Below are positions 1 to 39,578 of a DNA stretch of 39,578 nt, in pieces. The DNA is taken from positions 1-39,578 of the forward strand of contig JAAUZD010000044.1 in the NCBI GenBank assembly GCA_014804785.1. Direction: 5' to 3'. The notes under the pieces are model-generated. The model saw nothing but the letters and a program-made list of their open reading frames with translations, did not search any database and was not told where the DNA came from. A program made the position numbers and the translations under genes. The number at the start of each line of letters is the position of its first letter. The first letter of the stretch is position 1. This stretch comes from Lachnospiraceae bacterium. GTDB lineage: Bacteria; Bacillota; Clostridia; Lachnospirales; Lachnospiraceae.

Positions 1-111
1 GCTTCCTTCAGATTCTACCTCACAGTAGACACCCTTGCTGTTCGGCTATACACTTCCCACTATCTGGGCGTGTTCGGGACTTTCACCCGTTAGAGCGCGC
101 CCATGTCGCGC
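1..111 (-). mobile_element. Group IIC intron, 5' end (partial, runs off window)
   Basis: Read on the minus strand from base 111 leftward, the sequence opens with GCGCGAC and then holds blocks I recognise from domain I of bacterial class C group II introns such as the Oceanobacillus iheyensis intron: GGGTGAAAGTCCCGAAC (about 91-75), GCAAGGGTGTC (about 42-32) and GAATCTGAAGGAAGC (15-1). The usual 5' consensus is GUGYG; here the second base is C. The intron lies in the same orientation as recN and starts just after the T-run of the recN terminator, which is the insertion preference known for class C introns. The reverse transcriptase ORF and the 3' end are outside the window. The family call rests on remembered conserved motifs, not on an alignment. 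Confidence 0.75.
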
Positions 112-120
112 AAACAAATT

Positions 121-151
121 AAAAAAGACATACAGCATGTATGCCTTTTTT
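121..151 (-). terminator. Intrinsic terminator of the recN operon
   Basis: On the minus strand a stem GGCATACA/TGTATGTC (145-138 with 134-127) closes a 3-base loop and is followed by six T (126-121). One pair is G-U in minus-strand RNA but A-C on the plus strand, so the hairpin is better formed for minus-strand transcripts. It sits about 90 bases after the recN stop. The group II intron begins nine bases beyond the T-run. Confidence 0.8.
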
Positions 152-238
152 AGTATGTGAAAAACTTGAAATTTTACTTTCCAAATTTTATTTTTTTGCT
201 TCCAAATGTTACTATTGAGCAAAAAACATTTTCATGCA

Positions 239-1924
239 CTATTTTTGTTTTGCTTTCTGCGCTGCTTCTCTCATCTCACGAGCATTGCTTAAAACTGCCT
301 CTGTCAATTCCCCACTTCCTAAAAGTCTTGCCAGCTCACTCAGGCTCTCATCATCCGCAATTTCCCTGATGTTTGTCACAGTCCTCTCATTTATTACATT
401 TTTTTCTATCATAAAATGTGCATCTGCCATGGCGGCAATCTGCGCCAGGTGCGTAATACAGATGATCTGATGATTTCTGGAAAGTCTTCCCAGCTTTTCA
501 GAAACTTTCCATGCCGTCTTTCCGCTGATTCCCGTATCGATTTCATCAAAAACAAGGGTATCTGTCTCATCCCTATCTGCAAAAACGGTTTTAAATGCAA
601 GCATAATACGGGAAAGTTCCCCTCCACTGGCGATCTGCCACATAGGTTTTAATACCTCTCCCGGATTAGTCGATATGAGAAACTCTACTTTATCATACCC
701 ATCAGCCGCAAAAGATTCCTCTTCAGAAATTACAGAAATAGAAAATTCCACATCCAGGAAATTTAAATCTATCATAGCCTCTTTCAGCTTTTCTGTAAGC
801 GGTCCTGCTGCATTCTTTCTCAACCCTGAAATCTGTTCACACAAAAGAAAGATCTCTTTTTTCTGTTCATTCATTCTGCTCCGAAGCTGCTCCATATATG
901 CTTCAAAATGATTCAGTTTATCAAGCGCCTGCTGTTTCTCTTCCTGTGACTTTAAAATGTCCGGTATTCCCTCACCATATTTGTCTTTTAAGTGATTTAA
1001 AACATTTAGACGCTCCTCTAAATGGATAAATTCTTGTTCATCGAACTCAAGGCTGTCTCTATATTGTGCCATTGAACGATTAAAGTCATTCAGCAAATCA
1101 TCAATATCTGTGAGCTGCTCTATGAGCGGAGATATATCCGCATCATACTCCCCAAGCGGCTTAAGTTCGCGAAGCGCATGCCCCACAGCAAGACCAGCAC
1201 TGCCCTCCTCCTCATATCCGGTAAGTCCATGCACCGCGTATACAGTTTCCTTCATTTTCCTGGCATTTGCAAGCTTTCGATATTTCTTTTCTACCTTCTC
1301 ATCCTCCACAGGATCTAAGCCGGCAGCTTCGATTTCATTTATTTCAAATTCTAGAAGTTTTGCTTCCCTCATTCTGACTGCCTCATCAGAATTCTGGTTT
1401 TCAAGCTCTTCTTCACATTTTCTGTACTCTGCCAATTTGCTTTTCAGTCGGGATTTATATACGGCAATCTCTTCGCCAATATAATCATCCAACATTTTTT
1501 TGTAAGCAGAAGGCTTAAGCAGCGACTGATGCTCATGCTGACCATACATATCCAGAAGACAGCCTGCCAGATTCTTTAATTGCCCGGCGCTGATGCTTTC
1601 TCCATTCGCACGGCAGATACTTCTCCCTGCCATGATTTTCCTCTGCAGTATCAACATGTGATCCTCTTCTACTGGCAAATCCATTGCGCGCACTCTTTCA
1701 CACTGCTGCTCATTCAATGAGAAGATCAGCTCCACCAATGCATGGTCTGCCCCTGTCCGGATATATTCCTTATCCGCCTTTGCCCCAAGCGCAAGGTTAA
1801 TAGAGCCAATGATAATGGATTTCCCTGCACCGGTCTCACCGGTCAGAATATTCATTCCTTCCGCAAAGGTTACTTCCTGCTCATCAATCAGCGCCAGATT
1901 TTTTACATGTAAACTTTCAAGCAT
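239..1924 (-). CDS. recN: DNA repair protein RecN
   Basis: RecN is an SMC-like ATPase that acts early in recombinational repair of double-strand breaks. The 561-residue length is normal for the family. A Walker A motif GETGAGKS lies at residues 30-37. A long coiled-coil middle follows. The ABC-type signature ASGGELSR is near 432, and a Walker B segment with VFDEIDTG is near 455-462. The start has an AGGAGG-type site 6 bases upstream. It is the last gene of the run nadK-argR-recN, 41 bases after argR, an order also found in Bacillus. A hairpin terminator follows. Nothing in the sequence is unusual. Confidence 0.97.
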   Translation of the reverse strand: MLESLHVKNLALIDEQEVTFAEGMNILTGETGAGKSIIIGSINLALGAKADKEYIRTGADHALVELIFSLNEQQCERVRAMDLPVEEDHMLILQRKIMAGRSICRANGESISAGQLKNLAGCLLDMYGQHEHQSLLKPSAYKKMLDDYIGEEIAVYKSRLKSKLAEYRKCEEELENQNSDEAVRMREAKLLEFEINEIEAAGLDPVEDEKVEKKYRKLANARKMKETVYAVHGLTGYEEEGSAGLAVGHALRELKPLGEYDADISPLIEQLTDIDDLLNDFNRSMAQYRDSLEFDEQEFIHLEERLNVLNHLKDKYGEGIPDILKSQEEKQQALDKLNHFEAYMEQLRSRMNEQKKEIFLLCEQISGLRKNAAGPLTEKLKEAMIDLNFLDVEFSISVISEEESFAADGYDKVEFLISTNPGEVLKPMWQIASGGELSRIMLAFKTVFADRDETDTLVFDEIDTGISGKTAWKVSEKLGRLSRNHQIICITHLAQIAAMADAHFMIEKNVINERTVTNIREIADDESLSELARLLGSGELTEAVLSNAREMREAAQKAKQK

Positions 1925-1965
1925 ATCGCTTCCTCCTTATGCTCTTCTCTCAAGCGCATAGTCGG

Positions 1966-2418
1966 TTATTCCTCTAATACGTTACGGATTTTTCCCATAA
2001 CCGCCTGTGTATCTTCTACGGTACGCACTGCCATCATGATCGTGTCATCTCCGGCAATGGACCCTACAATTTCCTTAAGTTTCATAGCATCTATGGCTGC
2101 TGCTACCGCCATCGCCATCCCTGATACGGTCTTTACAACAAGAATATTCTGTGCCATATCCATGGATATAAAACCATCCTTAAGCACCCGTATATACTTA
2201 TCTCCTAGATAATGATCACTATGGATCAAAATAGTATATTTCTGTCTTCCATCTCCCATTGGAATTTTGGAAAGCTTCAATTCCCGGATATCTCTTGACA
2301 CTGTTGCCTGAGTGACTGCATAACCTGCTTCTTTCAGCTTTTCCGCAAGTTCCTCCTGGGTTTCGATTTCAAACTGTTCAACAAGTTCCTTTATTTTCTG
2401 ATGCCTGCTCTTTTTCAT
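1966..2418 (-). CDS. argR: Arginine repressor ArgR/AhrC
   Basis: ArgR is an arginine-sensing hexameric repressor of arginine biosynthesis that also activates catabolism in Bacillus. The 150-residue length is typical. The N-terminal winged-helix domain (about 1-70) has the family recognition segment TQATVSRDIRELKL. The C-terminal oligomerisation and arginine-binding domain contains GSIAGDDTIMM near residues 118-128, which includes the paired Asp that binds arginine in the family. It lies between nadK and recN in the conserved order. I saw no arginine biosynthesis genes in the window, so its targets are elsewhere. Confidence 0.96.
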   Translation of the reverse strand: MKKSRHQKIKELVEQFEIETQEELAEKLKEAGYAVTQATVSRDIRELKLSKIPMGDGRQKYTILIHSDHYLGDKYIRVLKDGFISMDMAQNILVVKTVSGMAMAVAAAIDAMKLKEIVGSIAGDDTIMMAVRTVEDTQAVMGKIRNVLEE

Positions 2419-2458
2419 ATACCCACTCCATCATGCAGTCTAATGGACTGCTGTCTAT

Positions 2459-3313
2459 TTAATCACTCATCTTTCTATGAAGCACCTCCAGAAAGCTGAC
2501 CTGATTAAGCTTCACAATTCCAGTGGTCTTTTCTGACCTTTTTATTTCTATTTTTTCACCTGTACAGAGACTGACCTTATGACATCCGTCAAATATGGCT
2601 TCTACTTCTTGATTTTCTCCATCTCTGCTGCTTTCTATTTCTACTACTATCACATCCTCAGATGAAAGCACGATACTTCTGTTTTGCATGGAATGCGGAC
2701 AGATTGGAGAAAGCAGGATTAATTCTGCTTTCGGTTCCACGATAGGTCCTCCGGCGGACAAACTATATCCCGTAGAACCTGTGGGAGTAGATATGATCAT
2801 GCCATCTGCATGATAACGGTGAAGGAACTGTCCATTGACATAAATATTAAAATTAATAATCTGTAAAGATCCTTTTCTGGTAATTACAATATCGTTAAGC
2901 GCTCTTGCCTCATCCTTTATCCCTTGCATATGATAGCTTTTCCCACACAGCATCATACGTTTTTCGATTTCAAATTCATTTCTGGTCAGCTTATCAAGCG
3001 CATCTTCTATCCCTGTTCTGTTTACCTCAGCCAAAAATCCCAAGGTCCCCAGGTTAATTCCTAAAAAGGGAATATCCCTGTCCGCTAAATCTATTGCCGC
3101 CTGCAAAAGCGTTCCGTCTCCCCCCAGCACAATGACACAGTCTATATCACCGCTCACCTGCTCTTTATAGGTATATCCTTCCCTGTGAGGGTTTTTGGTG
3201 CCTCCATCTACAATACAGGTTTTTCCATGGCTTATGAGATATTCCTTAATAGAGTATGCTGTCTTTAATTCTGCATCCTTGGTTGGATTGGTTATCACAT
3301 AAAAATGCTCCAT
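2459..3313 (-). CDS. nadK: NAD kinase
   Basis: This enzyme phosphorylates NAD to NADP in the cytoplasm. Family motifs are all visible: LGGDGT near residues 61-66, NLGTLGFLAE shortly after, and the TPTGSTGYSLSAGGP loop in the second domain. I chose the ATG at 3313 (284 residues) because AGGAAG lies 8 bases upstream. An in-frame ATG five codons earlier, at 3328, has no ribosome binding site and its codons overlap that site. The gene is 24 bases after tlyA and 40 bases before argR, in the order usual for Clostridia and Bacillus. Confidence 0.95.
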   Translation of the reverse strand: MEHFYVITNPTKDAELKTAYSIKEYLISHGKTCIVDGGTKNPHREGYTYKEQVSGDIDCVIVLGGDGTLLQAAIDLADRDIPFLGINLGTLGFLAEVNRTGIEDALDKLTRNEFEIEKRMMLCGKSYHMQGIKDEARALNDIVITRKGSLQIINFNIYVNGQFLHRYHADGMIISTPTGSTGYSLSAGGPIVEPKAELILLSPICPHSMQNRSIVLSSEDVIVVEIESSRDGENQEVEAIFDGCHKVSLCTGEKIEIKRSEKTTGIVKLNQVSFLEVLHRKMSD

Positions 3314-3352
3314 ACCATTCTTCCTCATTTCTGCATTTTTACATATCCCGGA

Positions 3353-4243
3353 CTAGGTGTCCAGACTGCCATGCGCCTTGTCTACTGTAGCCGTAATCCG
3401 GCTGGAAATTTCACTTTCCCATGAATATCCCGCCTTTTCTTCTATTAGATTCCGCAATTTTCCTTCTGCCTGTGCTTCCGTAATTTCTGCAGTATTTTCC
3501 ATCTTTTCCGGATTTTTTCTAAGATGAACCAGATATTCAATATTCCCTTCCGGGCCCTTAATCGGTGAAAAATCAAGATGTAAGATATCAAACCCAATGA
3601 AGTCTGAATAGTCGATGATTTTTCTTATCACTTCTTCATGGATTTTAGCATCCCTTACAACCCCTTTTTTTCCCACTTTGTCACGTCCCGCTTCAAACTG
3701 CGGCTTAATCAGACAGACCATTTCTCCGCTTGAAGTAAGAAGTGCCCTTGCAGGCAGCAATATTTTTGTCAGAGAAATAAACGATACATCCACAGATGCA
3801 AAGTCCAGTTCCTCCTTAATATTTCCCGGAATCATAAACCTGAAATTTGTCTTTTCCATACAGACAACTCTCTCGTCATTTCTAAGCTTCCAGTCTAGCT
3901 GTCCATGTCCAACATCAACAGCATATACCTTACATGCACCGTTCTGAAGCATACAATCGGTAAATCCGCCAGTTGAAGCCCCAATATCCATGCATACACA
4001 TTTTTCTAATACTATACCGAACTGTTCAACTGCTTTTTCCAGCTTAAGCCCACCTCTGCTGACATATTTTTGCGTATTCCCCTTTACCTCTATATGTATC
4101 TTATCAGCATCAAACAAGGCGCCCGCCTTGTCCTCTCTTTGTCCATCTACGAATACGCTGCCTGCCATAATGATTGCTTTTGCCTTTTCCCTTGAAGGCG
4201 CATGACCTTCTTTCACCAGCAGTATATCAAGCCGCTCTTTCAT
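3353..4243 (-). CDS. tlyA: TlyA-family rRNA (cytidine-2'-O)-methyltransferase
   Basis: The 296-residue protein has an N-terminal S4 RNA-binding domain (about 1-60, starting MKERLDILLVKEGHAPSREK) and an FtsJ/RrmJ-like methyltransferase domain with the SAM-binding segment DIGASTGGFTDC near residue 85. TlyA proteins methylate 16S and 23S rRNA 2'-O positions in Mycobacterium; the Bacillus homologue is YqxC. Its start overlaps the dxs stop by four bases (ATGA), so translation is probably coupled. The substrate in this organism is inferred only from the family; the methyltransferase fold itself is clear. Confidence 0.92.
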   Translation of the reverse strand: MKERLDILLVKEGHAPSREKAKAIIMAGSVFVDGQREDKAGALFDADKIHIEVKGNTQKYVSRGGLKLEKAVEQFGIVLEKCVCMDIGASTGGFTDCMLQNGACKVYAVDVGHGQLDWKLRNDERVVCMEKTNFRFMIPGNIKEELDFASVDVSFISLTKILLPARALLTSSGEMVCLIKPQFEAGRDKVGKKGVVRDAKIHEEVIRKIIDYSDFIGFDILHLDFSPIKGPEGNIEYLVHLRKNPEKMENTAEITEAQAEGKLRNLIEEKAGYSWESEISSRITATVDKAHGSLDT

Positions 4244-6105
4244 CCATTGCCTTCCATTTCTTTCCTGATTCTTTCTGTGATCGTTTCGGCATCAATTCCA
4301 ATCTCATGCTTTAACAAATCTACATTACCATGTTCCACGTATTCATCCGGTATAGCAATCTGTAAGAACTTTGCGTTTCCCGCAAATTTGCTCATCATCT
4401 CTCTGACCTTTTCACCATAACCGCCGCTTGAAACATTTTCTTCCATGGCAACCACCAGTTCATGGTGCGCTACTGCCCATTCTACTGCCTTAACGTCAAT
4501 AGGCTTTACAAATCTTGCATTGATTATACTACACCTATATCCCGCCTGATTCAGCATTCCTTTAACTTCTTCTGCCGTCTTCACCATGCTTCCGACTGCC
4601 AGCAGACAGATTTCACCCTCTGCATAAAGAAGCTCTGCCTTTCCAAATTCAATCGGTGCACGGAACTCTTTTAATCCGGCATAGGCTTCTCCTCTGGGAT
4701 AGCGGATTGCAATAGGTCCGTCAAAGGCAACCGCATATTTCATCATATCTGAAAGTTCCCACTTATTCTTTGGGGCCATAATATGCATTCCCGGAATAGA
4801 AGACAAAAAAGATAAATCGAAAATTCCCTGATGCGTTTCACCGTCACTGCCCACAAGTCCTGCCCTGTCAATAGCAAACACCACCGGGAGATTCTGGATA
4901 CAAACATCATGCAGAATCTGGTCATATGCTCTTTGCAGGAAGGAAGAATAGATAGCAACTACAGGTTTCAGCCCTCCTGCCGCCAGACCTGCTGCAAAGG
5001 TAACTGCGTGTTCCTCAGCGATTCCTACGTCAAAAAACCGTTCAGGATACATATTCCGAAAACGCTTTAATCCTGTGCCGTCCGGCATGGCTGCGGTGAT
5101 TGCAACCACTTTTTCGTCTCTTGCCCCCAGCTTTGTCATAACGGTAGAAAAAATATCCGTATAATTAGCAGTCGTTCTGGGCTTTGTGGGAATGCCCGTT
5201 TCAATATCAAAAGGCTCTGCCCCATGAAATCTTGCCGGATGACGCTCCGCCGGCGCAAATCCCTTTCCCTTCTGGGTAATCACATGTACGATCACGGCAT
5301 TCCTTGTACGCCTTGCCTCTTGTAATACCCGCAGCATTGCGGAAATGTTATGGCCATCTACGGGTCCTAAATAAGTGACTCCCATATCCTCAAAAAACAT
5401 CCCGGGAACCACCAGCTGTTTAAAACTGCTTTTCGCTTTCCGGATGCCTTCTACAACTTTCTCTCCTTTGGGAATTTCCTTTAATGTATTGTATACGCCT
5501 TCCTTTATGTCCAGATAAGCGTTGGCTGTTCTTACATTGTTCAGGTATTTGGATACTCCTCCCACATTTTCAGAGATAGACATATTATTGTCGTTAAGAA
5601 TAATGATAAAATTCGTTTCCAGCTTGGCTGCATTATTTAAAGCCTCATAAGCCATGCCGCCTGTAAGAGACCCGTCACCGATCACGGAGACCACCGTGTT
5701 GCTCTTTCCCTGAATATCCCTTGCTTTTACAAGACCTAAACCTGCTGAAATAGAGGTAGAACTGTGACCTGTATCAAAGCAGTCACAATCACTTTCTTTT
5801 CTCTTAGGGAATCCGCTCATACCACCGAATTTCCGTAATGATTCAAATCCATCCCGTCTGCCAGTCAAAAGTTTATGAGTATAGGATTGGTGTCCCACAT
5901 CCCAGATCAGCTTATCCTCCGGCAGATTCAAGAAAAGATGCAGAGCCATAGTGAGCTCTACTGCGCCCAGATTGGAACCCAGATGACCTCCTGTATGGGA
6001 TATTTTCTCAATCAGAAATTCCCGTATTTCCTGCGCCAGCTCCTGATAGTCTGATGGATTTATATTCTTGATGTCATTTGCACCCTTAATATTATCAAGC
6101 AACAT
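4240..6105 (-). CDS. dxs: 1-deoxy-D-xylulose-5-phosphate synthase
   Basis: DXS condenses pyruvate and glyceraldehyde 3-phosphate to DXP, the first step of the MEP isoprenoid pathway, using thiamine diphosphate. The 621-residue length is standard. The N-terminal half has the substrate-pocket segment HTGGHLGSNLGAVELT and the thiamine diphosphate motif GDGSLTGG followed by LNDNNMSIS (about 148-180). The middle pyrimidine-binding domain has FDVGIAEEHAVTFAAG, and a transketolase C-terminal domain follows. It comes 40 bases after ispA and overlaps tlyA. Pairing with ispA places two isoprenoid genes in one transcript. Confidence 0.98.
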   Translation of the reverse strand: MLLDNIKGANDIKNINPSDYQELAQEIREFLIEKISHTGGHLGSNLGAVELTMALHLFLNLPEDKLIWDVGHQSYTHKLLTGRRDGFESLRKFGGMSGFPKRKESDCDCFDTGHSSTSISAGLGLVKARDIQGKSNTVVSVIGDGSLTGGMAYEALNNAAKLETNFIIILNDNNMSISENVGGVSKYLNNVRTANAYLDIKEGVYNTLKEIPKGEKVVEGIRKAKSSFKQLVVPGMFFEDMGVTYLGPVDGHNISAMLRVLQEARRTRNAVIVHVITQKGKGFAPAERHPARFHGAEPFDIETGIPTKPRTTANYTDIFSTVMTKLGARDEKVVAITAAMPDGTGLKRFRNMYPERFFDVGIAEEHAVTFAAGLAAGGLKPVVAIYSSFLQRAYDQILHDVCIQNLPVVFAIDRAGLVGSDGETHQGIFDLSFLSSIPGMHIMAPKNKWELSDMMKYAVAFDGPIAIRYPRGEAYAGLKEFRAPIEFGKAELLYAEGEICLLAVGSMVKTAEEVKGMLNQAGYRCSIINARFVKPIDVKAVEWAVAHHELVVAMEENVSSGGYGEKVREMMSKFAGNAKFLQIAIPDEYVEHGNVDLLKHEIGIDAETITERIRKEMEGNG

Positions 6106-6145
6106 ATTCTCAACCTTCTTTTCTTCTGTCCTATGGTTTATCCCA

Positions 6146-7045
6146 CTATTTTTCTCTGGTGATCAGCGAATCTACAAGTTCCTCCAGAAATTTGTTTCTT
6201 CCGTCAAATGAACGGAGAATGGAAAGTGCTTCCTCTGACAGCGTTCTTACTTCCTCCCTGGATTCCTCCAGACCGTGAAGCGTCACATAGGTCAGCTTAT
6301 GATTTTTCTCATCACTTCCAATAGGCTTTCCCAATACTTCTGCCGTACTGGTCACATCCAGTATATCATCCTGAATCTGGAATGCAATTCCAATATTATA
6401 TGCCGCTTTCTCCATGGAAGAAACTGATTTGGGATCTGCGCCTGCTAAAATGGCTCCAATCATCATTGCAGCCTGTATGAGCGCTGCTGTCTTGTTTTCA
6501 TGTATGAATAAGAGCAGTTCTTCCGTCACCTGTCCTTTAGACTCTGCTTCAATATCTGCTGCCTGCCCGCCAATCATTCCATAAATACCTGATTTTTTTC
6601 CAAGGATTTGAATCGCCGCAGCAATCCTCTTTAAAGCTTCCGGCTCTTCTGTCAAATCAAATGCCAAAGACGCCGTTTCGAATGCAAGATTCAATAGTCC
6701 GTCGCCTGCAAGAACCGCCATACCATCCCCATAGACATTCCATGTGGTTTTACGCCCTCTCCGGTATTCATCATTGTCCATGGCAGGCAGATCATCATGC
6801 ACCAGTGAATAGTTGTGAATCATTTCAAGCGCTGCCATAAAAGGTTCTACCAGCGTACCGCTGCCGCCAAACAAAAAGAAGCTCTCTTCCATCAAGATGG
6901 GGCGGAGACGCTTTCCGCCTGTTAAGGCACTATAATTCATCGCCTCTAACACCCTGCGCTGAAATCCCTTTTCCTTCGGCAGATATTTTGTAAGAATCTC
7001 CTCTGCATGCTTTGTTTTTGCTTCCAGCATTTCATTAAAACTCAT
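6146..7045 (-). CDS. ispA: Polyprenyl synthetase, farnesyl diphosphate synthase type
   Basis: The protein is an all-helical prenyltransferase that joins isopentenyl diphosphate to allylic diphosphates. The first Asp-rich motif DDLPAMD is at residues 84-90 of the chosen protein, and the second, FQIQDDILD, is in the C-terminal half. I chose the ATG at 7045 (299 residues) because GGAG lies 6 bases upstream. In-frame ATGs at 7057 and 7063 lack such a site. With this start it overlaps the end of xseB by 11 bases. Short-chain (C15) product length is inferred from similarity to IspA and from linkage to dxs and xseAB. Confidence 0.93.
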   Translation of the reverse strand: MSFNEMLEAKTKHAEEILTKYLPKEKGFQRRVLEAMNYSALTGGKRLRPILMEESFFLFGGSGTLVEPFMAALEMIHNYSLVHDDLPAMDNDEYRRGRKTTWNVYGDGMAVLAGDGLLNLAFETASLAFDLTEEPEALKRIAAAIQILGKKSGIYGMIGGQAADIEAESKGQVTEELLLFIHENKTAALIQAAMMIGAILAGADPKSVSSMEKAAYNIGIAFQIQDDILDVTSTAEVLGKPIGSDEKNHKLTYVTLHGLEESREEVRTLSEEALSILRSFDGRNKFLEELVDSLITREK

Positions 7046-7253
7046 AGGTTTCTCCATCTTCATTCAGTGCCATCACCTTTTTTTCTACATGGTCAATTGC
7101 CTGATTGCATTTTTTCAGTAATTCCATCCCCTGTTTATATATCTGAAAGGATTCTTCCAGTGAAATATCCTCCTGTTCCAATGCCGAAACAGTCTCCTCA
7201 AGTATTTCAAATGCTTTCTCCAACTCCAGTTCTTTTTCTTCCTGTTCCTGCAT
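7035..7253 (-). CDS. xseB: Exodeoxyribonuclease VII small subunit
   Basis: XseB is the short helical subunit that binds the large subunit XseA to form exonuclease VII, a single-strand-specific nuclease. The 72 residues show the family pattern of LEKAFEILEETVSALEQ followed by SLEESFQIYKQGMELLKKC, the two paired helices. It begins only 3 bases after the xseA stop with an AGGAG site, and its end overlaps the ispA start, so the three genes are tightly coupled. Short but well supported by context and motif. Confidence 0.93.
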   Translation of the reverse strand: MQEQEEKELELEKAFEILEETVSALEQEDISLEESFQIYKQGMELLKKCNQAIDHVEKKVMALNEDGETYEF

Positions 7254-7256
7254 AAT

Positions 7257-8483
7257 CTATTCTCCTTCCATTGCACTCATATTGTCCATCTGATGCTTTT
7301 CGTTAATCACGGCATTCATTCTGCCGTTCTTCACAAAAATCTGAAGTTTATCTCCGACGGACACTTTATTTATATCTGTTATGGTTCTTCCCTTCTCATC
7401 TGAAACATAAGAATATCCTTGATTTAGTTTATCAAGGGGCGAAAGTCCTTTTAATTTTTCTATATAGATTGCCATCCGGTGCTTGTCTTTCATGATCCGG
7501 TTCTTTATGGACACCGTCAAACGTTCCTCCAAGCTGACAGCATATGTCCGTTTCTCCCTGATTTTTCCCATGGGACTGTTCATTTTCAACTTTGTTTCAA
7601 AGGTCTCCTGCTTCATACGGGCAAGCTTCATACGTCCCTGCATCTGCCTGTTAAGAGAAAGCCGTATTCCTTCCATCTGCCCTAACAAAAGCGTCACATC
7701 ATAAACTGCCAGCTCCGCAGCCGCCGAGGGCGTTGGTGCACGCATATCAGACACATAATCAATGATGGTGGTGTCTGTCTCATGCCCTACCGCTGAAATA
7801 ATGGGTATGCTGCAGTCAAAAACTGCCTGTGCAACTATTTCTTCATTAAATGCCCATAAATCTTCTATAGAGCCGCCTCCACGACCTACTATGATAACGT
7901 CTACTTTTCTTTTTTCAAGGGTATGTATTCCCTTGACAATACTTTCTGCTGCAGCATCTCCCTGTACGATTGCAGGATAAAGAATAATCTGCACATAAGG
8001 ATTTCTTCTGGATGCAATATTGATAATATCCCTAACCGCCGCTCCTGTAGGTGCAGTTACCACTCCAAGCGTCTTTATAAATCTGGGGATTGGCTTTTTG
8101 TACTCAGGTGCAAACATTCCGCGTTCAAGCAGATCCTGTTTTAACCGTTCGAACCGCTCATAGAGTTCGCCCGCGCCATCCTGCGTGATACTTTTAGCGT
8201 ACATCTGATACTTGCCGTCTCTCTCATATACATCAATAGTTCCTTTTACCACCACCTGCATTCCTTCCATCATCCGAAATGCAAGACCGGAACGGTTCCC
8301 AGCAAACATAACGCAGGAAATCGTTCCTTTTTGATCCTTTAAAGTAAAATAAATATGTCCGGAAGAATGATATTTGCAATTGCTGACCTCGCCTTTAACA
8401 GACAATTCATTCAGCAGGAAATCCTGCGCGAACATATTCTTAATATATGAATTTATTTGTCCAACTGTATAAACATTCTGCAT
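7257..8483 (-). CDS. xseA: Exodeoxyribonuclease VII large subunit
   Basis: This 408-residue protein is the catalytic subunit of exonuclease VII. It has an N-terminal OB fold (about 1-100, with VKGEVSNCKYHSSGHIYFTLKD) and a catalytic region with TAPTGAAVRDI, the GRGGGSIEDLWAFN segment and SAVGHETDTTIIDYVSD. A long helical C-terminal part follows. It lies 11 bases after nusB and directly before xseB. Length and order are as expected for Firmicutes. Confidence 0.97.
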   Translation of the reverse strand: MQNVYTVGQINSYIKNMFAQDFLLNELSVKGEVSNCKYHSSGHIYFTLKDQKGTISCVMFAGNRSGLAFRMMEGMQVVVKGTIDVYERDGKYQMYAKSITQDGAGELYERFERLKQDLLERGMFAPEYKKPIPRFIKTLGVVTAPTGAAVRDIINIASRRNPYVQIILYPAIVQGDAAAESIVKGIHTLEKRKVDVIIVGRGGGSIEDLWAFNEEIVAQAVFDCSIPIISAVGHETDTTIIDYVSDMRAPTPSAAAELAVYDVTLLLGQMEGIRLSLNRQMQGRMKLARMKQETFETKLKMNSPMGKIREKRTYAVSLEERLTVSIKNRIMKDKHRMAIYIEKLKGLSPLDKLNQGYSYVSDEKGRTITDINKVSVGDKLQIFVKNGRMNAVINEKHQMDNMSAMEGE

Positions 8484-8494
8484 CTTATGCTCAC

Positions 8495-8893
8495 CTAAGC
8501 AAATTTTGCCAACACTCCATTGACAAAGGATGGTGAAGAATCCTGACCAAATTTCTTGGCAAGTTCCACTGCCTCATTGATTGCAACACCAGTAGGGATT
8601 TCCTGATCGTACATTATTTCATAAACTGCAAGTCTTAAAATAGTAAGATCCACCTTTCCCATGCGCTCTGTATTCCAACCTTGCACTTTATCGTTCAAAG
8701 TCTGATCGATTAAATCGATTTTTTCTATGATTTTGTTAAATTTATCACTAATCTGAGCGTTATTTTCCTCTGTCGCAGCATTTTCTTCATCCCCAAAGAA
8801 AAATGCCTCCTGCTGTGCCATTTCTTCTTTTGAATTAAATTCCACACGGAACAGCAGTTTAAAAATCTGCTCCCTCATTTCTCTTCTGCTCAT
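8495..8893 (-). CDS. nusB: Transcription antitermination factor NusB
   Basis: NusB binds boxA RNA together with ribosomal protein S10 and takes part in antitermination of rRNA transcription. The 132-residue protein starts [15 protein letters not shown] and ends with the family signature [18 protein letters not shown] then [11 protein letters not shown]. It carries an acidic insertion near residues 30-45 ([21 protein letters not shown]) that I regard as lineage variation. It follows yqhY by 17 bases and precedes xseA, the order seen in Bacillus without folD between. Confidence 0.95.
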
Positions 8894-8910
8894 ACAAATC
8901 CACCCTGCAT

Positions 8911-9297
8911 TTATTTGTCCTTCTGCATATTAACACCGGCAATGCGGATATCTACATCCGAGACTTCAAGCCCCGTCATATTCTCTATAGTTGATTTCAC
9001 TTTATCCTGGACTCTCTGAGATACCGCCGGAATATTATAGCCATATTCAACAATCAGTGCTAGTTCAGCCTTTACACGCTTGCCAAGAACCTCCACCTTA
9101 ACACCTTTTGCAAGATTTTTAACTCCCATTTTGCTCATAAGGTCATTGGTGATATTGCCAGCCATGGCGGCAACCCCTTCCACTTCTGTTGCAGCAAGAC
9201 CTGCAATCATTGCCACTACATCATCAGCAATTTTAACTGTACCAAGATCCTCGTCTTCCTGTAATACATATGTGTTCTGTTCAAAAGTTTTTTCCAT
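8911..9297 (-). CDS. yqhY: Asp23/Gls24 family protein (YqhY-like)
   Basis: The 128-residue protein belongs to the Asp23/Gls24 family, shown by [29 protein letters not shown] near the N-terminus and [24 protein letters not shown] in the second half. Family members are linked to cell-envelope stress and, for Bacillus YqhY, to fatty acid synthesis control. Position directly before nusB supports the YqhY assignment. A good AAAGGAG site lies upstream. I see only a weak candidate promoter (TATGAT about 9345) in the 104-base gap before it, so it may also be read from upstream. Confidence 0.9.
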
Positions 9298-9401
9298 AAT
9301 AACGTTCCTTTCTCTCCTTTTATTGCAAGCCTGTTAATCTTTATCATATCAAAAATTCCGCTTTTTGCATAGCCCCGTCAGAAATAAAATCCTCACATTC
9401 C

Positions 9402-10655
9402 CTACAGCCAGAAGCTAAGACTCAATTGTTCTTCATTTTCCGCGTAAGATACAGTTCCTTCCTGCGCATTCAAATAAGTGAATATTCCCTGTTCCTCTAT
9501 CAGATGCCTTATCATTTCCTCATAAACAACATCATCTGAACATTTAAGCGTTACATAAGTGCTTCCCTGATCATACGCTGATGAGAATACATTCCGCAGC
9601 TTTTCCTCATCGACTCCGGTAAAATACCGTCCTTCCCTGACATAATAATTATCCTCCATGGAATCACATACCGGGACTTCCACAATAGAATCAATGACGT
9701 GTGTCTTTTGCAACTGACTGGTTGTGACACACAGATAATCATAATTGATGGGCGGGATGCTCTCAACAATCTGTTCACTGCTTCCTTCCAGAATCTGATA
9801 GGATGCATCTCCCCATGTAGTATCTACATAATAATAATTTCCATCCAATCTTACCAGATTCCATGCATGACCTTCTCCCCCTGAAACCCTGCCCATAACC
9901 AGCGTCACTTCAACCCCGGCTTTTCTTAAAAGATACTGCGTTGCTTTGGCATATCCCTGACAAACACTTTTCTGTGTGATGAACACAGAACAGATATTTT
10001 GATTATCCGGCGCCTCGGCATCATATTCTGTCTGATTTATAATGTATTCATAAATATATTTTACTTTTCCATATTGATCCAGTCCTTCCTCCATCCCCTG
10101 GAGGCATTCCTGTACATAATGCGTAATCTGCTCTTCCTTGATTGCCGCCTCTTCCCTGGATACATTGTAAGTGCCTGAAAAAGTGATTTTTTTCACCACA
10201 TCTCCCAACGTATATCTGGTAAAAGTATAGCCGTCCACATAAAAAATTTCAGGATGGTCATTTAATACACACTGGAAAACCTTTTCGATTCTATCTGTTT
10301 CTGTACAGGATAAAGCAACATCATCATCAAAATCCTGCAGAATCCTTAAGATTTCAGCATAAACAATCTGCTCTGCTTCATTTAACTTATCATAGTGGAA
10401 AAGCCCCATCTGCTGCTTTCTGATGAAAGCAGTTTCCTCCACAGGAATGCCAGAAATACTTTCCACTTCATTCGCATCAGTCTCTTGCGTTTCCTCTTTG
10501 ACAGTCGCAGTCTCTTTTGCGTCTTTAGTTTCCTCTTCCTGACCGCCCAATTCCATCCTGCTGCTTTCTGGCTTGTCCCAATTCACCGGATAATTACACC
10601 CTTCAAATATCAAAAGACAAGTTAGAACCAGCAATATGCATCTTTTCATTTTCAT
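9402..10655 (-). CDS. Transglutaminase-like (cysteine protease fold) lipoprotein
   Basis: The 417-residue protein begins with a short basic, hydrophobic signal and a Cys at position 20 (LLIFEGC), a loose lipobox, so it is probably a lipoprotein on the outer face of the membrane. Residues 30-65 are a polar, Thr/Glu/Lys-rich linker. The transglutaminase-core triad is visible as Cys232 (VCQGYAKA), His263 (GHAWN) and Asp278 (VDTTWGD). Such domains usually act as proteases or peptide cross-linkers in cell walls; the substrate is unknown. Its ATG follows the prfC stop directly, with only a weak ribosome binding site, suggesting coupling to prfC. Confidence 0.85.
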
Positions 10656-12248
10656 TTAATCACGTCCAAACTCTGATAATATTAATCCTTCGTTTCGATC
10701 CAGCGTCATTCCCACACTCCAGGCATTGATAAACAAGAGTAACGGATTCCCCTTGAGATCACGTATTTTCTTCATATCAGATGTCCCTACGAGCTTGTTC
10801 AAATCAATTTCCTTATTTTCAATCCACCGGATATGTTCATAAGGCAGATTTTCCAGTTTTATTTCTACATTATATTCATTTTCCAGACGATATTTCAGCA
10901 CATCAAATTGGAGCACACCTACCACTCCCACAATAATTTCCTCCATACCTGTGTTAAATTCCTGGAAAATCTGAATAGCGCCTTCCTGCGCAATCTGGGT
11001 GATTCCTTTTACAAATTGCTTTCTCTTCATGGTATCCACCTGCCTCACCCTTGCAAAATGCTCCGGTGCAAACGTAGGAATCCCCTCATAGGCAAACGTC
11101 TCCTTTGGCATGCACAGCGTATCTCCAATAGAAAAGATACCCGGATCAAATACGCCGATGATATCGCCTGCATAAGCTTCATCCAAAATCTTCCTCTCAC
11201 TTGCCATAATCTGCTGAGGCTGGGAAAGACGCATAACTTTTCCTCCCTGCACATGCTTTACCTCCATGCTTGCCTCATATTTTCCCGAGCAGATTCTCAT
11301 AAATGCAATTCTGTCTCTATGCGCCTTGTTCATATTCGCCTGTATTTTAAATACAAATGCCGAAAATTCCTGCTCAGTGGGCGATACCAGACCGATATCT
11401 GCTCTTCTGGGCAGAGGAGGTGTTGTCATTTCAAGAAAATGCTGTAAAAAGAATTCCACACCAAAATTCGTGAGCGCAGATCCAAAAAATACAGGCGTCA
11501 ACTCTCCTGCGCGTACCAGATCCAGATCAAATTCCGCACTGGCGCCATCCAAAAGTTCTATTTCATCCAGCAGCGTATTTGCCGCTTCTTCTCCAATCAC
11601 AGAAGAAAGAGTCTGCCCGTCTTTGGCAGGAATTTCCTTTGTTTCTCCTTCTTTGGTCCCCTTCTCTGTATCAGAATAAGTGATGACGCACTGCCTGTCT
11701 CTGTCATAAACGCCTTTAAATCTCTTTCCCGATCCAATCGGCCAGTTGATGGGACAAGTTGCAATCCCCAGTTCTTTTTCTATTTCATCCAGAAGTTCAA
11801 AAGTATCATTGGCATCCCTGTCCATCTTATTGATAAACGTAAAAATAGGAATCTTCCGCATCACACAGACTTTAAATAGCTTACGCGTCTGTGCCTCCAC
11901 ACCCTTAGATGCGTCAATTACCATTACCGCGGAGTCTGCCGCCATCAAAGTGCGATAAGTATCCTCTGAAAAGTCCTGATGTCCCGGCGTATCAAGAATA
12001 TTAATACAAAAACCATCATACTCAAACTGCAGAACGGAAGAAGTGACAGAGATTCCCCTCTCCTTTTCAATCTCCATCCAGTCGGAAACTGCATGCCGAG
12101 CGGTTGCTTTCCCCTTTACACTTCCTGCCAGATTAATTGCTCCTCCATATAAAAGAAACTTCTCTGTGAGAGTTGTTTTGCCGGCATCAGGATGGGAAAT
12201 AATAGCAAATGTCCTTCTTCTGTTTATTTCCTGTTCATAATTATTCAC
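10656..12248 (-). CDS. prfC: Peptide chain release factor 3
   Basis: RF3 is a translational GTPase that recycles RF1 and RF2 from the ribosome. The P-loop SHPDAGKTTLTEK lies near the N-terminus, then ERGISVTSSV, the G3 motif DTPGHQDFSEDTYR and NKMDRD. The C-terminal RF3 domain includes QFDVLKYRLENEYNVE. I chose the GTG at 12248 (530 residues) because GGAGG lies 8 bases upstream; an earlier in-frame TTG at 12263 overlaps that site. The GTG overlaps the stop of a degraded small ORF. It is inserted between spoIIIAH and yqhY, which is not the arrangement in Bacillus. Confidence 0.95.
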   Translation of the reverse strand: MNNYEQEINRRRTFAIISHPDAGKTTLTEKFLLYGGAINLAGSVKGKATARHAVSDWMEIEKERGISVTSSVLQFEYDGFCINILDTPGHQDFSEDTYRTLMAADSAVMVIDASKGVEAQTRKLFKVCVMRKIPIFTFINKMDRDANDTFELLDEIEKELGIATCPINWPIGSGKRFKGVYDRDRQCVITYSDTEKGTKEGETKEIPAKDGQTLSSVIGEEAANTLLDEIELLDGASAEFDLDLVRAGELTPVFFGSALTNFGVEFFLQHFLEMTTPPLPRRADIGLVSPTEQEFSAFVFKIQANMNKAHRDRIAFMRICSGKYEASMEVKHVQGGKVMRLSQPQQIMASERKILDEAYAGDIIGVFDPGIFSIGDTLCMPKETFAYEGIPTFAPEHFARVRQVDTMKRKQFVKGITQIAQEGAIQIFQEFNTGMEEIIVGVVGVLQFDVLKYRLENEYNVEIKLENLPYEHIRWIENKEIDLNKLVGTSDMKKIRDLKGNPLLLFINAWSVGMTLDRNEGLILSEFGRD

Positions 12249-12422
12249 GTATTTTTCCTCCAAATCCTTCCATTGTATCTTTAAGAACTGATTTTATGGT
12301 GTGCGGGAACAGAAGCTCTGCCGCCTCAAAAGCAGACTGTCGTTTTACATCTTCAAATTAGCTGCTTCCTCTGTAGTGCCTGTTCCCACACTGCATAAAA
12401 CAAAAATAAAAGCTCTTTTCAT
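12241..12422 (-). pseudogene. Broken small ORF before prfC (unrecognised)
   Basis: Two short protein-like segments in different frames fill most of the 240-base gap between spoIIIAH and prfC. The first runs from ATG 12422 with an AGGGAG site to a TAA at 12345 (25 residues, starting MKRAFIFVLCSVGTGTTEEA). The second runs from 12357 to a TAA at 12243-12241 (38 residues, with AFEAAELLFPHTIKSVLKD). A single -1 shift between 12357 and 12345 would join them into a protein of about 60 residues whose stop overlaps the prfC GTG. I do not recognise the product. The same bases form a nested inverted repeat, so this could be structured RNA or a small mobile element rather than a gene. Confidence 0.35.
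12299..12391 (-). repeat. 93-base nested inverted-repeat element upstream of prfC
   Basis: On the minus strand GTGTGGGAACAG (12391-12380) pairs with CTGTTCCCGCACAC (12312-12299) as about 12 base pairs with two single-base bulges. Inside it GGAAGCAG (12369-12362) can pair with CTGCTTTT (12335-12328). Upstream, a further hairpin GGTATC/GATACC with an inner CTATT/AATAG is at 12455-12424. The pairing is seen directly; whether it is a leader RNA, a miniature repeat or chance within coding sequence is unresolved. Confidence 0.5.
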
Positions 12423-12488
12423 CAGGGTATCTCCCTATTCTCCTGTAATAGGATACCACATTTTTTTAAATATAGCATCTATTTATTC

Positions 12489-13241
12489 TTACTTGTCACT
12501 CAAAGTACTGATAATAATCGAATCCGCTGAAACGCCGGTTTTACGGATAATAATATCTTCTATCTGCGCACGCTGTGCCTCAGTCAGTTCTGCAGCGTTT
12601 ACCACAACATCAACCGTACCGTCCGTTATACTTACAACCACATCATTAAAGCCTTTGCTTTCCAGTAAAATTTCTGCCGCTGTTTCCTTTTCTGCCACGT
12701 CCGTTATTGCAATCATATTGTCTACTGCTTCCTGCTTTTGCTCCTCGCTGATATTAACATTATTGATAATTTCCAGCAAGGTCTCCTTATTTTTAGCTCT
12801 GGTCTGCTCTTTTAATAGTCTTGCCCCTGAAAGCGTATTTAAACTTGTAGAAGAAGTAAATACTGCTTCTCCTGGTGTTTCTCCATCCGACAACTGATTA
12901 TCCACGTTCTGCGTCATATCAATGGACATATTTTCCGCCATAACTTCGTCCATTGTCTCATCCAGATAGTTTTCCTGCTGCAATACCACATCGGAGTCCA
13001 GACTTTCAATTTCACTATATCCCGCCTGCTCCATGTCCTCATCGGATATTTCAAATAATGCTGCTACATCCGTATCCGTTTCTGTGATTGCCTGTTCATT
13101 CGCTACTACTGTATCTGATCCTGCTGTCATTATTTCCTCTTCCGTAATCTTGCTGCCGGCAAAATTCAGGTATCCCGCAACTGCAATCATAATTGCCAGC
13201 GCCGTGATCATAATCTGATTCTTCTTCACCATATTCTTCAA
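12489..13241 (-). CDS. spoIIIAH: Stage III sporulation protein AH
   Basis: SpoIIIAH sits in the mother-cell membrane and binds SpoIIQ across the intermembrane space to form the channel that feeds the forespore. The 250-residue protein has one N-terminal membrane segment (about 10-29, IMITALAIMIAVAGYLNF), a variable acidic linker, and a C-terminal YscJ/FliF-like ring domain with ESKGFNDVVVSITDGTVDVVV. I keep the TTG at 13241 as start because AAGGAG lies 8 bases before it, while the ATG three codons later is 17 bases away. It is the last spoIIIA gene. Confidence 0.93.
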   Translation of the reverse strand: MKNMVKKNQIMITALAIMIAVAGYLNFAGSKITEEEIMTAGSDTVVANEQAITETDTDVAALFEISDEDMEQAGYSEIESLDSDVVLQQENYLDETMDEVMAENMSIDMTQNVDNQLSDGETPGEAVFTSSTSLNTLSGARLLKEQTRAKNKETLLEIINNVNISEEQKQEAVDNMIAITDVAEKETAAEILLESKGFNDVVVSITDGTVDVVVNAAELTEAQRAQIEDIIIRKTGVSADSIIISTLSDK

Positions 13242-13256
13242 ATCCGTTTCTCCTTC

Positions 13257-13922
13257 TTATTGTGTTATCATTTTAACTACTTTAATTTTATGTGCCTCTA
13301 TACCAAATAATGCCTGAATTGCTTCTGTTATATTTTGTACTGTTCTGGCATTTCCTCCTCCTTGGGCAGACACCACAACTCCTTCCACCCGGGGTGATAA
13401 TACCTTCTTTATATAAGGTGCGCCACTGCCCTGCTGTCCGCCTTGGTATATCGTCTGCTCACTATCACTGATGTTCGTAGTGTTCCGGCTTCCTCCAGCA
13501 GAATCTACCTCCGTCGTTCCCTCTCTTACCGTGCTTACATCCTTTTCCACCACAGCCTCCCCAGAACTCTCAAGAGTAACCATAACCCTGACCTGCCCAA
13601 CTCCGTCCATGGTACAAAGCAGTTCCTCCAGCGATCGTTCCAGGCTGGACGCATAGGCAAGCAGAGCATCTTCCTCCTGACCGTTGCTTTGTCCTGTACC
13701 AGCATTCTGAATGAGATTGGATTGTTCATTCAGTATAGCACTTTCACTGTCCCATTGACCGGACTTTGTCTCCCTGTTTTCATTTTTATCTTCCACAGGC
13801 CAGACAATCACCATAAGCAGTATCCCCATAAGGACTACAATCAAAAAATGATCTTTTGTAAATTTCATTTTCAATTTTTTTTCTTTGCCTTTTTCCTGCA
13901 TACAAAAACCATGCCTTTCCAT
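13257..13922 (-). CDS. spoIIIAG: Stage III sporulation protein AG
   Basis: SpoIIIAG forms the large ring of the feeding-tube complex. This 221-residue protein has a single membrane segment at about residues 25-42 (HFLIVVLMGILLMVIVW), a polar linker, and a C-terminal domain with LLCTMDGVGQVRVMVTLESSGE then VEGVVVSAQGG, the family core. The exact start is uncertain: ATG 13922 lacks a clear ribosome binding site, and the ATG seven codons in (13901) has AAAGG about 12 bases away. It follows spoIIIAF by 32 bases. Confidence 0.9.
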   Translation of the reverse strand: MERHGFCMQEKGKEKKLKMKFTKDHFLIVVLMGILLMVIVWPVEDKNENRETKSGQWDSESAILNEQSNLIQNAGTGQSNGQEEDALLAYASSLERSLEELLCTMDGVGQVRVMVTLESSGEAVVEKDVSTVREGTTEVDSAGGSRNTTNISDSEQTIYQGGQQGSGAPYIKKVLSPRVEGVVVSAQGGGNARTVQNITEAIQALFGIEAHKIKVVKMITQ

Positions 13923-13954
13923 GCGCCGTGCCGTGACCGTTTATCACTCGCGCT

Positions 13955-14515
13955 TTATTGTTCCAGAATGATTCTGATCCTGTCTGTGTCTACACCGATG
14001 CAATTTCCATACATGCTTTTAAGTTCTTCTTCTTTTTCAAAATCAGATTCTTCTCTCTCATCCAATGTTATAGGAGCGATTCGTATCAAGTCTTCTGAAG
14101 AAACACATTTTTCCGATACAGTTATGATAATTTCTTCATCACCGCTGTATTCTGCCCCCGAATAAATATCCTCCGAAAAATCAACCCGCAGAATCTCATA
14201 ATCACTTTCACAATGATCAAGCCTGTTTTTCAGTTCTTTTTCAAGACTTTCATAAATTCCCATTTCACTTTCTCCCAACCCTGTTTTTTCACTTTCCATA
14301 TCTATTTTATCTTCCAACATCTGGATTTCCTTTCTGATTTCCTGCTGCCTGTCATCACTGAGAACCAAAGCGAATATGGGTTCCGTCATCCGCAGAATCA
14401 TAATGATTCCCACTAATATCCTGACATATTTGACATAAGTTTTGCCCGGTACAAAAAATAAAATTGCCTGTGCTATGATGATATAGATACATATTTCCTT
14501 TATTACACCAACCAT
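13955..14515 (-). CDS. spoIIIAF: Stage III sporulation protein AF
   Basis: The protein has two N-terminal membrane helices (IKEICIYIIIAQAILFFV and KYVRILVGIIMILRM) followed by a soluble domain rich in charged residues, as in SpoIIIAF. I chose the ATG at 14515 (186 residues) because GGAGG lies 6 bases upstream; the longer frame to 14557 would overlap spoIIIAE and has no such site. It is 10 bases after spoIIIAE. The role in the mother-cell channel assembly is taken from the family. Confidence 0.9.
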   Translation of the reverse strand: MVGVIKEICIYIIIAQAILFFVPGKTYVKYVRILVGIIMILRMTEPIFALVLSDDRQQEIRKEIQMLEDKIDMESEKTGLGESEMGIYESLEKELKNRLDHCESDYEILRVDFSEDIYSGAEYSGDEEIIITVSEKCVSSEDLIRIAPITLDEREESDFEKEEELKSMYGNCIGVDTDRIRIILEQ

Positions 14516-14525
14516 CCTTCGCCTC

Positions 14526-15689
14526 CTAATATGAAACTGTATAGGATACCACCGCAATTACGACGATGAACAAAATAACAGAGGTAAAAACACATCTTAA
14601 AAGCAGAAGGCATCCCCCTCCCACCCGGTCCGCACACAAAGATACCCTCTTGTCACTGACGATTCCTGTGATAGCTGCTCCAAGTTTTACGGTTCCCGTC
14701 ACAATCAAGATTTTAAGAAGAGGCATCAGACAGGCGCCGAACAATAAAATCAGCAGCAGTACTCCCATACTGTTTTTAATCAGAACTGCTGATCCTAACA
14801 CAAGTTCCGCCACCCCTTCCGTCACACCGCCTATCCCCGGAATAGCCGCTATCGCTTTTCGCATAGCGGAAATCTTAAGGCCTGACGCCACCGGCACGAT
14901 CACCGCCTGCACCAAGCTAAGTCCGGTAACTGCTCCCATGGATATTTTTAGCGCCAGCAAAATTCCTTTTTCGATAAACTCCAGCAAAAGCGTCAGTTTC
15001 TCTTCTGTCCACAATCCGTTTAAGAGTGCCAGCACAACATAACTGTAAATAAATGGTATCAGTACCGCATTCAGAAAACTTTCCACCAGATAAGCAACCA
15101 TCAGCATCAGCTGATAATAATATACGCCTGATGCACTCCCCTGCGCTGTCCCCACCACAACACTGTAAGTTGGAATGAACAGCTTGACGAACAATACAAT
15201 GCTCTCCATCGTGTCAGAAGCAATTTCAGATACAAAAAGAAAGACCTTCGTCAAAATGGCCATAAGAAAAAGATACAGGAAATAAAACCCAGTCTGGGCA
15301 ATCTGCTGCCCCGCAAACAAATCCGAAAATTCTGAAAAAAGCGCAGATACCACACCCAGAATTAAAATGTATAAAAAGATCTGCCTCAATCCGGATAATT
15401 CTCCCCACAAGCTGTCCTTTATCTGACCGGTCAGCATTTTGAAAGCTTCAATGACCTGACCATTCATAATCATTGAAAGAAGCTGCTTCGCATCCAGATT
15501 CATTCCCGGAAAAAGGCTGTCCATTCCTTCATTAATAGAATCCAGATCGCTGGTGGAAAACCAGCTGTCTATATATTCAAACTCTGATGTCACATCCGCA
15601 TTTTCTCCAGCATGTACCTGCATTGGAGGCAAAATGAAAAATAATATGATTCCCATGAAAAGGAGCAGCCTAATATGATTTTTTTTCAT
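14526..15689 (-). CDS. spoIIIAE: Stage III sporulation protein AE
   Basis: A 387-residue polytopic membrane protein starting with a signal-like helix (RLLLFMGIILFFILPPMQVHA, cleavage probable after about residue 28), then a soluble stretch and about seven hydrophobic segments. Family features include the GTAQGSASGVYYYQLML and AIPGIGGVTEGVAELVLGSAVL regions. SpoIIIAE is the largest membrane subunit of the feeding tube and is thought to resemble a transporter. It is 13 bases after spoIIIAD and has a GGAGG site. Confidence 0.95.
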   Translation of the reverse strand: MKKNHIRLLLFMGIILFFILPPMQVHAGENADVTSEFEYIDSWFSTSDLDSINEGMDSLFPGMNLDAKQLLSMIMNGQVIEAFKMLTGQIKDSLWGELSGLRQIFLYILILGVVSALFSEFSDLFAGQQIAQTGFYFLYLFLMAILTKVFLFVSEIASDTMESIVLFVKLFIPTYSVVVGTAQGSASGVYYYQLMLMVAYLVESFLNAVLIPFIYSYVVLALLNGLWTEEKLTLLLEFIEKGILLALKISMGAVTGLSLVQAVIVPVASGLKISAMRKAIAAIPGIGGVTEGVAELVLGSAVLIKNSMGVLLLILLFGACLMPLLKILIVTGTVKLGAAITGIVSDKRVSLCADRVGGGCLLLLRCVFTSVILFIVVIAVVSYTVSY

Positions 15690-15702
15690 TCTCCCCCTCC
15701 AC

Positions 15703-16089
15703 TCATCCGGCTATGGCATTGATATTTTCAATGACTGCCGTAAGAACCGGAATTCCCATAAGCAGTACAGAAAGCTTTCCAAATATTTCAATCTGACCTG
15801 CAACTGCCCCATACCCTGCATCTTTACAAATGGATGCACAGAATTCGCAAACATATGTAATACCCACTGCTTTAAGTAGGAAACCAATATAATCGCCGCT
15901 TCCGTTTAAATATTTCTGAAGTTCTTTTACCCTTCCCAAGAGCGTCTCCAGCCCACTAAGCGAAATGGTGAAAATCACAAGACAAAGCGCCGCCCCTATA
16001 TACACCCCATACTCTTGCCGATTCGACTTAAATTGAAGGGCAAGCATCACTCCTGCCACTCCAAGTATTCCGATCTTAACGATTCCCAT
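15703..16089 (-). CDS. spoIIIAD: Stage III sporulation protein AD
   Basis: This 128-residue membrane protein has about four hydrophobic helices (for example IGILGVAGVMLALQF near the start and LSVLLMGIPVLTAVIE near the end). The pattern and its place between spoIIIAC and spoIIIAE identify it. Family members resemble small export-apparatus membrane subunits. A GGGAGG site precedes the ATG. Confidence 0.93.
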   Translation of the reverse strand: MGIVKIGILGVAGVMLALQFKSNRQEYGVYIGAALCLVIFTISLSGLETLLGRVKELQKYLNGSGDYIGFLLKAVGITYVCEFCASICKDAGYGAVAGQIEIFGKLSVLLMGIPVLTAVIENINAIAG

Positions 16090-16104
16090 GATACACGCCT
16101 CCCG

Positions 16105-16299
16105 CTATAAACTGAACAAATCCTGTATCATAACAAACAAATCATAGATATAAGGTAAAATCCAGGTGAGCACCAGAATCAATCCTGCCAGAGAAATAAG
16201 AAAAGCATGCTCTTCTCTTCCGCTGTGTTTTAATATCTGACTTAAAATGGTTATCAGAATGCCAACTGCCGCTATCTTAAAAATCAGACTTATCTCCAT
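16105..16299 (-). CDS. spoIIIAC: Stage III sporulation protein AC
   Basis: A 64-residue protein with two membrane helices (LIFKIAAVGILITILSQIL and LISLAGLILVLTWILPYIYDL), the usual SpoIIIAC size and layout. It lies 15 bases before spoIIIAD and 20 bases after spoIIIAB, with a GGAGG site. The tiny size makes motif evidence limited, but position inside a complete spoIIIA operon is decisive. Confidence 0.93.
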   Translation of the reverse strand: MEISLIFKIAAVGILITILSQILKHSGREEHAFLISLAGLILVLTWILPYIYDLFVMIQDLFSL

Positions 16300-16319
16300 A
16301 TTTCCTCCACGAATTTTCG

Positions 16320-16835
16320 CTACAGAAGCAGAATGGATATGAATATTCCAGCTGCCACTCCAAGACTCATAATCATTTTATTTTTATTCTTCTGCTCTTT
16401 TTCCATTTCTTCTATATGTAAGTCGATCTCTCTTAGCAATTCGTCCAATGCCCCTGCCTGTGCATTCTCCTCCATAAATCCCAGACTTGAGGGAAAATCC
16501 ATAATCAGTTTTTTTTCTTTTCTTGTCAGGGGAAGGGTATCCAATACCTTTTCCATGCATTGCCTCCATGCCGCAGGAAGATTTTCCCCCCTTTCACATA
16601 CTCTTATATCAATTTCCCGAAATGCCTCCGCAAACGGTTCACTCCCCTTTTCTGCCAGTATCCGCAAGGTCTCCGGTATAGTCGCCTTCTGATAGGCAAT
16701 ATAATATTTCATGTTCTCATAAATGACCCTGACTTTTTTTAGCAGTGCAAGACGCTTTACTGAATCCATACATATAGTTCCTGCAAAACCAGCACATCCT
16801 ATGACTGCCAATATACAACCCGCTATACGAAACAT
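16320..16835 (-). CDS. spoIIIAB: Stage III sporulation protein AB
   Basis: The 171-residue protein has an N-terminal membrane helix (about 3-25), a helical cytoplasmic middle, and a C-terminal membrane helix (IMSLGVAAGIFISILLL). This two-anchor layout fits SpoIIIAB, which resembles type II secretion F proteins. Its start overlaps the end of spoIIIAA by 13 bases, and an AGAGGTG site precedes it, so translation of the two is probably coupled. Confidence 0.93.
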   Translation of the reverse strand: MFRIAGCILAVIGCAGFAGTICMDSVKRLALLKKVRVIYENMKYYIAYQKATIPETLRILAEKGSEPFAEAFREIDIRVCERGENLPAAWRQCMEKVLDTLPLTRKEKKLIMDFPSSLGFMEENAQAGALDELLREIDLHIEEMEKEQKNKNKMIMSLGVAAGIFISILLL

Positions 16836-17827
16836 TTTTCAGCACCTCTTACATCAGACATTCTTTTTTGATTCTGATCAAAAATCTCCCTAATTTGACA
16901 GACTCCTTCCTTCTTTTCCAAAAAGAGATACCTCTGGAAAAGCATTTCTGGACAATATTTCACTGGGGAATCACACTGACTGTACTTTTCCATATTCATA
17001 TGATTTCGCACATCCTCCATAGAATCTCCATGCATGGTTGCCACCACGCTGCTTCCGCTTTGCAGCACCTGCAATAGCGCCCTTATATCATCATGCCCTC
17101 CCACCTCATCTACTGCAACTACATCCGGCGCCATGGAACGCATGAGCATCATCAACCCCTGGACTTTAGGACTGCCGTCCAGCACATCTGTCCTAAGTCC
17201 CACATTGTTCTGCGGAATTCCCATAAAGCTTCCTGCAATTTCAGACCGCTCGTCCACCACTCCTACCTGCCTGCCTGCGGCATAAGCATTTCCCTCTGAC
17301 ACCTGCCTGATGATATCCCGCAGCAAGGTTGTCTTCCCGCATCCCGGCGGAGAAATTAAAAGTGTATTTAAAAAGCGATTGTCCTCATAAAGATAAGGCA
17401 TGGCTTCGTCTGCTGCTCCAATCACTTCATGGGAAATCCTTATATTCATAAATCGGATATGTGTCATGTTCCGAATCATGCCATTTTCATTTAACACGAC
17501 CTGACCTGCCATTCCGATGCGGTGTCCGCCGGACACGGTCAGAAATCCCTGCCGTATTTCATTTTCAAAGGCATACATGGAGTAGCGGCATATGTTTTTA
17601 ATGATTGCATCCATATCCCGCTCTGTCATATACCAGGCGTCCTGACAATTACCGTTCACATTTCCCTTTCCTGACAGGAATTTTTCTCCTTCTGCTGTTA
17701 TGAGTCTGACCGGTCTGCCTATACCAAGCCGGATTTCCTGTAGTTTGTCCACCTGTAAAAGCGCCTGCTCCCATTTTGCTTTCATATTCTCTGGAAATAT
17801 CCGTACAATCTCTTCTCTCTTTGTCAT
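16823..17827 (-). CDS. spoIIIAA: Stage III sporulation protein AA (ATPase)
   Basis: SpoIIIAA is the cytoplasmic ATPase that powers or assembles the mother-cell feeding tube and resembles type II/IV secretion ATPases. Walker A PPGCGKTT is at about residues 160-167, followed by VVDERSEIAGS and the Walker B segment DVVAVDEVGGHDD. I chose the ATG at 17827 (334 residues): AAGAGGTG lies 6 bases upstream, while the GTG at 17836 is part of that site. It is the first gene of the spoIIIA operon and follows a probable sigma-E promoter. Confidence 0.96.
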   Translation of the reverse strand: MTKREEIVRIFPENMKAKWEQALLQVDKLQEIRLGIGRPVRLITAEGEKFLSGKGNVNGNCQDAWYMTERDMDAIIKNICRYSMYAFENEIRQGFLTVSGGHRIGMAGQVVLNENGMIRNMTHIRFMNIRISHEVIGAADEAMPYLYEDNRFLNTLLISPPGCGKTTLLRDIIRQVSEGNAYAAGRQVGVVDERSEIAGSFMGIPQNNVGLRTDVLDGSPKVQGLMMLMRSMAPDVVAVDEVGGHDDIRALLQVLQSGSSVVATMHGDSMEDVRNHMNMEKYSQCDSPVKYCPEMLFQRYLFLEKKEGVCQIREIFDQNQKRMSDVRGAEKCFV

Positions 17828-17846
17828 TGCATTCACCTCTTATCCC

Positions 17847-17875
17847 AATATATGATGATTTGTCCAAGTTATGCC
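17847..17875 (-). promoter_or_regulatory. Probable sigma-E promoter of the spoIIIA operon
   Basis: On the minus strand GGCATAAC (17875-17868) and CATATATT (17854-17847) are 13 bases apart. The second element matches the sigma-E -10 pattern CATACAAT at six of eight positions, and the first resembles the -35 pattern with an ATA core. It begins right after the pnp terminator and ends 19 bases before the spoIIIAA ATG. In Bacillus subtilis the spoIIIA operon is transcribed by sigma-E; the assignment here is inference from motif and context. Confidence 0.55.
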
Positions 17876-17878
17876 TAT

Positions 17879-17920
17879 AAAAAAACCGGAACTTCCTGTT
17901 ACGGAAATTCCGGTTTTTTA
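17879..17920 (-). terminator. Terminator of pnp
   Basis: CCGGAA-TTTCC pairs with GGAAG-TTCCGG around a 6-base loop (arms 17913-17103 side read as 17113-17086 within 17886-17913), eleven pairs with one G-U in minus-strand RNA, followed by seven T (17885-17879). The G-U would be a C-A mismatch on the plus strand, so it serves the minus-strand gene pnp, whose stop is 31 bases upstream. Confidence 0.85.
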
Positions 17921-17951
17921 TCCCATTATAATTAATTGATTTTATTAATGA

Positions 17952-20042
17952 TTAGATTTGTGCAACGTCCTTCATGGAGAAACTCATTCTGCCCATCTTG
18001 TCTTTGCCAAGGCATACAACCCTTACCTTGTCGCCAAGTGTAAGCACATCTTCCACACGATTGATTCTCTCCTTTGCAATCTTTGAAATGTGAACCATTC
18101 CTTCTTTACCAGGCGCAAACTCGATAAATGCTCCAAATTCTTTAATACTTACCACAATTCCCTGGAAAACCTGTCCTTCCTGATAATCGGTGACAATGGT
18201 CTTGATATATTCTACGGCCTTGTCCATCATAGCAGCATCTGTACCGCATACAGATACCTTTCCATCATCTGTAATATCAATCTTGACACCAGTACGCGCA
18301 ATAATCTCATTGATCGTCTTTCCGCGCTGTCCCACTACATCACCAATCTTTTCAGGATCAATCTGAATGGAAATAATCTTCGGTGCGTAAGGTCCTACTT
18401 CCGGTCTAGGCGCTTCGATTGCTTTCTTCATACAATTATCCATAATGAATAATCTTGCCTCACGGCATCTTGCAATAGCGCCTTCCACGATAGGTCTGGT
18501 AAGACCATGGATCTTGATATCCATCTGGATTGCAGTAATACCTTCTGTGGTGCCTGTCACCTTAAAATCCATATCTCCGAAGAAATCTTCCAGTCCCTGG
18601 ATATCCGTAAGGAGAACAAAATCATCATCCGTATCTCCCGTAACGAGACCGCAGGAAATACCTGCAACCATCTTCTTAATGGGCACACCTGCCGCCATAA
18701 GTGACATACAGGATGCACAGGTAGATGCCATGGAGGTGGAACCGTTAGACTCAAAGGTCTCGGATACTGTACGGATTGCATAGGGGAATTCCTCTTCTGA
18801 AGGCAAAACAGGAATCAATGCTCTTTCAGCCAATGCTCCGTGACCGATTTCTCTTCTTCCCGGTCCTCTTGAGGGCTTTGTCTCTCCTACAGAATAGGAC
18901 GGGAAATTATAATGGTGCATGTAACGCTTGCTCACTTCATTTTCATCCAGACCGTCAATTCTCTGCTGCTCAGATAAAGGCGCCAGCGTACATACATTAC
19001 AAATCTGGGTCTGTCCACGGGTAAACATTGCGGAGCCATGTACTCTGGGAATAATGTCAACCTCTGCTGCAAGGGGACGAATCTGCGTGATTTCACGACC
19101 GTCAGGACGCTTATGATCCTTTAAGATCATCTTGCGCACGGTCTTCTTCTGGTACTGATAAATAGCTTCTCCGAGAACAGCCAGCCATTCTTCGTTTTCC
19201 GCAAATGCCTCTTCCAATTTTTCAGTAATATTCTTAATATTCTCTTCACGAACCTGCTTTTCATCTGTAAAAACAGCTTCTTCCATCTCAGCCGGGGGTA
19301 CGATTTCTTTAATGGCTGCAAAAAGTTCCTCCGGAACTGCACAGCTTATATACTCGTGTTTCTGTTTGCCGACTTCTGCCACAATCTGGTTGATAAAGGC
19401 AATGATTGTCTGATTGATTTCATGCGCCTTATAGATTGCTTCAATCATTTTATCTTCAGGGATTTCATTGGCACCTGCTTCAATCATGATGACTTTCTCT
19501 GAAGTAGATGCTACCGTAAGGTTAAGGTCGCCATTCTTCCACTGTTCCTGAGAAGGATTGACAACCAGTTCTCCATCCACCATACCCATCTGTGTCATGG
19601 CACAAGGACCGTCAAAAGGAATATCTGAAATGCAGGTTGCGATTGCTGCCCCTAGCATAGCCACCAATTCAGGACGGCACTCCGGATCCACACTCATGAC
19701 CATATTGTTTAAGGTCACATCATTTCTGTAATCTTTGGGGAATAAAGGACGCATCGGTCTGTCAATAACACGGCTCGTCAAAATAGCATTTTCGGAAGCC
19801 TTCCCCTCTCTTTTATTGAATCCTCCAGGAATTTTACCTACTGCGTATAACTTTTCTTCATACTCTACACTAAGGGGGAAAAAGTCGATTCCCTCTCTCG
19901 GCTTGTCTGATGCGGTTGCTGTGGATAATACAGTGGTATCACCATAATGCATGAACGCGCATCCATTTGCCTGCTTGCCCACTCTGTTCACATCAACCTT
20001 GAGCGTACGACCTGCAAGTTCCATTGAAAACGTCTTGTACAT
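17952..20042 (-). CDS. pnp: Polyribonucleotide nucleotidyltransferase (PNPase)
   Basis: PNPase is a trimeric phosphorolytic 3'-5' exoribonuclease. The 696 residues hold two RNase PH domains (the first from ELAGRTLKVDVNRVGKQANGC, the second with GRREIGHGALAERAL and GDTDDDFVLLTDIQG), a KH domain (KIGDVVGQRGKTINEIIARTG, about residues 565-585) and a C-terminal S1 domain (GIVVSIKEFGAFIEFAPGKEG). It follows rpsO, the common arrangement. A hairpin in its leader at 20069-20096 could be a control site. It ends in its own terminator. Confidence 0.98.
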   Translation of the reverse strand: MYKTFSMELAGRTLKVDVNRVGKQANGCAFMHYGDTTVLSTATASDKPREGIDFFPLSVEYEEKLYAVGKIPGGFNKREGKASENAILTSRVIDRPMRPLFPKDYRNDVTLNNMVMSVDPECRPELVAMLGAAIATCISDIPFDGPCAMTQMGMVDGELVVNPSQEQWKNGDLNLTVASTSEKVIMIEAGANEIPEDKMIEAIYKAHEINQTIIAFINQIVAEVGKQKHEYISCAVPEELFAAIKEIVPPAEMEEAVFTDEKQVREENIKNITEKLEEAFAENEEWLAVLGEAIYQYQKKTVRKMILKDHKRPDGREITQIRPLAAEVDIIPRVHGSAMFTRGQTQICNVCTLAPLSEQQRIDGLDENEVSKRYMHHYNFPSYSVGETKPSRGPGRREIGHGALAERALIPVLPSEEEFPYAIRTVSETFESNGSTSMASTCASCMSLMAAGVPIKKMVAGISCGLVTGDTDDDFVLLTDIQGLEDFFGDMDFKVTGTTEGITAIQMDIKIHGLTRPIVEGAIARCREARLFIMDNCMKKAIEAPRPEVGPYAPKIISIQIDPEKIGDVVGQRGKTINEIIARTGVKIDITDDGKVSVCGTDAAMMDKAVEYIKTIVTDYQEGQVFQGIVVSIKEFGAFIEFAPGKEGMVHISKIAKERINRVEDVLTLGDKVRVVCLGKDKMGRMSFSMKDVAQI

Positions 20043-20068
20043 AATCTCTCTCCTTTTCTTATCTTACC

Positions 20069-20096
20069 AGCCATTTCCCTTTTCCTCGGAATGGCT
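20069..20096 (-). promoter_or_regulatory. Leader hairpin upstream of pnp
   Basis: AGCCATT (20096-20090) pairs with AATGGCT (20075-20069) on the minus strand, with a CC/GG extension inside. It lies between the rpsO terminator and the pnp ATG, just before the GGAGAG ribosome binding site. Escherichia coli pnp is autoregulated through a leader stem cut by RNase III; whether this hairpin has a similar role is only a guess. Confidence 0.35.
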
Positions 20097-20103
20097 CATT
20101 GAA

Positions 20104-20143
20104 TTAAAAAGACGGAGTCCGATAAACCGGTATGCTCCGCCTT
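20104..20143 (-). terminator. Terminator of rpsO
   Basis: GGCGGAG (20141-20135) pairs with CTCCGTC (20117-20111) with one G-U, and an inner CCG/CGG helix extends it. Five T follow (20110-20106). It starts 16 bases after the rpsO stop and lies before pnp, so pnp transcription either reads through it or starts separately. Confidence 0.75.
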
Positions 20144-20156
20144 AAAACTGCCATCT

Positions 20157-20423
20157 TTACTTTCTAAGTCCCAGTTTCTCAATCAAAGCACGATATCTTT
20201 CAATATCTTTCCCTTTCAGATAATTAAGAAGACCACGTCTCTGACCAACCATCTTGAACATACCTCTTCTGGAATGATTGTCCTTGGGATGCTCTTTTAA
20301 ATGCTCTGTAAGTTCCTGGATTCTTGCTGATAATACTGCAATCTGTACTTCCGGTGAACCTGTATCACCTTCACTTCTTGCATATTCTTTCATAATTGCT
20401 GTTTTCTTTTCCTTAGAAATCAT
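20157..20423 (-). CDS. rpsO: Ribosomal protein S15
   Basis: S15 binds the three-way junction of 16S rRNA helices 20-22. The 88-residue protein shows all family blocks: [35 protein letters not shown] and [15 protein letters not shown], then [14 protein letters not shown] strong promoter and an approximately 85-base leader lie upstream, and a terminator and pnp follow. AGGAGG lies 7 bases before the ATG. Confidence 0.98.
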
Positions 20424-20452
20424 TGTGTTTCCTCCTTCTTTTTAAAACGCCT

Positions 20453-20514
20453 GATACTAAGAACCGGTCGGAGTGTCCAGAGTTCTGAGCAACGGCTAAA
20501 TCTCATACTAAAAC
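20453..20514 (-). promoter_or_regulatory. Structured rpsO leader (possible S15 autoregulation site)
   Basis: The untranslated leader contains a hairpin whose outer stem pairs CTCAGAAC with GTTCTTAG (eight positions, one mismatch) and an inner GGA/TCC stem, at about 20490-20457 on the minus strand. S15 represses its own synthesis through leader RNA structures in several bacteria, but these structures differ between lineages and I cannot match this one to a known class. The folding is seen; the function is inferred. Confidence 0.35.
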
Positions 20515-20543
20515 ATGATATCACAGCTCATACCGCTTGTAAA
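20515..20543 (-). promoter_or_regulatory. Sigma-A promoter of rpsO
   Basis: TTTACA (20543-20538) and TATCAT (20520-20515) are separated by exactly 17 bases on the minus strand. Both hexamers match the vegetative consensus at four or five of six positions. It lies 92 bases before the rpsO ATG, directly after the NlpC/P60 stop. Confidence 0.8.
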
Positions 20544-20552
20544 GAAATATTT

Positions 20553-21614
20553 TTAATCCTGCAAAATACGCACCATCCTGTAAGGTGTCCTATAATTATA
20601 AGCAGAAATCTTAATTCCCGTCTTAGGGCTGCTGGCATGAATCACCTGTCCGCCGCCGATATACAGTGCCACATGGTTGACCGTACCGCCCTTTGCATAA
20701 AATACCAAATCTCCCGGCTGCAGTTCGGATGCACTGATGCTTGTCCCCATATTTGCCTGTGCTCTGGAAGAGTGAGGCAGTGAAACCCCGTACTTTGCAA
20801 ACACACTGAGAACAAAGCCAGAACAGTCTGCACCATTCGTCAGACTGGTGCCTCCCCACACATAAGGATTTCCCAAAAACTGTTTTGCATACTGACATAA
20901 ATCTACCCGGACATCGGAAACACCCTGACCATACAACAACTCTGTCATGGTAATTGCCGTTTCCAGATCGGACTTCACCTCCACATAATCGGCGGACACA
21001 TAAACTTCTTCGTCATCCAGATAAACCTTGATCCAGCCGTCATCCTGAATCTCTACAATATCAAGCGCCTCTCCCGAAGCCACCTGAGTAACGATTTCCG
21101 CATCTGTACTGGGATATTCCCTGATATTCAGTCCGTCCGCAGTTGCCACTGCCAGCGCCGATGCCAATTCCTCGCCTTTCTTTTTTGCCTCATATCCGGT
21201 GAGCAGATATTCTTCCTTTACATATCCCTCCACCTTTCCGGAAGTGATATGTGCCCAGCCATTTTCACTGCTTACGATTTCACAGGCTGCATTCTTCGGC
21301 AGCTTTCCCACCAATTTGCCTGACTCATCAGGCTCTTGTCGTATATTTAAATTGTTTTCTTCCACGTTGCAGATTCCAAGGTGAGTATATCCCCAAAGTG
21401 CGCCCTCCGCATTCCTTGCAATCTCCATATATTCCACTTTTGTAAGCGGCGAGATAAATAAATCTCCCACTCCGGCTGTCAACAGCCCGTCTGTATCGTT
21501 AATTGTCTTTAATCTATTTTCATCATTGATTTCTGCTGCAAATGTGTTGAAAGGCTTCCCCAGCGTCATTAAGGATGCGAGAATGCAGACACCGCATATC
21601 ATCTGTCTTTTCAT
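20553..21614 (-). CDS. Secreted NlpC/P60 cell-wall peptidase with two SH3 domains
   Basis: The 353-residue protein has an N-terminal signal peptide (about 1-27, ending FNTFAAE), two bacterial SH3 domains (about 82-140 and 155-213, each with NLNIR/GLNIR starts) that bind cell wall, and a C-terminal NlpC/P60 domain (240-353). The catalytic residues are Cys264 (ADCSGF), His314 (NHVALYIG) and His326 (VIHAS). Such enzymes cut gamma-D-glutamyl bonds in peptidoglycan stem peptides. A near-consensus promoter and a WalR-like operator precede it, fitting control by the WalRK wall-stress system. It interrupts the ribF-rpsO neighbourhood and has its own promoter. Confidence 0.93.
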   Translation of the reverse strand: MKRQMICGVCILASLMTLGKPFNTFAAEINDENRLKTINDTDGLLTAGVGDLFISPLTKVEYMEIARNAEGALWGYTHLGICNVEENNLNIRQEPDESGKLVGKLPKNAACEIVSSENGWAHITSGKVEGYVKEEYLLTGYEAKKKGEELASALAVATADGLNIREYPSTDAEIVTQVASGEALDIVEIQDDGWIKVYLDDEEVYVSADYVEVKSDLETAITMTELLYGQGVSDVRVDLCQYAKQFLGNPYVWGGTSLTNGADCSGFVLSVFAKYGVSLPHSSRAQANMGTSISASELQPGDLVFYAKGGTVNHVALYIGGGQVIHASSPKTGIKISAYNYRTPYRMVRILQD

Positions 21615-21632
21615 ATTGGTCCTCCCAAAGTT

Positions 21633-21649
21633 GTTACAAAATTGTTACA
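21633..21649 (-). promoter_or_regulatory. WalR-type operator before the NlpC/P60 gene
   Basis: The minus strand carries TGTAAC (21649-21644), five bases, then TGTAAC (21638-21633). This fits the WalR (YycF) binding consensus of two TGTWAH half-sites five bases apart. The site lies between the -10 box and the start codon, at about +8 to +24, a position more typical of repression than activation. The repeat is seen directly; WalR binding is inferred. Confidence 0.6.
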
Positions 21650-21663
21650 ATTCCAACATGGCT

Positions 21664-21692
21664 ATTATAACAAGTAAGCATTGGGATGTCAA
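21664..21692 (-). promoter_or_regulatory. Consensus sigma-A promoter of the NlpC/P60 gene
   Basis: TTGACA (21692-21687) and TATAAT (21669-21664) are a perfect match to both vegetative hexamers with the ideal 17-base spacing. The -35 box overlaps the last codons of ribF. A transcript would start near 21657, just upstream of the paired TGTAAC repeats. Confidence 0.92.
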
Positions 21693-22606
21693 CCATGGAA
21701 TTGCCTTCCTTCTGCAATGTCCCTTTCCATCTGCTTTTTCAGTTCCTGCACATTTGTGAACTTTTGTTCCGGTCTTTTAAATTGTAATAATTCCGTCACA
21801 ATTTCTTTTCCATACATATCCCTGTCAAAGTCATACAGGTACGTCTCTACACTGATTTCACTGGTTGCATTTACTGTGGGCTTGTACCCGATATTGGTGA
21901 TTCCCGGATAAATACAATTTTCATAAAGTACTTTGGAGTAATAAACACCTTTGGGCGGCAGCAGCTTTTCCTTTACCGGATAAAGATTTAAGGTTGGCAT
22001 TCCGATCCTTCTCCCTAATCTGTTTCCTTCTTCCACCCGCCCCTCAAAACTGTAATATCTGCCAAGAAGTTCACAGGCAAGAATCATATCTCCCCTTTCC
22101 ACTGCTTCTCTTACAAAGGTGGAACTAATCTCTCTGTCTTTGTAAAAAACTTTATTGATAATCTGCACCTTATAACCAAGTGCTTCTGCCATTTTGATTA
22201 ACAGTTCCTTATTTCCCATTCCTTTATATCCAAAGGACAGGTCTTCTCCTGCCGCAATGTAGCCTGCATGCATTTGCTTTACGAGAATTTTCTCCACAAA
22301 CTCTTCCGGATTTGTGGCGGCAGTTTCCAAATTTAACGGAAACTCAATTAAAATATCTATTCCCAACTCTTCAAATAGCTTTCTTTTTTCGTATCGCGTG
22401 GTCAGTTCCGCTTTTGGTCCTTGACCGAAAAAAACAGATGCAGAAGGGAAAAAGGTAAACACCACCGCCAGCATTCCCTGTTCCTTCTGCTTCAGAATAT
22501 GCGAAAGAAGCTGTATGTGTCCTTTATGAATGCCATCAAATTTTCCGATTGCAACGGCAGTCATCTTATCTATATGAAATTCAGTTGTATCGTGAATAAT
22601 TTCCAT
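21689..22606 (-). CDS. ribF: Bifunctional riboflavin kinase/FMN adenylyltransferase
   Basis: RibF makes FMN from riboflavin and then FAD. The N-terminal nucleotidyltransferase domain has AIGKFDGIHKGHIQLL at residues 19-34 and the family SFVREAV segment near 160. The C-terminal flavokinase domain has GRRIGMPTLNL and PPKGVYYSKV then GITNIGYKPTV. The 305-residue length is standard. It follows truB by 17 bases, the common Firmicute order truB-ribF-rpsO, here with an NlpC/P60 gene inserted before rpsO. Confidence 0.97.
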   Translation of the reverse strand: MEIIHDTTEFHIDKMTAVAIGKFDGIHKGHIQLLSHILKQKEQGMLAVVFTFFPSASVFFGQGPKAELTTRYEKRKLFEELGIDILIEFPLNLETAATNPEEFVEKILVKQMHAGYIAAGEDLSFGYKGMGNKELLIKMAEALGYKVQIINKVFYKDREISSTFVREAVERGDMILACELLGRYYSFEGRVEEGNRLGRRIGMPTLNLYPVKEKLLPPKGVYYSKVLYENCIYPGITNIGYKPTVNATSEISVETYLYDFDRDMYGKEIVTELLQFKRPEQKFTNVQELKKQMERDIAEGRQFHG

Positions 22607-22623
22607 AGTCGATTACCTGCTCG

Positions 22624-23526
22624 TCAGACAAAGAACATTTTAACCGGTGAGAAAAGTCTCCGTCTCTTCTCGTAACGATAGATCCCAAAAAAAATGTTCT
22701 GGTGGCTGTATACCCGGATTTCTTTTCCGTCAGGAATTTCTCCTGTCTCCTGCTCGAAATCCTCTTTTCTCAACTGGTTTCCGTTTTGAATCACTTTATG
22801 GGAACTTTCTTTTACAATCAGCGCCGGGTAAGCTTCAAACATCTTTTCCACCGGGACGATTGCATCAGAAAGAATCCCCTGATGGGATAAGTTTTGTAGC
22901 TCGTCCAATGTATATGCCTTTTCTATCTCAAATTCACCTACTCTTGACCGGATCAGCTTCGTCATCACTGCGCCGCATCCAAGCTGCTCGCCAATGTCAT
23001 TGCACAATGTTCTGATGTAGGTGCCTTTAGAACATTCCACTTTAAAAACATAGTCTGGATGCTCTTCTTTTAAAATTTCAATTGCATACACTGTAATCGG
23101 TCTTGCCGCCCGCTCCACCTCTTTGCCTTCTCTGGCAAGTTCGTAAAGCTTCTTCCCATTTACTTTTAAAGCGGAATACATAGGCGGTATCTGCATGGAT
23201 TCGCCAAGAAAAGATAAGATGGCATTCTTTACTTTGGACGGAGAAACCAATACTTCTCTCTCTTCTAAAATCTTTCCGGAAATATCCTGCGTATCTGTCA
23301 CCATCCCCAGACGAAGCGAGGCAATATATTCCTTTCGCCTGTCCGTCAGCATATCGCAAAGTCTGGTACCGTTCCCTAGGCATACAGGAAGAACCCCTAC
23401 CGCATCCGGGTCAAGGGTTCCTGTATGTCCGATCTTTTTTTGTCCGCAAATGCCTCGAAGCCTTGCAACCACATCATGGGAAGTATAGCCGGCTTCTTTA
23501 TACACATTTATAATTCCATGGTACAT
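22624..23526 (-). CDS. truB: tRNA pseudouridine-55 synthase
   Basis: TruB makes pseudouridine 55 in the T-loop of tRNAs. The catalytic Asp39 lies in GHTGTLDPDAVGVLP, and further family motifs are RKEYIASLRLG, PPMYSALKVNGKKLYELAREG and SKGTYIRTLCNDIG. The 300-residue length is typical. It lies 31 bases after the DHH phosphoesterase gene and before ribF. Confidence 0.97.
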   Translation of the reverse strand: MYHGIINVYKEAGYTSHDVVARLRGICGQKKIGHTGTLDPDAVGVLPVCLGNGTRLCDMLTDRRKEYIASLRLGMVTDTQDISGKILEEREVLVSPSKVKNAILSFLGESMQIPPMYSALKVNGKKLYELAREGKEVERAARPITVYAIEILKEEHPDYVFKVECSKGTYIRTLCNDIGEQLGCGAVMTKLIRSRVGEFEIEKAYTLDELQNLSHQGILSDAIVPVEKMFEAYPALIVKESSHKVIQNGNQLRKEDFEQETGEIPDGKEIRVYSHQNIFFGIYRYEKRRRLFSPVKMFFV

Positions 23527-23557
23527 TTTATTAACATTCCTTTTATGCTTTTAACTG

Positions 23558-24505
23558 TCACAGCTGTTCTGCAATCTGTGCAGATAAATTATTGACAATG
23601 TCGTGAAAGGTTCCCTGCATGGTGACTCCCGCTGCCCTTACATGACCGCCGCCTCCAAAGAAAGCCGCCACCTTCGCCACGTCTACCTTTCCATTAGAGC
23701 GCAGACTTACTTTATACTCTAAGGTATCTGTCTGATACATAAAGATTGCACATTCAACACCTTTGGTATTTCGCAGCTGACTCACGATTCCCTCAAGATC
23801 GTGAGGCTCTGCATCATAAAAGTTCATCGTCTTTTTATCCACCATGCTGACGATGCATCTGCCATTCATAAATACAATACTTTCAAGGAGCGCCCTGCCA
23901 AGTATCTGGTTCTGCAGGTAGGTCTTTTCATAAAAGGTTTTGTCTATCAATTTGGGGAAATCAAAGCCATAAGATATCAACTCTGCCGCTGCCTTCAAAG
24001 TCGATGGGGCAGTATTGGAATACTGGAACACCCCTGTATCATGTATAATCCCTATATACAGTGCTTTGGCAATCTCCTCATCCAGTAGAGACTTATCAGC
24101 AATCACATCATAAATAAGTTCGCTGGTGGAACTAGCCTCCGGCATAATATAATTCACATCCCCGCACCCTTTGTTGCTGATATGGTGGTCGATATTGATT
24201 TTTTTCGCTGCTTCGTCAAAATATTTTTCTGCTTCTCCGAGACGATCCTTTGCTGTATCCAGCGCAAAGAAAACATCGAACTCCTTTACATCGGAAACAA
24301 AATCTGTATGTATCTCATCTATTCCTTTGACACAGGAAAAAACATCCGCCGGTTTTTCAATCATCACCTGTATCTTTGCATCAGGGCATACCTTTTTTAA
24401 ATACAGGTAAAGCCCCATAACAGACCCGACACAGTCTCCATCGGGTCTTATGTGGCCGCTGATACCAATGGTCGCAGCACTTTTTACTTCTTCATATATA
24501 TCCAT
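23558..24505 (-). CDS. nrnA: DHH/DHHA1 phosphoesterase (NrnA-type oligoribonuclease/pAp phosphatase)
   Basis: NrnA-type enzymes degrade short oligonucleotides and 3'-phosphoadenosine 5'-phosphate. The DHH motif is at residues 106-108 (NIDHHISN), with upstream GHIRPDGDCVGSV and FALDTAK metal-binding motifs, and the DHHA1 end has FGGGGHVRAAGV. I chose the ATG at 24505 (315 residues) with GGAG 6 bases upstream; a TTG at 24517 overlaps that site, and ATG 24508 is too close to it. It lies between rbfA and truB, a usual place in Firmicutes. Confidence 0.92.
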   Translation of the reverse strand: MDIYEEVKSAATIGISGHIRPDGDCVGSVMGLYLYLKKVCPDAKIQVMIEKPADVFSCVKGIDEIHTDFVSDVKEFDVFFALDTAKDRLGEAEKYFDEAAKKINIDHHISNKGCGDVNYIMPEASSTSELIYDVIADKSLLDEEIAKALYIGIIHDTGVFQYSNTAPSTLKAAAELISYGFDFPKLIDKTFYEKTYLQNQILGRALLESIVFMNGRCIVSMVDKKTMNFYDAEPHDLEGIVSQLRNTKGVECAIFMYQTDTLEYKVSLRSNGKVDVAKVAAFFGGGGHVRAAGVTMQGTFHDIVNNLSAQIAEQL

Positions 24506-24545
24506 CATACTCTCCAATTGCCATCACATTCTTTGTTAACATCGT

Positions 24546-24908
24546 TTACTCTTCCTGACTGCGATTCACCTCATCAATCAGTCTGGACATTTTTACTCCG
24601 TAAGCAATGGACTGATCCACAATGAAACGGATTTCCGGTGTATTCCTCAAATTAACCCGCCTTGCAAGTTCTTTTCTGATATATCCTTCCGCACTTTTCA
24701 GTCCCTCCAGCGTATCTCTCTGGACGGTTTCATCTCCATAAACACTGATCCATGCTTTACAAGTTTTCAAATCAGGCGCTACTTCTACAGAAACCACAGA
24801 GGTGAGAGGACCAACTCTCGGATCCTTCAAATCGCCTCTTATGATTTCTGCTAATACTCTCTGCACCTCCCCGTTAATCCGGGTATTTTTCATACTGTTT
24901 TTTCTCAC
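24546..24908 (-). CDS. rbfA: 30S ribosome-binding factor A
   Basis: RbfA is a KH-fold assembly factor that binds the 30S subunit and helps 16S rRNA 5'-end maturation. The 120-residue protein has [29 protein letters not shown] split over its first half and [20 protein letters not shown] at the end. I keep the GTG start at 24908: GGAGG lies 7 bases upstream, and the GTGA overlaps the infB stop, suggesting coupled translation. Confidence 0.95.
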
Positions 24909-27754
24909 CTGGGAACCTCCACCATAATATATGCCTCTACAATGTCAAGCTCCTGCATCTGATCGAATCCTTCGAACACAAGACCGCATTCAAACCCGGC
25001 CTTCACTTCCTTCACATCATCTTTAAAACGTTTCAGGGAAGCAAGTGCGCCTTCGTAAATCTGATCTCCTTCTCTGGTAATACGTACCTTACAGTCTCTC
25101 TGGAACACACCGTCAAGCACATAAGACCCTGCAATATTGCCTACTGCTGAAGCCTTAAAGATCTGCCTTACTTCCGCATGACCGATTACCTTTTCTTCAA
25201 AAACAGGATCCAGCATACCCTTCATGGCTGCCTCGATGTCCTCAATTGCCTGATAAATAACCTTGTAGAGTCTGATATCAACGCCTTCCCGCTCAGCAAT
25301 AGCCTTCGCCATAGCGTCAGGGCGGACATTGAATCCAATGATAATTGCTGCTGATGCTGAGGCAAGTGATACATCCGATTCGTTGATAGCGCCTACGCCG
25401 CCATGAATACATTTTACAACTACTTCCTCATTGGAAAGCTTCATAAGGCTCTGCTTAACAGCCTCCACACTTCCCTGTACATCCGCTTTTACGATAATGT
25501 TCAGTTCCTTCAGATTACCTGCCTGAATCTGGCTGAAGAGGTCATCAAGAGACATCTTTGCCTTTGTCTCTTCCAGCATCTTTTCCTTATTCTGGGCAAG
25601 ATAAGTTTCTGCATAGGATTTCGCTGTCTTGTCATTTTCATGGGCAATGAATACTTCTCCGGCGCTGGGCACATCGGAAAGTCCCAGAATTTCCACTGGA
25701 GTAGACGGAAGCGCTTCCTTTACCCTTCTTCCCTTATCGTCTATCATGGCTCTTACCTTGCCATGGCTGGCGCCTGCGGAGATAAAATCACCCACATGAA
25801 GGGTACCCTTCTGTACCAATACAGTGGCAACAGGACCTCTTCCTTTATCTAGTTCCGCCTCTATCACAAGACCTCTTGCCCTTCTGTCGGGATTTGCCTT
25901 AAGTTCCAGAATTTCTGCTGTGAGCAGAATCGTTTCAAGCAGCGTTTCAATACCTTCTCCCGACTTGGCAGATACCGGTACAAATTCAGTGCTTCCGCCC
26001 CAATCTACCGGAATAAGCTCATACTCCGTCATTTCCTGCTTTACTCTATCAATGTTTGCTCCCGGCTTATCAATTTTGTTTACCGCAACAATGATTTCAA
26101 TTCCTGCTGCTTTGGCATGGTTGATTGCCTCCACAGTCTGAGGCATAACACCATCATCCGCCGCTACAACTAAAATTGCGATATCCGTAGAATTCGCACC
26201 ACGCATACGCATTGCCGTAAACGCCTCATGTCCGGGTGTATCCAGGAAGGTAATGGACTGACCATTAACATTTACAGTATACGCACCTATGTGCTGTGTA
26301 ATACCTCCTGCTTCCTTATCCGTTACATTTGTTTTACGGATGGCATCCAAAAGGGAAGTTTTACCATGGTCAACATGCCCCATAACGCAGATAACGGGAG
26401 GTCTGTTTTCCATTTTTTCTGCTTCCTCTTCCTCTTCCCGCAGAAGTTCCTCAATGACATCCACTTTTTCTTCTTTTTCACAGATAATCTCATATTCAAT
26501 GGCAATGTTCTCTGCATCTTCAAATGAAATTTCTGAGTTGACCGTTACAATCTGTCCCTGCAAAAACAGTTTCTTGATAATGACAGAAGGCTGCAGCTTC
26601 ATCTTATCTGCCAATTCCTTGATTGTAAGAGAGTCCGGGATTGTGATGACCTTAATCTGTTCCTCCACCACTTCCTCCACTTTCTTTTCAGGCTTAATGA
26701 ATCTGCCCGCTTTATTTTTGTTCTTTACCGCTGCCTCATCATCCTCGTAGATAAAGTCTTTCTTAGACTTCTTATCTCTCTCCTGACCCATTCTGCGCTT
26801 TTCATCATCTCTGCGCTTTTCGTCCTTAATCGGGGCCTCCGGAGCGAAACTCTTACCTGGCTTTTCAGGCCGTTTAAATCTATTATCCTGCCCTTGAACG
26901 CTTCTCTCATTGCGGTTATTATTGTTACCAGGTCTGTTATGATTCCGGTCAGTGTTATTACCCTTAAAATCGTTCCTGCCACCCTGATTACCTGAACGAT
27001 TAGCGCCTTCAGATCTGCGGGTGTTGTTTCTTTCATTCCTTTCGCCCTGATTGTTTCCAGAATTTCCCTGAGTTCTCTCATTTTTCTGATACCTTTCATC
27101 CCTTGGAGCCGCCGGGCGCACATTATTTTCCTTCACAGCAGGCGCCTGCTTTTCTGTATCTTCCACAGGGGGCTTCGCTTGAGCTGCCTGTGCATTTTTT
27201 GCTGCCAGTCTTTCGCTCTCCATCCTTCTCGCATTCTGCTTGAAATCAACCTGCGTTGTCTCCGGCATAGAAGGTGCTGTAAGCGGACGGATGATCTTAT
27301 GATGCGTCTCCTGCGCTCTGCCCTGATTTTGCCGATTCCCATTCCCCGGTCTGTTATTTCCCTGCGACGGGCGTCTGTCATTTCCCTGACGCTGTCCTGG
27401 AATATTACTATTATGCGGATTACTTACAAATATGATTTTCTTTTTCTTTTTTGGTGCCTCCCCTGCATTCTGTGCAGGTTTTGCTTCCCTATTTTCTTTG
27501 TCTGTACTCTTCTTCTCTTCCACTGCTGATTTTTCCGCCTTTTTTTCTTCCGTCCTGACTGCCGGCTCAACTGGAGCTGCCTTCCCATCTGCTTCTTCTT
27601 TTCCAAAAGCTTTCCTTACCATGTCAGCAACGTCTTCTTCTATAGAACTCTGTGGTGCCTTTACTTCAATTCCTTTATTTTGGAGAAAAGCAATAATCTC
27701 TTTACTTTGCTTTTCCAATTCTTTTGCAATTTCATGCACTTTTATTTTGGCCAT
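24905..27754 (-). CDS. infB: Translation initiation factor IF-2
   Basis: IF-2 is the GTPase that delivers initiator tRNA. The 949-residue protein has a short N-terminal IF2N domain (about 1-50), a long low-complexity region rich in Asn, Arg, Gly, Gln and charged residues (about 55-350), and a second IF2N domain (about 365-425). The G domain follows with GHVDHGKT near 455-462, DTPGHEAF and NKIDKP, then domains II-IV. The long linker explains the many shadow frames here. It follows ylxQ by 22 bases and overlaps rbfA. Confidence 0.98.
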
Positions 27755-27776
27755 TCTATTACCTCCGTCTTAATTC

Positions 27777-28082
27777 CTATGCCTCTTCCAAACGTTTTAT
27801 TATGTTTTCTGCCATTCCCTGGTCTGTAACTGCTACCGATGCTCTCATTTCTTTGCCTATTGCTTTTCCAAGCGCTTCCTTCGTTCCGTAAAAGTAGATC
27901 GGCTTCTTATAGAAGGTGCACATATTTGTAAACATCTTCTTTGTATTATCAGAAGCCTCACTACTTACAATTACCAGCGCCGCCGTGCCTGACTTAACCG
28001 CTTTTTCAGTAGAAAACTCACCGCTGACTAAATTTCTTCCTCTGGCTGCCAGCCCTAGAAGAGATAATATCTTATCATTCAT
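27777..28082 (-). CDS. ylxQ: L7Ae-like ribosomal protein, YlxQ family
   Basis: The 101-residue protein is of the L7Ae/L30e fold, which binds kink-turn RNA: LSLLGLAARGRNLVSGEF, then KAVKSGTAALVIVSSEASDNT and FYGTKEALGKAIGKEMRASVAVTD. I chose the ATG at 28082, which overlaps the ylxR stop by eight bases (ATGAATGA); a longer frame to 28124 would run inside ylxR. Its position in nusA-ylxR-ylxQ-infB is conserved in Firmicutes. The RNA target is unknown. Confidence 0.9.
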   Translation of the reverse strand: MNDKILSLLGLAARGRNLVSGEFSTEKAVKSGTAALVIVSSEASDNTKKMFTNMCTFYKKPIYFYGTKEALGKAIGKEMRASVAVTDQGMAENIIKRLEEA

Positions 28083-28344
28083 GCAAAGCATCAAACTCCT
28101 TTTCCAGGTTATCGTAAACTTCATTTGGAATACTCATTTTGAAAGACCGCTCTAATCCTTTATTCTTATGTGCTTTTTTTAGGCATTCTCCCGTCTTACA
28201 AAGATAAGCGCCTCTTCCATTCTTTTTTCCGGTTACATCCAGTACGATTTCATTCTCAGGAGTCTTCAGAACACGCATCATTTCTTTCTTATTCTTCATC
28301 TCTCCACATCCTACGCACTGTCTCATGGGGATTTTTTTTGCCAT
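28075..28344 (-). CDS. ylxR: YlxR family protein (RNase P modulator type)
   Basis: The 89-residue basic protein has the family blocks PMRQCVGCGEMKNKKEMMR and GRGAYLCKTGECLKKAHKN. Homologues are described as nucleoid- or RNA-binding, and one was reported to influence RNase P (RnpM). The Cys residues 16, 19, 50 and 55 are spaced like a small metal site, though that is only suggested. It lies 11 bases after nusA with a GGGAGG site. Confidence 0.93.
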   Translation of the reverse strand: MAKKIPMRQCVGCGEMKNKKEMMRVLKTPENEIVLDVTGKKNGRGAYLCKTGECLKKAHKNKGLERSFKMSIPNEVYDNLEKEFDALHE

Positions 28345-28355
28345 AAAATCCCTCC

Positions 28356-29540
28356 CTATTCTGTCATATCAGGCGCGGGCTCATCATATTCATCCTCGCT
28401 GCCTTCTTCGGCATACTCCTGTAAATCGCTCTCTTCGTATTCCTCGTCATACTCATCATACTCATCATATTCATCCATATAATCTTCATAGCGGAATCCC
28501 GGAGCATCCTTAGCCTGTGTCTCGCTCTTGATATCGATTTTATATCCGGTCAACCTTGCTGCCAGCCTTGCATTCTGCCCTTCCTTGCCGATTGCAAGAG
28601 AAAGCTGATAATCAGGAACTACTACCTTTGCCGTCTTTTCATCGGGATCTGCGAACACCGCAACGATTTTAGCAGGAGAAAGTGCATTCTGAATCAGATT
28701 GCCGGGGTTTTCATCCCAATTGATGATATCAATCTTTTCTCCACACAACTCCTCCACTATGGAATTGACTCTGGCGCCATTTAGACCAACGCATGCTCCT
28801 ACTGCATCTACATTTGGATTGTTGGACCTTACCGCCATTTTCGTTCTGCTTCCTGCCTCTCTGGCAATACTCATGATTTCAACTGTTCCGTCCTTAATCT
28901 CTGTAACTTCTGCTTCAAAGAGACGCTTCACTAACTCCGGATGAGTACGACTGACCAAAATCCTCGGTCCCTTAGGGGTATTTTTTACTTCCAATATATA
29001 TACCTTGATTCTCTCAGTGGGCTTGAATACTTCTCCTTTTACCTGCTCACTGTCATTTAAAATACCGTCCGCCTTTCCAAGATTAATGCTGATATTCTTG
29101 CCGATGTAACGCTGCACGATACCGGTTACGATATCCTTTTCTTTTTCAAAATACTGATTGTAAATAACGCTTCTTTCTTCTTCGCGGATTTTCTGTAGAA
29201 TGACGTTCTTAGCATTCTGAGTTGCGATACGGCCAAATTCCTTGGACTTGATTTCTACATGAATGATATCTCCAAGCGCCGCGTCAGATTTGATTTCCTG
29301 CGCGTCCTCAAGAGAAATCTGAAGGCATTCATCTTCCACCTCTTCCACTACTTCTTTTTCTGCATAGCATAAAAAGTCACAGGTTTCCCTGTCGATTTCC
29401 ACTTTTACATTATCTGATTTGCCAAAGTGGTTTTTGCAGGCTGTAATCAATGAATTCTCAATCGCTTCAAAAAGCGTGTCTTTGCTGATTTCTTTCTCCT
29501 TCTCTAAAATATCCAGTGCTTCCATTAATTCTTTGTTCAT
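28356..29540 (-). CDS. nusA: Transcription elongation/termination factor NusA
   Basis: NusA binds RNA polymerase and RNA and affects pausing, termination and antitermination. The 394-residue protein has the N-terminal polymerase-binding domain (1-130), an S1 domain (about 135-200), and two KH domains (with VGACVGLNGARVNSIVEEL and SLAIGKEGQNARLAARLTG). The C-terminal tail (about 348-394) is strongly acidic and made of repeated Asp-Glu-Tyr units, in place of the acidic repeat domains of enteric NusA. It follows rimP by 38 bases. Confidence 0.97.
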   Translation of the reverse strand: MNKELMEALDILEKEKEISKDTLFEAIENSLITACKNHFGKSDNVKVEIDRETCDFLCYAEKEVVEEVEDECLQISLEDAQEIKSDAALGDIIHVEIKSKEFGRIATQNAKNVILQKIREEERSVIYNQYFEKEKDIVTGIVQRYIGKNISINLGKADGILNDSEQVKGEVFKPTERIKVYILEVKNTPKGPRILVSRTHPELVKRLFEAEVTEIKDGTVEIMSIAREAGSRTKMAVRSNNPNVDAVGACVGLNGARVNSIVEELCGEKIDIINWDENPGNLIQNALSPAKIVAVFADPDEKTAKVVVPDYQLSLAIGKEGQNARLAARLTGYKIDIKSETQAKDAPGFRYEDYMDEYDEYDEYDEEYEESDLQEYAEEGSEDEYDEPAPDMTE

Positions 29541-29578
29541 TTTCCCTTATCCCTTTCTGCCCTTTATCTTTTTTAGGA

Positions 29579-30055
29579 CTAAAAATCCAGTGTCAGTTTT
29601 ACTGTCGCAATGTCTTTCCTATTAAATGTAATATCTTCCTTTTCTTTTCCCGAATCCATTTCCAGCGTAAGCGTATTTTCATCAAACGCTTTCAGAATTC
29701 CGGTAAAGTCCTTCGAGCCGTTTATCGGTTTGTAACATTTTACATCCACTTCGCTTAAAAGGCTTTTTTGAAAGTGCTTATCCTTCTTAAGCTGACGCCC
29801 AAGCCCCGGAGAACTCACCTCTAAAATATAGGCATCCTCAATAAAATCTACTTTATCAAGCTCATCTGACAACGCCCTGCTTACGGCTTCACAGTCATTG
29901 ATGTTAACGCCTTCTGCTTTATCAATATAACACCGAAGATACCACTCACTCCCCTCCTTCACGTATTCAACATCATAAATTTCTACCCCATTATCATCCG
30001 CAATGGGCTTTAGAAGTTCTTCCGTTCTGGTTTCGTAATTTTCTCTCTTTGACAT
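29579..30055 (-). CDS. rimP: Ribosome maturation factor RimP
   Basis: RimP aids 30S assembly. The protein shows GVEIYDVEYVKEGSEWYLRCYIDK, INDCEAVSRALSDELD and YILEVSSPGLGRQLKKDKHF, all RimP family features. I chose the ATG at 30055 (158 residues) because AGAGGTG lies 5 bases upstream; the longer frame to 30076 has no such site. It is the first gene of the rimP-nusA-ylxR-ylxQ-infB-rbfA operon. Confidence 0.96.
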   Translation of the reverse strand: MSKRENYETRTEELLKPIADDNGVEIYDVEYVKEGSEWYLRCYIDKAEGVNINDCEAVSRALSDELDKVDFIEDAYILEVSSPGLGRQLKKDKHFQKSLLSEVDVKCYKPINGSKDFTGILKAFDENTLTLEMDSGKEKEDITFNRKDIATVKLTLDF

Positions 30056-30093
30056 ACATTCACCTCTTATTGTCACCTTGCTATCTTTAAAAA

Positions 30094-30117
30094 AGAGTGG
30101 ACTGCGAAGTCCACTCT
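30094..30117 (-). terminator. Intrinsic terminator between promoter and rimP
   Basis: A perfect 10-base-pair stem, AGAGTGGACT with AGTCCACTCT and a 4-base loop, is followed on the minus strand by five T (30093-30089). It lies 38 bases before the rimP ATG and 64 bases after the stop of the membrane protease gene. It can end that gene's transcript, but a good promoter lies upstream of it, so it may also act as an attenuator for rimP-nusA. Confidence 0.9.
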
Positions 30118-30146
30118 AGATTAGTAATTATGTTTAATTCTATTGT

Positions 30147-30175
30147 ATTTTAGCACCCTGTTATCCGAATTGCAA
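30147..30175 (-). promoter_or_regulatory. Sigma-A promoter of the rimP-nusA-infB operon
   Basis: TTGCAA (30175-30170) and TAAAAT (30152-30147) are 17 bases apart on the minus strand, in the gap after the protease gene and upstream of the 10-bp hairpin. Start of transcription would be near 30140, leaving about 85 bases of leader that include the terminator-like hairpin. Confidence 0.65.
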
Positions 30176-30181
30176 TAGGGT

Positions 30182-31114
30182 TTAGTTATTTTTTTGCTTT
30201 TCTTCTTTATACAAATGATATAGAAGCACTGCCGCCAGCGCAATGAATCCGGCTCCGCCTATCAGTCCTGTGGGCATCGGTCCCCAAAAAACATTATATG
30301 GATTTTGCAGGGATGTGAAACAAACACTGGCGGAGGCAAGACCATTTATGGTTCCATGCCCTATGATAGCAGGCACGCAGCTGCCTGTCTTAATTGTCAC
30401 ATAGGACAGAATAATTCCCAGCACAACGCAGAACACACACATAGCCAGAATGCCTACAAACGGAAATCCTCTATATCCCAATCCATAGTTATGACCCATA
30501 ATTGTAAGAGGCGCATGCCAAAACCCCCAGATGACTCCGCAAAGCAAAAGTGCCGGTATCTTCGGAAAGCATTTCAGCATCTTAGTCAGCAGGAAACCGC
30601 GCCAGCCCCATTCTTCGCCGAAACAGGTAACAAAATTCAAAAATGGTGATAAAAAAATCCCCATAATAATCTGCACCAGCATTACCTGCTTTATCTGCTC
30701 CATGGATATCTCTATTCCTGTATTTTGCGCCTGTGCCTCAAAAAGTGCCTGGGCATAGCCCATATCGCCATCAAACTGTTTAGGAAAAATAGCAAAATAC
30801 AATACAGCACCTAAAATAATGAGCAAAGCAAAACCAAACCAGACAAGTCCATAATATTTCAGGTTTCCTTTCAGATTTAAAGAAAGCATCAAATTGTCTT
30901 TGCTAAATTTTTCCTTCGTTACGAGGCGTGTGAGAAGCGCTCCTATTGCCGGTATGAACATGACACCTGCCACCAAAATCTGCGCCAGATATGCCTGCTC
31001 AACATATATACTGCCCGCCATCGGCATAATCAAGAAAATTTCCACCCCATATGTCAGAATGAAGGTAATGAGTAGGAATAACAGAATCTGTGTTTTACTT
31101 GATTTCGTATCCAT
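30182..31114 (-). CDS. CPBP-family intramembrane protease
   Basis: The 310-residue protein has about eight hydrophobic segments and the CPBP (Abi/CAAX protease) motifs: Glu167-Glu168 with Arg172 (GEEWGWRGF), His200 (FWHAPL), and His253 with Asn257 (GHGTINGLA). These residues make the metal site of Rce1-like proteases. In bacteria, relatives neighbour peptide-bacteriocin loci and are often proposed as immunity or maturation factors. It follows the radical SAM gene by 77 bases but has its own promoter, so its link to the RiPP cluster is plausible yet unproved. A Firmicute chromosomal housekeeping role is the alternative. Confidence 0.88.
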   Translation of the reverse strand: MDTKSSKTQILLFLLITFILTYGVEIFLIMPMAGSIYVEQAYLAQILVAGVMFIPAIGALLTRLVTKEKFSKDNLMLSLNLKGNLKYYGLVWFGFALLIILGAVLYFAIFPKQFDGDMGYAQALFEAQAQNTGIEISMEQIKQVMLVQIIMGIFLSPFLNFVTCFGEEWGWRGFLLTKMLKCFPKIPALLLCGVIWGFWHAPLTIMGHNYGLGYRGFPFVGILAMCVFCVVLGIILSYVTIKTGSCVPAIIGHGTINGLASASVCFTSLQNPYNVFWGPMPTGLIGGAGFIALAAVLLYHLYKEEKQKNN

Positions 31115-31156
31115 AGATGTTCCCCGTCTTTATTCTATATTTACTGATACATAAAT

Positions 31157-31185
31157 ATTTTACAGGGTTTCATTTTCTTATTCAA
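31157..31185 (-). promoter_or_regulatory. Probable promoter of the CPBP protease gene
   Basis: TTGAAT (31185-31180) and TAAAAT (31162-31157) are 17 bases apart on the minus strand, immediately after the radical SAM stop. I saw no terminator in this 77-base gap, so the protease gene may be read both from here and from the RiPP operon. Confidence 0.6.
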
Positions 31186-31191
31186 TCTTTT

Positions 31192-32592
31192 TCACTCACA
31201 TTTACGGGCTTTTGATTCAATTTCTTTCATTACGGTCCGTATCTTATCTGTCCAGCCTCCTTTAAACAGAAGGCAGGTAGTCATATCCCTTCCTAGAATA
31301 TCCTGCGGGCTGGTTTCCAGCGCACTTGCCCTGCAGCCGGCAAGACAGCGCATCGCGTATTCGCATTCCTGACATTCCGGATTGTGTGCAAGAAGTTCTG
31401 ATGCACGGGTTTCAATCAGATGCATATAGGATGAATCACTGATGCATTTTTTAAGCCCTTCTTCTGTGATAAGAGGATACTGCTCCAAAATCGATATTCC
31501 TGAAAGAGCCATACAAGGAAGCGCCCTCCCTTCCGCGGAAATATACATAACCATCCGTGCATGACCGCAGACACACAGCTTGTCCGGATCAGAACAGTTC
31601 TTTTCTGCGGGAATACGCCAGTTCTTGGGATTTTGGGGACTTGCGTAAAAGAAACCGCCAAGCTGCAAAGACAGTGGCATTCCATCCTCATAATACTGAG
31701 GAATATAATCCAGATAAATCTGAAATAGTTCTTCCATCGAAATAGCTTCCCCGAATCCGCCCTCTTTCCAAGCCCCCACATTAGCAATGGGATTAGTTTT
31801 CAGCGATCGGCAGCCTAATGCGTGAAGATAATTGATTGACTCACGCAGTGTATGCTTATTCTGTCTGTGGATACACATTTCGGCTCCCGTGGGGAACCCA
31901 TGCTCACGGCAGCGCAGGAATGCATCGGTGACATATTTTTCCGCCCCATCAATGCCGCGCAGCCAGTCGTGCCAGCCCACTCCATCAAAGCTCATATTGA
32001 ATTCCGGATGAATATCCCTCTTTTCCAGCTCGTCAAGCAGTTTTTCGGTCACCAACTTTCCATTGGAATAAATAGTAGAAATATGAATACCGCCGTCCAG
32101 CAGCGCGTCTACAATTTCCAAAAAATCCCCGCGCACAAGCGGTTCCCCGCCGGTTAAGGTGACCTCATAAATGCCGCAGTCTATAAGCTGCTGTACAATA
32201 TCCATAACCTGCTCATGAGAAAGTTCTCCGAATTTTGCGTCCGGTGCAGACATGTAACAATGTTTGCACCGGTAATTACAGCGCCCGGTCACGGACCAGT
32301 GAGCCGTACGTATGTAACGGTTATCATAGCTCTTATAAAGCTGTGCAAGCCTTAATGATTCTCCCTTGGCACAGGGCCGGATAATCTGTTTTTTTTCTAA
32401 CTCCTTTAAAATATTTCTCTCCGTCTCTGAAAGTCCTTCTGCGGAAACATCCACATGACCGTTGCATAAAAGAAACACATCCATCTCCGTTTTTCTGCAA
32501 AACTGCGTCCTGCCGCTTCGCTCATCCACTAATGCATAGGGAAGCTTTTGCCAGCCGCGAAGCAAATATGGTTCATTTAATAAAAAATACAA
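31192..32592 (-). CDS. Radical SAM/SPASM peptide maturase
   Basis: The 466-residue enzyme has an N-terminal RiPP-maturase region (YFLLNEPYLLRGWQKLPYAL), the radical SAM cluster motif CxxxCxxC at Cys105, Cys109 and Cys112, TGGEPL shortly after, and a SPASM domain with CVCGHARMVMYISAEGRALPC and CQECEYAMRCLAGC for auxiliary iron-sulfur clusters. It resembles maturases linked to Nif11-type precursors. I moved the start to the TTG at 32592: GGAGG lies 9 bases upstream and the codon follows the precursor stop by 31 bases. The longer ATG frame to 32874 would overlap most of the precursor gene. It probably makes thioether or carbon cross-links in the Cys-rich core; the chemistry is not readable from sequence. 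Confidence 0.92.
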   Translation of the reverse strand: MYFLLNEPYLLRGWQKLPYALVDERSGRTQFCRKTEMDVFLLCNGHVDVSAEGLSETERNILKELEKKQIIRPCAKGESLRLAQLYKSYDNRYIRTAHWSVTGRCNYRCKHCYMSAPDAKFGELSHEQVMDIVQQLIDCGIYEVTLTGGEPLVRGDFLEIVDALLDGGIHISTIYSNGKLVTEKLLDELEKRDIHPEFNMSFDGVGWHDWLRGIDGAEKYVTDAFLRCREHGFPTGAEMCIHRQNKHTLRESINYLHALGCRSLKTNPIANVGAWKEGGFGEAISMEELFQIYLDYIPQYYEDGMPLSLQLGGFFYASPQNPKNWRIPAEKNCSDPDKLCVCGHARMVMYISAEGRALPCMALSGISILEQYPLITEEGLKKCISDSSYMHLIETRASELLAHNPECQECEYAMRCLAGCRASALETSPQDILGRDMTTCLLFKGGWTDKIRTVMKEIESKARKCE

Positions 32593-32623
32593 TCCAACAG
32601 ACCTCCATCTTACTTCCGGGTAT

Positions 32624-32971
32624 CTAGTTACCAGCACCAAAAAGTGTACAAATGCAGCAATTGTCCTCTTCTGTACCATGAAAGGTAAATCCAAGCCCCA
32701 CACAGCCACAGGTAGCATGGCTTGCATCTCCTGTTCCGCCGCCGGCAATAACGCAAATGCATTTACTGCCGCCAGATACAGCTTCCAATTCATCATCTGA
32801 CATTTCTCCATCCGCCGGCTTTTGCTCAAAGTCTTCTTCTGTGATTGTGATACCGTATTCGGCTGCGAGTGCAATAAAGTCTGCCTCCGTAGCTTCCTTA
32901 TTCTTACATAGAGCCTCTACTTTTTCTCTTACTTCCGGGTTCGTTTTGATAAGTTCTACAAATTCTTTCAT
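32624..32971 (-). CDS. Nif11-type RiPP precursor with Cys-rich core
   Basis: The 115-residue peptide has a Nif11-like leader (1-68): a helical EFVELIKTNPEVREKVEAL segment, then DFIALAAEYGITITEEDF, and the processing end DDELEAVSGG. Cleavage after Gly68 would give a 47-residue core with seven Cys at 71, 73, 88, 90, 105, 106 and 108. The three Cys groups start 17 residues apart (71, 88, 105). The core is Gly-rich and poor in charge. An AAAAGGAG site precedes the ATG. It is followed by the maturase and preceded by an ECF-type sigma gene, and exporters with a C39 peptidase lie in the same operon. Confidence 0.9.
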   Translation of the reverse strand: MKEFVELIKTNPEVREKVEALCKNKEATEADFIALAAEYGITITEEDFEQKPADGEMSDDELEAVSGGSKCICVIAGGGTGDASHATCGCVGLGFTFHGTEEDNCCICTLFGAGN

Positions 32972-33045
32972 TCGTTTTTCTCCTTTTCATTTTTTATTTA
33001 TTCACAGTAGTGTGCTGTGTTCTCCATTTTTATATTTTACACGTT

Positions 33046-33534
33046 TCAATGTTTGATGTATTTTCGCAGATTCTTTAAAGCATTGCCGTGCAATAACTTG
33101 GCATAGCTGTAGGAAATACACATTTTGTCCGCGATTTCTTTTAGGGTATATTCCTGATAATAATGCAAAAGTATGATGTCCCGCTCCCGCCTATCCAATT
33201 TTTCCAGTGCCGCTGCCAGTTCCTCTAAAAGCTCTTCCTTTAAGATTTTTTCAATAAAATCCTCTTCGGACGCCAGTTCCTTGGTCCATTCATCACAGAG
33301 GTGATTCGTACGGTAATAGTCAATCACCGTATTTCTGGTGATAGAATAAATCCAGGTCGAAAGAGACGCACGGCTCTCATCATAGGCAGGCAGATTTTGG
33401 TAAACCTTTGTAAATATCTGGGATACCAAATCCTCTGCATCCTCCGTCTGAGATATCCTGCTGCCTACATACGCAGCTACCTTTGCTTTATAAATAGGGT
33501 ACAGCTGTTCCTTTCTAGTTTCTCCGTCATTCAT
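33046..33534 (-). CDS. ECF-type sigma-70 factor
   Basis: The 162-residue protein has sigma region 2 (DLVSQIFTKVYQNLPAYD, then LSTWIYSITRNTVIDYYR) and region 4 (LDRRERDIILLHYYQEYTLKEIADKM with a helix-turn-helix). I chose the ATG at 33534: AAAGGAGG lies 6 bases upstream and the codon overlaps the stop of the preceding small gene as ATGAATGA. The frame to 33564 is not favoured. Lying between the exporters and the precursor, it may switch on the cluster, perhaps from a site in the 74-base gap before the precursor. I could not confirm a matching promoter there. No membrane anti-sigma gene is seen nearby. Confidence 0.92.
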   Translation of the reverse strand: MNDGETRKEQLYPIYKAKVAAYVGSRISQTEDAEDLVSQIFTKVYQNLPAYDESRASLSTWIYSITRNTVIDYYRTNHLCDEWTKELASEEDFIEKILKEELLEELAAALEKLDRRERDIILLHYYQEYTLKEIADKMCISYSYAKLLHGNALKNLRKYIKH

Positions 33535-33712
33535 GGTGCTCCTCCTTTTGGGGCAGAGAACCAATCTCTCCGGCAGCGCTTACAAACTCCATCTCCTCAT
33601 CGTGCAAGGCGGAGCCATACCGTGCCTGCGTGTCGGCAATCAATGTGAAAAGACGGCTGTTTCCTTCAAATCTTTGGTAATCAAGCAATTGCTTCAAATA
33701 TTGCTCTGACAT
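33527..33712 (-). CDS. Small 61-residue protein coupled to the sigma factor, leader-like C-terminus
   Basis: I do not recognise a named family. The AAAGGAGG site 7 bases before the ATG and the overlap of its stop with the sigma ATG make it a real coupled gene. The middle reads FEGNSRLFTLIADTQARYGS, and residues 38-47 (HDEEMEFVSA then AG) closely follow the DDELEAVSGG end of the precursor leader. The 13 residues after that have no Cys and are mostly charged. It may be a sigma-control protein, a decoy that binds leader-recognising enzymes, or a relict precursor; none can be chosen from sequence. Confidence 0.75.
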   Translation of the reverse strand: MSEQYLKQLLDYQRFEGNSRLFTLIADTQARYGSALHDEEMEFVSAAGEIGSLPQKEEHHE

Positions 33713-33788
33713 TTGCCAGCCTCCTTTCTTGGTTTCTGCTTATTTATACGAATAAAATCATAAAGGGTCTATAAATTTTAAAAATTAT

Positions 33789-35975
33789 TCAATCATTTTC
33801 CTCTATCCTTTGTCTGGCTACTAATTCTGCAAATTTTCCCCTTGCCGCAAGCAGTTCCTCATAGGTACCATCTTCCGCAATCTTTCCATTTTCCAAATAA
33901 ATAATCCTGTCGCACTGGCGGATTGTGGAAAGCCGGTGGGCAATTACAATCCTGGTACATTTGAGGCTGTCCAGAGATTGGGAAACCTTTTTCTGCGTCA
34001 GATTATCCAAGGCGGAAGTAGCCTCATCCAGCATAAGAACTTTAGGCTTGGGCGCAATTGCCCTTGCAATCATCAGCCGTTGCCGCTGACCGCCGGATAC
34101 ACCGCCGGAGCCTTCTGAAATATAGGTATGCATTCCCATGGGCATCCGGCGGATATCTTCTGCAATCCCCGATAGCTCCGCCGCTTCCCATGCTTCATCC
34201 ATGGAAAGCCAAGGCGCAGAAATTGTGATATTAGAGAAAATATTCCCAGAAAAGAGTCTGCCGTCTTGCATGACGACGCCGATCTTTTTCCGCAGAGATT
34301 TTAAGCTTAAAGAAGCTATATCCTTGCTGTCATAGTAAACAGCCCCTCGCTGAGGCTTTTCAAAACCAAGCATCAGGCGCATAAGCGTGCTTTTCCCACA
34401 GCCTGTAGCTCCTACAATGGCAACATATTGCCCCGGATTGATTTTCAGTGAAAGATTGTCGATAACCGGCGGCATATGTTCCGTATAACGGAAAGTCACA
34501 TTATTCAGCTCGATTTTTCCGCTAACGTGAGATACTTCCTGCTTCCCTTCAGAAATTTCAGGCACAGTCTCCAAAATAGGTTTTACTATATGTAAAATCG
34601 GCTGAAACTGAGCCACAGAGAAAGCTGTACCTGCCAGCGTGCTAAAGGCGCCTGAAATCATAGCATAGGCTGTGTAAAAAGCGTAATATTCCGCTACTGA
34701 TACACCGCCTGTCACTGCCCTGTAATAAAGAACAATGCATCCAAACATGGGAATCGCCGTGGTAATCACGGTATTCATCTTCAAAAACAACGGCGGATTA
34801 TAGGTAATGCTGCTCTCCTGTGCATATGATTCCCCCCATTTGGCAAAAGCTCTTTTCTCTGCGCCGGAAAGCTTGATTTTCTGAATACCGGAAATAAGGG
34901 CATAACCCAGACCGTGTTCCTTTGCCGCCGCCTCGACCTGCCGCTGCTGAAGCTTCGTTTTCCAGAGCACGGAAACGAAGGTGGAAAGAAGCGTCAAAAG
35001 CAAAATACTCACAGATGGAACCACCAGCACCGGCGTATATGTAAAAATCTGTCCCACGTACACCAATGAAAACAAAGCAGTCAGACCGGCAGATAGAACA
35101 GAAGATACAAAAAGTTTACAGAAATTCTCCATCTGCCTTGACCTATTTGCCAGTTCTCCCGCACTATAATCCTTAAAAAAATCTGCTGGGAGGGACAGGA
35201 TGCGCATCATCGTAGCCGCCTGCATGGATAAAGTCATCTTTGTGCTGATTTTTGCTTCCAGAAGCGCTTTTACGCCATTTAAAATTAGAATGCTGACATT
35301 CACACAAATCAGAAATATCGTAACAGACCAGAGCAGACGGATACTCCCGCTTGTAATCACCTCTGAAAAAATAATATTGTTTAATCTGGGTGTCAAAAGC
35401 CCCACTACCGCCACCGCCAGGGCAGACGCTGCAAAAAGAATAAAGTCTGCCAAAGACAACGTGCCCGCCATATATTGCATCAGATTCCGGGTTGTCAATT
35501 TTTTTGCCGGAAAAGGCTTATAAAACATCACTGCATCCTGCTTGAAAGAACCTTCATTTTTCCTAGTAACCTTCTGCCTTCTTCCGCTTTTTCCGTCATA
35601 GAAATAGTATCCGCCTAAGGGGTGCGGTAACAGTGCTATAAGCCTTCCATCGCTTTCTCTTGTGGCAAGTAACACACCGATTGCATCCTTTCTCCAGCCT
35701 TTTTCCAGACATACTGTCCGCTGCATGATGCCGTAAGGCTCAAGCGCCGCTTCCAGATTGATTCCATCCTTTGGAATAGATTTAATCCTGTTCTTCGCAT
35801 CTATATGGTAAAAATCCAATATTTCCTCAACAGCGTTATATGTATCTTTTTGTTTATTTACCTTTCCCGCGCTCTTCGTCCCCAGAACCGCATCCGAGAG
35901 ACTTAAGATGGATTCCCCAAAGGTTTCTTCATCACTCTGCTTTCTCTGGCGAATCTGTTCGTCAAACCATCCCAT
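33789..35975 (-). CDS. NHLM-type ABC transporter (bacteriocin/RiPP export), second subunit
   Basis: The 728-residue protein has an N-terminal cytoplasmic region of about 155 residues (MGWFDEQIRQRKQSDEETFGES), a six-helix ABC membrane domain (about 160-450) and an ATPase domain with Walker A GATGCGKST, signature VSGGQRQR and Walker B VLMLDEATSALD, then the H-loop IAHRLSTIR. It matches the NHLM export ABC type without a peptidase domain. It starts 11 bases after the peptidase-ABC stop, and the two probably form a heterodimer. The substrate would be the Nif11-type peptide. Confidence 0.9.
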   Translation of the reverse strand: MGWFDEQIRQRKQSDEETFGESILSLSDAVLGTKSAGKVNKQKDTYNAVEEILDFYHIDAKNRIKSIPKDGINLEAALEPYGIMQRTVCLEKGWRKDAIGVLLATRESDGRLIALLPHPLGGYYFYDGKSGRRQKVTRKNEGSFKQDAVMFYKPFPAKKLTTRNLMQYMAGTLSLADFILFAASALAVAVVGLLTPRLNNIIFSEVITSGSIRLLWSVTIFLICVNVSILILNGVKALLEAKISTKMTLSMQAATMMRILSLPADFFKDYSAGELANRSRQMENFCKLFVSSVLSAGLTALFSLVYVGQIFTYTPVLVVPSVSILLLTLLSTFVSVLWKTKLQQRQVEAAAKEHGLGYALISGIQKIKLSGAEKRAFAKWGESYAQESSITYNPPLFLKMNTVITTAIPMFGCIVLYYRAVTGGVSVAEYYAFYTAYAMISGAFSTLAGTAFSVAQFQPILHIVKPILETVPEISEGKQEVSHVSGKIELNNVTFRYTEHMPPVIDNLSLKINPGQYVAIVGATGCGKSTLMRLMLGFEKPQRGAVYYDSKDIASLSLKSLRKKIGVVMQDGRLFSGNIFSNITISAPWLSMDEAWEAAELSGIAEDIRRMPMGMHTYISEGSGGVSGGQRQRLMIARAIAPKPKVLMLDEATSALDNLTQKKVSQSLDSLKCTRIVIAHRLSTIRQCDRIIYLENGKIAEDGTYEELLAARGKFAELVARQRIEEND

Positions 35976-35986
35976 CGCCCATCTCC

Positions 35987-38164
35987 TTATTCATTCGATA
36001 CAAGCTGCGTATAAATGCCGCCCTTTACATATAACTCTTCATGGCATCCGCGCTCAACGACCTTGCCCTGATCCAGTACCAGAATTTCATCACAGTGCCG
36101 TATGGTAGAAAGTCGGTGTGCCACTACAATACAGGTAATCCCCCGCTCCCTGATGGACTGTACTACCTCGTATTCTGTTTTCGCATCCAATGCTGAAGTA
36201 GCTTCATCTAAAATAATAATCGTCGGATCCTGTGCCAGCACCCGGGCAATTTCCAACCGCTGTCGCTGACCGCCGGAAAAGTCCTTACCGCCCTCAGTAA
36301 TCCGGTATTGATAACCGCCCTCCCTCTGCATGATGTCTTCATGAAGCTTGGCATCTCTGGCGGCAAGAATCATCTCAAAGTCTTCGATAGAGTCATCCCA
36401 CATCTTGATATTGGCGGCAATGGTATCCTCAAATAAAATAATATCCTGATCAACTACCGCCAGGGATCCAGTGAATATTTCCCGTCCAATTTTTGTCACA
36501 GGCTTACCGTCAAAGAGAATCTCCCCGCTCCAGGGCTGATACAGACCTGAAATCAGCTTGGAAAGGGTAGATTTTCCGCAGCCGGAACTGCCCACAAAGG
36601 CAACATGACTTCCAGGCTGTAAATCCAGGCAAAAGTCTTCAATTAGCGGCTCACCCAGACGCGAGTAGCCGAAAGTAACATGCTTCATCTCAATCCGTCC
36701 GGAAAGTTTGTGATAGGATGTTTCATCTTCCGCTTCCTCTTCCTGGCAATGTACATCTGCAGGATATTCCATCACATCCTCCACCCGCTCCATCTGGGAA
36801 CGCATTTCCTGCAGGGTCTGTCCCGCTGTAATTAATGTAACAGCCGGCTGGGTAAAAGAGGTCAGGAATCCCTGAAATGCCATCAACATACCTACAGTAA
36901 AGGATCCCTGCATCGTTAAATACGCCCCCAGTGCCATCACACAAGCGCTCGTCAGAGTGGAAACCACATTTGGCAGTATTCCCAAATATTGATTTAGCTT
37001 TGCAAAATGTACCTGCTGGGTATTCACACTCGCCTGATAGCCTGCCCATTTTTCAAAAAACCCGTTTTCTGCACCGCTTGCCTTAATTGTTTCAATCATT
37101 TCAATCCCCGAAGCAGTGGCACCAGCCAGCCTGCCTGCGTCCCTAAGCTGCACCCGGGTGATATTGATACGCTTTTGGGAAATAATATTGGAAAGCGCCA
37201 GATTGATTACAACGGATGTAAGCCCCGCTAAAGCCAGCGGCAGACTATACCCCACCATAACCATCAGGTAAAACACCATGGACGCTGCATTAAATGCCAA
37301 AGGCGCAAAGGTATTTACCAAAGTATTGGCTATCTGCCCGTTCGTTTCCTGCCGCTCCTGAATATCTCCTGCCATGCGCTGGGAAAAGAATTCCATGGGC
37401 ATTTGCAGCACTTTCCACAAAAAAGTGGCATTTCCCACCGTCGCCAGCTTTCCTGCCAACCGATAGGCATAAAACTCCTTCATGCCTGCTACCAGCAGCC
37501 ACACCAGCGAAACAGCGGTAAGCAGCAGCGTAAAGGGCCAAAGCCACTGGGGATTCCCCCCAGTCAACAGTCTGTCAATAAAAACTCTGGAAAAAACCGG
37601 CTGTATAATCCCAATCAAGGAAATAAACATAGATGTCAGAGCTACAAAGATTACGGCGCTTTTTACTCCCTTAAGGCGCTTTCTGGCAAAAGAACTCATC
37701 CGCTTAGGCGCTCCCCCCGGTACAAACTCTTCATTCGGCTCAAACATCATGCAAATACCGGTAAAGGAATTGTCAAATTCTTTCATAGAAACAGTGATAT
37801 TGCCCCTTGCCGGATCATTGAGAAATACCTTATTTCCCTTGAATCCGCAAAGTACCACAAAATGATTGAAATTCCAGTGAATGATACAGGGAAATTTCCC
37901 ATTTTCTTTTAAAGCTTCCGGCTCATAGCGGTAGCCCTTAGCCGTAAGCCCATAGCTGCGGGCAGCTTTTAAGATATTTCTGGCGTTGGATCCATCCCTT
38001 GAGACACCGCAGTCCGCCCGCACCTGCTCTAACGGAATCCATTTATTATAATAGGCAAGAATCATCGTCAGCGAAGCCGCCCCACATTCGAGGGCTTCCA
38101 TCTGCATTACTACCGGCACTTTCGCTACACCCCTTATAACAGGATGCCTTTTTTGCTTTTCCAT
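35987..38164 (-). CDS. Peptidase-containing ABC transporter of the NHLM type
   Basis: The 725-residue protein is a peptidase-ABC exporter. Its C39 domain (1-135) has the catalytic Cys27 (LECGAASL), His101 (NHFVVL) and Asp117 (LNDPARG), which cut after a double Gly, as present at the end of the precursor leader. Then follow six membrane helices (about 160-440) and an ATPase domain with Walker A GSSGCGKST, signature FSGGQRQR and Walker B IIILDEATSALD. I chose the ATG at 38164 with AGGGGGG upstream; the longer frame to 38290 overlaps the HlyD-like gene. It begins 10 bases after that gene. Confidence 0.93.
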   Translation of the reverse strand: MEKQKRHPVIRGVAKVPVVMQMEALECGAASLTMILAYYNKWIPLEQVRADCGVSRDGSNARNILKAARSYGLTAKGYRYEPEALKENGKFPCIIHWNFNHFVVLCGFKGNKVFLNDPARGNITVSMKEFDNSFTGICMMFEPNEEFVPGGAPKRMSSFARKRLKGVKSAVIFVALTSMFISLIGIIQPVFSRVFIDRLLTGGNPQWLWPFTLLLTAVSLVWLLVAGMKEFYAYRLAGKLATVGNATFLWKVLQMPMEFFSQRMAGDIQERQETNGQIANTLVNTFAPLAFNAASMVFYLMVMVGYSLPLALAGLTSVVINLALSNIISQKRINITRVQLRDAGRLAGATASGIEMIETIKASGAENGFFEKWAGYQASVNTQQVHFAKLNQYLGILPNVVSTLTSACVMALGAYLTMQGSFTVGMLMAFQGFLTSFTQPAVTLITAGQTLQEMRSQMERVEDVMEYPADVHCQEEEAEDETSYHKLSGRIEMKHVTFGYSRLGEPLIEDFCLDLQPGSHVAFVGSSGCGKSTLSKLISGLYQPWSGEILFDGKPVTKIGREIFTGSLAVVDQDIILFEDTIAANIKMWDDSIEDFEMILAARDAKLHEDIMQREGGYQYRITEGGKDFSGGQRQRLEIARVLAQDPTIIILDEATSALDAKTEYEVVQSIRERGITCIVVAHRLSTIRHCDEILVLDQGKVVERGCHEELYVKGGIYTQLVSNE

Positions 38165-38174
38165 AGTATCCCCC

Positions 38175-38657
38175 CTAATTCCACAAGAAGGACATCGGTG
38201 AAATCCTTTCTGTCGTAATTTGAGCACTGTAAACTCCACCAGCAGCCGTTCCATCGACCTGTGCCTCATATACCCAATCTTCTTTTGCAAAGTTTCCTAC
38301 ATGGCAGACATAAGAGTCCATCTCCTCACAACAGACAGGTACTGAGGCAATTGATACAATGGGCAACTCTTGTCCCTGGATTTCCAGATTCATCCCAACC
38401 TGCACAGAACCGCTGTCCTCTTCCGAAATGTAACAGATGAGCTGCCCTTCTTCACTGACTGCCACCACAGACACAGTGGTATGTAAAAATCCAAAAATGC
38501 CCCACACAAAAAATCCAACAAACAGTAAAAGTATTGCTAAAAGTAAAAACCATACTCCGGGGTTTGGCACCCGGATATAGTCATTCAGATTCTCGGGCGA
38601 AACTACCTTCTCCATGCTCTTTTTCCGAAATAATTTATCTGCTATCCCATTTTCCAT
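38175..38657 (-). CDS. Short HlyD-like secretion protein of the NHLM export system
   Basis: The 160-residue protein has a cytoplasmic N-terminus, one membrane helix (about 34-57, GVWFLLLAILLLFVGFFVWGIFGF) and an extracytoplasmic domain that resembles the beta-barrel end of HlyD-type adaptors. It is much shorter than classic HlyD proteins and lacks a long coiled coil, as expected in Gram-positive export systems. It is the first gene of the RiPP operon, with GGAGG 6 bases before its ATG, followed by the two ABC genes. Confidence 0.8.
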   Translation of the reverse strand: MENGIADKLFRKKSMEKVVSPENLNDYIRVPNPGVWFLLLAILLLFVGFFVWGIFGFLHTTVSVVAVSEEGQLICYISEEDSGSVQVGMNLEIQGQELPIVSIASVPVCCEEMDSYVCHVGNFAKEDWVYEAQVDGTAAGGVYSAQITTERISPMSFLWN

Positions 38658-38753
38658 AAGAATCCTCCAAAAAATCTTTATCCGTTATATCAGTCACTCT
38701 GCGGACTTCTCCAAGAGCCTATATATATCCTAAATCACGCGATTAATTTTTTG

Positions 38754-38782
38754 ATTATATCATCCTAAAAAATCCGTCACAA
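38754..38782 (-). promoter_or_regulatory. Promoter of the RiPP operon
   Basis: TTGTGA (38782-38777) and a perfect TATAAT (38759-38754) are 17 bases apart on the minus strand. Transcription would start near 38747, about 90 bases before the HlyD-like ATG. No hairpin is evident in that leader. Confidence 0.75.
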
Positions 38783-38853
38783 GCTTTTCTGCACCAAACT
38801 CAAAATAGACGCATGAATGTCTGGCACCTCAAAATTTTATGTTAAATTTTAAA

Positions 38854-38886
38854 ACGGCGGTTTTGAGCATTACTCAAAACCGCCGT
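38854..38886 (-). terminator. Hairpin terminator after the Rpn-type pseudogene
   Basis: ACGGCGGTTTTGAG and CTCAAAACCGCCGT form a perfect 14-base-pair stem with a 5-base loop. On the minus strand TTTAAAATTT follows. The T-run is short and interrupted, so termination strength is uncertain. It separates the Rpn-type remnants from the RiPP operon. Confidence 0.65.
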
Positions 38887-38924
38887 GAAAATACTTATTT
38901 ATGTCCGCAAAACAATCTTTGAGC

Positions 38925-39030
38925 GACTACCTTTCTGCCGCTATTGCAAGTTCTTCTTTGGTACAGTTCGTGATCCTACTGATAAAAGCTTCATCAACAC
39001 CCTCTTTCTGCAGTTGGTGGATAATAAAGA
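38925..39030. repeat. Direct repeat, copy 1 (3' end of Rpn-type gene)
   Basis: These 106 bases recur at 39473-39578 in the same orientation with six differences. The differences cluster near the coding 3' end and three are elsewhere. The repeat encodes the same C-terminus (QLQKEGVDEAFISRITNC) in both copies, so it reflects two related genes side by side. Its true length is unknown because the second copy reaches the window edge. Confidence 0.9.
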
Positions 39031-39265
39031 GTCTTTCTTCAGCTCTTCCTTCAGTTCTTCCTTATCTAACATACTGGTCAAATAATTCACACACCGTAAC
39101 CTCATCCTCCTCTCTGATTCCCTGTTCTTCCATCCATGCTTCAATGTTCTCCGTATCCGTTTCTCCGGAAAGCACCTTGATCATCCTAATCAATGCCGCT
39201 TTATGTGCAATCTTTCTTTGGGAACGGTATCCGTTTCCCTCTGCAAGGAAATCCGCCACTACCAT
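38927..39265 (-). pseudogene. Rpn/PD-(D/E)XK nuclease-type gene remnant with internal stop
   Basis: The reading frame from ATG 39265 codes for 67 residues to FDQYVR, meets a TAA at 39064-39062, and continues in the same frame for 44 residues to a TAG at 38929-38927. The second part (GRTEGRAEER then KEGVDEAFISRITNCTKEEL) is the typical C-terminus of Rpn-family transposase-like nucleases, so the TAA is probably a nonsense change in an Arg/Glu/Gly-rich linker. The catalytic N-terminal domain is missing, although AAAGGAGG lies before the ATG. It is transcribed toward the RiPP operon and ends before a hairpin. Confidence 0.75.
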
Positions 39266-39472
39266 TCGTCCTCCTTTTGTCAGACAGTCAGGACAGTGTC
39301 TCCTTCTGCAAAAAGCGCTTTTCTCTGTTCCCTGCCCTATTTGATTTTAATTGGTAATAAAGCAAGGATTCTACTACAGATAATGCATCCCCGGTGGGAA
39401 TGCCTATTAGAAAATGAAATAGCAGAACGAATTTCCGTTAGAATTTCTATGCTTAAATTATATAATGCTATA

Positions 39473-39578
39473 GACTACTTCCCTGCCGCTATTGCAAGTT
39501 CTTCTTTCGTGCAGTTCGTGATCCTACTGATAAAAGCTTCATCAACACCCTCTTTCTGCAGTTGGTGGATAATGAAGA
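39473..39578. repeat. Direct repeat, copy 2
   Basis: Second copy of the 106-base repeat at 38925-39030, cut by the window edge. The 208 bases between the genes (39266-39474) are AT-rich, and I see no gene, terminator or clear promoter in them. Confidence 0.9.
39475..39578 (-). CDS. Rpn/PD-(D/E)XK nuclease-type protein, C-terminal end (partial)
   Basis: Reading from the right edge, the frame codes for FIIHQLQKEGVDEAFISR, then ITNCTKEELAIAAGK and a TAG at 39477-39475, almost the same as the end of the neighbouring remnant. The rest is outside the window, so it cannot be said whether this copy is intact. Rpn-family proteins are mobile, recombination-promoting nucleases common in gut Clostridia. 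Confidence 0.7.
   Translation of the reverse strand, partial: FIIHQLQKEGVDEAFISRITNCTKEELAIAAGK

Follow-up and report, generated by a model that had tools for sequence, protein, structure and literature searches.

A stretch of 39,578 nucleotides from a Lachnospiraceae bacterium (contig JAAUZD010000044.1 of assembly GCA_014804785.1, forward strand; this whole stretch is called the window here) carries the gene of a small Cys-rich peptide beside that of a radical SAM enzyme, raising the question of how the cysteines are organised and what the enzyme may make of them. An earlier sequence-only reading had proposed a core of three Cys groups at an exact period of 17 residues, each receiving a similar ring.

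The precursor, its maturase and the export genes

The peptide gene (32624..32971, minus strand; AAGGAGA upstream of its ATG) encodes a Nif11-type RiPP precursor of 115 amino acids. It matched the Nif11 leader model TIGR03798 with 54.4 bits against a curated cut-off of 32.3 and has a double Gly (Gly67-Gly68), as is characteristic of a precursor of this class; of 24 aligned precursors, among them that of the window, 23 matched the same model at 0.01. The leader comprises residues 1-68 (32768..32971, minus strand), the leader profile ending at residue 68 on the Gly-Gly. Cysteines are located at positions 22, 71, 73, 88, 90, 105, 106 and 108. The translation of the ORF therefore bore out the earlier placement of the seven core cysteines, of the groups C-x-C, C-x-C and C-C-x-C and of the preceding residues K70, T87 and N104.

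In the register of the family described below, all on the minus strand, unit 1 (32735..32761) is C71-I-C73-V-I-A-G77-G-G79, which follows the pattern C1-x-C3-x3-G7-x-G9; unit 2 (32684..32710) is C88-G-C90-V-G-L-G94-F-T96, with Thr replacing G9; and unit 3 (32630..32656) is C106-I-C108-T-L-F-G112-A-G114, with the extra C105 just before it. An alternative register for unit 2 was given by MAFFT, which set G92/G94 against G7/G9 when 24 precursors were aligned. In the precursors examined no family above its cut-off covered the core, the sole match to do so being sub-threshold (FeThRed_B, 18.4 of 22 bits, in locus L088). A structure model of the precursor showed a folded leader and a core (67-115) nearly all of it at pLDDT below 50; it therefore gives no structural evidence for hairpins and neither helps nor hurts the readings discussed below.

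The precursor stop is followed after 31 bases by the probable start, a TTG at 32592 behind TGGAGG, of a radical SAM/SPASM maturase (31192..32592, minus strand; PF04055, 75.7 bits). The cysteines of CX3CX2C and the seven cysteines of CX12GX4C...CX2CX5CX3C...C were invariant in an alignment of maturases from 64 of the 82 loci described below, and the Gly of CX12GX4C was nearly so. As in sactipeptide loci, the Cys-rich precursor adjoins a radical SAM enzyme that carries the cysteines for SPASM auxiliary clusters. Of the 91 NCBIfam matches of the window maturase, the top 25 all fell short of their cut-offs; the scores were below those required by the sactipeptide maturase models StsB (69.5 of 625 bits), AlbA (53 of 850) and SkfB (48.9 of 300) and by nif11-class radical SAM maturase 3 (TIGR04103, 80.5 of 725). 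The strongest match of the 64 aligned maturases to a listed family had an E-value of 2.2e-31. The closest solved relative was the sactisynthase SkfB (53.3 bits by sequence, 75.7 bits by profile), followed in match order by PqqE and SuiB (structure entry 5v1q, which we take to be SuiB). CteB (presumably entry 5wgg) was the weakest of the eleven structures listed, and the maturase profile matched it weakly (9.9e-7; positions 8-428 of 449), with none of the individual stretches passing by itself. In four sequences searched with Pfam, the N-terminal part of the maturase showed no RRE domain for leader binding. The window's genome also retains traces of another maturase from this clade (L042, contig C56, 4258-4743), in pieces that correspond to residues 140-222 (53% identity) and 250-330 (31%) and lie in different frames.

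The genes on the minus strand are arranged in the order short HlyD-like protein, NHLM ABC/C39 protein, second NHLM ABC subunit, 61-aa ORF, ECF sigma factor, precursor and radical SAM enzyme. The NHLM-type peptidase (C39)/permease/ATPase exporter (35987..38245, minus strand) scored 933.7 bits with TIGR03796, for which the cut-off is 853.3, and 123 bits with Peptidase_C39. The second subunit of the NHLM-type export ABC transporter (33789..35975, minus strand) fell just under the cut-off of TIGR03797 (701.1 against 709.4 bits), and the short HlyD-like secretion protein (38175..38657, minus strand) was under that of TIGR03794 (35.5 against 156.2). With minimum thresholds of 40% identity and 200 residues, NHLM-type genes were found for the peptidase subunit in 37 and for the other subunit in 34 of the 82 loci, window counted, many of these loci being cut by contig ends.

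Between the precursor and the transporter genes (33046-33712) lie the ECF-type sigma factor (33046..33564, minus strand; TIGR02937, 95.5 bits against a cut-off of 42.9) and the 61-aa ORF (33527..33712, minus strand), which matched no family. Both had tblastn matches at 1e-5 in part of the 82 loci (19 and 8, respectively, window counted), which suggests that some members of the family may have dedicated regulation. A gene for a CAAX-type (CPBP) membrane protease (30182-31114) adjoins the maturase; tblastn at 1e-5 found it in one of the 82 loci, the window itself. A strong terminator-like stem follows this gene (30117-30094, minus strand). The window as a whole has 15 terminator-like sites compared to 9.4 in shuffles and 16 promoter-like sites compared to 17.2, and no RNA families or tRNAs were found in it at gathering scores.

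The repeated unit among the relatives

Relatives were sought with a query alignment of three maturases in 84,980 species, each represented by one genome, which gave 409 candidate stretches and among them 314 relatives. From these 314 the top 80, 48-72% identical, were kept and together with the window and L026 gave 82 loci, around which 132 distinct cores were collected. This set was chosen partly by motif, the first collection having required C-x-C-x3-G; it comprises 113 cores and 19 leader-profile hits added by hand, an addition that omitted truncated hits, duplicates and hits without relevant cysteines. Two cut sites were changed, three off-target ORFs were removed and L027 was dropped because, by its length and core, it is the same contig as L121. 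Identical cores were counted once, and L093, L108, L119 and L123 were restored by hand in the counts per locus.

Three C-x-C pairs were present in 95 of the 132 cores, two in 15, one in 6, four in 1 and none in 15, and at least three strict C-x-C-x3/4-G-x-G units were found in 94. When the 302 distinct units of the collected set were aligned on their cysteines, Gly occupied position 7 in 98% and position 9 in 93%, while none of the other free positions exceeded 48% for any one residue. Because the first collection had required C-x-C-x3-G, the count was redone on the ORFs found with the leader profile, whatever their core. Among 277 distinct C-x-C units from the 180 of 187 hits with at least 10 residues after the leader, 270 had Gly at C3+4 and 257 had it at C3+6, with an overall Gly content of 22%, the profile having been built from the leaders of the collected set. 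The threefold unit is real and far beyond chance. The proposed repeat thus stood, with three C-x-C pairs in most cores and a radical SAM/SPASM enzyme adjacent. On the other hand, the units had been called dissimilar apart from the C-x-C start and nearby glycines, and this has to be amended, since two exact Gly positions (G7 and G9) are almost as conserved as the cysteines.

Some flanking positions are also recurrent in the 95 cores with three pairs. Unit 2 is immediately preceded by Thr in 39 of them and has Lys one place further out in 48; unit 3 is immediately preceded by Arg in 69, and the residue one place further out is an extra Cys in 18. C105 of the window is an extra Cys where 69 of the 95 three-unit cores (window included) have Arg, and the group C-C-x-C occurs beyond the window in two others of the 132 cores, L048 and L065.

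The exact period did not fare as well as the repeat. By the family register the window units start at 71, 88 and 106, giving steps of 17 and 18, and two equal steps of 17 are obtained only when group three is counted from C105. Random placement of three such groups in a 47-residue core gave equal spacing in 3.9% of trials and spacing equal within one residue in 11.2%, which by itself makes the equal spacing a weak argument. The spacing in homologous cores, which had been suggested as a check, was then determined in the 95 three-unit cores and other spacings were found. The first step ranged from 14 to 27 (17 in 44 cores) and the second from 14 to 30 (17 in 32), and both steps were 17 in 19 of the cores; the two steps were equal in 21 cores, compared to 17.4 expected from independent draws of both distributions. 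Since the steps range from 14 to 30 and equality is near expectation, 17 residues is a typical value, being the mode of both steps, and no rule. These variable steps rule out the exact period as the organising feature.

Counted by locus, a strict three-unit precursor was present in 46 of the 82, a two-unit precursor in 3 (the window among them) and a one-unit precursor in 6; in 15 of the remaining loci the Nif11-led cores had no strict unit, and in 12, some of them cut by contig ends, no precursor was found. Maturases of this clade do not always go with the strict unit, and other cores also occur beside them. In a tree of 88 maturases, from which the partial L123 was left out and in which 7 more distant maturases served as outgroup, the window fell, with good support, into a clade of 13 rows, and 11 of these have a strict three-unit precursor. 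A supported branch parted the 7 outgroup rows from the other 81, long branches leaving their place unsure. The C-x-C-x3-G-x-G unit was not found in frames of 40-350 residues in any of 14 regions around more distant maturases, several of which are cut by contig ends. As a control for precursors located away from this maturase, profile A3 was run over 391 genomes of the window's class and matched 9, the window's own included; none of 14 other A3 loci had the C-x-C/G-x-G unit, a limited control given that the matches were mostly to the leader part and the genomes few. In the window's family (397 genomes) a maturase relative at 1e-30 was found in 14 genomes, and more than 50% identity was reached only in the window and two others.

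The records belong to Bacillota, Actinomycetota (Atopobiaceae, Coriobacteriales) and Synergistota, with one Mailhella, whose C-x-C units lack G9. Many record titles name gut or rumen samples, and most records are metagenome assemblies, in which misbinning is possible. A viral origin was rejected, as no relatives of the precursor or maturase were confirmed in viral contigs, and so was plasmid carriage, since a search of the plasmid collection at 1e-40 gave no hit to the maturase.

Individual loci showed further arrangements. Three perfect units occur, for example, in L110 and L061, and a solitary C-x3-G unit in L103. In L051 (9354-13265) twelve tandem precursors lie behind one maturase. L051 and L053, both closely related to the window, have an open frame of only 32-48 residues in front of the core and thus a shortened leader. 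L052 (9417-9590) and L053 (9417-9605) have a Nif11-type leader followed by an apparently frame-shifted Cys-rich core, which could be due to assembly error or decay. L111 (6704-7195) and L066 (9397-9720), which adjoin maturases of the same clade, have Nif11-led cores of other kinds, one collagen-like with Gly-x-y repeats and the other with a run of GFGFGF.

Possible pairing of cysteines with glycines

If Cys and Gly are partners, units that have lost C1 should show which Cys goes with which Gly. A solitary Cys had Gly at +4 in 31 of 55 cases and at +6 in 12 of 50; no Gly was present at +4 in the other 24 of the 55. Among units of the collected set with G7, 271 of the 287 with C-x-C also had G9, compared to only 10 of the 31 with a solitary Cys (Fisher 9e-16, a missing residue at +6 being scored as not Gly). 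C1 and G9 are thus lost jointly. Because the units are related, they were also collapsed by maturase cluster, the rows with a missing residue being left out. G9 was then present in 26 of 31 clusters for C-x-C and in 5 of 14 for solitary Cys at 80% identity (p 0.004), and in 9 of 12 and 2 of 9 at 65% identity (p 0.03). In the clusters holding both classes G9 was higher in C-x-C in 9 of 12 (3 equal) and in 7 of 8 (1 equal), respectively. The clustered co-loss is only moderately significant. Three of the 10 solitary units that keep both glycines are in L045 and L048, in the clade nearest the window.

Two other observations bear on the pairing. In five units with a loop one residue longer, both glycines were shifted together, to +5 and +7. 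Where G9 was replaced and G7 kept, 14 of the 15 distinct units had Ala, Asn, Ser or Thr at position 9; at the eight other positions counted, the same four residues accounted for 21-52% of everything that was not Gly. Threonine is a natural thioether acceptor too. Among the natural acceptors named in the accessible part of the literature on ruminococcin C and streptosactin are Ala, Asn and Ser (PMC8172795). The small replacements of G9 are only suggestive as acceptors, small residues also being suited to a turn.

From these observations we consider that each unit may form a nested double thioether hairpin of the sactionine type, made by the adjacent radical SAM/SPASM enzyme, a reading that we give an even chance. 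The enzyme would take the alpha-hydrogen from Gly and join the Gly, by its alpha carbon, to the Cys sulfurs; the inner link would connect C3 to G7 (i, i+4) and the outer link C1 to G9 (i, i+8). With three units, a single enzyme would install up to six links per peptide. In the putative order of steps the leader would then be cut after Gly68 by the C39 exporter, as expected from a transporter of this type, and the product secreted; its exporter would suit a bacteriocin-like or signalling peptide, which is a guess. The proposal of C3-G7 inside C1-G9 draws on the invariant SPASM cysteines, on SkfB as the nearest solved relative and on the precedent of ruminococcin C. Unit 2 of the window itself is a counterpoint to the nested hairpin as it lacks G9; Thr96 would be the outer acceptor there. 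A similar ring in each unit, as first proposed, is still the most economical reading, but two cysteines and two co-varying glycines argue for two links per unit rather than one.

The two fixed glycines of each unit could be needed only for a turn. The C-x-C pairs would then serve metal binding or disulfides, no thioethers would be formed, and the enzyme would perform, for example, an epimerisation or form a C-C bond. Glycine is common in turns, and the residues that replace it at position 9 (A, N, S, T) are small and turn-compatible. Joint loss of C1 and G9 with C3 and G7 kept is nevertheless unexpected for turn or metal roles, and the unit offers the enzyme no other target residue of sufficient conservation, so that we regard a core of this kind, without thioethers, as unlikely.

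The same glycines would be confined to a turn if the cysteines were joined, as in ranthipeptides, to beta or gamma carbons of polar spacer residues. The enzyme superfamily is the same, the maturase profile does match CteB, if weakly (9.9e-7), and the C-x3-acceptor spacing is that of freyrasin and thermocellin. However, the spacers vary in both length and residue, and the only near-invariant positions other than Cys are Gly, which has no beta carbon; linkage to the spacers is accordingly quite improbable.

A third arrangement keeps the thioethers of the nested hairpin and the same four conserved positions but pairs them in parallel, C1 with G7 and C3 with G9, both i, i+6. It explains the joint shift of both glycines equally well, and for the C-x-C hairpin of ruminococcin C the available text of the 2019 study did not completely exclude crossed pairing (PMC6779426). 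Parallel pairing predicts that a solitary Cys keeps its Gly at +6, whereas Gly was found at +4 more than half of the time and at +6 in about a quarter, which leaves this arrangement very little room. That the three groups lie as they do by chance, in a Cys-rich core with no repeats, as the 3.9% of random placements with equal spacing might allow, has a negligible probability and is refuted by the conservation of the unit in both the collected and the leader-profile sets, with three C-x-C pairs in 95 of 132 cores and G7 and G9 in 98% and 93% of distinct units.

Comparison with known systems

No recognisable description of this unit was found in the literature searched, which left subscription journals mostly outside, and a listing in a similarity network is possible. 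The locus L114 comes from strain C6A11, for which a lanthipeptide cluster, lah, is published (PMC6363468, seen in part); L114 was not equated with that cluster because its 17 kb contain no complete ORF of lanthionine-synthetase size (longest 487 aa).

With the RiPPs that have Nif11/NHLP leaders and NHLM export the window shares TIGR03798 and NHLM ABC1, both above cut-off, a class that says nothing on core chemistry. Ranthipeptides share repeated Cys rings made by a radical SAM enzyme, six of them in freyrasin, but, according to the accessible text, freyrasin and thermocellin differ in that the link is to the beta or gamma carbon of Asp or Thr, which is impossible at Gly (PMC11002830). That the conserved candidate acceptors here are Gly, without a beta carbon, speaks against the ranthipeptide class. 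Streptosactin (GggA/GggB) is closer in chemistry, since its C31 is joined to G34 by a natural Cys-to-Gly alpha-thioether in a tight ring; as far as the source was available, it differs in having two un-nested i+3 rings with one Cys each (PMC8172795).

Taken together, the relatives in Bacillota, Actinomycetota and Synergistota may constitute a large, undescribed RiPP family, typically with three minimal nested hairpins closed by Cys-to-Gly alpha-thioethers and with variable unit number and spacers, a tentative proposal that falls a little short of an even chance. Were this so, a single enzyme would place an identical two-link hairpin again and again on nine-residue modules whose spacing varies; the module would be a cross-linking tag with a large natural substrate set (132 distinct cores, 94 of them with at least three strict units), and Cys-to-Gly alpha-thioethers would be the rule in a whole family.

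The nearest known system is ruminococcin C (RumC1/RumC2 with RumMC1/RumMC2), which likewise has several hairpins made by a radical SAM enzyme, the first of them from a C-x-C pair with an inner and an outer alpha-thioether (PMC8172795, PMC8188230, PMC6779426; each available in part). In ruminococcin C2 the cysteines C22 and C24 are joined to residues 35 and 31 (PMC8172795, PMC6779426), the inner link is formed first (PMC6779426), and RumMC2 tolerates Gly as the acceptor of a variant, at reduced yield (PMC8188230). Ruminococcin C has two hairpins, with acceptors at i+7 and i+13 in the first and no natural Gly acceptor named in the accessible text, whereas the window family has three units, a Nif11 leader and proposed Gly acceptors at i+4 and i+8. 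The core thus departs from the ruminococcin C-type double hairpin, with three units in the window and conservation of C3+4 and C3+6 in the relatives. The maturase scores far under the known maturase models; judged from the likenesses, the product is a candidate sactipeptide that would work like one of the ruminococcin C sort.
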